Source: Candidatus Acidiferrales bacterium
GTDB taxonomy: Bacteria; Bacteroidota; Ignavibacteria; Kryptoniales; JAKASW01
Direction: 5' to 3'
NCBI GenBank assembly: GCA_035515795.1
Contig: DATJAY010000003.1
Location: 248,001-312,000, forward strand
Length of the DNA: 64,000 nucleotides
Part shown: one piece after another, positions 1 through 64,000 of the stretch
Position numbering within the stretch: the stretch's first letter is position 1
How the letters are laid out: each line of letters starts with the position of its first letter
The notes under the pieces: generated by a model
Databases searched by the model: none
The model's input: the letters and a program-made list of their open reading frames with translations, nothing else
What the model was told of the DNA's origin: nothing
Program-made: the position numbers and the translations under genes

Positions 1-718
1 ATTTTGCCCAGAGGTCGATAAGAAGTTTGTCGCCCGGTTTTATTTTGCGGGAGTTCTTTGGAGTCGGAGCAAAATGCGGATTTACAGGATGGTCGTTGGT
101 GCCGACTATCAGCGGGTCGTCTGTTATAAGACCGTTTGTCTTGAAACGCTTCTCGATGAACTGTTCTATCTCATATTCGGTCTTGTATTTCTTGTTCCGC
201 AGGGACTTGCGAACCTCGTTGAAGGCTTCGTCTAAAATTCTGTCGATGAGTTTTCCGGCCTTGAAGTGCGACTTGATCGCTTTCTCATCAAGGAGCGCCT
301 CGAATTGCTGGACTAAATCCGCGGACGAAGCGATTTGATGTCCGAAGCTTTTCACGAGCTCAATGGTTCCGCCATCCACGATCGAAACGTACGGAATTGC
401 GTTCATAGGTGAACACTGCATTGCAATTTTCGAAGGACTGCCAAGCATCTTTTTCAAATTTGAGTGAAGCTCCCGCCAGCTTGAATACATAAGCTTGTTT
501 CCGGGAAGGTGGTCTAATTTTGCCGGCTCCACGCGGTGAGCAAGTTTCACAGGCTCGCCGCTCGCCGGAATGAAATAATACCATCGACGTGTCGACATGG
601 CATGCGGGTCCATCCCGAGAATTTTCAAGCCCATGTGGTCGCGGTTATGGAAGTCGAAGAACAACCAGCCATCGATGCCCAGGGATTTGATCGCGGTTTG
701 GATTTTTTGAAGTTCCAT
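1..718 (-). CDS. M24 family metallopeptidase (Xaa-Pro peptidase type), 3' end outside the window
   Basis: An open minus-strand frame runs from ATG at 718 to the window edge, giving 239 codons with no stop. The N-terminal part is a creatinase-like non-catalytic domain. The readable C-terminal end has KPGDKLLIDLWAK, which matches the strand carrying the first metal-binding Asp of M24 (pita-bread) peptidases. The remaining metal ligands (Asp, His, Glu, Glu) would lie beyond position 1. Likely role: cytoplasmic removal of N-terminal residues ahead of proline, or a related peptidase activity. The plus-strand frames at 27-338 and 536-901 are shadows. The gene is preceded by a promoter and a terminator-bearing leader (see 788-923). 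Family call is good; exact substrate is unknown. Confidence 0.8.
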   Translation of the reverse strand, partial: MELQKIQTAIKSLGIDGWLFFDFHNRDHMGLKILGMDPHAMSTRRWYYFIPASGEPVKLAHRVEPAKLDHLPGNKLMYSSWRELHSNLKKMLGSPSKIAMQCSPMNAIPYVSIVDGGTIELVKSFGHQIASSADLVQQFEALLDEKAIKSHFKAGKLIDRILDEAFNEVRKSLRNKKYKTEYEIEQFIEKRFKTNGLITDDPLIVGTNDHPVNPHFAPTPKNSRKIKPGDKLLIDLWAK

Positions 719-787
719 GGATGCTCCGGGTTTTTCACAAGTTATGAAAAGACGGCGGTTGATTCAAAGCTAGGCGGGCAACCCCAT

Positions 788-825
788 AAAAAAACCGACC
801 CGCTGTGGGGTAGCCAGCAGGTCGG
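788..825 (-). terminator. intrinsic terminator / attenuator in the leader of the M24 peptidase
   Basis: Reading the minus strand, CCGACC (825-820) pairs with GGTCGG (800-795), continued inward by GCTG/CAGC after one mismatch, and is followed directly by seven T (794-788). A second hairpin, CGAGGAT/ATCCTCG (867-861 with 843-837), lies just upstream in the same leader. There is no gene upstream on this strand for it to terminate, so it either attenuates the peptidase gene or ends a roughly 100-nt RNA. The region 719-1086 otherwise holds only the two divergent promoters. Confidence 0.65.
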
Positions 826-894
826 TACGGATAGTCCGAGGATTCTTGGGGTAGGGTGGGATCCTCGTCGAAACTCGTTAATAAACCCGGCTTT

Positions 895-923
895 AATATA
901 GTTGCGCGTTTTTGTTAATGCAA
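895..923 (-). promoter_or_regulatory. sigma-70-like promoter for the M24 peptidase leader
   Basis: On the minus strand TTGCAT (923-918) and TATATT (900-895) are separated by exactly 17 bases, a good housekeeping-type promoter. Transcription would start near 888, about 170 bases upstream of the peptidase ATG. Confidence 0.55.
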
Positions 924-1033
924 GTGAAAAATTTGAAATTTTTAAGTAAACGTTACACTTGGGTTAACTTTAGATCATCAAACCTTGTCAAGTCGCAAGG
1001 TGTCGGTAGGCTTCAATCAACCCTCCAGGAATA

Positions 1034-1062
1034 ATGCAACATACGGCGCAATTCCTTATATT
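1034..1062 (+). promoter_or_regulatory. possible promoter of the GT9 gene operon
   Basis: ATGCAA (1034-1039), 17 bases, then TATATT (1057-1062). The -10 box is good, the -35 box weak. It would give a short leader of about 20 bases to the TTG start at 1087. Confidence 0.35.
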
Positions 1063-1086
1063 AAATTTTGAAGTGAGCAGAATTTA

Positions 1087-2193
1087 TTGAGCATTTTCGG
1101 AAGAAATCATAAAAGAATCCTCGTCGCAAGGCCGGACAGAATAGGTGATGTTGTCCTCTCGACGCCGGTCTTTCACACACTGAAAGATTCATTCCCGGGT
1201 TCGTTTATTGCTGCCCTCGTTTCACCTTACACGGGTCCGCTCTTGAAGGGAAATCCTTACATAGATGCGGTCATCACGGACGGTCCTGCCAGAAAAAATC
1301 TCCGAATGAAGGTAAGGGAACTTCGTAAATACAAATTTGACACGGCCCTTCTTCTCATGCCGACGAAACGTCTCGCTTACATGACGTTTCTTGCAGGGAT
1401 TCCTTACCGTGTTGGAGTTGGGCGTATTCTGTATGAAGTTATTACGCTCATGCATGGAGTCTCAAGAAGAAAATACAATCCGCTGAGGCACGAGTCCGAG
1501 TACATGCTTGATCTGGCAAGGAGGATCGGCGCGCAGAAAATATGGACGCAGCCGGAAATCTTTTTGACCACGGAAGAAAAAGATTTTGCACATGAATTCT
1601 TAATGCGAAAAGGGTTTGATTTGGGCCGTGCCATCATCGCCATCCATCCTGGCAGCGGGCATTCTTCTCCCAGCTGGAAACCCGAAACGTATTCCGCGTT
1701 GGCGAGTATGCTGGTACGGAACGGTACACAGGTGTTCGTGACGGGCGCGGACCACGAGAAATACATCGAGGAGTTTTTCTCAAAGATCACAGGTAAAGAC
1801 ATAAGAACATCTTTTGGTGAGCTCTCATTACGCGAGATGACTTCGGTTATCTCTCAAATGAGTTTGCTAATCTCTTCCAGCACGGGGCCGATGCACATAG
1901 CGGCGGCAGTCGGCACTCCTACAGTTTCGACATTTTGCCCGTTGACTGCCTGCTCGCCGAAATTATGGGGGCCAATCGGCGCGTCTTCAGCACATAAAGT
2001 AATCCTTCCGCCGGAAAATTTTTGTAAGACACAATGCCCCGGTGACCCGCATGTCTGCACGTTCGGGGATGGCACGAGCGGAATCGCCGTGAGGGAAGTG
2101 TTTGATGCCGCCGTTCAGACAATTCGCAAGACCGAGGAAATTCCCGTGAGCGGAGTGTCCGGTTTTTCCAGCGAGATGCAGCGACTCCGATGA
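1087..2193 (+). CDS. Glycosyltransferase family 9 (LPS heptosyltransferase-like)
   Basis: A 368-aa cytoplasmic or membrane-associated glycosyltransferase of the GT9 (ADP-heptose:LPS heptosyltransferase) family, expected to add a heptose or related sugar to the LPS core. The N-terminal Rossmann half begins with ILVARPDRIGDVVLSTPV, the family hallmark. The C-terminal half has the nucleotide-sugar site elements IAIHPGSG and STGPMHIAAAVGTPTV. The chosen start is TTG at 1087; no in-frame ATG precedes the conserved N-terminal motif. It overlaps the next gene by four bases (ATGA), so the two are co-translated. The acceptor sugar cannot be told from sequence. Confidence 0.88.
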   Translation: MSIFGRNHKRILVARPDRIGDVVLSTPVFHTLKDSFPGSFIAALVSPYTGPLLKGNPYIDAVITDGPARKNLRMKVRELRKYKFDTALLLMPTKRLAYMTFLAGIPYRVGVGRILYEVITLMHGVSRRKYNPLRHESEYMLDLARRIGAQKIWTQPEIFLTTEEKDFAHEFLMRKGFDLGRAIIAIHPGSGHSSPSWKPETYSALASMLVRNGTQVFVTGADHEKYIEEFFSKITGKDIRTSFGELSLREMTSVISQMSLLISSSTGPMHIAAAVGTPTVSTFCPLTACSPKLWGPIGASSAHKVILPPENFCKTQCPGDPHVCTFGDGTSGIAVREVFDAAVQTIRKTEEIPVSGVSGFSSEMQRLR

Positions 2194-3455
2194 TAATTCG
2201 CCAGGCATCTTCCAGCGATGTCGATTCCATAGCTTCACTTCTGTCAAAATCTTTTCTGGAAGATACTTCCATCGTCCGCGTCAGCATAGAAAATAATCCG
2301 CGCTATTCGTTGTCCGACATGTTTGTCGCCGAAGACAAGAGCGTGAACGCCGGGATCGTGGGTTGTTTGCGAATAACTCCGCTTGAAGTCTACTCTCGCG
2401 GAGTAAGGATGCCGATGGGCGGTATCGCCGCAGTTGCGGTTCAACCGGAAGCGAGAAGGCGTGGAATTGCAGAAGCTCTCATGGAAGATTCATTGAGAAG
2501 GATGTACGAAATGGACTACCCTATCTCCATGTTGTTTCCATTCAGGCATCACTTCTACAAAAAGTTCGGTTACGGCTATGTTGGGGCCGTGATGCATTAC
2601 GAATTTGCGCCGGCTAATATTTGTAATTTTTCTTCGACAGCAAATTCGTCATTAAGAGAGGAGCGGTCTCATGTTCGTGCATTCGCAAAGGGAGACAAAA
2701 GCAAGATAAAAAGAGTATTGCAGCAGGAAATACAGGCGAATGGCGGATTCACCGTTCTGCGGAATGATAATTTCTGGGATCTGGTGGTCTTTCCAAAGTT
2801 CAAGGATGCTTATGTCTACGACGACGGCGAAATAAAGGGATATGTCGCATTTGAAGTCTATAAGGAACATGCTGCAGCCGATGGGCTCGTCGGGGAGACT
2901 GTTTTGAACATAAAAGAATTTGTCGGACTTGATGCCATGGTGCATCGTGGTCTATGGGGCTTCCTTGGCGCGCTCCGGGAGCAGGTGACCCGCGTAAAAT
3001 TTCTCGCTCCAGCGGATTACCCGGTCCATCTTTTTCTGAAGGAACCGAGCGAGTCCCATTACAGGAGATTGTTCTTCGAGTATAAAACTTTTTCAACACT
3101 CGCGTCAGGTTTCATGATGAGAATCATAAATGTCCCGAGCGCGCTCAGCAGGTTGCGCCATAACATTGATCTGCCGGCAGACTTTGTAATTAAGATCAGT
3201 GATGGCAACCTTCCGATGAACTCGCGGACTTTCAACCTGCATGTACACAACGGCGAGACGACAATCGATGAAACGAGACAAAACGTGCAGTTTGAATCGG
3301 ATATTGAGATATTTTCGCAGATTTATGCCGGCTTCTTAAAGCCCAGCGACGCATTGAAACTCGGCTTTGCGCGCGGCGGAAAATTGATCGCAGCAAAACT
3401 TGATGAACTTTTTAAGGCTCCTGCACCGTTTATATATCAGTACGACATTTTCTAA
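2190..3455 (+). CDS. Eis-like GNAT family N-acetyltransferase
   Basis: 421 aa. The N-terminal 150 residues are a GNAT fold with the acetyl-CoA loop VQPEARRRGIAEALM and, further on, FYKKFGYGYVG. The remainder resembles the second GNAT half and sterol-carrier-like C-terminal domain of the Eis family (multi-acetyltransferases known to acetylate aminoglycosides and protein lysines). The last residues end in a short YQYDIF tail; in Eis proteins the C-terminal carboxylate takes part in catalysis. It starts inside the stop of the GT9 gene. The substrate is not deducible and resistance should not be assumed. Confidence 0.8.
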   Translation: MIIRQASSSDVDSIASLLSKSFLEDTSIVRVSIENNPRYSLSDMFVAEDKSVNAGIVGCLRITPLEVYSRGVRMPMGGIAAVAVQPEARRRGIAEALMEDSLRRMYEMDYPISMLFPFRHHFYKKFGYGYVGAVMHYEFAPANICNFSSTANSSLREERSHVRAFAKGDKSKIKRVLQQEIQANGGFTVLRNDNFWDLVVFPKFKDAYVYDDGEIKGYVAFEVYKEHAAADGLVGETVLNIKEFVGLDAMVHRGLWGFLGALREQVTRVKFLAPADYPVHLFLKEPSESHYRRLFFEYKTFSTLASGFMMRIINVPSALSRLRHNIDLPADFVIKISDGNLPMNSRTFNLHVHNGETTIDETRQNVQFESDIEIFSQIYAGFLKPSDALKLGFARGGKLIAAKLDELFKAPAPFIYQYDIF

Positions 3456-3470
3456 TCAACAGAGAGAAAA

Positions 3471-3980
3471 ATGAATCTGATTTCGATGGTGGTTCTAGGC
3501 GTTTTGAACTTTATAAACATGGGTTGCAAAATGAATAATGGTGCTGATGAGAGTCTAAAGTGGACGAATATTACCGATGGCATGAAACAGGCATCGACCG
3601 CAAAGAAGAAAATGCTTGTCGACGTCTATACCGATTGGTGCGGCTGGTGTAAAAAAATGGAAAAGGATACTTACGGCGACGACTGCGTAAAAAATTACCT
3701 TGCACAGAATTATGTTCTCATAAGATTGAATGCGGAGAGTGATTCTAAAGAAACCGTTGGCAATGAGGAGGTAACACAGGCGGATATTGCATCCGCGTTT
3801 CGAGTGGACGGTTATCCTACGACGGTTTTTTTAACGGCCGATGGTCAGCGGATTACTTCTGTTCCGGGATACATGAAACCGGCCGAATTTTTACAGGTAC
3901 TGAAATATATCGGCGAAAACTATTACGAAAAGATGAATTTCCAGGATTACTTGAACTCGCAGAGCGTGCCGGCGAAATAA
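3471..3980 (+). CDS. Exported thioredoxin-fold protein (DsbD C-domain-like)
   Basis: 169 aa. A hydrophobic N-terminus of about 18 residues followed by MGCKMN suggests a signal sequence, perhaps a lipoprotein cleaved before Cys19, although the residues before the Cys fit a lipobox poorly. The redox motif is DWCGWCKKME, a CGWC active site as in thioredoxin-like domains that reduce periplasmic disulfides. The cis-Pro element is in GYPTTVFLTADG. It lies 15 bases after the Eis-like gene with GAGAG upstream of the ATG, so is probably in the same operon. Likely role: thiol-disulfide exchange in the periplasm. Confidence 0.8.
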   Translation: MNLISMVVLGVLNFINMGCKMNNGADESLKWTNITDGMKQASTAKKKMLVDVYTDWCGWCKKMEKDTYGDDCVKNYLAQNYVLIRLNAESDSKETVGNEEVTQADIASAFRVDGYPTTVFLTADGQRITSVPGYMKPAEFLQVLKYIGENYYEKMNFQDYLNSQSVPAK

Positions 3981-4179
3981 AAGATGAACAATTATTGACT
4001 GTTTGCGATTAGCACTCACCAGACGAATCCCTACTTTCTCCCGGTGGAAGGATAATAAGAGATAACAAGAGGAGTCCTTCTGCTCCACGGTTTTGGATTT
4101 TTGGCCATTTCAACCTTTTGTCTGGTTGTGCGTCTGACGTTGAGGTAAAATCGTAATTGAAATAAAATTCTAGTGTGAA

Positions 4180-5295
4180 ATGGAAAACAGAAATAGGCTG
4201 ATCTTCCTGGATATTCTCAGGGCAATCGGTGTCATGTTGATGATTGAAGGGCATACGCTGGATGCCGTTTTGAGCCCACTGTACAGAGATGGCTCCACAT
4301 TCATGTTTCAGCTGTGGACTTTTTTTCGCGGACTGACCGCGCCGTTCTTTTTCTTCTCCGCCGGACTTGCGTTTGTGGTGGCGACGGTTAAAAACGATTT
4401 TGGAGGCCTTAGTATTTCTAACAGAACAAAATCCAGGCGCATCAGAAGAATAGCGACGCTGCTGCTATTGGGATATGGTCTGCATTTTCCTCTTGAACTT
4501 CTTTATGAGCCGTCAGGTGTTCCATCATATAACTTAAAGATATTTTTCTATGTGGATGCGCTGCATGTAATCTCATTGTCACTTCTGGTAATTCTCGTCA
4601 TTGCGTTGTTCGCGAAAAAGGCAGAGGCATTGCTTCGTTCTTATGTTATCGCTGCCGTTTTATCGCTCGCAATTGCGCCGGTGGTTGAGCCCATCAGGTG
4701 GGAAAATTTTCTCGCTCCGTTTTTCTATTCCTACCTTACATTCCGTTCCGGGTCGTTTTTCACTTTTTTCCCCTTTTCGGCTTATTTATTTGCCGGAGCT
4801 TCTTTCGGCGCTGCCTCGCTTACTATGCCGATTGAAAGCCGTTCCCGCGCGTTGTCCGGAAATTTCATGAAAGCCTCTATCGTCTCTCTGTTATTGTTCC
4901 TCGTTTTCTTTCCCATCCAGCTTCTGTTTGTTTCTCTCTATGTCGACTACTGGCGTGCCTTGCCGGCGATAAATTTTTTGCGATTCGGCATCGTAGGACT
5001 TGTAGCTTCCATGGTCGGTTACTTGAGTCTGAAGGTTAGGCATTTTCCGAAAATTATCCCGGCGCTCGGCAGGAATTCCCTCACGATCTATGTCGTGCAC
5101 CTGATGGTCGTTTACGGTTCGCCGATAAATCTCGGCCTTACGCAGCTGATTCCGGAAGGGACAAACTCCGCGGTTGCAATTCTTCTCGTCGTTGGAGTTG
5201 TGTCGTCAATGGTTGGAATGGTCTACGGGATAGAAGCCTACAAAGTGAGGAAGAGGAAAATTGAAGTTATTACTGTCAGCGAAATAGCGAAGTAA
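4180..5295 (+). CDS. Multi-pass membrane acyltransferase-like protein (DUF1624/acyltransferase-3 type)
   Basis: 371 aa with about ten predicted membrane helices. The N-terminus RLIFLDILRAIGVMLMIEGH matches the R-x-x-x-LD-x-x-R-x-x-x-x-x-x-x-x-H pattern of bacterial relatives of heparan-alpha-glucosaminide acetyltransferase and acyltransferase-3 proteins, in which the His is catalytic. Such proteins acylate cell-envelope glycans. The 200 bases before it (3981-4179) contain no recognisable gene. It converges on the minus-strand GNAT gene, with eight bases between the stops. The acceptor is unknown. Confidence 0.65.
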   Translation: MENRNRLIFLDILRAIGVMLMIEGHTLDAVLSPLYRDGSTFMFQLWTFFRGLTAPFFFFSAGLAFVVATVKNDFGGLSISNRTKSRRIRRIATLLLLGYGLHFPLELLYEPSGVPSYNLKIFFYVDALHVISLSLLVILVIALFAKKAEALLRSYVIAAVLSLAIAPVVEPIRWENFLAPFFYSYLTFRSGSFFTFFPFSAYLFAGASFGAASLTMPIESRSRALSGNFMKASIVSLLLFLVFFPIQLLFVSLYVDYWRALPAINFLRFGIVGLVASMVGYLSLKVRHFPKIIPALGRNSLTIYVVHLMVVYGSPINLGLTQLIPEGTNSAVAILLVVGVVSSMVGMVYGIEAYKVRKRKIEVITVSEIAK

Positions 5296-5303
5296 AAACT
5301 TTC

Positions 5304-5867
5304 TTATCTTGCTTCGTGGAGAATTTTATTCTTCACCCAGTCTTCCATTTCGATCTGCATTGCAACTTCGTCACAAACCGGAAACTTCAGACAGTCGATA
5401 CAAATGCTCCAAACTTTGTGCGGAAGCAGCTGCTTGTCGATAGTCTTAAATCCGAGTCTTTCGAAGAAATGCGGCTTGTAAGTAAGAGCGAAAACATGCC
5501 TTAAGCCGAGTTCGACTGCATCGTTCATTAAGGCTTCAACGACCTGTGTACCGAGGCCTTTGCCTTGGGTGTCGGTGTGAACTGCCAAGGAACGAAGTTC
5601 GGCGAGGTCGTTCCACGTTATGTCCAATGCACCGCAGGCGAGTATCAAATCCGAAGCCTCCGGCGAAGACCCTCCATTATTTCGGTTCTCTGAGTCCGTA
5701 GAAGCCGCAACGAAATAGTTCCTTACCTGTTGTAAGACCTGGCTTTGAGAGCGGTAAAGCATTTCTCCTTTTTCCGCGTAGGAATTTATCAATGAGACGA
5801 TCTGCGGAACATCGCAGACTTTTGCACGCCGGATTTTTATGCTTGAAGTTTTGTTATCAATCTCCAA
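5304..5867 (-). CDS. GNAT N-acetyltransferase, short ArgA (N-acetylglutamate synthase)-like
   Basis: 187 aa. A single GNAT domain with RRAKVCDVPQIVSLINSYA at the N-terminus, the acetyl-CoA loop HTDTQGKGLGTQVVEALM, and HFFERLGFKTIDKQLLPHKV, a combination typical of the short ArgA-like acetyltransferases that make N-acetylglutamate. A low-complexity stretch at about residues 57-67 interrupts the usual beta-hairpin. It overlaps the 3' end of lptD by 11 bases, so is the last gene of the ddl-to-lptD operon. No other arginine genes are nearby, so the substrate is an inference. Confidence 0.7.
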   Translation of the reverse strand: MEIDNKTSSIKIRRAKVCDVPQIVSLINSYAEKGEMLYRSQSQVLQQVRNYFVAASTDSENRNNGGSSPEASDLILACGALDITWNDLAELRSLAVHTDTQGKGLGTQVVEALMNDAVELGLRHVFALTYKPHFFERLGFKTIDKQLLPHKVWSICIDCLKFPVCDEVAMQIEMEDWVKNKILHEAR

Positions 5868-8454
5868 CTAACGTATCCTCTCTCTTTGTCACCTTTATAT
5901 CCTGAAGTTGCGAAGCTTTTATTCTTATTTCAAGGTTAAAACCACGATATGCACCTATCGGGTTCCATGTGAGATTCATCTCCCAGCAATGCAAGTCGCG
6001 GTAGACGTGCACCGTAGGAACAACGATCTGATGATTTAAGATATCGTAGCCGCCGCTGAACTTGATATTCCAGTTATCAGTGAGGTTAAATCCCAGGTTC
6101 AAGCTGAGGCTTGCCCTTTGTTGGAGCACGTCCGGCTCGGGTTTGTCTCGGGTATAAACGATTCCGAAGCTCAAATTCCACGGTATGCTGAGATCTGGAG
6201 ACTCAACCTGCTGGTAAAAACCGTTATACTGCTGCAATGCTTTCAGTGAGTCTTGTTGCTGCGCCAGAGAATCAGGTGATTGCGACTGATGAGAGGATGC
6301 AGACTTCTTGCTCTGTCCTTGCAGCGAAGTAGAAAGGCTGAGTGAAAAACTTGTCATGTCGGGAAGTTTTCCTTCCGACCACAGATATTTATTTATTCTT
6401 GCTCGGACAGTGGAGGCTGTGTCGAATTTATAAAAGTCGAAATTTGCGTTTCCGCTGAAATCGAATTTCTGAGCGATGTTGGTGCGAAAACTTGTGGAGA
6501 GCGGTGCCAGCTTCATCGAGTCGGCGGCAAAATTATATGATGTACTCAAATCTAGGTTGAGGAGTTGAATTTTGTTTTCAGCTTGCGAAGTGTCGCTTGA
6601 TAGAGTCTTCATTTCAAAAATATTGGCCAGGGAGAAACTTGCCGCCGCAACCGTCCCTGATGGAGCGCCACCGTAGACCGCAGTTTGATAATTATTGTAC
6701 TGCTGCGAAACTCCGTTTATCACGAAGGTTTGATAGTAGTGCCAATATGGTTTTGAAAAATCCGGCTGGTATGAGAAAGCAATACTCGGCTCGAGCGTGT
6801 GCCTGAAAGCGGTGATTCCAAAGATGTTGGGCTGCATGATTCCGAACAGTCTCGTGCTTGCCGATACTCCGGTGCTGAATGTCCCGACATTGTAGAGACC
6901 ATATTCCGTTCTTCCTACAACCGTATCTCCAAGCTGGTAGGGGTGTCCGAAGCCGGATCTTTGTTCGTCATAAATTGTCCGCGACGTGTACATCTTGTCT
7001 GTGATGGAAAGAGAAGGGGTGATCGTGAAGAAACCCGCCTTCGGGGATGCGTTGATAATAACGGAGTGGGATGCCCCATAGGCGCTAAATCTTCTGTAAT
7101 CACCGGCAACAGTCGTGTCCCATGTTTTTGAAGTCTGGTTCTCAAACTCCCCGCTGTATGAATATCCTATCATCTCGTACCAGGATAGGTTGTCGCTGAG
7201 GTCGCTGGACTGGTCGGATCTCCTGAAAGGGTAACTCGTCGAATGCGAGAAGCTCATGCTTGGAAGCGTTGCAGAGATAGACCCGTTCCCTAAATTTTGA
7301 TCTCTATGGATATTGAGAGATAGACTGTTGCCGGAATTCTCCCAGGTCTTGAAGAATGAAGCGTCTGACACAAGGTTTTGCAGAAGGTTCTGGCCGTAAT
7401 CCAAACTCGTGTTTCTGTAATAGCTTCCTGAACTCATGTTGACATTGGCCACGATTCGCGTAGTTGGATCGATCACCTGATCGTGCGTGAACTGGAGGTC
7501 CCAGTCTTTTTGCAGTGAGTACCCTTGGGGCTCCGAACTGGTGGGGACGTCTCCGGGCTGGCCCGTATATCTGTAGTCGTAAGCCCCGTAAAGGCTCCCA
7601 TTAAGGTAATACCTAACATTGTATCTGAACCCGCTTCTCAGTGCATAACCACCGCGAGTATACCAGTCTGCAGTGGTTGTTAAGTCCGAGTAATCATTTA
7701 TCGCCCAGAAGTAACCGAAATGCGAGAGGTACCTCCCTGCATTTGCGCTCTCGCCGAATGCAGGCGTGATTATCCCGCTTCGTCTTCCTCCCTTGCTGGG
7801 AAAAACTCCGAAGGGAAGTGCAAAGACCGGCACGCCATCGAGATAAAAAATTATCGGCTCCGCTACAATTCTGTCGTTCACAACCAATTTCATCTTTGAA
7901 CTCTGAAACCAATAGTCCGGGTCTGCCGTATTATCGCATGTAGTAAATCTTCCGTTTTCAATAAAGAGAACATCCTTTCCGAATTTTTTTATCAGTTCAC
8001 CATGGTAATAACTTTTGTCAATCTCCGTGTTGGCGACGTTGACCCTTCCTTTCTGAGTCTTGAAATCATATGTGACGTGAGAGCTATTGTATACTTCTCC
8101 ACCGTCGTTGAAGACCGGCTGTTCGACGGTTTTGTCAGCACTGTCTTTTCTCCCTTGAGCCGTAAGTATCGACGTATCCCAATTGATATCGATCTGCCCG
8201 GCATTCAACTTGAAATCTTTATATTTCATGTCCCCATTTTTGTAAAGCAACATCTGGCGGTTATCTATGGAATAGACTACAGAATCGGTCGCGCTATAAG
8301 TTACGACCGAATCGATCTGCGCTTTCGTTGTATCCTCGACCGTTTTCTGCGCGATCTTCGTCGTGTCGGTCATCAGCGGGATCTTTGTCGTGTCCTGTGC
8401 ATGAAGGGTGGAAATGGCAATAGAAAGGATTAGTATTTGACAGAACGATTTCAC
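5857..8454 (-). CDS. lptD: LPS-assembly outer membrane protein LptD
   Basis: 865 aa. The signal peptide (about residues 1-19) ends in STLHAQ. An LptA/OstA-like beta-jellyroll follows (roughly residues 60-230, with YKNGDMKYKDFKLNAGQI and a repeat of GEVYNSSHVTYDF type), then a long beta-barrel rich in aromatic residues and ending in short strands. PVFALPFGVFPSKGGRRSG is the conserved junction of the Bacteroidota LptD family. LptD inserts LPS into the outer leaflet together with LptE, which is encoded at 16732-17223. It sits between the ROK kinase gene (45 bases upstream) and the GNAT gene (overlap), so is in the same transcript. Confidence 0.85.
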   Translation of the reverse strand: MKSFCQILILSIAISTLHAQDTTKIPLMTDTTKIAQKTVEDTTKAQIDSVVTYSATDSVVYSIDNRQMLLYKNGDMKYKDFKLNAGQIDINWDTSILTAQGRKDSADKTVEQPVFNDGGEVYNSSHVTYDFKTQKGRVNVANTEIDKSYYHGELIKKFGKDVLFIENGRFTTCDNTADPDYWFQSSKMKLVVNDRIVAEPIIFYLDGVPVFALPFGVFPSKGGRRSGIITPAFGESANAGRYLSHFGYFWAINDYSDLTTTADWYTRGGYALRSGFRYNVRYYLNGSLYGAYDYRYTGQPGDVPTSSEPQGYSLQKDWDLQFTHDQVIDPTTRIVANVNMSSGSYYRNTSLDYGQNLLQNLVSDASFFKTWENSGNSLSLNIHRDQNLGNGSISATLPSMSFSHSTSYPFRRSDQSSDLSDNLSWYEMIGYSYSGEFENQTSKTWDTTVAGDYRRFSAYGASHSVIINASPKAGFFTITPSLSITDKMYTSRTIYDEQRSGFGHPYQLGDTVVGRTEYGLYNVGTFSTGVSASTRLFGIMQPNIFGITAFRHTLEPSIAFSYQPDFSKPYWHYYQTFVINGVSQQYNNYQTAVYGGAPSGTVAAASFSLANIFEMKTLSSDTSQAENKIQLLNLDLSTSYNFAADSMKLAPLSTSFRTNIAQKFDFSGNANFDFYKFDTASTVRARINKYLWSEGKLPDMTSFSLSLSTSLQGQSKKSASSHQSQSPDSLAQQQDSLKALQQYNGFYQQVESPDLSIPWNLSFGIVYTRDKPEPDVLQQRASLSLNLGFNLTDNWNIKFSGGYDILNHQIVVPTVHVYRDLHCWEMNLTWNPIGAYRGFNLEIRIKASQLQDIKVTKREDTLVGD

Positions 8455-8499
8455 GGCACATCAATGGTCAAAATTTATTTCCCGGATAGAGATCGAATT

Positions 8500-9447
8500 C
8501 TAGTCGGCAATGAGCGCTGCGGCGCCGAGTATGCCCGCCGAGTTTTGCAGCTGAGCTTGTAAGATTTTCACCTTCGGTTTCAACGGCGAAAGGACCCGGG
8601 CCTTGGCTGTCTTCTCGATCGAGCTCAACAATGGTTTTCCTGCTTCTGAGACTCCGCCACCGACAATTACCGTTGAGAGATCAAACATGTTAAGTGCAGA
8701 TGCTACTGCAACGCCAACATATGATCCGGTCTCCTCCCAAATTTGGAGTGCGAATTTGTCGCCCTTGCCGGCGGCTTCGCTGATCATCTTGGGTTCCAAT
8801 TTTTCTCCGTTGCGGCTGACAAACTCATTCAGAACAGATTCAGGATGAGCCTTCAATTTTTCTATCACTCTCTGCGACAGGTATTTTTGTCCGACATAAG
8901 CTTCGACGCATCCATAATTGCCGCAGTTGCATCGTGGCCCGTCGTAATCGATAGTGGTGTGCCCGATTTCACCGGCGCCGCCGTTCTCGCCGCGGAAAAC
9001 ATCGCCGTCGATTATGAAGCCGCCACCCACGCCGGTTCCGAGTGTGATCATCACGAAATTTTTCAATCCTCTTCCGGCACCGAATTTCAATTCACCGACC
9101 GCCGCAGCGTTCGCATCGTTCTCGACTCTAACATTGTCGCCGATGATCTTTGCGGTCTCCTCGCCCAAACGAAATACGGTCCAGGCCGCAAAATTCGGCG
9201 GATACTTTACCGTGCCTCCGTCGAGATCAACCATTCCCGGTGAGCCTATCCCAACACCAGATAGTTCATCATTCTTAAATTTTTCTTTCAATATTTTCAC
9301 GGCACCCGCTATTTGCCCGACGACCGCCTGTGGATTTATCTCGGCATGCGACGGTACGGAAACTTCTTCAAGAATTTTTCCCTCTTTAGTTATTGCACCC
9401 GCTTTGATATACGTTCCGCCAAGGTCGATTCCGATGATGTAATTCAT
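8500..9447 (-). CDS. ROK family sugar kinase (glucokinase-like)
   Basis: 315 aa. The N-terminal phosphate-binding loop IGIDLGGTYIKAG, the catalytic region with VENDANAAAVGE, and the ROK zinc motif CNCGNYGCVE (C-x-C-G-x-x-G-C-x-E) are all present, as is the C-terminal VIVGGGVSEAG. There is no N-terminal HTH, so it is an enzyme rather than a NagC/XylR-type repressor. Probable reaction: ATP-dependent phosphorylation of glucose or an N-acetylated hexosamine in the cytoplasm. Its ATG overlaps the stop of rarA by four bases. Confidence 0.88.
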   Translation of the reverse strand: MNYIIGIDLGGTYIKAGAITKEGKILEEVSVPSHAEINPQAVVGQIAGAVKILKEKFKNDELSGVGIGSPGMVDLDGGTVKYPPNFAAWTVFRLGEETAKIIGDNVRVENDANAAAVGELKFGAGRGLKNFVMITLGTGVGGGFIIDGDVFRGENGGAGEIGHTTIDYDGPRCNCGNYGCVEAYVGQKYLSQRVIEKLKAHPESVLNEFVSRNGEKLEPKMISEAAGKGDKFALQIWEETGSYVGVAVASALNMFDLSTVIVGGGVSEAGKPLLSSIEKTAKARVLSPLKPKVKILQAQLQNSAGILGAAALIAD

Positions 9448-10820
9448 TTTTTTCTCTTGTTCCAGATTGATTCAAGATATTTTTTTAGAGTTAATTCCCG
9501 GCCTATCTCCGTGGGTTCATAATAAATTCTGTCTTTGAGTTCATCGGGAAGATATTGTTGCTCGATGAAATGGTTCTGAAACTCGTGAGAATATTTGTAA
9601 TCTTTGTGATAACCGAGTTCCTTCATTAAGTTCGTCGGTGCGTTTCTCAGATGAAGTGGTACAGGAAGATATGGCTTTTCGCGCACGTCTGCAGTTGCTC
9701 TTTCGATCGACATATATGAAGCGTTGCTCTTCGGGCAACTCGAAAGATAAGTAGTTGCCTGTGCCAGTATGATCCTTGCTTCGGGCATTCCGATGTAGTC
9801 GACTGCAGTAAAACATGCCGTCGCCAGCGTGAGAGCATAAGGTTCGGCATTTCCGATGTCCTCGGACGCAAGGATGATCAGCCGTCTCGCGATAAATTTG
9901 GGATCTTCGCCCGCTTCCAGCATTCGCGCGAGATAGTAAACCGCAGCGTCAGGATCGCTGCCGCGGACGCTCTTTATGAAAGCCGAAATGGAATTGTAAT
10001 GCTCCTCGCCGGTTCTGTCGTATTTGTAATGCCTGATCTGGTATGCCTCACGTATCATCTCTCGGTTTATGTGGAAAGGCTTTTGTTTTTTAGCAAGATC
10101 GGTAGCCACTTCCAATGCGTTCAGCATCACTCTCGCATCACCGCCGCTCAGCCTGATCATCTCCTGTTCGGCATCCTGCGAAATAACGGGACCCTCACCC
10201 GATTCGTCGCCGATTTTCTTGAGAATTTCATCGTGTTGAAGAGTACGATTAAGAATGGACCTAAGTTCCTTCTCGCCGAGGTTTTCCAAAACATAAACCT
10301 GGCTTCTCGAGAGAAGAGGCGATATCACTTCGAACGAAGGATTCTCTGTCGTTGCACCGATAAGGATTATCGATCCGTTTTCAACGCTTTCAAGAAGTGC
10401 GTCCTGCTGTGCCTTATTAAACCTATGGATTTCATCTATGAATAAAATGGTGCGCCTTCCCGCCTCAAGAGACTTTTCCGCAGTTGAGATTATTTCACGG
10501 AGTTCCTGAACGCCCGAAGAAACTGCATTGATCTGAAAAAAATCCGCCTGAAGTTTTCCCGCTATCAAGCGCGCTAAAGTCGTTTTACCGGTTCCCGGAG
10601 GACCCCAGAGTATCATGGAACGAACGTTGCCGGCGTCGAGCATCTTGCGGAGTGTGCCGTTTTCTCCGACCAGATGATCCTGCCCGACAAATTCTCCAAA
10701 TTCCTGCGGCCTAACTCTCTCTGCAAGCGGGATTACTGTTTTCGGTGGAGCAAATAATCCGGATTCGCGGCCTAAAGGAGTCCGTTTACTTTGGCTGAAC
10801 TTTGATGATCTTTTCGCCAT
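9444..10820 (-). CDS. rarA: Replication-associated recombination protein A (AAA+ ATPase)
   Basis: 458 aa. Clamp-loader-like AAA+ ATPase of the RarA/MgsA/WRNIP1 family, which acts at stalled replication forks. Visible: RPQEFGEFVGQDHLVG at the N-terminus, Walker A GPPGTGKTT, Walker B with LFIDEIHRFNKAQQDALL, sensor 1 GATTENPSFEV, the arginine-finger region LLSRSQVY, and the C-terminal MgsA domain (RGSDPDAAVYYLARMLEAGEDP). Its start overlaps the ftsB-like gene by 35 bases, an unusually long overlap; no internal Met lies before the conserved N-terminal motif, so the start is retained. Confidence 0.93.
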   Translation of the reverse strand: MAKRSSKFSQSKRTPLGRESGLFAPPKTVIPLAERVRPQEFGEFVGQDHLVGENGTLRKMLDAGNVRSMILWGPPGTGKTTLARLIAGKLQADFFQINAVSSGVQELREIISTAEKSLEAGRRTILFIDEIHRFNKAQQDALLESVENGSIILIGATTENPSFEVISPLLSRSQVYVLENLGEKELRSILNRTLQHDEILKKIGDESGEGPVISQDAEQEMIRLSGGDARVMLNALEVATDLAKKQKPFHINREMIREAYQIRHYKYDRTGEEHYNSISAFIKSVRGSDPDAAVYYLARMLEAGEDPKFIARRLIILASEDIGNAEPYALTLATACFTAVDYIGMPEARIILAQATTYLSSCPKSNASYMSIERATADVREKPYLPVPLHLRNAPTNLMKELGYHKDYKYSHEFQNHFIEQQYLPDELKDRIYYEPTEIGRELTLKKYLESIWNKRKK

Positions 10821-11094
10821 TTCTATGCATAAAATACTTCTCTCGCGCTATCCGTTCAATTTCCTTATAGTCAGTCTCCAATTTTTGGATCTCAATTTGA
10901 AGAGACGCATCCTCCTGCTCCAGCTCCCTGATTTTATTCTCGAGTGAAGATTTTTCGCTTTCGAGCCTGATCCGCTGAATTAGCCCGTGTGAATCGAAGA
11001 GGACGTAGACCAAGCCTACTGACAGGACGAAAAGAATGGCTGCATTTTTTTTCTTCAGCCTTTTGAGAAATCCCCGGAAATTTTTTAAAGTCAT
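10786..11094 (-). CDS. FtsB/DivIC family septum formation initiator
   Basis: 102 aa. One membrane helix (about residues 18-34), then a coiled coil (residues 40-80, LESEKSSLENKIRELEQ) and the family ending REKYFMHRNGEKIIKV. Small bitopic divisome protein that forms a complex with FtsL and FtsQ, both encoded in the cluster at 41.7 and 54.8 kb. Located outside the main division cluster, tied by four-base overlap to ddl upstream and by a 35-base overlap to rarA downstream. Confidence 0.8.
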   Translation of the reverse strand: MTLKNFRGFLKRLKKKNAAILFVLSVGLVYVLFDSHGLIQRIRLESEKSSLENKIRELEQEDASLQIEIQKLETDYKEIERIAREKYFMHRNGEKIIKVQPK

Positions 11095-12110
11095 TTGCCT
11101 TGCAGGCTCAGCTCGACGATCTTTCCAACGAGCTCTTTGAAGGAAATTCCGACAGCGGCCGCTGCCTTAGGAACAAGACTTGTCTCAGTCATTCCAGGAA
11201 TTGTATTCACCTCGAGACAGTAGGGAACATTGTCATCGCCGATTCTGAAATCGACCCTTCCAAAGGTTTTGCAGCAGAGAGATTTGAATGTGTTGAGCGC
11301 AATTTCCTGGAGTTTAAGCGCGAATGATTTTTCGATGGGTGCCGGCACGAGATAGTCTGTCATTCCTTTTGTGTATTTGTGAAGATAATCGTAGAAGCCG
11401 TCATGAGGTCTTATCTCAATCACTGGAAGCGGCTCATCGCCGAGTATGCTTACCGTTAATTCGGCGCCGGGAATATACTCTTCAACGAGTACCACGTCGG
11501 AATGTTTCTCAGCCTCGTCAAGTGCGGTCTCGAGTTCGCTTTCGTTTTTTACTATTGAAATTGCAACCGATGATCCCTGGTCGTTCGGCTTAACAACGTT
11601 CGGATATCCTAATTTTGTAATTTCCTTCTTGATCGTTTCGGGCCTCGGCTGCGAGTTCCTTTTGTAATCGTACCACTTTGCAGTCGGTATGCCGTGGTGT
11701 ATGAATAATTTTTTCGACATGACCTTGTCCATCGCAATCGCACTTGCCATGATCCCCGAGCCGGTGTAACGAATGGGAGCTAACTCAAGAAGCGATTGGA
11801 TTATTCCGTCTTCTCCCCATCTGCCGTGAAGTATGATGAATACGAGATCGAAATTGCCGGTAATCTGCGATTCAACGGTAGCCAAATAATTTTTTGTAGA
11901 TAATTTTGCCAGAAATTCCCGGGACGGCGGAGCCGCCTCAATCGCCCGTGAAAACAATTCCGTCTCAGAAATTTGATCATTGCCGAGAGCGGGGTCAATG
12001 GCGACTGCTTCGTGTCCCAATTCGCGGAGCCCCTTCATGACTCCTTTGCCGGAGGCGATAGAGACCTCCCGCTCCGGCGAACTCCCGCCGAGCAGAACCG
12101 CGATCTTCAC
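11091..12110 (-). CDS. ddl: D-alanine--D-alanine ligase
   Basis: 339 aa, usual length. ATP-grasp enzyme that makes D-Ala-D-Ala for MurF (encoded at 45790). N-terminal domain KIAVLLGGSSPEREVSIASG, ATP-grasp core with VVKPNDQGSSVAIS, EEYIPGAELTVSILGD, and the C-terminal metal-binding region FRIGDD...CLEVNTIPGMTETSLVP. First gene of the minus-strand operon that continues through ftsB-like, rarA, ROK kinase, lptD and GNAT. In many bacteria ddl lies in the dcw cluster; here it is about 40 kb away. Confidence 0.95.
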   Translation of the reverse strand: MKIAVLLGGSSPEREVSIASGKGVMKGLRELGHEAVAIDPALGNDQISETELFSRAIEAAPPSREFLAKLSTKNYLATVESQITGNFDLVFIILHGRWGEDGIIQSLLELAPIRYTGSGIMASAIAMDKVMSKKLFIHHGIPTAKWYDYKRNSQPRPETIKKEITKLGYPNVVKPNDQGSSVAISIVKNESELETALDEAEKHSDVVLVEEYIPGAELTVSILGDEPLPVIEIRPHDGFYDYLHKYTKGMTDYLVPAPIEKSFALKLQEIALNTFKSLCCKTFGRVDFRIGDDNVPYCLEVNTIPGMTETSLVPKAAAAVGISFKELVGKIVELSLQGK

Positions 12111-12321
12111 TCAAGCTCCAAGGTTTTTTTCCCGATAGGTTTGCTGTAAAACTTTTTTGATTCCAATCTTGCCGTTACAAGTTATTTAACGGCTTGGCGA
12201 AATACAATTCTCGAATAGCGTGCCATTTGTTCCCGCTCAAGTGTGAAAATCGTCAAAGCTATTGCAGGACTAAATCATTATTTTTAGGCAGAGGTGGGGA
12301 GAAATACCAGCCCTTTGGGGA

Positions 12322-12382
12322 GTGTCTGATTTTCTTTAAGACACGACGGTGCCTGTTGCCAGCCTAACAGGCACTTTTTTTT
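12322..12382 (+). terminator. tandem hairpins with intrinsic terminator (small RNA or leader end)
   Basis: GTGTCT (12322-12327) pairs with AGACAC (12339-12344). Nine bases, GTGCCTGTT (12349-12357), pair with AACAGGCAC (12366-12374) and are followed by eight T (12375-12382). The G-rich stretch just upstream (12287-12320, GAGGTGGGG...CCCTTTGGGG) can also fold. No gene precedes it on the plus strand, so it most likely ends a roughly 100-nt RNA or an attenuated leader. Confidence 0.6.
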
Positions 12383-12599
12383 GCCTGGTCGATAAGTCAT
12401 TTCTGTTTGACCGCTGGGGATTCATGCCAGCTTGAGATTTGCCAATCATTATGCAGAGTCCCACCTGGATTCGGAATACCAATTCCTCAGTCTCAATGTG
12501 CCCCACTGTTCATGGGACGTCTGATATGGTGAGGGCATGCATGAATGGTGAACATTATGCAATCATTTAGGACTCCAACTGCTAGTTGTCTTGAATGGA

Positions 12600-12628
12600 T
12601 TGCTTGTTCGCCCTGCTTGATTTAACTT
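12600..12628 (+). promoter_or_regulatory. possible miaB promoter
   Basis: TTGCTT (12600-12605), 17 bases, TAACTT (12623-12628), about 30 bases upstream of the miaB ATG. Lies downstream of the terminator at 12382, so miaB need not depend on the RNA there. Confidence 0.35.
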
Positions 12629-12658
12629 ATTGCCGAAAATTAACATAAAAGTGTCAAA

Positions 12659-14005
12659 ATGGCGCTGATGAACAGTCATGATGATCGAAAGTCGCGAGAA
12701 TTGAAAGTGTATATCGAGACATATGGATGCCAAATGAATCTGGCTGATTCTGAGATTGTTCTCGGCATAATGAACAAGTGGGGGTACTCGCCTACGAAAA
12801 GCATAGATGATGCGGATGTGGTTCTCTTGAATACGTGCAGCGTTCGCAATCATGCCGAGGAAAAAATCCACCAGCGTCTTCATGTAATAATGAAACGGAA
12901 ATCTGAAAATTCCGATCTGTTGGTCGGAGTGTTGGGGTGTATGGCGGAACGGTTGCGCAAGAGTCTTTTGGAGAAGCACAATGTCGATATCGTGGTCGGT
13001 CCTGACGATTACCGAAAGCTTCCGCAGCTTCTCGAAGGCGCGTTTGCCGGTGTTCGAGGTATCGGGGTACAACTCTCAAGGACGGAGACGTATGACGACA
13101 TTGTTCCTCTGAGAACCGAAGGAATCTCTGCATGGATTTCCATCATGCGGGGATGTGATAAGTTCTGTACATTCTGCATCGTTCCATTCACCCGCGGTCG
13201 CGAGAGAAGCCGAACTCTCGGCAGCGTTGTGAGGGAAGTGGAACAGCTTGTCGATCAGGGTTTTCGTGAAATTACGTTGCTTGGTCAGAATGTGAACTCT
13301 TACCGCGACAATACAAACGATTTTTCGGATTTGCTTGCTGCAGTGGCTAACGTGGACCGCAGGCTCCGCGTGAGATTCACCACTTCTCATCCGCAGGATC
13401 TGTCCGATAAGTTGATAGATACAATTGCGAGCCATGACAATCTCTGCAAGTATATCCATCTCCCCGTGCAATCCGGGTCGAACAGAATTCTTGAAGCGAT
13501 GAATAGAACTTATGCTCGTCAGCAATACGTCGAGCTTGTAAATAAGATTCGAGAGAGAATCCCCGGCGTTGCTTTGTCGACAGACATAATAAGCGGGTTC
13601 CCAACTGAAACAGAAGATGAACACCGCGAGACTATGCGCTTGATGGAAGAACTGCGATATGACGGGGCATACATGTTCAAGTATTCTCCACGGGAAGGAA
13701 CCCCGGCATACAGGCTGGGCGATGATGTAGCTGAAGAAACAAAAACCAGGAGGCTGAACGAAATTATCGCACTGCAGCAAAGAGTTTCTTATGAAATAAA
13801 TCAATCCGAAATTGGTAAGGTCTTCGAGGTAATGGTCGACGGCGTAAGCAAGAAATCCGATTTGCAGCAAAGTGGCAGGACGGATACTAACAAGACTGTT
13901 GTTTTTCCTCTATGCTTACTCAAACCGGGCGACGTTGCAGAGGTCAGGATAAATAGAGCATCGGCAGCCACTCTATTCGGGGAGGTCGTCAGCAACCTTA
14001 ATTGA
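12659..14005 (+). CDS. miaB: tRNA-2-methylthio-N6-dimethylallyladenosine synthase MiaB
   Basis: 448 aa radical-SAM methylthiotransferase acting on i6A37 of tRNAs that read UNN codons. The N-terminal UPF0004 domain carries the three auxiliary-cluster Cys (ETYGCQMN, LLNTCSVR, GVLGCMAE). The radical-SAM motif is CDKFCTFC followed by IVPFTRGRERSR. A TRAM domain forms the C-terminus (about residues 380-448). First gene of a plus-strand series with a SPOR protein, a hydrolase, a sigma-54 activator and lptE. The 264-aa open frame on the opposite strand (13076-13870) is a shadow. Confidence 0.96.
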   Translation: MALMNSHDDRKSRELKVYIETYGCQMNLADSEIVLGIMNKWGYSPTKSIDDADVVLLNTCSVRNHAEEKIHQRLHVIMKRKSENSDLLVGVLGCMAERLRKSLLEKHNVDIVVGPDDYRKLPQLLEGAFAGVRGIGVQLSRTETYDDIVPLRTEGISAWISIMRGCDKFCTFCIVPFTRGRERSRTLGSVVREVEQLVDQGFREITLLGQNVNSYRDNTNDFSDLLAAVANVDRRLRVRFTTSHPQDLSDKLIDTIASHDNLCKYIHLPVQSGSNRILEAMNRTYARQQYVELVNKIRERIPGVALSTDIISGFPTETEDEHRETMRLMEELRYDGAYMFKYSPREGTPAYRLGDDVAEETKTRRLNEIIALQQRVSYEINQSEIGKVFEVMVDGVSKKSDLQQSGRTDTNKTVVFPLCLLKPGDVAEVRINRASAATLFGEVVSNLN

Positions 14006-14006
14006 A

Positions 14007-14786
14007 ATGAAAGTCTACCCGTTTGTTGTCTCATTAGTAGTTGTCATGTCTAGCTCCGCTAGTGCACAGAGATTCACCGGCAAGGAGCAGACAACACAGA
14101 CCCGTGTGAAGCCCGATACCGGTTTCATAAATGCTGAAAAAGCATATCTCGCTTTTAAGGGAGGGGAAATCGATGACGCGAGAAAATATTTGGCTTCAGC
14201 GGATCCCGAAAACCCCTTTGCGACGTATGTTCGCGCCGCTCTGACAGAGAACGCTGCACAGGCCGTCGGTATTTACAGAGTGATTGTCAATGAATATCCG
14301 GGTAAGCCGATTGCCCGCGAAGCTCTCCTCCAGCTTTACAAGTACCACTATGCAGCCGGAGACTACCGTTTAGCTCACACCGATTATGTCGAATTGTGTA
14401 AATATCCCGGAGCGGCACAGCTGGTTGATCCTCTCGGTTTGTCCGACAGGGTTCCTTCGGAAAAAGACTCGCTTCAAAGCGCAGTGTCGCCAGCGAGTCA
14501 GCAAAGTCCGGAGACTCCACAGACGGCAACGACGTATGAGAAGGGGACCTATGAAGTTCAGCTAGGCGTATTCTCAACCCGCGAGAATGCCGATAAATTC
14601 GCAGCTGATATGAAGGCTGAGGACGTTAAGGCGTCGGTTTCTGAAAAAGCCGGAGCCGCAAAGACACTTTACGTTGTCACCACTGGAAATTTTCCGACAC
14701 GCGACGCTGCAGTCACTTTTGCGACGAGCTTAAAAAACCGGTCGATTGATTGTATAGTGGTGAAGGTTGGAGAATCAAGAGAATGA
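14007..14786 (+). CDS. Exported SPOR domain protein
   Basis: 259 aa. Signal peptide (residues 1-20, ending SSSASAQ). The middle has TPR-like helical repeats (residues 35-130, LAFKGGEIDDARKYL). A Pro/Gln/Thr/Ser-rich linker (about 150-175) leads to a C-terminal SPOR domain (about 183-255, beginning YEVQLGVFSTRENADKFA). SPOR domains bind denuded peptidoglycan glycans at the septum, so a periplasmic role in division or wall turnover is likely. It starts one base after the miaB stop and overlaps the next gene by ATGA. Confidence 0.85.
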   Translation: MKVYPFVVSLVVVMSSSASAQRFTGKEQTTQTRVKPDTGFINAEKAYLAFKGGEIDDARKYLASADPENPFATYVRAALTENAAQAVGIYRVIVNEYPGKPIAREALLQLYKYHYAAGDYRLAHTDYVELCKYPGAAQLVDPLGLSDRVPSEKDSLQSAVSPASQQSPETPQTATTYEKGTYEVQLGVFSTRENADKFAADMKAEDVKASVSEKAGAAKTLYVVTTGNFPTRDAAVTFATSLKNRSIDCIVVKVGESRE

Positions 14787-15541
14787 AAATTACGGTATTG
14801 GGCTCCGGTTCGGCTTTTTCCGACCTAACGAGGTTTAACAGCGCCTATCTGGTGGAAACGGGCAATTTATGCTTCATGATCGACTGCGGTTCGGACGCAC
14901 TCCGCGCTTTGCAAAAAGCGGGCTCCGATCTGTTTTCGATTCAGGATATCTTCATAACTCACATGCACGCCGACCATTGCGGCGGGATTCCAGCAGTCTT
15001 AACTGCTATGCATGTGCTTGAGCGAAAGGAACCCATAAGAGTTCATGTTCCATCAGGTCAGCTTGAATTTGTAAAATCATGGCTTGCGAACTTCTTCATT
15101 TATAATGAGAGATGGTCTTTCAGGATCGATTTGGTCCCATTGAGTCCGGGTGAGAAAAAACCGTATGATGATATAGAGCTTGAGTTCAGCCCGACAAATC
15201 ATCTTGATAGGTACATGGAGACGGCATTGAAAGCCGGAATTAATGCGATGAGTTTTTCTGTAATTGTCCGCGAAGGAAAGAAATCATTCTACTTCAGCAG
15301 CGACATCGATTCAATCGAGGAGATCGGTTCTCATGCTGACAGTACGATTTCGTTCATTGAAGCGGCACATCCGGAACTCGAAGAAATCGCTAGAATTTCC
15401 AGGAAAGGACACAACAACCTTTTCTTCACACACATCCCGCAGGAACTCGAAACCGGCGGAACGTGGGCCAGGGAATTGTATTCAAAGTTTGGAACGCAAA
15501 AAATAAATATCATCCATGATGGGCAGATCTTCACAATTTGA
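14783..15541 (+). CDS. Metallo-beta-lactamase fold hydrolase (RNase Z-like)
   Basis: 252 aa from ATG 14783, which overlaps the SPOR stop as ATGA and has GGAG upstream. An earlier in-frame start at 14750 would add 11 residues that the family does not have. The beta-lactamase-like metal motif HMHADHCGG (H-x-H-x-D-H) is intact, and later metal positions are in FYFSSDID and FFTHIP. KITVLGSGSAFSDLTRFNS is typical of RNase Z/ElaC-like and related phosphodiesterases. At about 250 residues it is shorter than RNase Z and lacks an obvious exosite arm, so another phosphodiester or small-molecule substrate is possible. Confidence 0.75.
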   Translation: MKITVLGSGSAFSDLTRFNSAYLVETGNLCFMIDCGSDALRALQKAGSDLFSIQDIFITHMHADHCGGIPAVLTAMHVLERKEPIRVHVPSGQLEFVKSWLANFFIYNERWSFRIDLVPLSPGEKKPYDDIELEFSPTNHLDRYMETALKAGINAMSFSVIVREGKKSFYFSSDIDSIEEIGSHADSTISFIEAAHPELEEIARISRKGHNNLFFTHIPQELETGGTWARELYSKFGTQKINIIHDGQIFTI

Positions 15542-15586
15542 TAACCCAGAACGATCCAGAAAAATCCAGGGTTTGTCGCGAATAAA

Positions 15587-16732
15587 ATGACGGTCGAAGA
15601 GTTTCAAGAGAGGTATGGGATAATCGCTGCGTCGACTGCGATGAAGGAAGTAGTCGCAACCGTAATGCAAGTTGCGCCGACCGATGTGACCGTGCTGGTA
15701 ACCGGTGAGAGCGGCGTCGGAAAGGAAGTAATCGCACGTGCGATTCACGGTGCAAGCAGACGAGCGGGCAACCAACTTGTTGCAGTGAATTGCGGTGCAA
15801 TTCCCGAAGGAATACTCGAATCCGAATTGTTCGGGCATCAACGCGGAGCGTTCACCGGCGCCGTGGAGTCTCGCAAGGGGTATTTCGAAATTGCCGACGG
15901 CGGGACGCTGTTTCTCGATGAAATCGGCGATACCCCGCTTGCCACTCAGGTCAAATTGCTCCGCATCATTGAGACCGGCGAGTTCATGCGTGTCGGCTCT
16001 TCTTCAAACCAAAAGGTTGATGTGAGGGTCATAGCAGCTTCGAACAAGTCGTTAGAAGCTGAAGTCGCACGCGGGTATTTCAGGCAGGATCTCTACTTCA
16101 GGTTGAGATCGGTGAATATTTTTATTCTGCCGTTGAGAGACCGCCGCGAAGACATTCCCATACTTGCTGAAAAATTTGTACAGGAATTTACGGCGAGCCA
16201 AAAAATAAAATTTGGCGGGTTCTCACCCGAAGCGATAGAAATGCTTAGCAGCTTGGAATGGCCCGGGAACGTGCGCGAGCTAAAAAATTTGATTGAGAGC
16301 ATTATCGTGCTTGAGCGGGGCAATCAGGTGAACGCCGCAGCTTTGGATAAACACCTGCCGAAATCGGGAGCATCTTATTCCGCCGAGGTGGCGAGCAGAT
16401 TTCTCCCGGTGCATGTCGGCAAGACACCTGAGGAATCAGACCGCGAATTGATTTTGCGGGCTCTGTGGGAAATCAAAAATGATATAGTGGATCTTAGAAA
16501 TTCGATCGAGTCAAACGCATTGGAAAAAAAACTGGCATTACCCGTTCCACGATATGAGTCCGGGGAATCCGAAGACGGAAGAGAACTGAATATTGAGGAG
16601 ATGGAAAAGTCTTTGATCCAGAAGGCTCTTCGAAAATTTTACGGCAACAAGCAGCTCGCGGCAAACGCTCTCGGGATAAGCATGCGTTCTTTGTATCGCA
16701 AGGTTCAACAGTATAAATTAAAGGATGTCTGA
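15587..16732 (+). CDS. Sigma-54-dependent activator without receiver domain
   Basis: 381 aa. The AAA+ domain begins almost at the N-terminus. It has Walker A GESGVGKE, the sigma-54 contact loop GAFTGA, Walker [12 protein letters not shown] and the [10 protein letters not shown] motif. A linker of about 100 residues contains a predicted helix ([18 protein letters not shown]). The C-terminal Fis-type HTH is [20 protein letters not shown]. With no receiver or sensor, activity must be controlled by level, by a partner, or be constitutive, as in PspF. Its stop overlaps the lptE ATG, a gene order (miaB, sigma-54 activator, lptE) that recurs in Bacteroidota and suggests envelope-linked control. Confidence 0.9.
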
Positions 16733-17223
16733 TGAAATACTGCGCGGTTTTGGTGTTTTTGATTGTTTTAGGCGGCTGCGCTTACTCTTTCCGGGGAGCT
16801 TCACTGCCGCCGGGTGTTCATAGCGTCGCCGTGCAGGTGTTCGATGACAATAGCGGTTTCGGCGATCCGAATCTGAGAACTAATCTGACGAATCAGTTGA
16901 CGCAGAAATTGATAACTGACAATACGCTAAGAGTAACGAATATGTCGAATGCCGATGCCGCAATAATCGGCGCGGTGACAAGCGTGAATACGCAACCCAG
17001 CGCCGTCAGCGGGAACCAGCAAGTCAGCGAATGGCGAATCACTGTGAATGTTTCAATAAAATTTGAAAACCTGAAAACTCAGAAAAACATCTGGACGAAA
17101 GACTTCTCGAATTACGGCGACTATGACCCAAGTGCAGGTCCTTCGAACAGAGATCTCGGTTTAAACGAGGCAGAAAATAAACTAACAGACGATATTCTCT
17201 TAGCTGTAGTCACGAATTGGTAA
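16732..17223 (+). CDS. lptE: LPS assembly lipoprotein LptE
   Basis: 163 aa. Lipoprotein signal with lipobox LGGC (Cys at residue 16), then GCAYSFRGASLPPGVHSVAV, the start of the LptE family domain in Bacteroidota; the remainder contains the expected alternating strands and one helix (FGDPNLRTNLTNQLTQKLI). LptE plugs the LptD barrel in the outer membrane; lptD is at 5857-8454 on the other strand. Translationally coupled to the sigma-54 activator upstream (one-base overlap) and adjacent to the GT2 gene. Confidence 0.88.
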   Translation: MKYCAVLVFLIVLGGCAYSFRGASLPPGVHSVAVQVFDDNSGFGDPNLRTNLTNQLTQKLITDNTLRVTNMSNADAAIIGAVTSVNTQPSAVSGNQQVSEWRITVNVSIKFENLKTQKNIWTKDFSNYGDYDPSAGPSNRDLGLNEAENKLTDDILLAVVTNW

Positions 17224-17241
17224 ATGCCAAAGGAGCATAAA

Positions 17242-18762
17242 ATGTCACCCCGCGTTGAGAACGCATTATTGATTTTCTACATAATTGTGTTGAGCTTTCC
17301 TTTCATATTCGGCTCAAACGGTTTTTTGATGATCTATTATTATTTCAAATACCGCAAAAAACAAGTTGCCCGTAAGGGGGAACTGAAGGACTTTCCGGTT
17401 GTTACAATCCAGCTTCCTGTTTACAATGAACTGTACGTCGTGAACCGCGTCGTGGACGCAATCTGTGCCATGGATTACCCAAAGGACAAAATTGAGGTCC
17501 AGGTTTTGGATGATTCGAATGATGAGACCACTTCCATCCTGGCACAGAAAGTCTCTGAGAAAGCGCGCGAGGGTTTTGACATCAAACACATAAGAAGGGG
17601 AAATCGAGAAGGTTACAAAGCAGGCGCATTGAAATACGGCCTGGCCCAGGCGCGCGGCGAATATGTTGCCATATTCGATGCCGATTTCATCCCGCGTGTG
17701 GATTTTTTGAAAAAGACACTTCCTTATTTTGCAGACAGAAAAGTCGGCCTGGTTCAGACCCGGTGGGAACATATCAACAGCAACTACTCACTTCTTACCC
17801 GTGCGCAGGCGATCGCGTTGGATGGCCATTTTGTAATTGAACAGCAGGTTCGCAACAAAGCCGGGTTCTTTATCAACTTTAACGGCACAGCAGGAGTTTG
17901 GAGAAGAAGCTGCATCGAAGACGCGGGTAATTGGGAAAGCGATACGCTTGCCGAAGACCTGGACCTGAGCTATCGTGCTCAGCTTAAAGGCTGGCAGTTT
18001 GTGTTCTTGAAGGAATACACGTCGCCTGCGGAGCTTCCGGCCGATGTGAATGCTCTTCGTTCGCAGCAATTCAGATGGACTAAAGGCGCAATCGAAGCAT
18101 CGAAAAAACTTCTGCCGAGAGTTTGGAAGTCCAAACTGCCGTTGCGAGTCAAAATACATTCCACTGTCCATCTCTCCGCTGCCATGGTCTATCCTTTCGT
18201 CTTGCTGATCGGGATTCTTCAAGTGCCGATAGTTTACATAAAACACAGCGGCGAGTATGATCCTACATTTATGTTAATGAGCGGGTTCATTTTTGCTTTT
18301 TTTGGTTCATTCATGTTCTATCTTTACAGTCAGAAGGATGTTTACAAAGATTGGAGGAGAAGGATTTATCTCTTCCCTGTTTTCATGGCAGGAAGCATGG
18401 GACTCTCGGTTAACAATACTAAGGCGGTTATCGAAGGCTTGTTGGGCTGGAAAACCGAATTTGTTCGAACTCCGAAATACGGTGTGACCGGCAAACAGGG
18501 TTCGTGGGCCGATAAGAAATATACCGAGAAAAAAGTGAACTGGGTCTCGATTGCCGAGATTCTTCTGGCGATTTACTGCCTGGCGGGAATAATTATGTCG
18601 ATTGTTGATCTTGAGATCGCCGCGATCCCATTCCAATTGTTGTATTTCTCGGGCTTCGGCGCAATTTCTTACCTTTCTATAAAGCAGGCCGTCCTCGCGA
18701 GAAAAACGGCTGTGCGATTTACTCCGAAGACGGAACCGGTCGTACAAAACATCGGAAAGTGA
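17242..18762 (+). CDS. Membrane-bound processive glycosyltransferase family 2
   Basis: 506 aa from ATG 17242. That start has AAGGAG at 17230-17235, six bases upstream; the in-frame ATG at 17224, directly after the lptE stop, would add six residues but has no such site. One N-terminal membrane helix, then the GT2 domain with QLPVYNE, VLDDSNDETT, IFDADFIP, the catalytic-base region LAEDLDLSYR and QQFRWTKG (the D,D,D,QxxRW set of processive synthases), then four or so C-terminal helices. Cellulose synthase/CslA-like family, which makes beta-linked polymers at the inner membrane. The sugar is unknown. No PilZ domain is visible. Confidence 0.88.
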   Translation: MSPRVENALLIFYIIVLSFPFIFGSNGFLMIYYYFKYRKKQVARKGELKDFPVVTIQLPVYNELYVVNRVVDAICAMDYPKDKIEVQVLDDSNDETTSILAQKVSEKAREGFDIKHIRRGNREGYKAGALKYGLAQARGEYVAIFDADFIPRVDFLKKTLPYFADRKVGLVQTRWEHINSNYSLLTRAQAIALDGHFVIEQQVRNKAGFFINFNGTAGVWRRSCIEDAGNWESDTLAEDLDLSYRAQLKGWQFVFLKEYTSPAELPADVNALRSQQFRWTKGAIEASKKLLPRVWKSKLPLRVKIHSTVHLSAAMVYPFVLLIGILQVPIVYIKHSGEYDPTFMLMSGFIFAFFGSFMFYLYSQKDVYKDWRRRIYLFPVFMAGSMGLSVNNTKAVIEGLLGWKTEFVRTPKYGVTGKQGSWADKKYTEKKVNWVSIAEILLAIYCLAGIIMSIVDLEIAAIPFQLLYFSGFGAISYLSIKQAVLARKTAVRFTPKTEPVVQNIGK

Positions 18763-18891
18763 TTCTTATGCATTTTGAATGTAAAGACCGAGGAGCTGCG
18801 AAGTATCTTAAGCGTGGAAATCTTTGCGGGATTTACCGAACCTTCCGGTTTAACTTTTCGACAAGACTTCTGTAGAATTTTCTTCGTGACG

Positions 18892-19968
18892 ATGAACTAT
18901 CGTTATGGCAGCAGCGATGTAAGCCTCCTTCGCTATCTTGAAGAACGCGTGGAGAGAAATCCGTCGTCATCTTTTTTTGCGATGCTGTCGTATTTTTATC
19001 TTGAGATAGGTAAAGTCGCGGAGGCATTGTCGATAGCCCAGCGCGGCGTCATCGCCCACCCTAATTATTCGACCGGCCATGCAATCCTTGCGATGGCCAT
19101 GATGAAAGCCCGCCTTTTCTATGATGCCAGGAAGGAATTAGTCAGGGCAGCCGAGCTGAATCCCGATTCAAAAACCATCGAAAGCCTGTCTGCGGCTTTA
19201 GACAAACAGGAGCAGGCAGATGAAATCGGGAAAAAACTTGCCGAGCAATTCCATGCGAACAGAACCGGAGGCAAGGATTTGATGAAAACCATCGAGGACA
19301 CGATAGAAGTTTATCGGCAAAAGGTCCGGAACGATGATTCCATAATACCGGGTCTCGATGCAATAGTTGGCGGCGAGCCGGGAAAGATCACACCGGAATT
19401 AAAAACACCGTCATTAATCCATTCTCAGGCCGAAACGTTGTCAAAGTATCGCGATGTCGATCGTGATGGTCGGGAATTGCCCGGCGACAAAAGAAAAGAG
19501 TCTTCAACGATCGCAAGAGCGATAATAGAAAAAGTAACGAGAGAAATTGAATCGAAGGCACCTTCCGATTCCGGCGGCTCAACGAATGGGAGCTCACCCC
19601 CGCAGACTGACTCTGCGGCTGCGGAACGGCCGGCATCGGCACGCGTTCCGCCTGAAACGTCCGGGGACGTTGGGCCAGACGAGGCTGAACTCGATTCCGG
19701 TGATTTCAATCTTGATGATCTCGCGCGCGAGCTTGAAGCGGCGGGGCCGATAAAACCACAGGAGGATCATCCACGGGATCGCAGCGACGAATCCGGAATA
19801 GAGCTCACCCCCGAAATTGTAACCGAGACGCTTGCTCAAATTTTCGAGCAGCAGGGCCAGCTGAAGACTGCAATCGAAGCATACGGCATCTTGATGCGGA
19901 AAAAACCCGAACAGGCAGAAGTTTATCAGCAGAAGATTGCCGAGCTGACGCAGAGAACGAATGGTTGA
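18892..19968 (+). CDS. TPR repeat protein of unknown function
   Basis: 358 aa from ATG 18892 (NYRYGSSDVSLLRYLEERV). An upstream TTG at 18775 is in frame, but its extra 39 residues look unlike a protein N-terminus. TPR helices occupy about residues 10-105 (FAMLSYFYLEIGKVAEALSIAQRGV, repeating every 34 residues). A long acidic, Ser/Pro-rich low-complexity middle (about 170-300) follows, then a last TPR-like helix pair (IFEQQGQLKTAIEAYGILMRKKPEQAEVYQQKI). No signal peptide or membrane helix, so probably a cytoplasmic scaffold. Overlaps ubiE by eight bases. Function not recognised. Confidence 0.75.
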   Translation: MNYRYGSSDVSLLRYLEERVERNPSSSFFAMLSYFYLEIGKVAEALSIAQRGVIAHPNYSTGHAILAMAMMKARLFYDARKELVRAAELNPDSKTIESLSAALDKQEQADEIGKKLAEQFHANRTGGKDLMKTIEDTIEVYRQKVRNDDSIIPGLDAIVGGEPGKITPELKTPSLIHSQAETLSKYRDVDRDGRELPGDKRKESSTIARAIIEKVTREIESKAPSDSGGSTNGSSPPQTDSAAAERPASARVPPETSGDVGPDEAELDSGDFNLDDLARELEAAGPIKPQEDHPRDRSDESGIELTPEIVTETLAQIFEQQGQLKTAIEAYGILMRKKPEQAEVYQQKIAELTQRTNG

Positions 19969-20677
19969 GGATTTTTTTTCTGCAGAACAGAAGAGCAGCT
20001 ATGTTCGGCAAATGTTCAACAATGTATCCCATCGTTATGATTTTCTTAACCATCTTTTAAGTGCCGGGATTGATCGGCATTGGAGAAAACGGGCGATAGA
20101 TGTTTTACAACTGCGTTCGGGAGAATTTTTCCTGGATGTCGCATGCGGTACCGGTGATCTTTCTATCGAAGCCGCGAAAAAAAATCCGGCAAGGATAGCC
20201 TCCCTCGACTTTGCGGAAGGGATGCTTCGGATATTTGTCGAGAAGGGAAAAAATTTAGATATCGCTGGAAAGCTTAACCCGGTCCAGGCAGATGCCGAGA
20301 AGCTTCCTTTTGCGGACGAAACTTTCGATGCTGCCGCCGTTGCCTTCGGAGTTAGAAATTTCGGCCGTTTAAAAGAGGGTCTGATCGAGTTGCGCAGAGT
20401 CGTAAAAAAAGGAGGAAGGGTTGTGATTCTTGAATTTTCCAGGCCGCAGCTCTTTTTGGTGAGACAAATTTATTTTTTTTATTTCAAGAGAATCTTGCCG
20501 TCGATCGGGCGGTTGGTTTCGGGAGATCGGGCAGCTTATTCGTATCTTCCGGATTCCGTCATAGTTTTCCCGGATGGTGAGTCGTTTGAGAATATTTTAC
20601 GAGAGATAAATTTCCACGAAGTGCGTTCGTTTCCACTTACTTTCGGAGTTGCCACCGCATATTTCGGAGTGAGGTAA
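19961..20677 (+). CDS. ubiE: Demethylmenaquinone/ubiquinone methyltransferase UbiE/MenG
   Basis: 238 aa class I SAM-dependent methyltransferase. Family signatures: VRQMFNNVSHRYDFLNHLLS near the N-terminus, motif I FLDVACGTGDLS, and later FGVRNFGRLKEGLIELRRVVKKGG, which is diagnostic for UbiE/MenG. In an organism of this type the product is most likely menaquinone, methylated at C2 as the last step. The C-terminus (YLPDSVIVFPDGESF) is complete. Starts eight bases before the end of the TPR gene. Confidence 0.93.
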   Translation: MVEDFFSAEQKSSYVRQMFNNVSHRYDFLNHLLSAGIDRHWRKRAIDVLQLRSGEFFLDVACGTGDLSIEAAKKNPARIASLDFAEGMLRIFVEKGKNLDIAGKLNPVQADAEKLPFADETFDAAAVAFGVRNFGRLKEGLIELRRVVKKGGRVVILEFSRPQLFLVRQIYFFYFKRILPSIGRLVSGDRAAYSYLPDSVIVFPDGESFENILREINFHEVRSFPLTFGVATAYFGVR

Positions 20678-20823
20678 AAAACAATTTCAGATTGTGAACG
20701 GCGAATTGCGAATTAAGAGAGGTCAAGGTTATGAAATCAATGTGCACCACGCTTTCCGGGTCAGCCGCCCGCCTCTTTTAACCGAAAATTTGGGATTTAA
20801 AATTCAAAATTTGTTTCAGATAT

Positions 20824-22884
20824 ATGGATGAACTCGTCCAAATAGTTGCGAATAACTTCGATGCGATAGCCGACCGGTGGGTAGCATCAGTCGGAACTAT
20901 GCCAAAGTATTTCGGCAGTACACAAATATCGTTCTACAAAAGCCAGATTACCGAGCTCCTCCATTGCATCGTTGACCTTCTTGTGGGCGTCGGTCCATCG
21001 CGTCTAATCAGATTCACAGAACGGATTGTGAAGCCGCCTTATAACGGTCTGCTCACTCTTACCTCGGTTCATGAAACATTCCTGCTGGGAGAAGACTCGA
21101 TCATTTCCGTCGTCAAGGAGAAAATGGAAAGGAGAGACGACATTTTCGAATACTCACGAAGGGTTGACGGATGCTTCCACGAAATAATCTACCAGTATGC
21201 AAATGCCTATCAGTCATATCAGGCCGAGGTCAGCGCGTCGCAGAGAAAGGTGATAGAGCAGCAGCGCGAGACGTTGATGAAGTTTACGAATGCGATCGGG
21301 TCGGCGAATTCTTACGACGAAGCATTAAGCGCCGGGATCCGGATCATAAAGGAGGAATCGCGTTCAGCTTCGGTCGAGTTCTTTGCATTTGAAGCCACGT
21401 CTCAATGTTTGACATTTAGACTGGCAGTTCCCGAAGAAACTCCGACGGCGAGCGGCGATTTTCTTAGAGCCCTTGCTAATCAATTCGGGAGTGAATCGAG
21501 CGCGCGCCGCAGCTACGGGATGATGCAGGAAATCTCCGGACATCGAAAGCTTGTGCTGATGCTTCCTGTTTCTGCGGGCGAATCCTTGATCGGCTTGCTC
21601 CTTCTCGCATTTCTCCCGGTTCCGATGAGAGAAAGCAGCATTTCGGAGTTGTCTGAACGGATTCCTCTGGGACCGGAAGAAAGTTTGAACGTCCTGCTGG
21701 CCATGGTGGATCAGCTGGGCTACGGTTTAAAAAGATTCTTGCTCGAGGAAGAAGTCATTTCCAAGGCACGATACATTTCAATATTGACTGAGAATTCTGC
21801 CGACGCGATAGTCGGACTCGACGAACAAGGGAAAATAGCATCGTGGAACAAAGGTGCCACACTTCTTTTCGGATTCCAGCCTGCAGAAGTAAACGGGGAA
21901 CCTTTTTCAGTTTTACTCCCGGGCGAGAAAAGAATGGCCGGCGAAGTTACCGCGGAACGCATCCGGAGTGAAGGAATTGTGAGAAATTTCGAACTTGAAT
22001 GTGTGACAAAGTCCGGGCATAGAGTCACGGTCAGCTTGACGGGAAGCATTTTGAGAGATGAACAAGGGATATCCATTGGCGAAGCTCTGATCATGCGGGA
22101 TGTAACCCAGCTCAAGCAGTACGAGCAGGAGTTGCGTCAGACCGAGAAGCTTTCCTTCATTGGACAAATTTCCGCCGGCATTGCTCATGAAATCGGGACT
22201 CCACTCAATATAATTTTAGGCAATGCTGAGTACCTGATGATGGACTTGAAGCCGAATGAGGAAGGCTATGATGAGTTGAAAATGATAGCGGGTGAAACAA
22301 ACAGGATCGCAAAACTGATTCAGCAGCTTCTCGACTTTGCACGGCCGAAAAAAATGAGAACAAAACAAGTCGATTTGAATTCCGAAATCAATGCCGTACT
22401 TCAGCTGATGAAAAGCCAGATCGACAAATCGTCCATCGAGCTCGAATTGGACCTGGAAAAAAATCTCCCCCTGGTGTTCGGCGACGCTGCCCAACTTCAG
22501 GAAGTTTTCGTAAATTTAATAGTGAACGCAATTCATTCTATGGAGAATATCGCGCGCAACGCAGTTGGTCCCCGGCTCAGCATCAAAACCGAGATTGCCA
22601 GAGGAAAGGGTGATAATGTTGTTGAGGTCACGATCGCCGACACGGGGTGCGGAATTTCCGAGGAAGATCTGGAGAAAATATTTAATCCCTTCTTTACCAC
22701 GAAGGAAGTGGGCAAGGGGACCGGGCTTGGCCTTGCCATTACTCAAAGGATAATTCAGGATCACAAAGGGGCGATCTCAGTCGAGAGTAATGTCGGCAAG
22801 GGAACGATTTTCAAGTTGAGTTTTCCCGCTTATGATGTAATTGCCATTGAAAAAGATAAAAACACAAGTATTGCGGTAGAGTGA
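20824..22884 (+). CDS. PAS-domain sensor histidine kinase (NtrB-like)
   Basis: 686 aa, soluble, with no membrane helices. Residues 1-150 form an all-helical domain resembling the RsbR N-terminal sensor type ([13 protein letters not shown]). Residues about 160-300 look GAF-like. A PAS domain follows (about 318-435, [20 protein letters not shown]). The DHp helix has the phospho-acceptor His455 in [11 protein letters not shown]. The catalytic domain is complete ([37 protein letters not shown]). It precedes a sigma-54 response regulator by 201 bases, so they form an NtrB/NtrC-like pair. The signal is unknown, presumably cytoplasmic. Confidence 0.9.
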
Positions 22885-22957
22885 TAGGAACAGCAAGAAT
22901 ATTTCGGTCAATTATCACCTGCATTTTGTGCCATCAAAGATTTTTTTGTACCACGGG

Positions 22958-23020
22958 CGGGCGCTCATCGGATTTCGCCCGGGTTCATTCCTTCGGGATA
23001 AGCCGGAAAACAGTTCCGGC
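22958..23020. repeat. two adjacent GC-rich inverted repeats between kinase and regulator genes
   Basis: CGGGCG (22958-22963) pairs with CGCCCG (22976-22981), and GCCGGAA (23002-23008) with TTCCGGC (23014-23020, five-base loop). Neither is followed by a T-run, so these are not classical terminators. They could fold in the mRNA between the kinase and the regulator gene. Confidence 0.5.
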
Positions 23021-23085
23021 GAGCCGGATTGCCTCATGTGTGTTTTGGTGCATTCACTAAATTTCAATGAATTTTTCGGGACAAT

Positions 23086-24450
23086 ATGAAAGCAGACATA
23101 TCAATTCTTGCAGTTGATGACGATGTAAATATGCTGGCGATGCTTGAGAAGTTTCTCAAGCGGGCAGGTTATACCGTGGATACAACTTCCGAAAGCATGA
23201 AAGCGATGTCGTTAATCGATGATAAAAACTACGACATTGTCATCACAGACATTCAAATGCCGCGCGCGACCGGCATGGACATTTTGAGACGCGTTAAGGA
23301 ACTGCAGAAAGATACCATGGTCGTTATTATTACCGCCTTCGGCTCGGTCGACTCGGCGGTCAATGCAATGAAAGCCGGTGCATACGATTACGTCAGTAAA
23401 CCTTTTAACATGGATGAGATACTAGCGCTCCTCGAACGCGCGACGCAGCAGCGAAGACTTCAACGGGAAGTGGAGTTCCTTCGTCAGGAAGTAGAGCGCA
23501 AATATTCTTTCTCGAACATTATCGGAAAGAGCAAGGCGATGCAGGATATATTTGCATTGATCCAGAGATTATCCCACGCCCGGAGCAATGTTCTGATAAC
23601 CGGAAGAAGCGGCACAGGAAAGGAAATGATCGCTAAGGCGCTGCATTACAACAGCGACAGGCGTGCGATGCCGTTCGTGACGGTCAATTGCAGTGCGATC
23701 CCCGAATCTCTCCTTGAGAGCGAACTCTTCGGACATGAGAAGGGTGCCTTCACCGGCGCCATAACTTCAAGGCGCGGACTCTTTGAGACTGCAAACGGCG
23801 GCACCCTCTTTCTTGATGAAATTGGAGATATGCCGCTCGGGTCTCAGTCGAAATTGCTGCGAGTGGTCGAATCCGGTGAGGTTCGCCCTGTCGGAAGCGA
23901 TGAGGTCAAAAGAGTAGACGTCCGGGTGATCGCCGCGACGCATCGTGACCTAAAGGAACTGATAAAGCACGATCAATTCAGAGAAGATCTGTTTTACAGG
24001 TTAAATGTCATCTCGATTCACGTCCCCGATCTAAAAGATAGACCCGAAGACATCACGATTTTGGTCGACCACTTCATGAAAAAATATGGCGAACAATTCG
24101 GGAAGCCGAACATTCGGATAACTCATGAAGCGTCTGCCTGCCTTCTCAAGTACACATGGCCCGGCAACGTCCGGGAGCTGGAGAACATAATTGAGAGGAG
24201 CATCGCTCTCTCCAGCGGAGAAGTGGTTGATACCAAGGATCTGCCGGAGCATCTTTTCCAGATGAAGTCCAGCGATCTCATAGATGACCTTGCGACAGAC
24301 AACATGCCGCTGACGGAAGTGGAAAAAAGATATATCGTCAAGATACTCCAGCGAACGAACTGGCACCAGTCGAAAGCTGCTCAGATTTTGGGAATAGACC
24401 GGAAGACCTTGTATAGGAAGATCAAAGAGTATAATCTGGTGCAAGAATAA
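23086..24450 (+). CDS. Sigma-54-dependent response regulator (NtrC family)
   Basis: 454 aa. Receiver domain (residues 5-118) with acidic pocket VDDD and phospho-acceptor Asp55 (VITDIQMP), the conserved ITAFG Thr and SKPFN Lys. AAA+ domain with Walker A GRSGTGKE, sigma-54 loop GAFTGA, Walker [12 protein letters not shown], then [15 protein letters not shown]-terminal Fis HTH HQSKAAQILGIDRKTLYRKI. All parts are intact. Probable partner is the soluble kinase just upstream. The target promoters are not evident in this window: I found no clear TGGCAC-N5-TTGCA site in the intergenic regions. Confidence 0.93.
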   Translation: MKADISILAVDDDVNMLAMLEKFLKRAGYTVDTTSESMKAMSLIDDKNYDIVITDIQMPRATGMDILRRVKELQKDTMVVIITAFGSVDSAVNAMKAGAYDYVSKPFNMDEILALLERATQQRRLQREVEFLRQEVERKYSFSNIIGKSKAMQDIFALIQRLSHARSNVLITGRSGTGKEMIAKALHYNSDRRAMPFVTVNCSAIPESLLESELFGHEKGAFTGAITSRRGLFETANGGTLFLDEIGDMPLGSQSKLLRVVESGEVRPVGSDEVKRVDVRVIAATHRDLKELIKHDQFREDLFYRLNVISIHVPDLKDRPEDITILVDHFMKKYGEQFGKPNIRITHEASACLLKYTWPGNVRELENIIERSIALSSGEVVDTKDLPEHLFQMKSSDLIDDLATDNMPLTEVEKRYIVKILQRTNWHQSKAAQILGIDRKTLYRKIKEYNLVQE

Positions 24451-24581
24451 GCGAACGCTGTCTGTTTTCTTGCTGTCGACGGTCCAATTTTCCCATTCAA
24501 GATTTGTCGGTTTGCGGGAATGGCAGATAAGGTATTAAATTGTGCGGAGATTCGCTTGAGAAAAGTTGAAAAGAATTTTTT

Positions 24582-25433
24582 ATGAATGAAGTATTAGATG
24601 TAGATGTGACTATGAGTGATTTGTTCAAAAAATATGATGCACTGAAAAGTTGTCTTGGAAGATATACCGTGGAAGGACTGGTAGTAGCCTTTTCGGGAGG
24701 GGTCGATAGCGGCTTTCTGCTTTGGGCGGCAGAAGAAGCAAGAAAGCAATACGGCGGTATCTTGGTTGCATTAACAACAAATAGCGATAGCATGCCGGTC
24801 CATGATAAAGTCGATGTCGAAGACTTCGTGAAACATGCCGGTGTTCGACATGTTTGGAGAGACAGTACCGAAGTTGATAATCCGGATTATATAAAAAACG
24901 ATTCGGAGAGGTGCTACTATTGCAAGACCGAACTATTTGGCATCGCTAAAAAAGTTGCTATGGAAAACAATTGTAAAAAAATTGCATACGGATACAACGC
25001 ATCCGATAAAACCGATATTCGTCCGGGTCATAGAGCCGCTATTGAAAATGATGTCGTATTTCCTCTTGCAGCTTATGATTTCACAAAGGATGAAATCAGG
25101 GAGTTGATGCGATCTCACGGCCTTAAGTTGTCGGATAAGCCTTCGAGCCCATGCTTGAGTTCAAGAATCATGAGAGGAGTCGAAATTACGAAACAAGAAT
25201 TGAGAGACATCGATGTCCTTGAGGACATATTGCGCGAAGGTGGAATGAAGATTTTCCGTCTGCGCCTCCATGAACTAAACCGCAAGCGGTTCTTGAGGCT
25301 GGAAGCATCGCCGGATGAGATCGCGCTCGCAATCCAATTGAAGGACAGACTAGTGAAGGCGGCAAAAGAGCGCGGCTACGATTGGGTGACACTCGACCTC
25401 GAAGGATACAAAACCGGCGGGGGGAACGCCTGA
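24582..25433 (+). CDS. larE: ATP-dependent sacrificial sulfur transferase LarE
   Basis: 283 aa. The PP-loop ATPase motif is FSGGVDSGFLLWAA (residues 37-50). LarE activates the carboxylate of pyridinium-3,5-biscarboxylate mononucleotide and donates sulfur from its own Cys; that Cys is probably Cys191 in KPSSPCLSSRI. RCYYCKTELF (Cys111, Cys114) is also typical. Product is the thiocarboxylate precursor of the nickel-pincer nucleotide used by lactate racemase LarA and related enzymes. Followed by larB with overlap. larC and larA are not in the window. Confidence 0.92.
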   Translation: MNEVLDVDVTMSDLFKKYDALKSCLGRYTVEGLVVAFSGGVDSGFLLWAAEEARKQYGGILVALTTNSDSMPVHDKVDVEDFVKHAGVRHVWRDSTEVDNPDYIKNDSERCYYCKTELFGIAKKVAMENNCKKIAYGYNASDKTDIRPGHRAAIENDVVFPLAAYDFTKDEIRELMRSHGLKLSDKPSSPCLSSRIMRGVEITKQELRDIDVLEDILREGGMKIFRLRLHELNRKRFLRLEASPDEIALAIQLKDRLVKAAKERGYDWVTLDLEGYKTGGGNA

Positions 25434-26224
25434 GCAAGCGAATCTCTATCAAACAAATCCTCGCTGATGTCCGGAAAGGGAAAGTGAGCACGGACGAAGC
25501 TTATGAGAAAATTAAAAATGCTCTCTTCGACGCTGAGGAGCTTGGTTACGCCACGATAGACCATGGCCGCGGATTGAGACTGGGGTTGGGAGAGGTTATT
25601 TATGGAGAGAGCAAGTCAATCGAGCAAATAGTCGGCATCGCGGGAAAACTTTCCAAGGCAAAGGAGCCGATTTTAATTACGAGACTCTCCGATGTAAAGA
25701 TGAAAGTGTTGCAGAAAAAGTTTCCGAAGGGACGATCGAATCATCTTTCGAGCACATTTACTATTAACCCCATTCCTTTGAGGGAGAATAACAGAGATGA
25801 GCCGTACGTTTGCATCATAACGGCAGGTACGAGCGATATTCCTGTCGCGGAAGAAGCGGCAGATGTCTGTGGAGCAATGGGGGTTGCCTTTGTGAAACTC
25901 TACGACGTTGGAGTTGCCGGCATACATCGCGTTATGAAGAATTTAGATGTGATGCAAGCAGCGTCTGCGGTCGTTGTCATTGCGGGGATGGAAGGTGCAC
26001 TGCCGAGCGTTATCGGGGGACTAGTGCCAAAACCTATCTTTGCAGTTCCCACCGACATCGGATATGGAGCCAACTTCAAGGGACTCTCTGCATTGCTTGG
26101 AATGCTCTCTTCTTGCGCGCCCGGGATCGCGGTAATGAATATCAACGGCGGCTTTTCGGCGGCATTCGCGGCATGCAGGGTGACGAACATGTTAAAAGAA
26201 GAAATTTTGAATTCCGGACACTGA
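25382..26224 (+). CDS. larB: Nickel-pincer cofactor biosynthesis protein LarB (PurE-like carboxylase)
   Basis: Up to 280 aa. LarB carboxylates and hydrolyses nicotinic acid adenine dinucleotide, the first step of the pincer cofactor. N-terminal ILADVRKGKVSTDEAYEKI and GYATIDHGRGLRLGLGEVIYGE fit the family start; the PurE-like C-terminal half has ITAGTSDIPVAEEAA and IAGMEGALPSVIGGLV. Two starts are possible: TTG at 25382, 52 bases inside larE, or CTG at 25430, which overlaps the larE TGA (CTGA) and has a run of six G just upstream. The second fits the family N-terminus better but uses a rare codon. The coordinates give the longer form. Confidence 0.9.
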   Translation: MGDTRPRRIQNRRGERLSKRISIKQILADVRKGKVSTDEAYEKIKNALFDAEELGYATIDHGRGLRLGLGEVIYGESKSIEQIVGIAGKLSKAKEPILITRLSDVKMKVLQKKFPKGRSNHLSSTFTINPIPLRENNRDEPYVCIITAGTSDIPVAEEAADVCGAMGVAFVKLYDVGVAGIHRVMKNLDVMQAASAVVVIAGMEGALPSVIGGLVPKPIFAVPTDIGYGANFKGLSALLGMLSSCAPGIAVMNINGGFSAAFAACRVTNMLKEEILNSGH

Positions 26225-26463
26225 ACTCTAAACAAACCTAATTCCTCAAAATCTGAATTTTCAAAACCTTGAAAAAAGGTCGGTAAAGGACTTCAGTGCT
26301 TTAGAGTTTTGGATCTTGATTTTCCCCGCGGAAACGCTCGTATGTCCGGATACCGTAGATGAGCGTTTAGAAATTCGAATCTGGGGCTTAAGATTTTAAG
26401 TTTCCAGTGGAACGAAAAACTGCCGTTGAACCGTTAATTAGTTGAAGCGTCTAACTTAATGAT
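26225..26463. other. Intergenic region with inverted repeats
   Basis: No ORF worth reporting. ACTCTAAA (26225-26232) is the inverse of TTTAGAGT (26300-26307), which is followed by TTT, possibly a weak terminator for larB with a long loop. AAACGCTC (26332-26339) pairs with GAGCGTTT (26361-26368) around an inner GTAT/ATAC. Purpose unknown. Confidence 0.45.
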
Positions 26464-26492
26464 TTGACATTTATCATAAATTTATTTAAAAT
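26464..26492 (+). promoter_or_regulatory. sigma-70-like promoter for the small exported protein
   Basis: TTGACA (26464-26469), 17 bases, TAAAAT (26487-26492), a near-consensus promoter. GGAGG (26506-26510) lies eight bases before the ATG at 26519, leaving a very short leader. Confidence 0.65.
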
Positions 26493-26518
26493 TTGTTTGC
26501 ATCACGGAGGAAATCGAG

Positions 26519-26995
26519 ATGAAGAAGGTAAGTAGCACGCTAGCATTGATACTGATTATGAGTTCGGTGGGCTTTGCCCAGTTTAAAGATCAACTCTCGA
26601 ATCAACCGAGCGTACAAAGCTCCTTGGTGCATTCGGACGAAAGTAGTTTGCTTTTTGGTTTTTTCAATCCCGCAAATTTTTCCATGCGACAGTCGGTTTC
26701 GATGAGCTACATGACTTTCGGAGGTCAGGGATTGGCTCTCGGCACGTATACGAACAGCATGAGCTACAAGATCAGTGACCCTTTGACATTGAGCGCTGAT
26801 GTCAGCCTTTTGAATTCTCCGTACAGTTCGCTCGGCAAAAATTTTTCGCAAGGATTGAACGGCATTTATTTGACGCGTGCAGATCTCAATTATCATCCGA
26901 CAAATAGTTTTCAGATAGACTTGCAGTTTAACCAGAACCCGCTTTATCGATATTACAATCCTTATTATTACTACTACAATCCGTGGGGATGGTAA
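26519..26995 (+). CDS. Small exported protein with aromatic C-terminus, unknown function
   Basis: 158 aa. Signal peptide (residues 1-20, ALILIMSSVGFAQ). The mature part is rich in Ser, Gln, Asn and aromatic residues and shows alternating hydrophobic strands (SMSYMTFGGQGLALGTYTNS, DPLTLSADVSLLNSPYSSLG, TNSFQIDLQFNQNP), suggesting a small beta-structure at the outer membrane or in the periplasm. It ends in the tyrosine- and proline-rich tail YRYYNPYYYYYNPWGW. Strong promoter and ribosome binding site suggest high expression. I do not recognise the family. Confidence 0.75.
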   Translation: MKKVSSTLALILIMSSVGFAQFKDQLSNQPSVQSSLVHSDESSLLFGFFNPANFSMRQSVSMSYMTFGGQGLALGTYTNSMSYKISDPLTLSADVSLLNSPYSSLGKNFSQGLNGIYLTRADLNYHPTNSFQIDLQFNQNPLYRYYNPYYYYYNPWGW

Positions 26996-27139
26996 TAGGC
27001 CGCCGGGGTAATTTGAACAAAATTATTCTCCCTCATTTCCGCCGCGGGTTTGTATCGGGCAAATTAAATACTTTTCTTGCATTCTCTCTTTCAGGTCATC
27101 AAGAATGTCCCGGCTATGCTGGCGCATTAATTTTTGTTG

Positions 27140-27622
27140 ATGAAGAGGCGTAAAGGAAAATTTTTATCGAGTGCAAAGGGCCCCGCAGTCGTTGCATTAC
27201 GCGTTCTTGTCGTTTTCCTTGCCGTCGTGTTGGTCTATTCTCTAGCTGATCGTTTCTTGATTCATCCTCCGTTCAGGTCGGATCGAATTGAGAAAAGTTC
27301 TCCTACAAAAATTGAAAAGATGATTCAGATCAGCGTGCGCAACGAGTGCGGTACAAAAAACATAGCGATGGGCTTTACATCTTATTTGCGGAAGAGGGGC
27401 TTCGATGTCGTAGAGACAACAAACGGATCGATCCAGAACAGGGAAGTTACGACCGTCGTCGATGCTGCTGGAAACTACGAGAACGCCACTAGAGTTGCCG
27501 AAGCCCTTGGCGTGAGAAAAGAAAATGTCGTCAGCAAATTAGATCGCCGCAGTTATGTCGATGTTGAAGTCCTCATAGGAATGGATTACCAAAATCTAAA
27601 ACCAACCAGGAGTATTGAATAG
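27140..27622 (+). CDS. LytR C-terminal domain membrane protein
   Basis: 160 aa from ATG 27140 (a TTG at 27134 is in frame but adds nothing). A positively charged N-terminus precedes one membrane helix (about residues 18-40). The periplasmic part is a LytR_C domain (about 62-150) with IQISVRNECGTKNIAMGFTS and VDAAGNYENATRVAEALG. The catalytic LytR-CpsA-Psr domain is absent. Standalone LytR_C proteins occur beside rsfS in Bacteroidota/Chlorobi; role unknown, probably envelope associated. One base separates it from rsfS. Confidence 0.75.
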   Translation: MKRRKGKFLSSAKGPAVVALRVLVVFLAVVLVYSLADRFLIHPPFRSDRIEKSSPTKIEKMIQISVRNECGTKNIAMGFTSYLRKRGFDVVETTNGSIQNREVTTVVDAAGNYENATRVAEALGVRKENVVSKLDRRSYVDVEVLIGMDYQNLKPTRSIE

Positions 27623-27623
27623 T

Positions 27624-28073
27624 ATGCCGGCCAAAAATCCCGCTCGCGGCGAAGAGAAAACCATGCAATATAAGATTGCCGAGCTTGCATTAACGAAGAA
27701 GGCCAGAGACGTAGTAATCCTTGAATTACGCAGGCTGACTTCCATGACAGATTACTTCGTCGTATGTACCGGCGATTCGGAAACGCAGGTCAAAGCAATT
27801 GCCAACGCGATTATGTACGGTATGGAGGAACTTGGAGAGAAGGCATGGCACGTCGAAGGTATGCAGAACTTGCAGTGGGTCCTGCTCGATTATGTTGACG
27901 TCGTGGTACACATATTCCACAAGGATGCGAGATCGTTCTACGGACTTGAAAAACTTTGGGGCGATGCGAAAGTCCAGCGGGTTGCCGACGCGGCGTCGCC
28001 CGCGCGTAGCAGGAAATCGGGCGGAACGACAAGGCGGAAAAAATCCATCGATGTGGAGCGGGCTGCAGAATGA
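27624..28073 (+). CDS. rsfS: Ribosomal silencing factor RsfS
   Basis: 149 aa from ATG 27624; a later ATG at 27663 would give the classical core start MQYKIAELALTKKARDV. RsfS binds uL14 on the 50S subunit and blocks subunit joining in starvation. Visible core: TSMTDYFVVCTGDSETQVKA, WHVEGMQNLQWVLLDY and VHIFHKDARSFYGLEKLW. A basic C-terminal extension of about 25 residues (SRKSGGTTRRKKS) is longer than usual. Its stop overlaps the argS ATG by four bases. Confidence 0.93.
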   Translation: MPAKNPARGEEKTMQYKIAELALTKKARDVVILELRRLTSMTDYFVVCTGDSETQVKAIANAIMYGMEELGEKAWHVEGMQNLQWVLLDYVDVVVHIFHKDARSFYGLEKLWGDAKVQRVADAASPARSRKSGGTTRRKKSIDVERAAE

Positions 28074-29740
28074 AGGATTATCTTAAATCAAAACTTCTGG
28101 AAGCCCTTCGGAAATCGGGAATTGAAACATCTGTGGATATCTTTTTCGAGAAACCGAAAGCGGAATCACACGGTGACCTCTCGACTAATTTCGCACTCCT
28201 TGCTGCAAAAGAGTTTAAGATGAAGCCGCGGGAGATTGCGCAAAAAATAGTCGGACATATCGAAGTGGATTCGTCGTTAGTCGAGAGTTGTGAAATTGCC
28301 GGTCCTGGTTTCATCAATTTCAAATTCACGAAGAAATATTTTGTTTCGTTCATAAGAGAAGTTCTGAATAACGGCGAGGCTTTTGGAAGGTCCAGTGCCG
28401 GTGCGGGAAAGAAAACGCAAGTCGAATTCGTGAGCGCTAACCCGACAGGACCGTTGACGGTGGGACATGGACGTAATGCAGTTTTCGGAGACACGGTTGC
28501 GAACCTCCTCGAATGGACGGGCCATGAAGTGACGCGAGAATATTATTTTAACAATGCCGGAAGACAAATGCGTGTGCTCGGTGACTCTGTACGTCTGCGT
28601 TACAAGGAGCTACTCGGTGAAGGGATTAATTTCCCCGACGATTACTATCAGGGAGAATATATCCGAGAGATAGCGAAACATTTGTATGATGAGCACGGGA
28701 CCGGCATAGCAAATGAACCGCCCGAAGGGATTTTTAAAGAAAAAGCCGAACACGAAATCTTTGAAGACATAAAGAAGACTCTAAACCGTCTTCGAATAGA
28801 ATTCGACGTATTTTATAACGAAAACTCACTCTACGAGACAGGAAAAATAAAGGAAGTCATCTCCGCACTTGAATCTGCGGGGCTCGCCTACGATAAAGAG
28901 GGGGCGAAATGGTTCAAGGCAACCGCGGTCGGCGGCGACCAGGATAAAGTCATCGTAAAAAGCAGCGGTGAGCCAACGTACCGTCTCCCCGATGTTGCGT
29001 ACCATATCGAAAAATTTCGCCGCGGCTTCGAGCTAATCGTAGACATTTTCGGATCCGACCATATTGCAACGTACCCCGATGTTCTGCTTGCTCTAAAATC
29101 GCTCGGGTACGACACCGAGAAAATAAAGGTCTTAATCCACCAGTTCGTGACGATTTTTCAGAACGGCGAAGTCGTCAAGATGTCAACTCGAAAGGCAAAT
29201 TTCATAACACTCGATGAGCTGATTGATTGGGTCGGAGCCGACGCCGTTAGATTTTTCTTCTTAATGAGAAGCATCGGAACACATTTGAATTTCGACATCG
29301 ATCTCGCAAAAAAACAGAGTGACGAAAATCCTGTTTTTTATTTACAATATGCACATGCAAGAATCGCGAGCATCATTCGCTTCGCCGAGAGCGAGGGAAT
29401 TTCTCCAAAGGATGCCCCCGGACAACTCTCAACTGTCGGTAGCAAACTATCCGCCGAGAGCCTTGAGCTATTGAGAGAGAAAGAGGAAATCGAGCTCGCG
29501 AAAATGCTCGGGGAGCTACCGGAAGTCATCGAAGCGGCTGCTTCAACATTCGAGCCTCATAGGATAATCAGCTACTTGCAGGAAGTAGCCGAGGCGTTCC
29601 ACAGATTCTACCACCTCCACCGTGTTGTAATTCCTGATAGGGAGCTTGCCAAATCGAGATTGGCACTGTGCCTTGCGACGAAGATTGTTCTTGCAAATGG
29701 ATTTGAGATTCTGGGAATTAGCGCTCCGGAGAAGATGTAG
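28070..29740 (+). CDS. argS: Arginyl-tRNA synthetase
   Basis: 556 aa class Ia synthetase. An N-terminal additional domain for the tRNA D-loop (residues 1-100) is followed by the HIGH-equivalent in SANPTGPLTVGHGRN, the KMSKS-equivalent KMSTRKANFITLDEL, and a C-terminal anticodon-binding helical domain (FYLQYAHARIASIIRFAE onward). Complete and of normal length. Translationally coupled to rsfS. Confidence 0.96.
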   Translation: MKDYLKSKLLEALRKSGIETSVDIFFEKPKAESHGDLSTNFALLAAKEFKMKPREIAQKIVGHIEVDSSLVESCEIAGPGFINFKFTKKYFVSFIREVLNNGEAFGRSSAGAGKKTQVEFVSANPTGPLTVGHGRNAVFGDTVANLLEWTGHEVTREYYFNNAGRQMRVLGDSVRLRYKELLGEGINFPDDYYQGEYIREIAKHLYDEHGTGIANEPPEGIFKEKAEHEIFEDIKKTLNRLRIEFDVFYNENSLYETGKIKEVISALESAGLAYDKEGAKWFKATAVGGDQDKVIVKSSGEPTYRLPDVAYHIEKFRRGFELIVDIFGSDHIATYPDVLLALKSLGYDTEKIKVLIHQFVTIFQNGEVVKMSTRKANFITLDELIDWVGADAVRFFFLMRSIGTHLNFDIDLAKKQSDENPVFYLQYAHARIASIIRFAESEGISPKDAPGQLSTVGSKLSAESLELLREKEEIELAKMLGELPEVIEAAASTFEPHRIISYLQEVAEAFHRFYHLHRVVIPDRELAKSRLALCLATKIVLANGFEILGISAPEKM

Positions 29741-29874
29741 ACAAATCGGGGATTTGTTAAGACGATCTCATTTGGGTGTGATTCAAATCTCTTTCTACCG
29801 TGCGGTCGGAACCGTCGTCCAATCGGCTTAGTTATTACTCAAAGAAAATTTCCTGAATCAAAAAGAGGTCTTCA

Positions 29875-30429
29875 ATGAGAAAAATTATTCCGTTCGGATT
29901 TGCGGTACTCTCATCGCTCACCGTGGTTTACGGACAGGCCAAAAACATTGAGGCCGATAGGAGGCTGTCTTCGATCACTTACCATGTCTATCATATCTTT
30001 CATTCCGTTGACGGTGTGAGTAGCGAAATATTCTGTTCCGGTCAATTAGACAGCATCAGCCATAAGCTAAAATTGATCAATGTATCTGCCAATGTCCTTT
30101 CTTTCAACAGTGGTAATTCAAGCCGCGATAAAACCGCAATGAATGCTGTCGATGCCGAGCATTATTCGCAAGTTGTCTTTCAAAGTGATACGATCAACTA
30201 TGTCTCGGATTCGACTTTGTTCGTGGTGGGAAAATTATCGTTCCATGGGATCACCAATGAAATATCCATGCCGGTTTCCCTGAATTATGAATCGGGCACG
30301 ACGGATTGTGAAGGTGGTTTCGAGGCAAACTTCAGCGATTACAACGTAGAACGACCGTCGATATTTTTTATTTCAATCGGTAATAAATTTGGAATAAAGT
30401 TTCACATTGTTTTCGATAGCACATTCTGA
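29875..30429 (+). CDS. YceI-family exported protein
   Basis: 184 aa. Signal peptide (residues 1-20, ending VVYGQ). YceI-like lipocalin fold with ITYHVYHIFHSVDGVSSE at the N-terminus, FVVGKLSFHGITNEISMPV in the middle and a last strand FGIKFHIVFDS. YceI proteins bind polyisoprenoid or amphiphilic molecules in the periplasm. Preceded by GAGGT before the ATG. The 134 bases upstream (29741-29874) show no gene. Confidence 0.8.
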   Translation: MRKIIPFGFAVLSSLTVVYGQAKNIEADRRLSSITYHVYHIFHSVDGVSSEIFCSGQLDSISHKLKLINVSANVLSFNSGNSSRDKTAMNAVDAEHYSQVVFQSDTINYVSDSTLFVVGKLSFHGITNEISMPVSLNYESGTTDCEGGFEANFSDYNVERPSIFFISIGNKFGIKFHIVFDSTF

Positions 30430-30533
30430 GATTAGACTTGGGACGAAAATATCTCTTTTACTCTTCCCTTTTTTTGGCTAAATTTTTGTTCCGTTTCAGT
30501 CAAGAATTTGATAAGTTTCTAAAGGAATAATTC

Positions 30534-31226
30534 ATGCTAAAACCCAGGAAGAGAATAACAAAGAAAGAACTCAAGCAAGATCAACTGATCACCACCTACG
30601 TCAAGGCGGTGGATTTTTTCAGGAGCAACAGGAAAATGGTAAGCGGTACCATCACAGGGTTGGTGATCGCGGCCATCGTCATCGTCGTGTATTTGAACAA
30701 CAGGCGCGCCGATAACCTGAAAGCCGCAACTGAGCTTTCACAGGTCTTGAGTCTATTTAACGGCGGGGCGTATCAAGTAGCGATCAACGGTGATCCAGCT
30801 CGTAATATCGCCGGGCTGAAATCGATAGTCGAAAGTTATGGAGGCTCCGAAAGCGGAGAACAGGCTAAGATTTACCTTGCAGACTGCTATTACTATCTCG
30901 GCGATTATGATAATGCTTTGAAATATTTCAAAGATTACGACGGGAGCGACAAGCTGCTTGAAGCGAGTGCGGATGCAGGCATTGCCGAAGTTTACGAAGT
31001 CAAGGGGGATTACAGGAAATCTGCAGAGTACTATGATCGTGCAGCTTCTCGCGATTCGAAGAATTTTCTCACTCCACAGTATCTTGTGGGTGCCGCGAGA
31101 AGTTACATCAAGATCGAAAAAAAAGACAAGGCAACCGAGTTGCTCACTCGGGTTCGCAAAAACTTTCCCGATTCTCCCTACGCGATGAATCTAGATTATT
31201 ATATGGCAGAAGCGAAAATCGAGTGA
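30534..31226 (+). CDS. Membrane-anchored TPR protein (YfgM-like arrangement)
   Basis: 230 aa. Cytoplasmic basic N-terminus, one membrane helix (about residues 38-58, TITGLVIAAIVIVVYLNN), then periplasmic TPR repeats (about 90-225: AKIYLADCYYYLGDYDNALKYF; IAEVYEVKGDYRKSAEYYDRA; AARSYIKIEKKDKATELL). The layout resembles YfgM, a periplasmic chaperone associated with SecYEG, though sequence similarity cannot be judged here. AAGGA precedes the ATG. Converges on the hydrogenase operon. Confidence 0.8.
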   Translation: MLKPRKRITKKELKQDQLITTYVKAVDFFRSNRKMVSGTITGLVIAAIVIVVYLNNRRADNLKAATELSQVLSLFNGGAYQVAINGDPARNIAGLKSIVESYGGSESGEQAKIYLADCYYYLGDYDNALKYFKDYDGSDKLLEASADAGIAEVYEVKGDYRKSAEYYDRAASRDSKNFLTPQYLVGAARSYIKIEKKDKATELLTRVRKNFPDSPYAMNLDYYMAEAKIE

Positions 31227-31254
31227 GACAGGCATAACGGCTCGAGGGGGTTGG

Positions 31255-31716
31255 TCATGCCTTCGCAGTCTCACTTCCTAATATCCGGTCCACATCGATG
31301 AGTATCTTGTCTTTGACTGTCTCCGCGGACTCCTTGACTTGCTGGTTCATCGATGTGGTAAAAGAAAAATCTTTCCCGACAATTCCGTAAATCAAGACAA
31401 GATCAGGAAGCTGGTTCATGGTACGCGCCAGCTCGATCGACTGCGCAAGATCGATGCTGTGAGTGGAGACGGTGAAAAAATTATTAGGGAACGCCTCTTC
31501 ACTGGCATTAATTTGGAAGACGGTTCCCGCGGGCGCAGGCGAGGAAACCGCATCAATGATTATCATGTTATCCGTGCGTTGCATCAGTTCAACCAGGTTG
31601 GATTGATCGCCGGTCAATTCGACCACTTTGACTTGAGAAGAGAGGACGCCTTTTAGACTTTTCAGAACAAGCAGTCCGACACCGTCATCCGCGCGGAATT
31701 CGTTGCCTATTCCCAC
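31255..31716 (-). CDS. Hydrogenase maturation protease (HycI/HyaD family)
   Basis: 153 aa from GTG 31716. Endopeptidase that removes the C-terminal peptide of the hydrogenase large subunit after nickel insertion. GIGNEFRADDGVGLLVL has the Asp that probes nickel; IIIDAVSS and STHSIDL hold the other conserved metal positions. The family normally has a beta strand before GIGN. Upstream in-frame codons SPITIV supply it, but no ATG, GTG or TTG lies between GTG 31716 and the hydA stop, so a non-standard start (for example ATT or ATA near 31719-31725, after GGGGAAG) is possible. Last gene of the hydrogenase operon, 66 bases after hydA. Confidence 0.85.
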   Translation of the reverse strand: MGIGNEFRADDGVGLLVLKSLKGVLSSQVKVVELTGDQSNLVELMQRTDNMIIIDAVSSPAPAGTVFQINASEEAFPNNFFTVSTHSIDLAQSIELARTMNQLPDLVLIYGIVGKDFSFTTSMNQQVKESAETVKDKILIDVDRILGSETAKA

Positions 31717-31782
31717 AATCGTTATCGGAGACTTCCCCTTTTTCTCCGATGAATTATATCCGAGATCAACTTGTTTCGTCTG

Positions 31783-33075
31783 TCAAATCTCTTCGATTTC
31801 TAATTTCAAGAAATGCGTTGCACAGGAGATGCAAGGGTCATAGTTGCGAACTAACTGTTCACACTGGAGTGTCAGGTCCTGTTTGGGCAGATTTATGTTT
31901 GCCGTAACGAAATTCCTCAGATCAGATTCAATCATTCTCTGGTTCTGTGCAGTCGGCGGAACGATCTTTGCATCTTTGATAAGGCCATCGTCGCCGACCA
32001 GGTAACGATGATAAAGTATCCCGCGCGGAGCCTCGGTGCATCCAAACCCGAAGCCGGGTTTTACGGGATAATTAATTGCCGGATTTTCAGGAGGTGTGTA
32101 ATTCTCAATTATCCTGATTGCTTCTTCGCAGGCAAAAACCGTCTCGACGGCGCGGACAATTATGCTTTTAAAAGGATTCAATACGGGAGGCGTAGCTTTG
32201 ACTTCTTTTGCCGCCTGCATCGCCAGCGGAGAAAGCTTCTCGAAGTTGAGATTATACCTCGCCAACGGTCCGGTGAGATAGGCTCCCCTTCCTTTCATGG
32301 TCGATTGCAGTGCATTTGAATACGGAGCATGTGTTTCATGGAACATCAGTTCATACTCGCGAATGTCGATGTTGAGTCCTTTGTTCGATATGAGTCTCCC
32401 TTCGTTTAACGGGTACTCGTTTGGATGGCTCAGAGACACGAACTCGTAATCGTATTCAAAATTCGGGAACGGCAAAGTCGCAGTCCAGAGGACTGTTTCA
32501 TAAGCTTCGTCTCTTGCCTGTTTAAGTCTTTCGAGAATTTCGGAAAAGTCCTCCTTACGCGGAAGTTTATAAAATCCGCCGACCTTCACGTTTATTGGAT
32601 GAATTTCTCTTCCTGCCAGAAGGGCAACGAGATCATTGCCGGTTTTCTTCATCCGCAATCCCCGCTGGACCGCTTCGGGATGATCTTTTGCTAGTTGAAT
32701 TGCATCTTGGTATCCGAGAAAATCGGGAGCGTGGAGCATATAAACGTGAAGCACATGACTCTCTATCCATTCTCCGCAGTAAAGCAGGCGACGTAGTTCG
32801 CGAAGCTGTCCCTCGACTTTAACGCCGAAGACATCTTCCATGGCGTGGACGGAGCTCATCTGGTAAGCGACCGGACAGATTCCACAGATGCGTGCTGTAA
32901 TGTCGGGAGCCTCGGAATATTTCCTGCCGCGGAGGAATGCTTCAAAGAAACGGGGCGGCTCGAATATTTTGAACTTGATATCTTCGACATGCGAATTTCG
33001 TGTCTTGATGAAGAGGGTTCCTTCACCCTCTACTCGCGGAAGGTAGTCGACTTTTAAGGTTCTAGTGTTACTCAT
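31783..33075 (-). CDS. hydA: [NiFe] hydrogenase large (alpha) subunit, group 3b type
   Basis: 430 aa from ATG 33075, which overlaps the hydD stop by eight bases; a longer frame to 33132 exists but the family begins at [11 protein letters not shown]. Nickel ligands: RICGICP (Cys64, Cys67) and C-terminal DPCISCATH (Cys415, Cys418). The nine residues after His421 (FLKLEIEEI) are the extension removed by the maturation protease. Group 3b enzymes are cytosolic, NADP-linked and reversible, and some reduce sulfur (sulfhydrogenase). Operon order hydB - cNMP protein - hydG - hydD - hydA - protease. hypABCDEF genes are not in the window. Confidence 0.95.
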
Positions 33076-33853
33076 GTGCTTCACTTTCTCTGCGGAATGC
33101 GTCTGCATAAGCATTAAATTTTCTGAAGGCAAGCGAGATATCTAACTTTGTCTCACCAAGTTCTTTGAAGTGTTCTGCAAGTGACGACGTGTTTGGAGAT
33201 TCCATCGGACCGAAGCATCCGAAACATCCGCGGTCATAAGCCGGACAAAGCGCCTCGCATCCTGATTGTGTCACTGGACCGAGGCAAGGTATGCCATGGC
33301 TGACCATGACGCAGGTATTGCCTTTCCGTTTGCAGTCGATGCACACGCTGTGTGTGTCGATGGTCGGCTTTCGCTTGTTTAGAAACGCGCTGATTACCTC
33401 GATGAGCTGATACTTGTTTATCGGACAACCGCGAAGCTCGTAATCCACATGAACGAAGGAGCCGATCGGAAGAGACCTGTCGAGGGTGGAAATATACTCA
33501 GGCGATGCATAAACGATCCGTATAAAATCTTTTATGTCCTTCCAGTTTCTGAGCGATTGAATTCCGCCGGCTGTTGCACACGCACCGATCGTGATCAGTG
33601 CCGAACATGATTTTCGGATTTCCCGGATGTGTTCCACATCGTGAGGGGTGGTTATGCTGCCTTCCACTATCCCGATGTCGTACGGACCTTTAAGCATTCT
33701 CGAACTCGCTTCGGGAAAGAATGCTATGTCGATTGCATTTGCCACCGCGAGAAGTTCGTCTTCCGCATCGAGAAGAGAAAGCTGGCAGCCATCGCAAGAC
33801 GCAAATTTGAAAACGGCTACCTTTGGCTTTTTGTCCGTTGAACGACTTGGCAT
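33068..33853 (-). CDS. hydD: [NiFe] hydrogenase small (delta) subunit
   Basis: 261 aa from ATG 33853, one base after the hydG stop; the open frame extends to 33964 but the added residues overlap hydG. The N-terminal Fe-S-binding domain begins [19 protein letters not shown]. Further Cys ligands are in [20 protein letters not shown] and the clustered [30 protein letters not shown] and GCFGCFGPM, matching three [4Fe-4S] clusters. There is no Tat signal, consistent with a cytosolic enzyme. It relays electrons between hydA and the hydG/hydB diaphorase part. Confidence 0.93.
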
Positions 33854-33854
33854 A

Positions 33855-34718
33855 TTAAATTTCCTTTTTCTCAAGTAAGTGATATACTTCCGGCAATCGA
33901 AAAACGGGTCCATCTTTGCATATGAACTTCGGACCAAATTGACAATGTCCGCAAAGTCCAACACCGCATTTCATATTTCTTTCCATTGATATGTAGATTT
34001 GTTCCGGCGTAAGCCCCCTTCGCTGGAGCTCTTCGACGGTAAATTTCATCATGACTTCCGGACCGCACACCATGGCGACGGTCTCCCTGGAGTCCATTTT
34101 GATATAAGAAAACAAATTTGTAACGACCCCAATGTAACCCTTCCAAGTCCAGTCGCCGCGGTCAACAGTTATGATCACATCGGTATTTGGCAGCTTGCTC
34201 CATTGTTCAAGCTCAACTCGGTACAACAAATCCAGCGGACTTCTCGCTCCGTAGAGAATTATTATTCTTCCAAATTCATCCCGTCTCCGTATGAGCGAAT
34301 AGATGACTGGCCTCAATGGGGCTAGCCCGATTCCACCGGCTGCGATGCATATGTCCTTGCCAACCGCCTCCTCCAGCGGCCAGCCGCCTCCGTAAGGACC
34401 CCGTATCCCTATCAAGTCTCCCCGCCTGACTTTGGATAGCGCAGACGTCACTGTTCCAACGCGATGAATTGTGTGTGCCAGTATGTTCGGTTTTGCAGGA
34501 TCCGAGCTTATGGAAATGGCGGATTCTCCAATCCCGAAGGCGTAAACCATATTAAACTGGCCCGGTAAGAATGAAAATCCTCTTCCGTCGTTCTGTGGAG
34601 GATCGATGAGAAGAGTGAACGTATCGTCGGTTTCCCAGATGACCCGTCGAATCACGGCCAACGATGGAGCCATTGGGCTTTCGATGTCGACCGTGTTTTC
34701 AATAATTGTTTCGCTCAA
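33855..34718 (-). CDS. hydG: Hydrogenase gamma subunit, FAD/NAD(P)-binding oxidoreductase
   Basis: 287 aa from TTG 34718. Ferredoxin-NADP reductase fold: FAD-binding [19 protein letters not shown](P)-binding [17 protein letters not shown] and [13 protein letters not shown], and a C-terminal [2Fe-2S] region with Cys in [22 protein letters not shown]. It exchanges electrons with NAD(P)H, the soluble redox partner of the group 3b hydrogenase. The same family includes dihydroorotate dehydrogenase electron-transfer and sulfide dehydrogenase subunits, but the operon fixes the role. Confidence 0.92.
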
Positions 34719-34796
34719 TTAAGTAGACTCCGATAAATTGTGAATTAGGTTTCATGATGACCAAAACTTGTCACTTCTGCTGAATTTGCGCCGGAC

Positions 34797-35372
34797 TCAG
34801 ATCCGATGAACTTTTCTTTTTTTTGCCCCCTTGTGCGCTTTCTTATTTGATTTCTGTTTTATCGTAGGTCGACGATGTTTAGTGTGCCAACGGGATTCTG
34901 CTGGGGCCGATCCATAAATGTCAAGAAGTTGCAGGCGCGTTGCTGCAAGTCGCCTTTCTAGGACCTCTGAAAATCTCCGTAGCATTTCATATCCGAAATG
35001 GTTGTCAGTTTCGCATTTCGTTCTCAAACAGCTCGCGTCAATTGAAAAAGCATGGACTTGTTCGAGAGCAATTGCATCGAAGTGCCATTTGAATGGAGAG
35101 ATGAGCCACGACCATCCTAACACTTCGCCGGGGCCGACCGTTTGGATCCTGATTGTTCCCTTTTCACCTGCTTGAGTTTCAAGTACGACCCTGCCGCTTC
35201 GTACCAGGAAAAAGAGTTTTGCGTCATCACCCTCACGGAAAAGCCGCGTCCCTTCCTTGAAGACGATGTTGGACGCACATGACGTCAAGGTCTTGACGAG
35301 GCTTTCATCCATGTTGCTAAGAAATGGATGCTTGTGTAATGACTCGGTTAGATCTTGCGGTTCCATGCTCAC
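34797..35372 (-). CDS. Cyclic-nucleotide-binding domain protein lacking HTH, with basic tail
   Basis: 191 aa. A Crp-type effector domain (about residues 12-130: FKEGTRLFREGDDAKLFFLV, GEVLGWSWLISPFKWHFDAIAL) and a dimerisation-like helix (YEMLRRFSEVLERRLAATRLQLLDIY). The usual winged HTH of Crp/Fnr proteins is missing; instead there is a tail of about 30 residues rich in Lys, Arg and His. The normal Arg-Ser phosphate-binding pair for cAMP is not obvious. Placed between hydB (12 bases away) and hydG, so it is probably co-expressed and may regulate the hydrogenase post-translationally or bind nucleic acid through the tail. Confidence 0.8.
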   Translation of the reverse strand: MSMEPQDLTESLHKHPFLSNMDESLVKTLTSCASNIVFKEGTRLFREGDDAKLFFLVRSGRVVLETQAGEKGTIRIQTVGPGEVLGWSWLISPFKWHFDAIALEQVHAFSIDASCLRTKCETDNHFGYEMLRRFSEVLERRLAATRLQLLDIYGSAPAESRWHTKHRRPTIKQKSNKKAHKGAKKRKVHRI

Positions 35373-35384
35373 CTTCCTTTTTCG

Positions 35385-36548
35385 TTAAGCGCCTCTTATT
35401 GAATTTATTTCGGCTGTTAAGTCGATGCCGACGGGACACCAAGTGATGCATCTTCCGCACCCAACGCATCCAAGTACGCCGAATTGTTCCATCCATGACG
35501 AAAATTTATGCGTCAACCATTGCCGGTATCTCGACTTTGGTGTTATTCGGAAGTTACCTCCTGCCACCTTTGAAAAGTCCATGGTGTAACAAGAATCCCA
35601 TTTTCTCACCCGCTCCGCTTTGTTGCCGGTAATGTCTGTAATGTCCTCGACGGCGAAGCAAAAGCAGGTCGGACATACCATGGTACAGTTGCCGCAAGTC
35701 AAACATCTCTTCGCTATGTTGTCCCAGTGCGGGTGGTCCAAATTATTGGATAAGATCTTCGGAAGATCGGAGGTCTCCACGGATTTCTTCATCTTGTTTT
35801 CCGCGTGTTTGACAAGCCTTGACGCGTCGCTTATCTCCTGTTCGGTTGCATCCGAAGGGTTGGTCTGTTCCATGACGGCTGCGCCTTTGTCGCTTCCGAC
35901 TTCCGCCACAAAGTAATGCTCTCCCTTGTTCACAACCTCGGTTAGTGCGAGATCGAAGCCGGTTTTCGACCTCGGTCCCGTTTTCAAGGACGAGCAAAAA
36001 CAGTTTTCCGTAGTTTCAGTGCAATTTACTGCGACGATAAACAAATCTTTGCGTCGCAGTTTATAATCTTCGTCTCCATACTCTTCCGAGTTAAATATCA
36101 GGTCCTGAATGAGAATTGCGTTTAACTCGCAAGGACGCACACCGATGAAGGCGTATTTCGGTCGGAGTGTCGTCTCCTTTAGAAACTCCAGAGATTTCCC
36201 ATTCCTTTTCATTTGGAACAGACTCCTTTTTGGAGGATAGAGAAATCGTTTCCACGACTGCGGTGCCGTGTGAAAACCAAAATACTTACCTCTGGTCTCC
36301 CTCGAGAGTCTGTACGTAGATGGGCTCTGTTGGTCTGTCCATCCGACAGGCAATTCATCGGGAGACTCTACCTTGTCATAAATAATTGCACCATCATGGA
36401 CGACCGGTGCAACGAGCGTATAGTCTTTACTTTTTAATGCGGTAAAAAGCTTGTGAAAGTTTTCTTCGCTGAGTTTAAAGATCGTATTCATTAAGGGCCA
36501 GGGTTTTATCAAGCAGAAACTATCAACGATTGTGCCACCATGTTTCAC
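35385..36548 (-). CDS. hydB: Hydrogenase beta subunit, 4Fe-4S dicluster protein (sulfite reductase A-like)
   Basis: 387 aa from ATG 36548; a second in-frame ATG at 36491 (NTIFKLSEENFHKLF) may be the true start because family members begin there, but neither has a clear ribosome binding site. The C-terminal third carries two [4Fe-4S] motifs, CLTCGNCTMVCPTCFC and CVGCGRCITWCPVGID. Further Cys are in GVRPCELNAI and CTETTENCFCSS. First gene of the hydrogenase operon. The beta subunit connects the FAD subunit to the hydrogenase and underlies sulfur reduction in archaeal homologues. Confidence 0.9.
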   Translation of the reverse strand: MKHGGTIVDSFCLIKPWPLMNTIFKLSEENFHKLFTALKSKDYTLVAPVVHDGAIIYDKVESPDELPVGWTDQQSPSTYRLSRETRGKYFGFHTAPQSWKRFLYPPKRSLFQMKRNGKSLEFLKETTLRPKYAFIGVRPCELNAILIQDLIFNSEEYGDEDYKLRRKDLFIVAVNCTETTENCFCSSLKTGPRSKTGFDLALTEVVNKGEHYFVAEVGSDKGAAVMEQTNPSDATEQEISDASRLVKHAENKMKKSVETSDLPKILSNNLDHPHWDNIAKRCLTCGNCTMVCPTCFCFAVEDITDITGNKAERVRKWDSCYTMDFSKVAGGNFRITPKSRYRQWLTHKFSSWMEQFGVLGCVGCGRCITWCPVGIDLTAEINSIRGA

Positions 36549-36650
36549 TTAAACCGTCGGAATAAACGTGCGGCTCATTGTCCGAATTCTCGATGTGGGA
36601 CAAAAAAAGACGCAAGTCCGATTCTGACACTGTAAATTTTTTGTCTCGAA

Positions 36651-36662
36651 AAACGATCGTTT
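36651..36662. promoter_or_regulatory. 12-bp palindrome between divergent hydrogenase operon and acs
   Basis: AAACGATCGTTT is a perfect palindrome placed about 103 bases from hydB and 131 bases from acs in the 245-base shared control region (36549-36793). A candidate operator for a dimeric regulator. I see no strong promoter elements on either side. Otherwise the region holds no gene. Confidence 0.4.
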
Positions 36663-36793
36663 CCGCTTAATTATTCTACAGATAATGTTCCATGCTGTCG
36701 TCAAGAATAAGCAGTAATATGGAAACTGTTCGTTGTTAGAAAATGTTGTGTTTATGATTCAAGAATAGGAATTGGGAAGGAGTAAGCTAAGAG

Positions 36794-38728
36794 ATGGCTG
36801 AAAAGGTACACAGAGTTCTACAAGACCATGAAGTCAAAAAGGAACTTCACGGCGAAGTCTTTTATCCATCGGAGGAAATAGTCTTGCAGGCGAATGTCCA
36901 GAATCCCGATGCCGTCTACCGAGAGGCAGAAGATGATCTAGAAGGCTACTGGGCGCGACGGGCAAGTGAACTCGAGTGGTACAAAAAGTGGGACAAGGTC
37001 TTGGACGAAACTAACAAGCCTTTTTATAAATGGTTTGTCGGAGGGAAGACCAACATTGTTCTTAATGCGCTTGATCGGCACGTAAATACCTGGCGGCGGA
37101 ATAAGCTTGCTTTGATTTGGGAGGGCGAAAACGGAGAATTGCGGACGTTTTCATATCACGCTTTGAATAGGGAGGTATGCAAATTTGCAACGGTTTTGAA
37201 AAGCATGGGTGTCGGCAAAGGAGACAGAGTAACTATTTATATGCCGCGTATTCCGGAAACTGTGATAGCAATGCTTGCGACAGCGAAAATAGGTGCAATA
37301 CATTCCGTAGTTTACGGCGGATTTTCAGTTGAGGCTCTCCACGGAAGGATAGAAGACAGCGAATCGCGTGTGATCGTAACAGCTGACGGTGGATTTATGA
37401 ACGGAAAAATCGTCGAACTGAAAAAAATTGTAGATGAGGCCTTGAGGAGAACGGCTGCGCCTGAAACGGTGATCGTAGTGAAACGCAACGGCAAAGATGT
37501 TCCGATGGAAGCCGGTCGTGATTTTTGGTACCATGAATTGATGAGTCTGCCATTGACTCGCAACGGATCGAAGTGTGCAACAGAAGAGATGGACGCTGAA
37601 GACCCCCTTTATATTTTATACACGTCGGGTACCACAGGAAAGCCGAAGGCTATCCTCCATACCCATGGCGGATACATGGTTGGGACTTATTCCACCCTGA
37701 AGGACGTTTTTGATTTGAAAGAGGAAGACAGATGGTGGTGCACTGCTGATCCTGGTTGGGTGACGGGGCATTCCTATATAGTTTACGCCCCGCTTCTTAA
37801 CGGCTCGACTTCATTCATGTATGAAGGCGCTCCAACTTTTCCGTACCCTGATAGATGGTGGACCATGATAGAAAAGTACGGTATTACAGTTCTCTATTCT
37901 ACGCCGACTGCGATTCGCGGACTTATGCGTTATGGCGAGGCATGGCCCAACCGCCATGATCTTTCCACGCTTCGTCTCCTTGGCAGCGTAGGTGAACCGA
38001 TAAACCCGGAAGCCTGGAGATGGTATCATAGAGTCATCGGGAAGGAACAATGTCCTATCATGGACACGTGGTGGCAGACAGAGACCGGAGCATTCATGAT
38101 AACGCCGCTCCCGTCGACCCCGCTCAAGCCCGGTTCCGGAACAAAGCCTTACTTTGGCGTTCACGCCGATGTTGTTGATGATGTCGGCAAACCGGTCAAA
38201 CCAGGTGAGGAAGGCTTCCTGATTCTCAAACGACCATGGCCCTCAATGCTGCGAACAATTTACAAGGACCCGGAACGGTACGTAAATACTTATTGGAGTC
38301 GTTATCCTGGCTATTATTTTGTCGGCGACTCTGCACGAAAGGACGAAGACGGGTATTTCTGGGTAATAGGTAGAGTGGATGATGTGATAAAAGTCAGCGG
38401 ATACAGGCTGGGAACGGCTGAGCTTGAATCCGCTTTGGTGAGCCACCACGCGGTTGCCGAAGCAGCCGTTATAGGGCTACCACATGAGATAAAGGGAATC
38501 GCGATCCATGCTTATGTGATGTTGAAAAGCGGTTTTGAAGGCAGCGAACCTTTGGCTGAAGAGCTGATACAACATGTGGCGCATGAGATGGGACCGATTG
38601 CAAAACCCGAGAAAATAAATTTCACTAACTCGCTTCCGAAAACTCGCAGTGGAAAAATAATGAGAAGGGTCTTGAAGGCGCGGGCATTGGGGATGCCCGA
38701 AGGTGATTTGAGCACACTGGAAGATTAG
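36794..38728 (+). CDS. acs: Acetyl-CoA synthetase, AMP-forming
   Basis: 644 aa, usual length. Adenylate-forming enzyme converting acetate, ATP and CoA to acetyl-CoA. P-loop-like motif [18 protein letters not shown], acetyl-pocket and hinge region [33 protein letters not shown] and [16 protein letters not shown], and near the C-terminus the regulatory lysine in [10 protein letters not shown], which can be acetylated in homologues. GAAGGAG lies upstream of the ATG. Divergent from the hydrogenase operon; downstream small exported gene begins four bases after its stop. Confidence 0.95.
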
Positions 38729-38732
38729 CAGA

Positions 38733-39095
38733 ATGACAGACCCGGTAAGAGATACGATGTTCATTATCGTCCTGATACTCGGAATGATGACTTGTACTTC
38801 ATCTACGCGAGCGCAGTTATTGAGAGTAACAGCTAAAGTGACTGTAACGGTAATCTCCGGCCCCGGAATCAATTTCACTCCAGCAAATCAGACAAAAAGT
38901 CCATCATCTCTGAATCAGACCGATGGAGGCGGGATGACGTTCCATGCGGCCACCACTGCAGCAGTTACGTTGAACTTCGATACCGGCGGAAGAATTTTGC
39001 ATCAGGATAACCTACGTCGGGGAGTAACGAGGATTCTCACCGCGGAAGAGCTTGAAGGCGTGTCAAAGGTACAGGTAACATACATCGGGAGCTAA
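38733..39095 (+). CDS. Small exported protein, unknown function
   Basis: 120 aa. Hydrophobic signal-like segment (residues 9-22) ending TSSTRAQ, so cleavage is likely near residue 28. The mature part is Thr/Ser/Asn-rich with alternating strands (LRVTAKVTVTVISGPGINFT, FHAATTAAVTLNFDTGG), reminiscent of secreted beta-sandwich subunits such as DUF4402-type proteins, but I cannot confirm that. Four bases after acs, so possibly co-transcribed. The stop codon lies in the loop of a hairpin GGAGCT/AGCTCC (39088-39103). Confidence 0.6.
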   Translation: MTDPVRDTMFIIVLILGMMTCTSSTRAQLLRVTAKVTVTVISGPGINFTPANQTKSPSSLNQTDGGGMTFHAATTAAVTLNFDTGGRILHQDNLRRGVTRILTAEELEGVSKVQVTYIGS

Positions 39096-39154
39096 TAAGC
39101 TCCTGCCGTTTCTCCGTGTGCTGCGGGAGAGCCGCTGGTCTGTGGCACAATTCA

Positions 39155-39781
39155 TCATTTCGTCTTTCTGAAGGTCAACACAACTTCTCCTGCAACAAAA
39201 AATTGTCTGTCGTCGGGCGAAAAATTTAATACCTGATAAGACTTGTTCGACGGCTTCAAATGTACTTTCCCGTTTACCAACTCAAAAAATCTTACAACTA
39301 AGATTCCTGATGCACTTCCAAGGACGAGCGAATTCTGCTCCGGCGCCGCCACTCTCCTACATATCACGTAATCGCCCTTATACAATCCGACATAATTCAT
39401 TGCGTCATCCGAGACTTTCACTGCGAATAGCTCACCTTCCGGAAGAAGTTTGGAGTCGAAGTGTAGAACGTCGACTATGTTGGAAAAAATAATCTCGCGC
39501 GACTCAATTCGTGACACGACTGGAATTGTCCGCACCGAGGGGGGCAAGTCGGGATTGGTTTGCTCGGTTTTTGGAAGGTTGATTCCGCGCGAGCGACCCG
39601 CTTCACGTTCGATGTAGCCTTTCCTCTCAAGGGCCTTAAGTAAATCGCTGACAGCTCGCGTTGAATTAATTCCCAGCTGCTTGCCAAGCTCGCGGAAAGT
39701 CGGTGGTTTAGAATGCTCTTTAATAAATCGCCGAATAAATTCGAGAGCCTCGCCCTGTCGTTTTGTAAGTCCTCTTGCCAT
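39155..39781 (-). CDS. LexA-like repressor with degenerate peptidase domain
   Basis: 208 aa from ATG 39781. The N-terminal winged helix is LexA-type (LTKRQGEALEFIRRFIKEHS, PPTFRELGKQLGINSTRAVSDLLKALERKGYIERE). The C-terminal S24 domain keeps its fold (FAVKVSDDAMNYVGLYKGDYVICR) but lacks catalysis: Ala127 replaces the nucleophilic Ser, Val163 replaces the general-base Lys, and the Ala-Gly cleavage site is replaced by Ser-Arg (residues 94-95). It should therefore not self-cleave on RecA. It may be a repressor controlled by ligand, partner or expression level. No other lexA gene is in the window. Confidence 0.88.
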   Translation of the reverse strand: MARGLTKRQGEALEFIRRFIKEHSKPPTFRELGKQLGINSTRAVSDLLKALERKGYIEREAGRSRGINLPKTEQTNPDLPPSVRTIPVVSRIESREIIFSNIVDVLHFDSKLLPEGELFAVKVSDDAMNYVGLYKGDYVICRRVAAPEQNSLVLGSASGILVVRFFELVNGKVHLKPSNKSYQVLNFSPDDRQFFVAGEVVLTFRKTK

Positions 39782-39878
39782 CAACCTAATCCAACACAGC
39801 CGCAATCGAACGAGAGTTGCACCATGAATTGGCCTGACAGGATTCCCTGGAGCAGCGAACGAAGAAATGTCTTCCTGC

Positions 39879-39924
39879 AAAAGAAAACAGCAGTGCTGGC
39901 AAAGTCAGAGATGCCAGTTTGCTG
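39879..39924 (-). terminator. intrinsic terminator in the leader of the lexA-like gene
   Basis: On the minus strand CAGCA (924-920 of the 39 kb block, i.e. 39924-39920) pairs with TGCTG (39892-39888), and CTGGCA (39917-39912) with TGCCAG (39901-39896). The T-rich tract TTTTCTTTT follows at 39887-39879. It lies about 98 bases upstream of the ATG at 39781, in the same direction, so could attenuate the gene or end a short RNA. Confidence 0.55.
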
Positions 39925-40052
39925 CAGAAACATGTAATTGCTTGAGTCATTTCTCGTTGAGATTACCTTTTCATGGTTCATGAGATTTTACTGCTCCGGC
40001 GCCAAGTTCGATACAACAAAGTAAAGAGATGAAGAATTTTTTTGACAGGAAT

Positions 40053-40081
40053 AAATTACAAAACACAAGTTTAGCGGTCAA
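40053..40081 (-). promoter_or_regulatory. minus-strand promoter for the lexA-like leader
   Basis: TTGACC (40081-40076), 17 bases, TAATTT (40058-40053) on the minus strand. Transcription from about 40046 would give a 265-base leader to the lexA-like ATG, with the terminator after about 165 bases. Confidence 0.5.
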
Positions 40082-40211
40082 GAAGGATACTAAATTTTTG
40101 TTCCCTTTGTTTAGTGTAAAGATTATAACGGCAGTAAATCTCTGAAATGCCCTCAAATTTGTTCATTTTTGTATCAATTCGTTTTGGCGGGAAAAAGTGA
40201 TAAAAATTCGC

Positions 40212-40239
40212 TTGACATTTGGAGCCAATTGGTTAAATT
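40212..40239 (+). promoter_or_regulatory. promoter of the mraZ/dcw cluster
   Basis: TTGACA (40212-40217), 16 bases, TAAATT (40234-40239). The -35 box is consensus and the -10 box is fair. The start point would fall at about 40246, immediately before the MraZ-type repeats. Confidence 0.55.
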
Positions 40240-40249
40240 TCCAACGTGG

Positions 40250-40264
40250 TGGGGAAAAGTGGGG
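40250..40264 (+). promoter_or_regulatory. MraZ-type operator
   Basis: TGGGG-AAAAG-TGGGG: two direct repeats with ten-base period, 54 bases upstream of the mraZ ATG. E. coli MraZ is known to bind TGGGN repeats spaced by five bases in its own promoter, so autoregulation of the cluster is likely. A partial third copy (GTGG at 40246-40249) touches the left repeat. Confidence 0.7.
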
Positions 40265-40317
40265 AAGACCCCAGTTTTTCCCTTGTTTACTAAAAAAATG
40301 TGGACGCATAGAGGAAT

Positions 40318-40776
40318 ATGTCGTCGTTTAAAGGCCGGTACGAATACGTCTTAGACTCAAAAGGGAGACTCAGCATTCCTGCAAAGCTCCGAAAGAGTCT
40401 TTCCCCCGATTCACGCGATTCATTTGTCGTGACACGCGGAGTAGAAAAGTGTTTATACGTCTACCCTCTGGATGAATGGCAGCGCCTTGAAGAGAGGCTT
40501 CGCTCGCTTAATCAGTTTCTCGAAAAACACAGATATTTTACACGCACGCTTCTTATGTGGGCATCGGAAGAATTTCCGCTTGACTCGCAATCACGAATCA
40601 CAATTCCCAAAAACCTTCTCGAATTTGCCGAGATTGAGAAAGACGTGGTGATCATCGGTGCACTCGAACGGATCGAATTATGGAGTCCAAAAATTTTCAA
40701 CGAGTATCTTAACTCTCAGCCGGAGAGCTATGCCAATGTTGTTGAACAAATCATGACGGTTAATGTCAACAAGTAA
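40318..40776 (+). CDS. mraZ: Transcriptional regulator MraZ
   Basis: 152 aa, two AbrB/SpoVT-like halves: FKGRYEYVLDSKGRLSIPAK (residues 4-23) and WASEEFPLDSQSRITIPKNL (about 81-100). MraZ forms a ring that binds repeated TGGG boxes and represses the division cluster; the matching repeats are at 40250-40264. GAGGAA precedes the ATG. Its stop shares one base with the rsmH start. Confidence 0.95.
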   Translation: MSSFKGRYEYVLDSKGRLSIPAKLRKSLSPDSRDSFVVTRGVEKCLYVYPLDEWQRLEERLRSLNQFLEKHRYFTRTLLMWASEEFPLDSQSRITIPKNLLEFAEIEKDVVIIGALERIELWSPKIFNEYLNSQPESYANVVEQIMTVNVNK

Positions 40777-41693
40777 TGGTGCCATTTCATGAACCGGTGC
40801 TGCTGAAGGAGAGCATAGATTTCTTGGTAACTGATTTGAGTGCAACATACGTCGACGCGACATTCGGGGGAGGAGGACACACGCGAGAGCTTCTTTCCAG
40901 GTTGAATTCAGGTGCGAAAGTGATTGCTTTCGATGTTGATGAACATGCCAAACAAAACGCGGATAGATTTTTCTCCCAGGATGGCAGGTTCTCATTCGTG
41001 GAGAAGAATTTTTCGGAAATAAGAAATGTTTTTGATGACATAAATATTATATCAGCCGCCGGCTTCCTGTTCGATCTTGGCGTGTCTTCCTACCAACTCG
41101 ACAACGAGCCTGGGTTCAGTTATAGGCGGGATGAGAAACTGGACATGCGCCTGGACAAGGATTTGAAAACTTCTGCTTATGACGTAATTAACTCATATGA
41201 TGTTGAAGAACTGTCCGCAGTGTTTGGCAAATACGGTGAAGAGCCCCGCTCTCGTCTGCTGGCGAAGGCAATTGTAAAGCGGAGGGGGAAAAATAATATC
41301 GAGACTACTTCGGAGTTTGTGGAAATAATCGGAAAAGTCTGTGGAAGCTCTGCTAAAACTCTGGCGCGAATTTTTCAAGCGCTTCGAATCGAAGTCAACA
41401 ACGAACTCAATTCTCTCTTCTCGGGACTGAAAGCGGCTATTGATATGACTTCTCTTGGCGGGAGAATCGTGGTGATCTCTTATCATTCTCTGGAAGACAG
41501 GATAGTAAAGGAAAGGTTTAAGTACGAAGCCGCGACATGTGTGTGTCCGCCGCAGGCAATCGTTTGTACCTGCGGCAAAACCGCTCGCGCCAGAATACTG
41601 ACACGTAAACCGATCTCACCAAGTCGTGATGAAGTCTTGCGCAATCGCAGGGCACGAAGTGCAAAGATGAGGGCAATCGAAAGAATAGCATGA
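40776..41693 (+). CDS. rsmH: 16S rRNA (cytosine-1402-N4)-methyltransferase RsmH
   Basis: 305 aa. SAM-binding DATFGGGGHTRELL, then VDEHAKQNADRF, GFLFDLGVSSYQLDNEPGFSYR (the RsmH signature), and C-terminal VISYHSLEDRIVKERFK. Methylates N4 of C1402 in the ribosomal P site. Second gene of the dcw cluster, overlapping mraZ by one base and ftsL by four. Confidence 0.96.
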   Translation: MVPFHEPVLLKESIDFLVTDLSATYVDATFGGGGHTRELLSRLNSGAKVIAFDVDEHAKQNADRFFSQDGRFSFVEKNFSEIRNVFDDINIISAAGFLFDLGVSSYQLDNEPGFSYRRDEKLDMRLDKDLKTSAYDVINSYDVEELSAVFGKYGEEPRSRLLAKAIVKRRGKNNIETTSEFVEIIGKVCGSSAKTLARIFQALRIEVNNELNSLFSGLKAAIDMTSLGGRIVVISYHSLEDRIVKERFKYEAATCVCPPQAIVCTCGKTARARILTRKPISPSRDEVLRNRRARSAKMRAIERIA

Positions 41694-42085
41694 GCGACGA
41701 GATAGAACTCAAAGGTAAACGAGAAGACGCGGCCCGCAGTGCAGATGCAAAGAACCCGAAGCAGGCACCGATAACAGTTTCCAAATTTATTCTATTTCTC
41801 GGGGGGACTGTCGCGGTGCTTCTGATCATTGTCAATAACAGCGTTACAGTAGACAGGTTGGTGAGAGAAATAAGTTCTCTCGATTCTGCGTACAGAGAAA
41901 TAAGATTTCGGAACGATTCGTTACAGGCGGAGATGAAAAAATTGTCCAGCGCTGAAAGAATTACTCGGATCGCCTCGGAAAAACTTGGCCTTGTTTATAG
42001 CAGTCAGACTCTCGATCAAGTCACGGTCGATGCGGATAAATTGGAGGAGGCAAACCGGAAGGATGCAAGAGACACAACAAAATAA
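41690..42085 (+). CDS. ftsL: FtsL-like cell division protein
   Basis: 131 aa. Cytoplasmic charged N-terminus, one membrane helix (about residues 31-50, FILFLGGTVAVLLIIVNNSV), then a coiled coil (LVREISSLDSAYREIRFRND) and the RITRIASEKLGLVYSSQ element typical of FtsL. Position between rsmH and the PBP gene supports the call. Partner of FtsB and FtsQ in activating septal wall synthesis. Confidence 0.82.
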   Translation: MSDEIELKGKREDAARSADAKNPKQAPITVSKFILFLGGTVAVLLIIVNNSVTVDRLVREISSLDSAYREIRFRNDSLQAEMKKLSSAERITRIASEKLGLVYSSQTLDQVTVDADKLEEANRKDARDTTK

Positions 42086-44279
42086 GGCAAGCCACCGAGC
42101 TCGGATAAATTTCATCCGCCTCTTGTTTATGTTGCTGTTTGCTGCCGTCGTTGTGAAGTTGGGATTTGTGCAGGGAGTCAGGAGCATTTACTATCACAAG
42201 ATTGCCCAAAACCAATATGAGAGCCGCGTGCCACTTCGAGCTAATCGAGGAATGGTATACGATAGGAATGGCAGTCTGATAATTTCAAACAACTTCGGTT
42301 ATTCTTATGCGGCGGATCCGGAGCTTCTCGATTCAACCGACAAGAAGAGAATCGCCGAAAAATTCGGTGCTGTTTTCGACAAGCCCATCGAATTCTTCAC
42401 GCAGAAGATGAATGTAAAGTCGCAGTTTGTCTGGCTTGCTCGCAATATCGGTCCCAAACAATCCGAGTCCCTTAAGGACTTCAATGTATACGGTTTGATT
42501 AGCCTGCAAGAGCAGCAGAGACTTTATCCTTATGGCAGCGCCGCAGGACAGGTTTTCGGTTACGCAAACGTCGATGGAAAAGGGGCGAGCGGGATCGAGC
42601 TCGAGTTTGATTCGATTCTCGTCGGCAAGGACGGTTATGAGATAATGCAACGCGACGGAATCGGACGAAAAATGCCTTCGGTTGATTATCCGAAGATAGA
42701 TCCCGTGCCGGGATGCAATCTGCAGCTGACCATCGACATGAATATTCAACAAATCGTTGACGAAGAGCTTGCGGCTGGAGTGGAGAGTGCGAAAGGCTCT
42801 GCTGGTACGGCAATTTTCATGAATCCCAACACGGGAGAGATTCTCGCAGTTGCCAACTATCCCAAATTTGATCCATCTGATTACACACGATATTCATTTG
42901 ATGATTCCCGGGACAGAGCAATAACGGATGTGTTCGAACCCGGTTCGACGTTTAAAGTTGTGACCGCAGCGTCGGCGCTCGAAGAAGGGATTGAAAGACC
43001 AAACGATGTAATTTTTGCAGAGAACGGCAAATACTTTTTGTACGGGAAGTTGATTGAAGATTTTGAACGTGCAGGATGGGTAACATTCAGGCGAGCTGTG
43101 GAATTGTCAAGCAACATCGCGTTTTCAAAGATCGGAATGAAAATACCTCCCAACAGCTTTTACAGGTATGCAAGAGATTTTGGTTTCGGTGCGCCGACCG
43201 GGATTGAGCTTCCTGGAGAAGCTGCCGGTCAGTTAAAGAAGCCTTACGAGTGGTCGAAAATTTCCGAGCCTTTCATGTCGTTCGGCTATGAAGTGATGGT
43301 GACATCGCTTCAAATGGCGCAGGCGTACGCGGCCATTGCAAACGGTGGAACTCTGATGAAGCCCTACGTTGTCAGCAGGATCGTGGATGCGAGGGGAAAT
43401 GTGCTGTCTCAGAATTCGCCTGTGGAGATTAGGCGCGTGGTAAGCCCTGAAGTCGCACAAACCCTGACAGGACTATTTGTCGACGTTGTTGAAAACGGCA
43501 CGGGGTCTCCGGCGAAGATAAATGATCTTCTTATTGCAGGTAAGACAGGGACTTCGCAAAAATTGGTCGACGGAAAGTATTCGAAGAAATTTTATCATGC
43601 TTCCTTTGCTGGTTTTTTCCCTGTCCCCAATCCAGTAATTGTCGGGTTTATAATGGTTGATTCTCCGATGAACGGCTACACCGGGGGGAGTGTTGCGGCT
43701 CCGATTTTTAAGAAAATTGCATCCCGCATTTATGGAATTATGCAGCGAAGGACCACCGACTTCTTGGATAATGGTGTAAGAATGGTCTCGAATACTTCAT
43801 CAGCTTTCCAGCAGAAACCAAAAGATTTCACGCAGAACTTTGTCAGCAATTCTGAAAGAACTAACTCGACAACTGCAGCGAGTACAAATTTAGTGAAGGT
43901 TCCCGATGTTTCGTACTTAGATTACGCGTCTGCGAAAGCGATCATGGAAAATTCCGGACTCGCGATTTCGGATGAGGGGATGGGCAACAGTTTAATCGTG
44001 TTGTCTGAAAGACCGAACGCTGGAACGTTGCTTCCCAAAGGAGCAACAGTCGAACTAAACTTTGTAGATGCGAGAAAAATCTCGAAGATGCCGGATTTCC
44101 GCGGAGCAAGCGTCAGGAAAGCGACAAGTTTCTTTCTCACGGCAGGAATTCGATTTCGCGTTAATGGAAGCGGGAAAATCGTCAGCCAGGCCCCCGATCC
44201 CGGAACACCGGTAAATAAGAAATCGATCGTAGTCATCAATTGTGATGACAGGAATTTTAATGCATCGGGGATTTTTTGA
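42063..44279 (+). CDS. ftsI: Division transpeptidase (FtsI/PBP3 type) with PASTA repeats
   Basis: 738 aa from ATG 42063; the frame is open further upstream inside ftsL, but the conserved protein begins here. One membrane helix (about residues 17-37), PBP dimer domain (RANRGMVYDRNGSLI), and a transpeptidase domain with SxxK FEPGSTFKVV, SxN LSSNIAFSK and KTG AGKTGTSQKL all intact. Two C-terminal PASTA domains (VKVPDVSYLDYASAKAIMEN; KMPDFRGASVRKATSFFLT). Cross-links septal peptidoglycan with FtsW. PASTA repeats are unusual for proteobacterial FtsI but found in Bacteroidota/Chlorobi relatives. Confidence 0.93.
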   Translation: MQETQQNKASHRARINFIRLLFMLLFAAVVVKLGFVQGVRSIYYHKIAQNQYESRVPLRANRGMVYDRNGSLIISNNFGYSYAADPELLDSTDKKRIAEKFGAVFDKPIEFFTQKMNVKSQFVWLARNIGPKQSESLKDFNVYGLISLQEQQRLYPYGSAAGQVFGYANVDGKGASGIELEFDSILVGKDGYEIMQRDGIGRKMPSVDYPKIDPVPGCNLQLTIDMNIQQIVDEELAAGVESAKGSAGTAIFMNPNTGEILAVANYPKFDPSDYTRYSFDDSRDRAITDVFEPGSTFKVVTAASALEEGIERPNDVIFAENGKYFLYGKLIEDFERAGWVTFRRAVELSSNIAFSKIGMKIPPNSFYRYARDFGFGAPTGIELPGEAAGQLKKPYEWSKISEPFMSFGYEVMVTSLQMAQAYAAIANGGTLMKPYVVSRIVDARGNVLSQNSPVEIRRVVSPEVAQTLTGLFVDVVENGTGSPAKINDLLIAGKTGTSQKLVDGKYSKKFYHASFAGFFPVPNPVIVGFIMVDSPMNGYTGGSVAAPIFKKIASRIYGIMQRRTTDFLDNGVRMVSNTSSAFQQKPKDFTQNFVSNSERTNSTTAASTNLVKVPDVSYLDYASAKAIMENSGLAISDEGMGNSLIVLSERPNAGTLLPKGATVELNFVDARKISKMPDFRGASVRKATSFFLTAGIRFRVNGSGKIVSQAPDPGTPVNKKSIVVINCDDRNFNASGIF

Positions 44280-45793
44280 TGAAGCTTAGCGAACTCATCA
44301 GGAGCGTTTCAGTAGAGGAGATCGTCGGCGATACCGAAAAGGAAATCGTCGGCGTCGCTTATGATTCACGAAAGGTCAGAGACGGATCGCTGTTTGTTGC
44401 GATGAGGGGAGCGCAATTTGATGGACACCGCTTCATAGTCGATGCCATGGGCAGTGGCGCAAGCGCGGTCGTGCTCGAGGACAAAAGTATCGTTGATGAC
44501 GAATACTTCCTCTCTCACCACACCACTAAACTACTTGTCCCCAGCACCCGCCGCGCTCTTGCGCTTATTTCAGCGAATTTTTTCGATTGGCCGAGTAAAA
44601 AGCTGAAAACAATCGGAGTAACCGGAACGAATGGGAAGACTACGAGCACATATCTCATCGAATGGATGCTGCGATCTGCCGGAGAGAAAGTTCTTCTCAT
44701 GGGAACTATTAAGCATATGCTGAACGGTGAAACCCTTGAGTCGGCGGTGAACACGACCCCCGAGTCCTTTGAGCTTAATCGCATGATGGCAGCAGCAGCA
44801 GCAAGGAACGCGACTTATGCAGTTATGGAAGTCTCATCCCATTCACTGGTGATGGATCGCGTTTACGGCATCCCGTTCAAGGCAGCCATGTTCACGAATC
44901 TCACCCAGGACCATCTCGATTTTCATCATACCATGGAAGAGTATTTCAAGGCGAAAAGAATTTTGTTCGATTCGTTGAGCGAGGGAAGTTTCGCCGTCGT
45001 GAATATGGATGATGAATATGGCGAGAGAATTGTTGCCGGTACTTCTGCCCGAAAAATATTCTACGGCTTCGCTCCTCAAGCCGACTTTCGGATTGTCAAG
45101 TTTTCATTTGGCATTCATGGAGCGGAGATCACAATCAAATACGCAGGCGAGGAGTTTGAAATAAAGTCTATGTTGGCCGGCAAATTCAGTTCGTATAATC
45201 TTGCTGGGGCTTTTGCGACGGCGGTTTCTTTAGGATATAATCCGGCTTCTGCCGCTGAAGCATTGTGCAGAGTCCCCGGTGTCAAAGGAAGATTTGAGCG
45301 CATCGATTCCGGAAAAGGATTCCTGGTCGTGGTCGATTATGCGCATACTCCGGACTCGCTGCAGAAGACACTGCAATCTGCACGGGAAATATTGACATCG
45401 GAAGGAAAAGGCGGGAGGTTGATAACCGTTTTCGGATGCGGTGGAAATCGCGACCGCACAAAGCGCCCTAAGATGGGAAAAATCGCGGAGGATTTGAGCG
45501 ATGTAACTATCGTCACTTCAGACAACCCGCGATTCGAGGACCCCGGCTCGATCATTGATGAGATACTTGAAGGCGTAAAACCAGATGACCAAAATGTCCT
45601 GCGCATCGTCGACCGCAGCGAAGCAATAAAGAAGAGCTTGTCTCTAGCGCTTCCAAACGACATCGTGGTCCTTGCAGGGAAGGGACATGAAAATTACCAG
45701 GACATCAAAGGGGCCAAGCATCATTTTGACGACCGCGAAGAAGCCGAGAAGGCGCTTGGATTGTCAGAGAATTACGTTGCGGAGAAGAGTTGA
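44276..45793 (+). CDS. murE: UDP-MurNAc-tripeptide synthetase MurE (meso-DAP type)
   Basis: 505 aa Mur ligase. ATP loop GVTGTNGKTTSTYLIEW, FTNLTQDHLDFHHTMEEY, VVDYAHTPDSL and the amino-acid specificity motif DNPRFEDP; DNPR marks enzymes that add meso-diaminopimelate rather than lysine. Adds the third residue to the stem peptide in the cytoplasm. ATGA overlap with ftsI upstream and TTGA overlap with murF downstream. Confidence 0.96.
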   Translation: MMKLSELIRSVSVEEIVGDTEKEIVGVAYDSRKVRDGSLFVAMRGAQFDGHRFIVDAMGSGASAVVLEDKSIVDDEYFLSHHTTKLLVPSTRRALALISANFFDWPSKKLKTIGVTGTNGKTTSTYLIEWMLRSAGEKVLLMGTIKHMLNGETLESAVNTTPESFELNRMMAAAAARNATYAVMEVSSHSLVMDRVYGIPFKAAMFTNLTQDHLDFHHTMEEYFKAKRILFDSLSEGSFAVVNMDDEYGERIVAGTSARKIFYGFAPQADFRIVKFSFGIHGAEITIKYAGEEFEIKSMLAGKFSSYNLAGAFATAVSLGYNPASAAEALCRVPGVKGRFERIDSGKGFLVVVDYAHTPDSLQKTLQSAREILTSEGKGGRLITVFGCGGNRDRTKRPKMGKIAEDLSDVTIVTSDNPRFEDPGSIIDEILEGVKPDDQNVLRIVDRSEAIKKSLSLALPNDIVVLAGKGHENYQDIKGAKHHFDDREEAEKALGLSENYVAEKS

Positions 45794-47223
45794 TTACTGT
45801 GCGAGACGTTCACGAAATACCGGGAGCTGAATTTCATAATGTGAATTTCAAGTCGGCCAGGTCGGTCTCTACTGACTCAAGGACCTTGTCTGCCGGCGAA
45901 ATCTTCTTCGCGATCCGCGGCGACAAATTCGATGGCCATAATTTTGTCCGGGACGCCGTTGTCAAAGGGACAGCATGTGCGGTGGTAGATAGGAGATGGT
46001 ATGAAACCAGTCATCAACTATCGGCTCTCGACCGGGGGCCGTTGGTAGTAGTTGAAGATACGACCCGTGCACTCGGCAACCTTGCTAGAATTTACCGCAG
46101 GAAATTCTCGATGCCGGTGATCGCAATCGGCGGCTCGAACGGCAAGACCACTACGAAAGAAATGGCGGCCGCAGTCCTTGAGAAAAAGTTCAGGGTCGCT
46201 AAAACTTCCGGAAATCATAATAACCAAATCGGTGTTCCGTCGACGATTTTTGGTTTCAAAAAATATCACGATGCTGCGGTTGTCGAGATCGGTACAAACC
46301 ATTTTGGCGAGATCAAAAGACTTTGCGAGATACTCGAGCCAAACGCCGGACTCATCACCAACATCGGAGCGGAGCATCTGGAGTTTTTCAAGGACTTGAG
46401 CGGCGTCAGGAAAGAAGAAGAAGGTCTTTTTGATTTCCTGACGGTGTCCGACGGCACCGCTTTTATCAATGTGGATGACAGGAACATCACTGGCATGTCT
46501 AGACTTCCGAAACATAGATTCGGCTTCGGTTTTCAATCCGGAACGGCGAAGCGAAGGAATCTTTCCGGCAGACTTTTCGGCATAGACAGAAGAGGATGCG
46601 CGTTATTCGAGATAAGGTACTCTGGCAGGACTGAATTGGTTCGCTTGAGGATACCGGGAATTCATAATGCGATGAACGCGCTTGCGGCAGCAGCGATCGG
46701 CTGTAAGTATGGGATTAGTCTGTCAAACATAAAGAGCGCCTTGGAAAATTACAGGGCTTTTGAGAAGCGGATGCAGCTTATCGAAACCCGGGGAGTGAGG
46801 ATTCTTAACGACACGTACAATTCAAATCCGGAATCTGCCCTCTCAGCGATCCGCTGGCTGTCCATGATCCGCGCGAAAGGGAAAAAGGTTGCAGTGCTTG
46901 CCGACATGCTCGAACTTGGCGAATCAGCGTTGCAGGAACACCGGAAAATCGGAAATGAAATTGCGGAAATAAATTTTGACTATCTCCTCACATATGGAAA
47001 TCTCGCGAAAGAGATTTCAGCTGCAGCCGACAGTCATGAATATCATGGCACGGCCGGCAAAATGAAAATAGAAGCTTTCGACGACAAAGAAAAACTTTCC
47101 CGAAGACTTCTGGATATAATTTCAGTAGGTGACATTGTCCTCATTAAAGGTTCGCGTGGAATGAAGATGGAAGAAGTCGTAAGTGCGTTAACGAACCGAC
47201 TTCCAAATAGAGGGTTTCGCTGA
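45790..47223 (+). CDS. murF: UDP-MurNAc-tripeptide--D-alanyl-D-alanine ligase MurF
   Basis: 477 aa from TTG 45790, which overlaps the murE stop (TTGA). STDSRTLSAGEIFFAIRG N-terminal domain, ATP loop IGGSNGKTTTKEMAAAV, EIGTNHFGEIKRL, TNIGAEHLEFF and LNDTYNSNPESALSAI. Adds D-Ala-D-Ala made by Ddl (11091-12110). Its stop overlaps the mraY ATG. Confidence 0.95.
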   Translation: MITVRDVHEIPGAEFHNVNFKSARSVSTDSRTLSAGEIFFAIRGDKFDGHNFVRDAVVKGTACAVVDRRWYETSHQLSALDRGPLVVVEDTTRALGNLARIYRRKFSMPVIAIGGSNGKTTTKEMAAAVLEKKFRVAKTSGNHNNQIGVPSTIFGFKKYHDAAVVEIGTNHFGEIKRLCEILEPNAGLITNIGAEHLEFFKDLSGVRKEEEGLFDFLTVSDGTAFINVDDRNITGMSRLPKHRFGFGFQSGTAKRRNLSGRLFGIDRRGCALFEIRYSGRTELVRLRIPGIHNAMNALAAAAIGCKYGISLSNIKSALENYRAFEKRMQLIETRGVRILNDTYNSNPESALSAIRWLSMIRAKGKKVAVLADMLELGESALQEHRKIGNEIAEINFDYLLTYGNLAKEISAAADSHEYHGTAGKMKIEAFDDKEKLSRRLLDIISVGDIVLIKGSRGMKMEEVVSALTNRLPNRGFR

Positions 47224-48332
47224 TGCTGTATTATTTGTTCGATCTCCTTGAAAAACATTTTCACCCCCCCGGTTTCGGAGTATTCAGGTATATTACTTTC
47301 CGTTCAGCACTCGCTGCGATAACCGCGTTGCTGATCAGCTTTGTGATCGGTCCAGTTGTGATCCGGAAACTCCATAAACACCAGATCGGAGAACAGGAAA
47401 AAGTAGAAGGCCCGGCCTCCCATCTTTCGAAAGCGGGCACCCCGACGATGGGCGGGATAATAATTATCGGCTCTGTGGTTGTGCCGCTTTTGCTGTGGGG
47501 AGACCTCGCAAATCCTTACGTGCGTTTGATTCTTTTGATTACTCTCTGGCTGGGCATGTTAGGATTTGTCGACGATTACATGAAGGTGGTGAGGAAAAAG
47601 CGAAAAGGACTCATCGCGCGGTACAAATTGATCGGACAATTCGGAATCGGGTTGATCGTCGGAGCAGCTCTATACTTTTCACCTCAGTTTTTTCCTTTCA
47701 ATTCGGTCACCACCGTTCCATTTTTCAAAAACTTGAACTTTGATTATTCCTTCTTCTATATCCCGGTGGTGATTTTTGTAATTACTGCCACTTCAAACGC
47801 CGTCAACCTCACGGACGGGCTGGACGGTCTTGCTGTCGGTGCAGTCGGAATCGTGGCGCTGACCCTTGCACTCATGAGTTACATCTCGGGCAATATCGAT
47901 TTCAGCCGGTATCTGAACATAATTTATCTCCGCGGTACCGGTGAGCTTACGGTCTATTGTGCGGCACTAGTCGGAGCGTCTCTCGGCTTCCTGTGGTACA
48001 ATGCTTATCCTGCACGAGTGTTCATGGGAGACACGGGTTCGCTTGCACTTGGTGGAGTGATAGCAGGAATCTCTATAATGATTAAAAAGGAATTGGTACT
48101 TCCGATACTCGGTGGAATTTTTCTCGCAGAGGAGTTGTCGGTAATAATTCAGGTGCTTTATTTCAAATACACGAAGAAAAAATACGGAGAGGGGCGGCGA
48201 ATTTTTAAAATGGCGCCGCTGCACCATCACTTCGAGCTTTACGGCGTGCCGGAGCCGAAAATTGTTACGCGTTTTTACATAGTCGGGATTTTGCTGGCGA
48301 TACTCAGTTTAACGACTTTCAAGGTGAGATAA
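47223..48332 (+). CDS. mraY: Phospho-MurNAc-pentapeptide translocase MraY
   Basis: 369 aa with about ten membrane helices. GTPTMGGIIII, the catalytic aspartates in GFVDDYMKVVRKKRKGL, NAVNLTDGLDGLA and VFMGDTGSLALGG, and PLHHHFELYG in the last cytoplasmic loop. Transfers phospho-MurNAc-pentapeptide to undecaprenyl phosphate to form lipid I. Confidence 0.97.
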   Translation: MLYYLFDLLEKHFHPPGFGVFRYITFRSALAAITALLISFVIGPVVIRKLHKHQIGEQEKVEGPASHLSKAGTPTMGGIIIIGSVVVPLLLWGDLANPYVRLILLITLWLGMLGFVDDYMKVVRKKRKGLIARYKLIGQFGIGLIVGAALYFSPQFFPFNSVTTVPFFKNLNFDYSFFYIPVVIFVITATSNAVNLTDGLDGLAVGAVGIVALTLALMSYISGNIDFSRYLNIIYLRGTGELTVYCAALVGASLGFLWYNAYPARVFMGDTGSLALGGVIAGISIMIKKELVLPILGGIFLAEELSVIIQVLYFKYTKKKYGEGRRIFKMAPLHHHFELYGVPEPKIVTRFYIVGILLAILSLTTFKVR

Positions 48333-48333
48333 T

Positions 48334-49692
48334 TTGGCGAAGCCTGATAAAATAAAATCCGCCCGAGTTTCCGTTTTGGGAGCGGCCCGAAGTGGTCTGT
48401 CCGTTGCAGGGCTTCTGAAGTCGCAGGGCGCCGTCGTGTTCGTGAGCGACAAAAAACCTAAAGAGGAATCCGCGCAGGAAAGCAGGACGCTGGATAATCT
48501 CGGAGTTGATTATGAATTCGGTGCTCATACGGACAAGATTTTTGATGCGGATTTCATCGTGATCAGTCCCGGTGTACCATCAAACTCAAACTTAGTGCAT
48601 CATGCTGAGAAGGTGGGTCTGAAAGTTTACAGCGAGGTTGAGGTCGCGTCATGGTTTTGCCGGGCTCCGATTGTTGCAATAACCGGCTCCAACGGCAAGA
48701 CGACAACGACGACTCTGATTGGAAAAATTTTCGAAAACGCCGGATGGAAAACAATCGTTGCCGGGAATATCGGCTTCCCCTTTTCTGATTATGTCCTTGA
48801 CACCGATGAGAAGTCCGTCGCAGTGGTGGAAGTGTCGAGTTTTCAGTTAGATCACATTGACACTTTCAAACCGAAAGCTGCCGTGCTTCTCAATATCACA
48901 CCCGATCACCTTGACAGATATGAAAATTACGAGGCTTATAAGAACTCCAAATTCAGAATTTTCATGAACCAAACTCCTCACGATTTTGCGATATACAATC
49001 ATGACGATGAAGCAGTCAGCAAGCATTGCAGCAAATTGGACATTATCAAATTACCATTCAGCGTGAAAGGGAAAATTTCTTCCGGCGCGTTTGTTGAAAG
49101 CGACGAAGTCTTCTTCGTCGGAGAAGGGAAACAGGATCATCTTATAGGCTCAGGAGAAATAAAAATTCCCGGCATCCATAATCTTTATAATTCTATCGCT
49201 TCGGCTCTTGCTGCGAGGTCTCTCGGAGTCTCACCGGGTGTAATTGCAGATACATTGAGAGAATTTCCCGGAGTCGAGCATCGTCTCGAACCGGTGCGTG
49301 AACTCGGCGGAGTGAGGTACATAAACGATTCAAAGGCGACGAATGTCGATGCGGTGTGGTACGCTCTCGGAAGTTTCGAATCTCCAATCGTACTGATTGC
49401 AGGCGGAAAAGACAAAGGGAACGATTATTCACCTCTCTTCGATCTTGTCAGGAAAAAAGTCCGTGCCATGGTGCTCATCGGCCAGGCTGCGGCAAAAATG
49501 CAGAAAGAATTTTCCGACAAGACGAAGTGCGTCATGGCTTCATCCATGGAAGATGCCGTTGCGAAGGCGCGCGGGGAAGCAAAACCGGGTCATGTCGTTC
49601 TTCTCTCGCCGGCTTGTGCAAGCTTCGACATGTTTCATGATTACGAACACCGGGGGCGTGAGTTTAAAAGATTGGTAATGGAACTGGAATGA
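48334..49692 (+). CDS. murD: UDP-MurNAc-L-alanine--D-glutamate ligase MurD
   Basis: 452 aa from TTG 48334, one base after mraY. N-terminal UDP-binding VLGAARSGLSVAGLLKSQG, ISPGVPSN, ATP loop AITGSNGKTTTTTLIG, LLNITPDHLDRYENYEAYK, and YINDSKATNVDAVWYAL, LIAGGKDKGND, LLSPACASFDMFHDYEHRG. Adds D-Glu to UDP-MurNAc-L-Ala. ATGA-type overlap with ftsW. Confidence 0.96.
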   Translation: MAKPDKIKSARVSVLGAARSGLSVAGLLKSQGAVVFVSDKKPKEESAQESRTLDNLGVDYEFGAHTDKIFDADFIVISPGVPSNSNLVHHAEKVGLKVYSEVEVASWFCRAPIVAITGSNGKTTTTTLIGKIFENAGWKTIVAGNIGFPFSDYVLDTDEKSVAVVEVSSFQLDHIDTFKPKAAVLLNITPDHLDRYENYEAYKNSKFRIFMNQTPHDFAIYNHDDEAVSKHCSKLDIIKLPFSVKGKISSGAFVESDEVFFVGEGKQDHLIGSGEIKIPGIHNLYNSIASALAARSLGVSPGVIADTLREFPGVEHRLEPVRELGGVRYINDSKATNVDAVWYALGSFESPIVLIAGGKDKGNDYSPLFDLVRKKVRAMVLIGQAAAKMQKEFSDKTKCVMASSMEDAVAKARGEAKPGHVVLLSPACASFDMFHDYEHRGREFKRLVMELE

Positions 49693-50852
49693 AGAAGATG
49701 AAACCCGCAGATAAATGGTTTTTGTTCGCGGTGATCTCACTCATGCTTATGAGTCTCGTCGTCGTTTACAGTGCAAGTGCATTCTGGGCGGAATTAAAAT
49801 TTCAAAACCCTGCTTACTTGTTGAAGAGCCATCTCTTCAAAGTTCTAGTCGGAATCGTTTTAATCTTTGTCTTTGCGAAGCTCGACTACCATAAATACCA
49901 GAAACACGCATTACACATTCTTGTCATTTCCGCATTGTTACTTATTGTCGCACTCGGGCAAAGGGTAATGATAAAAGGTGCCGCTCGCTGGATCCATCTC
50001 GGGATTTTCAGCTTTGAGCCTTCTGAGATTGCCAGGATAGCCATCTTGTTTTTCATTGCAGCATACTTGACTGAAAATTCGGAGAAACTCCATGATTACC
50101 GGAGTTTATCACAGCCTCTCGCCGCGTCGGGAATAATTGCCGGATTGATTGTCCTGCAGCCGAATTTCAGCACCGCACTGATGATTTTTGCAGTCGTCGG
50201 ATTGATGTTTGTCGCCGGAGGCGTCGGAAAAGCACATCTTGCAATTTTAGTCGTCGGAGTAATCATAATCGGCGCGGGAGTATTAACGTTTGAATCGTAC
50301 CGCATTGCACGAGTTCAAGCATGGATGAATCATGGCTCCGGAAATTATCAGGTTCAGCAATCTATAATAGGGTTCGGCAATGGCGGAATTTTTGGAGCGG
50401 GGCCCGGCAATAGCAGGCAGAGAAATCTGTTTTTGCCGGAGTCTTACGGTGATTTTATTTACTCGATCATCGGCGAAGAATACGGTTTGTGGGGATCCAT
50501 CCTGGTTATGTTGATCTTCTTGTTCATAGCTCTTCGTGGGACGGCGATTGCAAAGCTTGCGCCGGATAGATTTGGCTCCTTGCTAGCGGCCGGGATAACT
50601 TCCGGAATTTGTCTTTATGCTTTTGTCAACGCGGCTGTGGCGATCGGCATCTTCCCCACTACCGGACTTCCTATGCCGTTCGTCAGCTATGGTGGTACGG
50701 CCATGATAGTCAATTCGATAGCGGTAGGAATTGTTTTGAATGTCTCGAAGCAAATTCCCGCTACGGAGAAAGAGTATTACTCAATTGCCAGAAGGAAGAA
50801 ACATACGGTAAGAGATAATGACGAGCCCGTCGTCGGGAGGGTCTACAGCTGA
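49689..50852 (+). CDS. ftsW: SEDS family peptidoglycan glycosyltransferase FtsW
   Basis: 387 aa, about ten membrane helices. VVYSASAFWAE, GAARWIHLGIFSFEPSEIAR, DFIYSIIGEEYGLWGSI and the SEDS signature LPMPFVSYGGTAMI are present. Polymerises lipid II at the septum with the FtsI homologue. The tail after the last helix is short and basic. Stop overlaps the murG ATG by one base. Confidence 0.95.
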   Translation: MKKMKPADKWFLFAVISLMLMSLVVVYSASAFWAELKFQNPAYLLKSHLFKVLVGIVLIFVFAKLDYHKYQKHALHILVISALLLIVALGQRVMIKGAARWIHLGIFSFEPSEIARIAILFFIAAYLTENSEKLHDYRSLSQPLAASGIIAGLIVLQPNFSTALMIFAVVGLMFVAGGVGKAHLAILVVGVIIIGAGVLTFESYRIARVQAWMNHGSGNYQVQQSIIGFGNGGIFGAGPGNSRQRNLFLPESYGDFIYSIIGEEYGLWGSILVMLIFLFIALRGTAIAKLAPDRFGSLLAAGITSGICLYAFVNAAVAIGIFPTTGLPMPFVSYGGTAMIVNSIAVGIVLNVSKQIPATEKEYYSIARRKKHTVRDNDEPVVGRVYS

Positions 50853-51943
50853 TGGTGAAAGTCGTCTTTGCAGGCGGTGGAACCGGAGGTCATCTTTTTC
50901 CCGCTATTGCCATTGCAGAAAGGCTGATGGAAAAGAAAGATGTAGACGTAATGTTTGTGGGCACTAAAAACAAGATTGAAGGTCGAGTCGTGCCCCAGCT
51001 TGGCTACAATTTTTTCGCTATCTGGATAGGCGGCTTCTCGCGAAAATTCAAGCTATCGAATCTTCTTCTTCCGTTGAAGATACTCGTTTCCGTTTTCCAA
51101 TCGCTGAAACTCCTCCTGACATTCAAGCCTCAAGTTGTGGTGGGTACCGGCGGATATGTCTCCGGACCGGTGTGCGCGGCCGCGGTGGTCACCAGGACGC
51201 CGATTATTCTTCAGGAGCACAACAGTTACCCCGGCGTGATGACGAGATTGTTTGCGCCGTTCGCTCGCGAAATTCATATTGCGTTTGATTCATCGAGAAG
51301 ATACTTTCGCTCCACGCGCAATCTCTTCCTGACCGGGAGTCCGATTAGGAAAATGTCGAAGGTTAATCGCAGGGATGCACTAAGATTTTTCGGCTTGAAC
51401 CCCGAGAAGCACACTCTTCTCGTGACGGGCGGAAGTCTTGGAGCCGTGAGGCTCAATACTGCCGTGTTGGAATCGGTAGATGATCTGTTGAAGCGCGATT
51501 ACCAATTGATATGGCAAACTGGCTCCGTTGATTTCGATCGAATCATCGGGAGGCAGCGGCAAAATCTTGGCCGAATCATCGTCGAAAAATTCCTGGATAA
51601 GATGGAGTATGCTTACTCGGCGGCAGATATTGCCGTTTGCAGAGCCGGGGCTACAACAGTTGCCGAGCTTATCTATTTCAATCTTCCGGCACTCATCGTT
51701 CCATATCCTCATGCGGCCGCGAATCATCAGGTGGAGAACGCACGCACGTTGGTTGCGAGCGGCGCCGCCGTCATGGTACAGGAATTTGAGATCGGAGAAA
51801 AGTTTAAGAAGGAATTATTTGCACTGGTTGATGACTCTGATCGGCTCTCGGAAATGAGTAAAAAGATCGGCGGACTGTCTCGTGACGATGCGGCGGAAAT
51901 TATTGCGGAATCAATTTTAAGGATTGCAGGTACAGATGCGTAG
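50852..51943 (+). CDS. murG: UDP-GlcNAc:lipid I N-acetylglucosaminyltransferase MurG
   Basis: 363 aa GT28 enzyme. Glycine loop VFAGGGTGGHLFPAIAIAE, VVGTGGYVSGPV, LQEHNSYPGVMTRL, LVTGGSLGAVRLN, ADIAVCRAGATTVAEL and YPHAAANHQVENARTL. Converts lipid I to lipid II on the inner face of the membrane. Overlaps the unknown membrane-protein gene by eight bases. Confidence 0.96.
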   Translation: MVKVVFAGGGTGGHLFPAIAIAERLMEKKDVDVMFVGTKNKIEGRVVPQLGYNFFAIWIGGFSRKFKLSNLLLPLKILVSVFQSLKLLLTFKPQVVVGTGGYVSGPVCAAAVVTRTPIILQEHNSYPGVMTRLFAPFAREIHIAFDSSRRYFRSTRNLFLTGSPIRKMSKVNRRDALRFFGLNPEKHTLLVTGGSLGAVRLNTAVLESVDDLLKRDYQLIWQTGSVDFDRIIGRQRQNLGRIIVEKFLDKMEYAYSAADIAVCRAGATTVAELIYFNLPALIVPYPHAAANHQVENARTLVASGAAVMVQEFEIGEKFKKELFALVDDSDRLSEMSKKIGGLSRDDAAEIIAESILRIAGTDA

Positions 51944-52439
51944 ACATTTTAAGCGCAGATTTGAATTTTACTACCAGTCCGTGGCGGTATATGCGGTCGC
52001 TCTGATCCTATATGCCGTCATAAGAGGAACATTTGCTGAGAGCGAGTTCAAATTGGTCTTCAGAGACCCGATTGTTTATGCTTTCATCTGCGTGCTGATT
52101 TATTCGGTAGTTGTTCTTGTGGTGAATATGCTTTTTCAGCGAGACGTCGTGGTTACCGACGATTTTATCATTTTGCAGAACAGGTTTGACAGCAAGACGA
52201 TCAATCTTACTGAGTTAGAATGGATCCAGGTTGGGAGACCGAAGCGGATGAAGGTACGCGGGAGTTATCGGGTCATAAAGATGAAATTGAAAAATCACTT
52301 GAGAGCCGTTCGCATCAACCCGGTCCATTTCCACGACGAAAAGGGAATGATGGAGATTTTTAGGGATCTGAGCGGAAAGATCAATCCTACGACTCTCCCG
52401 AAGAAAAGGCTGCGTTCTTTCAGGAGAAAAAATGTTTAA
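51936..52439 (+). CDS. Unknown membrane protein inserted in the dcw cluster
   Basis: 167 aa from ATG 51936 (GCAGG upstream). Basic N-terminus, two membrane helices (about residues 11-31 and 45-66), then a soluble domain of about 100 residues with alternating strands (VVVTDDFIILQNRFDSKTIN, LEWIQVGRPKRMKVRGSYRV) that resembles a bacterial PH-like fold, ending in a strongly basic tail (PKKRLRSFRRKNV). It overlaps murG by eight bases and murC by eight, so is fully embedded in the cell-wall operon. I do not recognise the family. Confidence 0.75.
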   Translation: MRRHFKRRFEFYYQSVAVYAVALILYAVIRGTFAESEFKLVFRDPIVYAFICVLIYSVVVLVVNMLFQRDVVVTDDFIILQNRFDSKTINLTELEWIQVGRPKRMKVRGSYRVIKMKLKNHLRAVRINPVHFHDEKGMMEIFRDLSGKINPTTLPKKRLRSFRRKNV

Positions 52440-53895
52440 GAGCGTAAGAAAAATTCATATGGTCGGGATCGGTGGAATCGGGATGAGTGGAATTGCCGAG
52501 ATCCTTATGGACCAGGGTTTTGAGGTTAGCGGCTCGGACAGGCAGCTTACCGAAATAACCGAGCGGCTCGCAAAATTGGGCGCAAAAATTTTCAGGGATC
52601 ATGCCGCCAAAAATCTCGATGATGCGGACGTTGTCGTATATTCATCGGCGGTTCACCTCGATAATCCTGAACTCGTTGCGGCGGCGGAAAAGAAAATCCC
52701 CGTGATAAGAAGAGCTGAAATGCTCGCCGAGCTCATGCGGATGAAATACGGGATTGCAATTGCAGGCACACACGGCAAAACCACCACGACAAGCATGACA
52801 AGCCTTGTATTGATGGAAGGTAATATGGATCCCACAGTTATAGTTGGGGGAAAGCTTTCGAGCTTAGGTGGAACTAACGCGCGGCTCGGTCACGGAGATT
52901 ACATAGTGGTTGAAGCGGATGAGTTCGACAGATCGTTTCTTCAACTAACCCCGGTCATAGCAGCGATCACGACGCTTGAGCGCGAACATCTTGACATTTA
53001 CTCCGATCTCGAAGACATAAAACGAGCATTTATGGAATTTGCAAACAAAGTCCCGTTCTATGGATTTGTTATTCTTTGTTTGGATGAACCGTCTATCCAG
53101 GAAATCCTCCCGTCGATCAGGAAGAAGGTAGTTACTTACGGTATCAGCGCTCAGTCGGATTTGCGCGCAGTAAATATCTCGTTCGCTGAAAACAGAAGCA
53201 AATACAATCTTCTCCGGTTCGGCAAGGATCTCGGGGAAATCGAGCTGAGCGTTCCGGGATTGCACAATGTGAAGAACTCCCTTGCCGCAATAGGTATCGG
53301 ACTTGAGTTGGGGATAGAATTTTCAAAGATCAAGAAGGCCATCGAGTCGTTCGCGGGCGTTTATAGGCGCATCGAATTGAAAGCGGATGTCGACGGTGTC
53401 ATGGTCGTCGACGATTATGCCCATCATCCTACCGAAGTACAGGCTACTCTATCCGCATTGAAATCAGGCTGGCCTCACAGGCGGGTTGTGGCAGTCTTTC
53501 AGCCGCATCTATATTCACGCACGAGAGATTTTCATGATGAATTTGGAAGGAGCTTTCTCAACGCTGATGTCCTGGTCGTCACAGAGATTTATCCTGCGCG
53601 TGAGGAACCAATTCAAGGCATCACAGGGGAATTGATCGTAAGCGATGCGAGATCGTTCGGACACAAAGAAGCATTTTACGTTCAGGACAAAAAACAGCTT
53701 CCGGAGTTTTTAATGAAGCTAAAAAAATCAGGCGACATCATAGTGACCCTCGGAGCCGGCGACATTACGAAATATGGGGAAGATTTTATCGTCAAGTTGA
53801 GAACCGAATCAGTAATACGGAATGCGGGGAATCCCGGAAAACCCATCGCTAGCTCCGAACGTGAGGCCGAAAAAACCGCGGCAAGGAAGAAGTAA
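52432..53895 (+). CDS. murC: UDP-MurNAc--L-alanine ligase MurC
   Basis: 487 aa. Rossmann motif HMVGIGGIGMSGIAEIL, ATP loop GTHGKTTTTSM, VVEADEFDRSFL, VVDDYAHHPTEVQATL and VFQPHLYSRTRDF. Adds L-Ala to UDP-MurNAc. The C-terminus has an additional charged stretch of about 20 residues (SSEREAEKTAARKK) beyond the usual end. Confidence 0.96.
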   Translation: MFKSVRKIHMVGIGGIGMSGIAEILMDQGFEVSGSDRQLTEITERLAKLGAKIFRDHAAKNLDDADVVVYSSAVHLDNPELVAAAEKKIPVIRRAEMLAELMRMKYGIAIAGTHGKTTTTSMTSLVLMEGNMDPTVIVGGKLSSLGGTNARLGHGDYIVVEADEFDRSFLQLTPVIAAITTLEREHLDIYSDLEDIKRAFMEFANKVPFYGFVILCLDEPSIQEILPSIRKKVVTYGISAQSDLRAVNISFAENRSKYNLLRFGKDLGEIELSVPGLHNVKNSLAAIGIGLELGIEFSKIKKAIESFAGVYRRIELKADVDGVMVVDDYAHHPTEVQATLSALKSGWPHRRVVAVFQPHLYSRTRDFHDEFGRSFLNADVLVVTEIYPAREEPIQGITGELIVSDARSFGHKEAFYVQDKKQLPEFLMKLKKSGDIIVTLGAGDITKYGEDFIVKLRTESVIRNAGNPGKPIASSEREAEKTAARKK

Positions 53896-54834
53896 ATGCT
53901 CTCTATTGATCAGATAAAAAAGTTTTTCAGAGGCTACATCGGGATCGGCGAACCGCTGGCAAGGCTGACGACGTTCAAGGTCGGTGGGCAGGCTGACTTT
54001 TATTTTGAACCTGCAGATCCAGGTGACCTTGCAGTTTTGGTCAGCCTCTTGAACGAAAACCAGTTTCCGTTCGTGCTCATGACTACCGGAAGCAATATCT
54101 TGGTGAGCGACCATGGCTATCGTGGAGCAGTGATTAATCTCGAACGCGGCCTCGGTAAGATTGAATTTGACGGGGAATTTGTGAAAGCGGGTGCAGGAGC
54201 AAAGTTGGCACATTTCGTCGATGCCTGTGTAGAAGAAAATCTGCACGGGGCCGAGATGCTTGCGGGAATTCATGGCACTCTCGGCGGAGCGGTCGTGTCG
54301 AACGAGCGTGCGTACGGCGGTACAATATCCGATCATCTCGTAGAAGTCGAATTAATTCGCAGAGGGGAGCCGACAAAACTCCCAAAAGAGGCGATCATAT
54401 TCGGCTACCGGTACAGTTCGCTCCAGGACGACATTGTGGTCGGCGCGTCGTTCAAATTCCCATTTGGCGACAAAACGGAGATGAAGAGAGTTTGCCGTGA
54501 GCTGATACTCCGGCGAAGAGAATCACAGCCTGATGATTCCACCAGCGCCGGGTGGATATTCAAAAATCCGGTGATGAACTCGGCCGCAAGGTTGATTGAG
54601 AATTGCGGTTTGAACGGTTTGAAGATTCGCGATGCAAGAGTGCCGGAGAAGCACCCGAACTTCATTGTCAACTTAGGAAACGCAAGCTCAGGCGATATAC
54701 TCAAAATTATTCGCCGCATAGAAGATGAAGTGCAAACAAAGTTTGGTGTGATGTTGGAGCTTGATGTGCGGCTGTTAGGATTTCCCGAAAGAATCGATGG
54801 GCGGGTCGAAGAATTGGCGAGTAACGAAGCATGA
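53896..54834 (+). CDS. murB: UDP-N-acetylenolpyruvoylglucosamine reductase MurB
   Basis: 312 aa, short type IIa-like MurB. FAD-binding TTFKVGGQADFYFEP and MTTGSNILVSDHGY, AGIHGTLGGAVVSNERAYGG, catalytic region SAGWIFKNP and RVPEKHPNFIVN. NADPH-dependent reduction giving UDP-MurNAc. Begins directly after the murC stop; ATGA overlap with ftsQ. Gram-positive and Chlorobi-type clusters share this murC-murB placement. Confidence 0.95.
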   Translation: MLSIDQIKKFFRGYIGIGEPLARLTTFKVGGQADFYFEPADPGDLAVLVSLLNENQFPFVLMTTGSNILVSDHGYRGAVINLERGLGKIEFDGEFVKAGAGAKLAHFVDACVEENLHGAEMLAGIHGTLGGAVVSNERAYGGTISDHLVEVELIRRGEPTKLPKEAIIFGYRYSSLQDDIVVGASFKFPFGDKTEMKRVCRELILRRRESQPDDSTSAGWIFKNPVMNSAARLIENCGLNGLKIRDARVPEKHPNFIVNLGNASSGDILKIIRRIEDEVQTKFGVMLELDVRLLGFPERIDGRVEELASNEA

Positions 54835-55607
54835 AAAGAATCGAGCGGACATATCTGAATTTTACTTTCGGTGTTTGCGTGCTCGCTGCCCTTTACCTGA
54901 CTTCACAAAATTGGAAGAACCAGCTTGTGTTGCAGGATGTAAAAGTCTATGATGCGAGCATATTGACCGACGATGAAGTCAAAACGCTTGCCGATGTCCA
55001 TGCGGGAAGCAGGCTCTACGGATTAAACCTTTCAAAAATTTCGTCCCGCGTCAGACAAAATCCTTTCGTGAAGGAAGCTACTGTAGTGCGAGCTCTTCCT
55101 TATGATTTAACGATAACCGTCCAAGAGCGAAATCCTTTAGCGCTCCTTGCCTTGAAGAGTTCCATGCTTTCGATTGACGAGGACGGCATCGTGCTTCCTG
55201 TTCCTTTGGAGCGAAAAAATAACTTGCCGATCATCACCAATATAACCGCTCAAGTCGCGGTCGGGGACACTGCAAAGGATGACTTGATGCAAGCTGTGAA
55301 CTTTCTTTCGGAGGCAGAGAGATTTGGACCGGCAATTGCCGCCAGCATTGACGAGGTTCAATTGAACGAAGGTAACCTGGTCGTCTTCACGACGGCATCT
55401 TCGCTTCCGGCAGTGGTGGGAAAGGGAAATTTTGACAGGAAACTTTTATATCTGCAGAAATTCCTGACGGAAATCGCCGGCAGGGGCGATGCAGACTATT
55501 ATTATGTCGATCTCAGATTTGACGGGCAAATTGTTCTTGGGATGCAAACCAAAGGAGGCCGACCTGACGCGGTCGGGACTTCGCAAACATTGGGAAAAGT
55601 AAACTAA
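54831..55607 (+). CDS. ftsQ: Cell division protein FtsQ/DivIB
   Basis: 258 aa. One N-terminal membrane helix (about residues 9-24), a POTRA domain (VKVYDASILTDDEVKTLADV ... KEATVVRALPYDLTITVQER) and the FtsQ beta domain (PLALLALKSSMLSIDEDGIV; YYVDLRFDGQIVLG). Connects FtsB/FtsL to the rest of the divisome. Ten bases before ftsA. Confidence 0.9.
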   Translation: MKRIERTYLNFTFGVCVLAALYLTSQNWKNQLVLQDVKVYDASILTDDEVKTLADVHAGSRLYGLNLSKISSRVRQNPFVKEATVVRALPYDLTITVQERNPLALLALKSSMLSIDEDGIVLPVPLERKNNLPIITNITAQVAVGDTAKDDLMQAVNFLSEAERFGPAIAASIDEVQLNEGNLVVFTTASSLPAVVGKGNFDRKLLYLQKFLTEIAGRGDADYYYVDLRFDGQIVLGMQTKGGRPDAVGTSQTLGKVN

Positions 55608-55617
55608 GGTGTTATAA

Positions 55618-56907
55618 ATGAACAACAACATGATTGTGGCACTCGATATCGGAACGACTAAAGTTTGCGCATTGGTGGTGGAGGCCGATTCAAACGGGAG
55701 ATTGAACGTTCTCGGAATCGGCACAAGTAAGTCTGGCGGCATGAGCCGCGGCGTTGTGGCGAACATTGATAGAACCGTAAAGTCAATTCAGGAGGCTGTG
55801 CACGTGGCCGAGTCTAAGCCGGGCATGAAAATAAAAAGCGCCATCGTCGGCATCGCCGGAGAGCATATCGACAGTTTCAAGACAAACAGCATTATTACTA
55901 TCAGTAATCCAGACCATGAAATAACTGAAAACGATATCGATCGTCTGATCGAAGACTCAAGACGTGTTCATCTTTCACGCGACAGGGAAATCATTCATAT
56001 CATTCCGCAGGAATTCATAATCGACGGTCAAACCGTTACTCACGATCCTATCGGGATGGCCGGGGTCCGGGTCGAAGCTTCGATGCACGTAGTCACGGGT
56101 TTGGTTACTGCCGCTCAGAATATACACAAATGTGTGGAGAGAGCCGGGTTGAAGGTTGAGGAATTGGTTCTGCAGCCGCTCGCTTCGAGCTACTCGGTTC
56201 TTACCGAGGACGAGAAGGAAGTTGGAGTTGCGTTGTTAGACATAGGCGGCGGAACCACGGACCTTGCAGTGTTTGAAGACAGGACGATCAGGCACACGGC
56301 GGTCATTCCTATTGCGGGTGACCACATCACGACGGATATACGTAAAGGACTCGGCATATTGCCGGAACAGGCAGAAGAATTGAAAGTCAACCACGGGTAT
56401 GCCATGGTGTCCGAGGTGGTCGATGACGAGCCGATAATAATCCCCGGGATCGGCGGACGAAGACCGATTGAGATAAACAAGAAACTCCTTGCACAAATTG
56501 TTCAGCCTCGCGTGGAGGAACTCCTGGACATAGTAGCGATGGAAATAAAGCGTTCCGGTTACTCGCGTCATTTGTCTGCCGGAATAGTCCTCACGGGCGG
56601 AGGTGCATTGCTGAAAGGCATGCCGGAGCTGGTTGAATATGTACTTGGTGTGCCGGCTAAGATCGGAATACCGCAGAGCTTTGACGGCGGTTTCGTAAGA
56701 GAAGTAGAAAATCCGATTTATGCGACGGCAGTCGGACTGATTCAATATGGCTTGAAACGCGGTGCCGGGAAATCGACGATTCAATTCGCCGAATCGTCCA
56801 AGGATGTTTTGGAAGAAGGAAGTCCGAGCAAAAACGGGAAAAGTTTTTTGGATAAAAGTTTACAGTTTCTGAAAAAATTCATCAGCAAAAATATTGACAA
56901 CGTTTAA
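55618..56907 (+). CDS. ftsA: Cell division protein FtsA
   Basis: 429 aa actin-like ATPase. Phosphate-1 loop VALDIGTTKVCALV, domain 1C region IPQEFIIDGQTVTHDPIGM, phosphate-2 LLDIGGGTTDLAVF, adenosine loop VLTGGGALLKGM. The C-terminus ends in an amphipathic, basic helix (SFLDKSLQFLKKFISKNI) that anchors FtsA to the membrane. Tethers FtsZ filaments. Confidence 0.97.
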   Translation: MNNNMIVALDIGTTKVCALVVEADSNGRLNVLGIGTSKSGGMSRGVVANIDRTVKSIQEAVHVAESKPGMKIKSAIVGIAGEHIDSFKTNSIITISNPDHEITENDIDRLIEDSRRVHLSRDREIIHIIPQEFIIDGQTVTHDPIGMAGVRVEASMHVVTGLVTAAQNIHKCVERAGLKVEELVLQPLASSYSVLTEDEKEVGVALLDIGGGTTDLAVFEDRTIRHTAVIPIAGDHITTDIRKGLGILPEQAEELKVNHGYAMVSEVVDDEPIIIPGIGGRRPIEINKKLLAQIVQPRVEELLDIVAMEIKRSGYSRHLSAGIVLTGGGALLKGMPELVEYVLGVPAKIGIPQSFDGGFVREVENPIYATAVGLIQYGLKRGAGKSTIQFAESSKDVLEEGSPSKNGKSFLDKSLQFLKKFISKNIDNV

Positions 56908-56920
56908 CAGGAGGTAAGAC

Positions 56921-58159
56921 GTGTTTGAATTAGACACAGATAAGCAAGGCCCGCGAATAAGAGTTGTGGGCATTGGCGGATGCGGTGGCAACGCCGTTAA
57001 CAGCATTGCAAAGCGAGGTATTCATGGCGTCGATCTGATTTCTATGAATACCGATCTGCAGGATCTTGAGCGCAGCGTCGCGCCGAATAAGATACAAATA
57101 GGCAAAACGACGACACGTGGACTTGGAGCCGGCTCAAATCCAGATATCGGCAGACGTGCCGCCGTCGAGGCACGCGAGGAAATTCATCGCGCACTGAAAG
57201 ACAGCGACATGGTCTTTCTGACTGCCGGGATGGGCGGCGGCACGGGAACCGGTGCTGCGCCGGTAGTGGCGAGTATCCTCAAGGGAGCGGACCGGGACGA
57301 CGTGAAGAAGGAAGGCCAGGATGAGCGTGCACCCCTTATTGTAGCGGTTGTGACAAAGCCGTTCATTAACGAAGCCAAAGAAAGAATGAGAAATGCTGAA
57401 ACGGGCATCGAGGAATTGAAGAAATATGTCGATGCTCTGATCGTTATTCCGAATGAAAAGTTGCTGACCATTTCCGACAAGTCGGCAGGTTATCTTGCTT
57501 CTTTGCAGAAAATTTACGATGTTTTATACGACGCGATTCGTGGAATATCTGAAATAATCACGAAGCCTGGATTTGTTAATGTTGATTTTGCTGATGTGAG
57601 AACTGTGCTCGCTTCCCGCGGCGACGCAATCATCGGAACGGGAATCGCAAGCGGTGAAAGACGTGCGGCAGAAGCAGCGTCTGCGGCTATTTCCAATCCG
57701 CTTCTTGAAGAAGTCTCCCTCGAGCGGGTTGAAGGCATCCTGGTCAGTATTACCGCAGGCAATAATTTTGCTCTCCATGAATTCGATGAGATAGTAAAAA
57801 GCGTTCGCAGTGTTGCGAAGAACGGCGATGATGAGAGTAAGGTAATTGTAGGTGTTTCGATCGACGAGAAAATAGAAAAAGAAGTTATCGTCACGGTTAT
57901 CGCTGCGGGTATAAACAATCGCACGCAACCGCTCCCGACCTCTACTCCGGATCCAAGGAAGAAGTTGATGCTGAAGGACAGAGATAAAATCAAAGATCAG
58001 ACGTGGAGCATCAAGGACTGGCGTTCTTTCGACGAGCCTACTTTTGAGAGGAACGGCATCAATATCCATCTGAACAAAATGGATGAAGAGATAAAAGACG
58101 AGACAATCCTTCAGAAGCCGGGCGAAAGACCTGCGTTCTTACGAAAAGTTATGGATTAA
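56921..58159 (+). CDS. ftsZ: Cell division protein FtsZ
   Basis: 412 aa from GTG 56921 with a strong AGGAGGT site seven bases upstream. Tubulin-like GTPase: VVGIGGCGGNAVNSI, signature GMGGGTGTGAAPVV, T7 loop with VNVDFADVRTVL. The C-terminal tail ends ERPAFLRKVMD, matching the D-x-PxFLR-type peptide that contacts FtsA. There is a 25-residue insertion-like charged loop around DDVKKEGQDER after the signature. Last cell-division gene of the cluster. Confidence 0.97.
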   Translation: MFELDTDKQGPRIRVVGIGGCGGNAVNSIAKRGIHGVDLISMNTDLQDLERSVAPNKIQIGKTTTRGLGAGSNPDIGRRAAVEAREEIHRALKDSDMVFLTAGMGGGTGTGAAPVVASILKGADRDDVKKEGQDERAPLIVAVVTKPFINEAKERMRNAETGIEELKKYVDALIVIPNEKLLTISDKSAGYLASLQKIYDVLYDAIRGISEIITKPGFVNVDFADVRTVLASRGDAIIGTGIASGERRAAEAASAAISNPLLEEVSLERVEGILVSITAGNNFALHEFDEIVKSVRSVAKNGDDESKVIVGVSIDEKIEKEVIVTVIAAGINNRTQPLPTSTPDPRKKLMLKDRDKIKDQTWSIKDWRSFDEPTFERNGINIHLNKMDEEIKDETILQKPGERPAFLRKVMD

Positions 58160-58181
58160 GTCTCTGAATGGATATATTATT

Positions 58182-58916
58182 ATGGAAGTCCTAAACTCGG
58201 TTACCGAAATAAGGAAACTGCTTGCTATGGAAAAACGCGAACTCAATATCATGATGGTGGAGGATGACCCCGATATACCGAAGTTAGCGAAACTCTACCT
58301 GAAACCGTACAAGGACGCGGAATTCAACCTTGTATGGGTCGAGACCGGAGAGGATGCCCTCAAGTTTCTTGCAGACAGTCAAAATCTCGATGTAATTCTT
58401 ATTGATTTTCAGTTGCCCGGACTCAACGGGTTGGAGACAACCCGTCTGATAAGAGAAAAGGGAGTCCGCATACCGGTGGTTTTCTTGACCAATGCGGTTG
58501 ATTTCAAACTTGCCATCGAGGCCATGAAGCTCGACGTTGAGGATTACTTGCTGAAGGAAGAAGCAATAACCTCAATTCTTCCCAGCATCATACTGAATCT
58601 TGTCGAGCGCGTGAGACTCCGTGAGAAACTCGCGGAAGCAGAAATGAACAAAGTGGCACAGCGTGAAAGGATCGACGGAATAAAAAGCCTCATTGTTACC
58701 ATCTCCCACGAATTGAATAATCCTCTTGCTGCGTTGAAGTTAGCGATCAATGTTCTGCAACGGAAGGAGATTCCCCCGGACATCATGAGCTATCTTTCGA
58801 TCATGAAAGAAAACACCGAGCGCATCGAAGGGGTCGTGGCAAAGCTGCGTGACTTGAAAGGCGACAAGGTTACAGCTTATATAGGTAATATAAAAATGAT
58901 AGACTTATCTGAATGA
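58182..58916 (+). CDS. Receiver-DHp protein without kinase ATPase domain
   Basis: 244 aa. Receiver domain at residues 20-140 with acidic pair VEDDPD, phospho-acceptor Asp75 (LIDFQLPGLNG), FLTNAV and Lys125. It continues into a histidine-kinase DHp (HisKA) helix pair with the H-box TISHELNNPLAALK (His176), then ends after about 40 more residues. The HATPase_c domain, with N, G1 and G2 boxes, is absent. It cannot be an autonomous kinase; it could pass phosphate between Asp75 and His176 or act as a phosphatase or scaffold. Five bases separate its stop from the next gene, a sigma-54 response regulator. Confidence 0.85.
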   Translation: MEVLNSVTEIRKLLAMEKRELNIMMVEDDPDIPKLAKLYLKPYKDAEFNLVWVETGEDALKFLADSQNLDVILIDFQLPGLNGLETTRLIREKGVRIPVVFLTNAVDFKLAIEAMKLDVEDYLLKEEAITSILPSIILNLVERVRLREKLAEAEMNKVAQRERIDGIKSLIVTISHELNNPLAALKLAINVLQRKEIPPDIMSYLSIMKENTERIEGVVAKLRDLKGDKVTAYIGNIKMIDLSE

Positions 58917-58920
58917 ACAC

Positions 58921-60276
58921 ATGGCTGGTAGTGTGTATGCACTTATTGTCGATGACGAAAAAAATGTAACTGATCTTCTTCAAGTTCAGCTTGAAGAAGA
59001 GGGGTTCACCGTTGACACGGCGAATGACGGGGCAGTTGGCATAAACAAAATTCAAGCCAAGCCGTATGACGTCATTCTTCTCGATCTGAAAATGCCGAGG
59101 ATAAACGGGATAGAGGTTTTAAAATTTGCGAAAGAAAACCAGCCCGATTCACAAGTCCTGATCTTGACCGGATACGGCGATATAAAAACTGCCGTCGACA
59201 CAATCAAGATGGGCGCTTTCGATTTCATCACGAAACCGTATAACTTTGATGAGCTTCTTGTCTCGATAAAGAACGCGCTTGATATGCGCCGTCTCCTCGT
59301 TGACAATAAAGTCATGAAGATGGAGATCGGCGAAGGCAAATTCGAGATTGTAGGTGAAAGTCTTGCTCTGAAGAAAGTCATCGAGATCGCATTGAAAGTC
59401 GCGAGCAGCGACGCTTCGGTGCTGATCACCGGGCCCAGTGGCTCCGGAAAAGAACTCATAGCTCATCTCATTCACGAAAACAGCGAACGGGCGAAGAAAC
59501 CATTTGTTGCCGTCAACTGTGCTTCAATACCCGATACATTGATCGAGAGTGAACTTTTCGGACATGAGAAGGGAGCATTCACGGACGCGCATTCTCTTAA
59601 ACAAGGTCTCACTGAAATTGCGAACGGCGGTACGTTGTTTTTGGACGAGGTTGGCGATATAAGTTATTTAGTTCAGCCGAAACTTCTCAGGTTTATCGAA
59701 ACTGGGACATTCCGCAGAGTCGGCGGCACGATAGAGATGAGCGTCGACGCCAGGATCATTTCCGCTACCAATAAGGATCTTGACCGTGAAGTCGACGAAC
59801 AAAAATTCCGTGAAGATTTGCTCTTCCGGTTGAACGTAGTACACATCGAAGTGCCGCCGCTCGGCCAGCGGCGGGAAGACATCCCAATACTTGTCGATCA
59901 TTTTCTCCAGAAGAAACACAAGGCACGTCGAATAAAGAGAATTTCTGACGCTGCCCTCAAGCTTCTAATGGGCTACGATTGGCCGGGCAACATACGGGAA
60001 TTGGAAAATGTGATAGAGCGCGCTGCGATACTCGCGCCGAAAGATGAGATAACGCCGGAGTACATCGCACTGAGTTCGAAGTCTAAGTCGGCCGACTTGC
60101 GTAGAATTCCGACACGCCTATCTATTGCAGAACTTGAGAAGATTCATATAGAAAACGTTCTTAAAGCTAATGGCTATAACCGTACAAAGTCTGCGCAGGC
60201 ATTGGGGATCAGCCTTAAGACACTTTACCTTAAAATAAAAAGTTACGAGATAGATACACCTGCACCCAGGGTGTAA
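58921..60276 (+). CDS. Sigma-54-dependent response regulator (NtrC family, GAFTDA variant)
   Basis: 451 aa. Receiver (residues 6-118) with VDDE, phospho-acceptor Asp55 (LLDLKMP), ILTGYG and TKPYN. AAA+ domain with Walker A GPSGSGKE (171-178), contact loop GAFTDA (218-223) instead of GAFTGA, Walker [12 protein letters not shown], and WPGNIRELENVIER. C-terminal Fis HTH RTKSAQALGISLKTLYLKI. Probably co-transcribed with the receiver-DHp gene. GAFTDA is a known natural variant of the loop, so sigma-54 activation is still expected but not certain. Confidence 0.92.
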   Translation: MAGSVYALIVDDEKNVTDLLQVQLEEEGFTVDTANDGAVGINKIQAKPYDVILLDLKMPRINGIEVLKFAKENQPDSQVLILTGYGDIKTAVDTIKMGAFDFITKPYNFDELLVSIKNALDMRRLLVDNKVMKMEIGEGKFEIVGESLALKKVIEIALKVASSDASVLITGPSGSGKELIAHLIHENSERAKKPFVAVNCASIPDTLIESELFGHEKGAFTDAHSLKQGLTEIANGGTLFLDEVGDISYLVQPKLLRFIETGTFRRVGGTIEMSVDARIISATNKDLDREVDEQKFREDLLFRLNVVHIEVPPLGQRREDIPILVDHFLQKKHKARRIKRISDAALKLLMGYDWPGNIRELENVIERAAILAPKDEITPEYIALSSKSKSADLRRIPTRLSIAELEKIHIENVLKANGYNRTKSAQALGISLKTLYLKIKSYEIDTPAPRV

Positions 60277-60334
60277 ATTTTACGGATCGAGACCCAAGGG
60301 TGGGCTTTTTCCGAGCGTGAAGGAATTCCTACAG

Positions 60335-60379
60335 AAAAAAAGCGGAGCCTCAGTCTCTTTCAGCAAACCTCGGCCCCGC
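60335..60379 (-). terminator. intrinsic terminator after the second pstS
   Basis: On the minus strand GCGGGGCC (60379-60372) pairs with GGCTCCGC (60349-60342, one G-T pair) and is followed by seven T (60341-60335). Twenty-two bases beyond the pstS stop. Shares 19 identical bases upstream with the terminator at 61673-61715. Confidence 0.85.
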
Positions 60380-60400
60380 ATCCTCTTGCCAAAAAATTTA

Positions 60401-61447
60401 TTACTTCAAAATACTTTGTCCATTGTATTGGACCATTTTGAGTTTCTCTACGTCGAGGTTCTGAATATTCTTGGGGAGCGGCGCGTAGTCCAGTGCGGTT
60501 GAATATTTTTGTCCTTCGGTGACAGCCCATTGCATAAATTCAACAGTAGCTTTTCCTTTCTCATACTCTGTCTGGTTCCTGTAAATTAGCAGCCAGGTTG
60601 CACTGGAGATCGGGTAAGAATCTTTTCCGGGGGCGTTGGTGATCGAGAACCTTAAGTCTTCCGGCAAAGTCTTGGCTGCATTCGCAAGAGCTTCGGTAAC
60701 CCCGGAGATCGATGGGTGAACAAATACGCCTTCAGCATTCTCGAGGTCTGCAAATGAAATGTTGTTTTGGAGGGCATAGATCAACTCGACATATCCGATA
60801 GCTCCGGGAGCACGTGATACCTGTCCGGCGACTCCCTCGTTCCCTTTTCCGCCGATTCCTACAGGCCAGTTCAAGCTGGTCGACTTTCCCACTTTGTCTT
60901 TCCACTCGGAGCTTACTTTTGAGAGGTAGTCGGAGAATATATATGTCGTTCCGCTTCCGTCTGCGCGGTGAACCACAATAATGGGGATGTTAGGGAGATC
61001 AACGCCGGGATTAAGCTTCTTTATGCTCTCGTCGTTCCATGTTGTAATTTTGCCCAGGTAAATATTTGCAATTGTTTCTCCGTCAAACTTCAACGTTCCT
61101 GTCACTCCGGGTATGCTGTAGGCGATGACCACGGCGCCAAGCGTCTCAGGGATGTGGAGAATGGGACCATGTGCCGAGTCGGCCGCGTGCATCTGCTCTT
61201 CTGTCATTGGAGCGTCACTTGCCCCCCAATTGACCGTCCCCGCGATCATTTGTTTTATCCCGCCTCCGCTTCCGATGGACTGATAGTTGATCTGGATATC
61301 CGGTTTCATATTGTGATATTCATTTGACCATTTTGAAATCAAGGGATAAGGGAAGGTTGCCCCGGCTCCATTGAGTATGGTCTGTGCGTATGTTGCTGCT
61401 ATTGACATCGCCATGATAGCAGTTACAACCGCGACTCGTTTTAGCAT
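60401..61447 (-). CDS. pstS: Phosphate ABC transporter substrate-binding protein PstS (canonical copy)
   Basis: 348 aa. Signal peptide (residues 1-21, ending AATYAQ). Periplasmic phosphate-binding protein: GAGATFPYPLISKWSNEY, YQSIGSGGGIKQM, GASDAPM and the phosphate loop HRADGSGTT with Thr167, matching the E. coli RxDxSGT ligand set. Third gene after the porin and the other pstS, but with its own Pho-like repeats upstream (61578-61616) and own terminator. The pstCAB permease genes are not in the window. Paralogous to the protein at 61746-62789 along its entire length. Confidence 0.94.
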   Translation of the reverse strand: MLKRVAVVTAIMAMSIAATYAQTILNGAGATFPYPLISKWSNEYHNMKPDIQINYQSIGSGGGIKQMIAGTVNWGASDAPMTEEQMHAADSAHGPILHIPETLGAVVIAYSIPGVTGTLKFDGETIANIYLGKITTWNDESIKKLNPGVDLPNIPIIVVHRADGSGTTYIFSDYLSKVSSEWKDKVGKSTSLNWPVGIGGKGNEGVAGQVSRAPGAIGYVELIYALQNNISFADLENAEGVFVHPSISGVTEALANAAKTLPEDLRFSITNAPGKDSYPISSATWLLIYRNQTEYEKGKATVEFMQWAVTEGQKYSTALDYAPLPKNIQNLDVEKLKMVQYNGQSILK

Positions 61448-61577
61448 AGTTTGTCTCCTAATGTTTGTGATTAGTTAAGCGTACGTTTAGAATCTATAGA
61501 CCAAAAAATAAATGCAGGCTTGTTTACCTTCTAGCACTCTAATGCATCTCTAATTTAACATGCCGACGTGACGTGTA

Positions 61578-61616
61578 GGTTAAGTCTTGGTTAAGTAGAC
61601 GTAAACTATGGTTAAT
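61578..61616 (-). promoter_or_regulatory. Pho-box-like direct repeats upstream of the canonical pstS
   Basis: On the minus strand CTTAACC occurs at 61595-61589 and 61584-61578, an 11-base period, with a third ATTAACC at about 61616-61610. ACACGTCACGTC follows at 61576-61565. TTAACA-like boxes spaced by five bases are the known form of PhoP/PhoB sites in several phyla. The same elements precede the porin gene (63964-63990). Confidence 0.6.
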
Positions 61617-61672
61617 AAGAATGTTCAAAATCCTCAACAATGTGTGGATCCGATTACCCCCGACATTATCTC

Positions 61673-61715
61673 AAAAAAACGGGGCCGTAGTTCCTTTTGG
61701 TGAACCTTGGCCCCG
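61673..61715 (-). terminator. intrinsic terminator after the first pstS
   Basis: On the minus strand CGGGGCC (61715-61709) pairs with GGCCCCG (61686-61680), with inner GTTC/GAAC pairing, then seven T (61679-61673). It ends the porin - pstS transcript 31 bases after the stop. Confidence 0.85.
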
Positions 61716-61745
61716 CATCCTCTTGCCCAAAATATGGGTCTTTTT

Positions 61746-62789
61746 TTACATCAAACTCTTTCCATCGTAATTCACTTTTTGGAGAAGCTCTAACTCCATC
61801 TTTTGAATGGGCTTCGGGATCGGTGCGTAATCGAGCGCCGGTTCCATTTTTTGGCCATCCGTAAGTACCCAGTTGAGGAACTTGACGGTCTCTTCTGCAA
61901 TTTTCTCGTCTGTCTGATTGACGTATACGATCAGCCATGTCGCACTCGAAATCGGGTAAGAAGTTTTTCCAGGTGCGTCGGTAATCGAGAACCTCAAGTC
62001 CGCAGGGACAATTTTTGCTGCGTTCGCTGCTGCGTCGCTGACGCTTTCAATTGTCGGATGAATGAATTCGCCTTCTTTATTCTTGACGGATCCGAACGGC
62101 ACGTTGTTCTGGAGGGCGTATATCAGGGTCACATACCCGATCGAGTAAGGGGTTTGCTCTACCTGTCCGGTAACTCCCTCATTTCCTTTCGCGCCTATGC
62201 CGACGGGCCAATTAACACTCGTTCCTTTACCGACCTTGTCTTTCCATTCCTGAGAGACCTTGCAGAGATAATCGACGAAGATGTAAGTGTCGCCGCTGCC
62301 GTCTGAGCGGTGCACAACAACGATCTGCTGGTCAGGAAGATTGACGTCGGGGTTGAGTCCCTTGATCGCCGGGTCGTCCCATTTCGTTATGTTGCCGAGG
62401 TAAATGTTTGCAATTACCTCTCCCGTAAATTTAAGTGTCGCATCAACGCCCGGAATGTGGTATGACACTGCAACGGCTCCCATTGCTTCGGGAAGGTGAA
62501 CCACAGGGCCGTGGGCTTTTTCGCAAGCAGCGATCTGCTGATCATTCAACGGGGCATCGCTTGCGCCGATTTCTACCGTACCGGCAGTCAACTGATTGAT
62601 TCCGCCGCCGCTCCCGATGGACTGATAGTTAATCTCGACATCAGGATGTGCTTTATGGTAGTCGTTAGACCACTTTGAAAACATGGGATAGATGAATGTT
62701 GACCCGGCACCGTTAATTACGGTTTGACCGTGTAAAAGGGCGGCTGAGACGAATACAGCCGCCACTACCATTAGAAATCTTTTTTGCAT
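61746..62789 (-). CDS. pstS: PstS paralogue with altered phosphate-binding loop
   Basis: 347 aa. Signal peptide (residues 1-21, ending LLHGQ). Same fold and length as the neighbouring PstS and visibly collinear (GAGSTFIYPMFSKWSNDY, YQSIGSGGGINQL, GASDAPL, LRFSITDAPGKTSYPISSAT). The ligand loop reads HRSDGSGDT: Asp167 stands where Thr is expected, a residue that contacts phosphate in E. coli PstS. This could change affinity or ligand. GGAGGAG lies upstream of the ATG. Follows the porin gene by 75 bases and is probably co-transcribed with it. Confidence 0.92.
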   Translation of the reverse strand: MQKRFLMVVAAVFVSAALLHGQTVINGAGSTFIYPMFSKWSNDYHKAHPDVEINYQSIGSGGGINQLTAGTVEIGASDAPLNDQQIAACEKAHGPVVHLPEAMGAVAVSYHIPGVDATLKFTGEVIANIYLGNITKWDDPAIKGLNPDVNLPDQQIVVVHRSDGSGDTYIFVDYLCKVSQEWKDKVGKGTSVNWPVGIGAKGNEGVTGQVEQTPYSIGYVTLIYALQNNVPFGSVKNKEGEFIHPTIESVSDAAANAAKIVPADLRFSITDAPGKTSYPISSATWLIVYVNQTDEKIAEETVKFLNWVLTDGQKMEPALDYAPIPKPIQKMELELLQKVNYDGKSLM

Positions 62790-62864
62790 CTCTTTACTAC
62801 TCCTCCGTTTAATTGTGCTTGATTTCTTGTCTTAAGATTATTTTGCTGCTGCATCAGCAAGGGT

Positions 62865-63923
62865 TTAGAACGTTATGAAAAACGTAGCTCTTCCGATGAC
62901 ATCGGCCTTTGACCCGGATAAACCGTATGCTACATATTCGACGTTCGGCATCAAGTGGACATTCTTTCTGACACTCCAGTCGAGAGCACCAACTACTAGA
63001 TTCTGAACGCTAGTTCCGGCAACCGTGTTCTTGTTGTCGGCATCCGGAGTATACATATCGTACCTGGCGACGAGACGGAGGTTATCTATCAGACCTACCC
63101 AACCGTTCACACTGAGACCGTTCTTCTTTGTGGTCGAGCCACCAGCACCGTTAATTCCATTCAAGAAATACTGTGCGCCGAGGCTGAACATGTCATTTGC
63201 ATAGTTCACAATGACATCGCCTGTTCTATTGAAGACGCTTACGCCCGTTCCATTGTATTGTCCGTTCAGCAGAATAGTGAATTGCTTTACAGGGTTAATC
63301 TGCAGATAGAGATAGGCGGCTTTGTATTTACTAGTTGTGGGAGAGAGAGCGCTGTTTCCACTGTTGTTCCCAACGAGCAATCCGGCCGTGAAAGCATCGG
63401 AGAATTTCTGGTTGTATGAAATTCCTAGATCCCTCGAAGAAGAAATCCCATGAAGATCCTGGATTGTTTTCTCCAATGACCTATAACCGAAAATTCCTTC
63501 AGCCATATTGATTTCCGGCGTTCCTTGCAAACCAATTATAATATTTGCACCATCAGTGACATTTTTCCAATTGATGAAAGCGTCCTTGACCATAACGGAT
63601 AGTTTACCATTAGACGTACCCGTTGCGGTTGGAAAATTGGATGTACTCGGATCGGACTCTAAACGGAATCTCGCGCTGAAATCCTGAGCTATGTCGTAAT
63701 CTGTGGTGAGATAAATACGCCTATAATCAAAAGCCTGCATGGCTTTCTGTAATCCTCCTGATGGAGAATAGTTGGAGGTCGACGCGACTCCTAAGTTAGC
63801 CGCGTTGATCACATAGTAGTAATCACCGAAGAATAGCCCGGAAAATTTCGGAAGATTCTGAGCGGATGCCATTCCTGCAAAAAGCAGAACGGCGGCAAGA
63901 GTATAGATTTTACGCAAATGCAC
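62865..63923 (-). CDS. Porin-like outer membrane beta-barrel
   Basis: 352 aa from GTG 63923 (AAAGGAG seven bases upstream). Signal peptide (residues 1-21, ending GMASAQ). Regular alternating beta strands throughout (RIYLTTDYDIAQDFSARFRL, AAYLYLQINPVKQFTILLNG) and a C-terminal strand ending GRATFFITF with the terminal Phe of outer membrane proteins. Size and style match phosphate-selective porin (OprP/OprO)-type proteins, and the placement upstream of two pstS genes behind Pho-like repeats makes phosphate uptake likely. Annotation as porin is by architecture. Confidence 0.75.
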   Translation of the reverse strand: MHLRKIYTLAAVLLFAGMASAQNLPKFSGLFFGDYYYVINAANLGVASTSNYSPSGGLQKAMQAFDYRRIYLTTDYDIAQDFSARFRLESDPSTSNFPTATGTSNGKLSVMVKDAFINWKNVTDGANIIIGLQGTPEINMAEGIFGYRSLEKTIQDLHGISSSRDLGISYNQKFSDAFTAGLLVGNNSGNSALSPTTSKYKAAYLYLQINPVKQFTILLNGQYNGTGVSVFNRTGDVIVNYANDMFSLGAQYFLNGINGAGGSTTKKNGLSVNGWVGLIDNLRLVARYDMYTPDADNKNTVAGTSVQNLVVGALDWSVRKNVHLMPNVEYVAYGLSGSKADVIGRATFFITF

Positions 63924-63963
63924 TGTAACTCCTTTTTTAGAACTAAAATTAACCGGTGACGTT

Positions 63964-63990
63964 GACGTGTTTGTTAAGGCTATGTTAAGG
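63964..63990 (-). promoter_or_regulatory. Pho-box-like direct repeats upstream of the porin gene
   Basis: On the minus strand CCTTAACA occurs at 63990-63983 and 63979-63972, an 11-base period (TTAACA-N5-TTAACA), followed by AACACGTC at 63971-63964. This is 40-70 bases before the GTG start. Confidence 0.65.
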
Positions 63991-64000
63991 ATTTGTAAAA

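Follow-up and report, generated by a model that had tools for sequence, protein, structure and literature searches.

The window, a stretch of 64,000 nucleotides from the genome of Candidatus Acidiferrales bacterium, contains two adjacent pstS genes, both located on the reverse strand. The first, at 61746..62789 (–), encodes a periplasmic phosphate-binding protein of 347 amino acids with an N-terminal signal-like stretch, and the second, its paralogue at 60401..61447 (–), encodes a protein of 348 amino acids; they are named here Asp copy and Thr copy, respectively, after the residue that differs in their phosphate-contact loops. Both score well above the cut-off of 205 bits of the TIGR00975 equivalog model (392.8 bits for the Asp copy and 388.7 bits for the Thr copy). 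The AlphaFold2 model of the Asp copy (pLDDT 91.2) has a type II periplasmic-binding fold like that of the solved PstS, and the top 20 Foldseek matches of this model are all PstS/PhoX proteins, with E-values down to 2.8e-39. By sequence, the closest named relatives belong to one Bacteroidetes bin and one Candidatus Kryptoniota bin. A separate PF12849 protein is encoded at a contig end (G000:C12:325025-325744, L003), behind an ExbB/ExbD/TonB-like cluster.

An earlier note on this DNA had described the two proteins as aligning residue for residue and, in fact, they give a single ungapped alignment over 347 residues, with 61.7% identity. The loops and the numbering of Asp167 that it reported are also correct on reading both ORFs: the phosphate-contact loop is HRSDGSGDT in the Asp copy (residues 160-168, 62286..62312 (–)) and HRADGSGTT in the Thr copy (60944..60970 (–)). 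In E. coli PstS, Thr141 is a phosphate contact, and the codon of Asp167 (62289..62291 (–)) falls at exactly this position, as the note had proposed, when the contacts are mapped onto E. coli mature numbering, a mapping verified on an E. coli pstS gene. The Thr-to-Asp difference between the two PstS copies of the window is confirmed as real. The remaining phosphate contacts, namely T10, F11, S38, D56, R135, D137, S139 and G140, are identical in both paralogues, and 141 differs. Thr at 141, which is usual but not required in PstS, is absent from the Asp copy, whose pocket holds an Asp at this position together with the equivalent of Asp56, that is, two aspartates as in the PstS-1-like Asp168 type. 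Asp56 of E. coli PstS is the residue discriminating phosphate from sulfate; in distant PstS relatives its position is occupied, in an automatic alignment, by Glu (L072, L073, L102 and L105) or by Val (L091).

An outer-membrane porin-like gene, probably a distant relative of Porin_O_P (62865..63923 (–)), is located 75 bases upstream of the Asp copy. Its assignment is based on synteny and on weak PF07396 matches, found in five of seven orthologues (best E-value 4.2e-5) and not in the window copy, and its structure model, of low confidence, is all-beta. The porin-like gene is kept beside pstS(Asp) in all the relatives inspected and the order porin-like gene, pstS(Asp), pstS(Thr) is conserved, the copy in first position being of the Thr type in the genome G012. 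No phosphonate or arsenic genes were recognised beside the Asp copy. On a Mycolicibacterium crocinum plasmid (L134:214-1497), a pstS of the PstS3 type adjoins arsA, the gene of the arsenical pump ATPase. Between the two pstS genes of the window, a terminator-like inverted repeat followed by a T run (61673..61715 (–)) was read by eye, and it is present in the relatives inspected.

The PHO box is an 11-nucleotide direct repeat located upstream of the genes of the Pho regulon (PMC4415409). A pattern search identified PHO-box-like 11-bp direct repeats upstream of the porin-pstS(Asp) unit (TTTACAAATCCTTAACATAGCCTTAACAAACACGTCA, 63963..63999 (–)) and upstream of pstS(Thr) (TTTACGTCTACTTAACCAAGACTTAACCTACACGTCA, 61569..61605 (–)), and a further PHO-box-like site upstream of pstCAB (L045 7584-7620); all three show the four-unit 11-bp direct repeat of PHO boxes. 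Even at 3 mismatches, these are the only sites in the 4.1 Mb genome, in which a reversed control pattern gives 2 sites. The pattern was written from the genome's own three sites, whose zero mismatches hold by construction; the sole independent results are that no further site turns up and that matches recur across the family. A looser pattern matches 24 sites in 13 genomes, all upstream of porin(-pstS), pstS(Thr) or pstC by position, several of them assigned from coordinates alone. The three sites of this genome, all at Pst genes, outline a compact predicted phosphate-starvation regulon. Given these sites and the terminator-like repeat between the copies, the two pstS genes appear to be transcribed as separate units within one regulon.

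The permease genes are found on another contig, in a pstC-pstA-pstB operon without pstS, and the PstB of this operon is the only one over cut-off in the genome. Likewise, a single PstC over cut-off was found in each of 11 of the 13 related genomes and none over cut-off in the remaining two drafts. A low-affinity PHO4-type transporter is also encoded in the genome.

The adjacent pstS pair is present in all 13 genomes of the genus, which is Kryptoniota-related, and the Asp-type copy in 11 of them, G009 and G012 carrying Thr in both copies. Conservation of Asp167, a check that the earlier note had proposed, is complete, with Asp in 11/11 orthologues of this one genus; the codon is GAC in nine and GAT in two, a synonymous change that leaves the amino acid constant, and the orthologues compared are 78-82% identical to the window copy. 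Asp kept in 11 genomes leads us to reject an assembly or sequencing error as its source. The contacts T10, F11, S38, D56, R135, D137, S139 and G140 are invariant across the 11 Asp orthologues, and all of these apart from D137 are retained in every row of the alignment of 11 Asp and 13 Thr proteins. Searching for the motif R-x-D-G-S-G-D-T-[FY] gave matches in 11 genomes of the genus, whereas 281 further genomes sampled from the class gave none; Asp at 141 was likewise absent from about 45 PstS of bacteria and archaea outside the genus, obtained by similarity or out of the phylum sample, with other phyla unevenly covered, and from nine plasmid-borne PstS. One case was found outside the genus, on the viral contig IMGVR_UViG_3300031788_001278 (L139:1765-2949), which encodes a PstS-1-like protein with the loop HRTDGSGDT and, after it, two transporter permease frames; this pstS adjoins phage tail and baseplate genes and, instead of being phage cargo, may lie at the edge of a prophage.

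The Asp proteins group into a single clade (SH-aLRT 100) with a long stem branch (0.31) in a tree built from 40 PstS, on which the state at 141 changes once; the tree contained no PstS-1, and common descent of the Asp copy with PstS-1 is not claimed. The upstream copies of G009 and G012 form a separate branch. They represent a third PstS type with Thr at 141 in the upstream position (L017:43-1134 in G009 and L028:78-1136 in G012), and that of G009 has the loop HRAEGSGTT, with Glu at the position of E. coli Asp137. Gene conversion between the copies in G012, whose Thr copy has a stretch resembling the Asp copy (FVDYLCKVS...KGTSVNWP), was considered and found no clear support from nucleotide windows. 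The Asp and Thr clades are separated by 32 fixed differences, including the pocket-adjacent A9S, P12I, A136S and E195T, and, together with the long stem of the Asp clade, these suggest that more than affinity may have changed.

Asp at 141 is a known pocket variant and its proposed meaning is already in print. M. tuberculosis PstS-1 (1PC3, 7DM1) has the loop HRSDGSGDT letter for letter, with the second pocket Asp, and resembles the model of the Asp copy over the whole fold (TMq 0.83-0.85, with 36-37% identity in the structural alignment); however, two complete Pst systems are present in M. tuberculosis, as against one PstCAB over cut-off for both PstS here. An E. coli PstS carrying Asp141 (1PBP, 1OIB, 1IXG) shares this one replacement and the pocket around it; its sequence reads RADGSGDS where E. 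coli has RADGSGTS, and the PDB title of 1PBP speaks of fine tuning of specificity, but this is a laboratory mutant, crystallised decades ago, whereas the Asp copy is a natural paralogue. E. coli wild-type PstS (1IXH, 2ABH) shares all the other phosphate contacts and the TIGR00975/PF12849 family, but has Thr141 and is encoded by a single pstS directly before pstC. In Synechococcus WH8102, the paralogues PstS1a, PstS1b and PstS2 also differ at one pocket contact within one genome; there, unlike here, the contact is Thr10/Ser and the reported effect is on affinity, with a Kd of 0.44 vs 3.3-4.3 uM, about tenfold, phosphate still being the best ligand (PMC10846223). The novelty lies in the setting: within one genus, the members of a Thr/Asp pair apparently share one permease and one regulatory site.

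The interpretation offered in the earlier note is supported in part. The solved proteins with Asp141 (1PBP/1OIB/1IXG and 1PC3/7DM1) are phosphate-binding proteins, so the carboxylate alone does not exclude this ligand. With these solved proteins, and with the Synechococcus paralogues as a precedent for a one-residue pocket change that goes with altered affinity and an unchanged ligand (PMC10846223), we consider that the Asp copy too binds phosphate and differs in affinity or pH response. As judged from sequence, the Asp167-PstS is probably a true phosphate-binding protein of high affinity, belongs to a pair of paralogues that feed a single PstCAB under shared phosphate-starvation control, and is most likely tuned in affinity or pH. 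We infer phosphate as its ligand, the sharing of the permease and the regulation by phosphate starvation, and hypothesise that Asp167 tunes affinity or pH response. Phosphate starvation would induce the expression of both copies under common PHO-box-like control, and both proteins would hand phosphate to the one PstCAB permease. As in M. tuberculosis PstS-1, Asp in place of Thr would put a carboxylate where the hydroxyl contact was; phosphate would remain the ligand, and the change would most likely adjust the affinity or the pH range of the Asp copy, perhaps in favour of H2PO4-, and let the two paralogues serve under different conditions.

A sharper form of this explanation, tentative and on balance doubtful, is a division by protonation state, with the Asp copy taking mainly H2PO4- at lower pH and the Thr copy both forms. 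The second carboxylate in the pocket and the strict retention of Asp in the clade are in its favour, and an equal proposal exists for M. tuberculosis, in which two Asp in PstS1 suggested a preference for monobasic phosphate and one Asp in PstS3 for the dibasic form, with acid phenotypes of the pstS1 and pstA2 mutants (PMC4996455). G009 and G012, however, manage with Thr in both copies, and an in vitro test cited in PMC4996455 gave no gain in affinity of the purified protein at low pH, which also counts against the pH part of the preferred explanation; the reference given there is Wang 1994, the 1PBP paper, and the test may thus concern the E. coli protein. The carboxylate may yet select a protonated oxyanion, as the earlier note had it; the idea was already published for PstS-1 vs PstS3, with this cited test standing on the negative side.

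The Asp could instead be a nearly neutral change in a redundant duplicate retained for dosage, which we regard as unlikely. In E. coli PstS, residue 141 uses its backbone NH as well as its side chain, so that Asp may be tolerated, and E. coli PstS bearing Asp141 did indeed yield crystals; but Asp persists in every orthologue despite the divergence noted above, the change at its codon is synonymous, and Thr to Asp takes two base changes from any Thr codon. Much less probable is a switch of the Asp copy to another oxyanion, such as arsenate, phosphite or methylphosphonate. It could draw on the one pocket residue changed among the 32 fixed differences, but the PHO-box-like site and the apparently lone PstCAB are common to both copies, the neighbouring porin appears distantly related to phosphate-selective porins, the structurally solved proteins with Asp141 are phosphate binders, and genes for phosphonate or arsenic went unrecognised beside the Asp copy. 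The division between phosphate and arsenate or phosphonate envisaged in the earlier note is left unsupported by this shared control and permease.

The affinity- or pH-tuned phosphate receptor is thus the reading that we prefer. It is conceivable, although rather improbable, that a natural pair of receptors differing at 141 captures H2PO4- and HPO4(2-) separately for one permease and makes uptake robust to pH. Should the two proteins share out phosphate according to protonation state or affinity, they would offer a clean natural comparison in the same cell, with apparently one permease and shared control, and would address the question raised by M. tuberculosis PstS-1, that is, the effect of a second pocket aspartate. 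Otherwise, the pair would be a tidy case of specialisation between PstS paralogues, in a lineage that has received little study.
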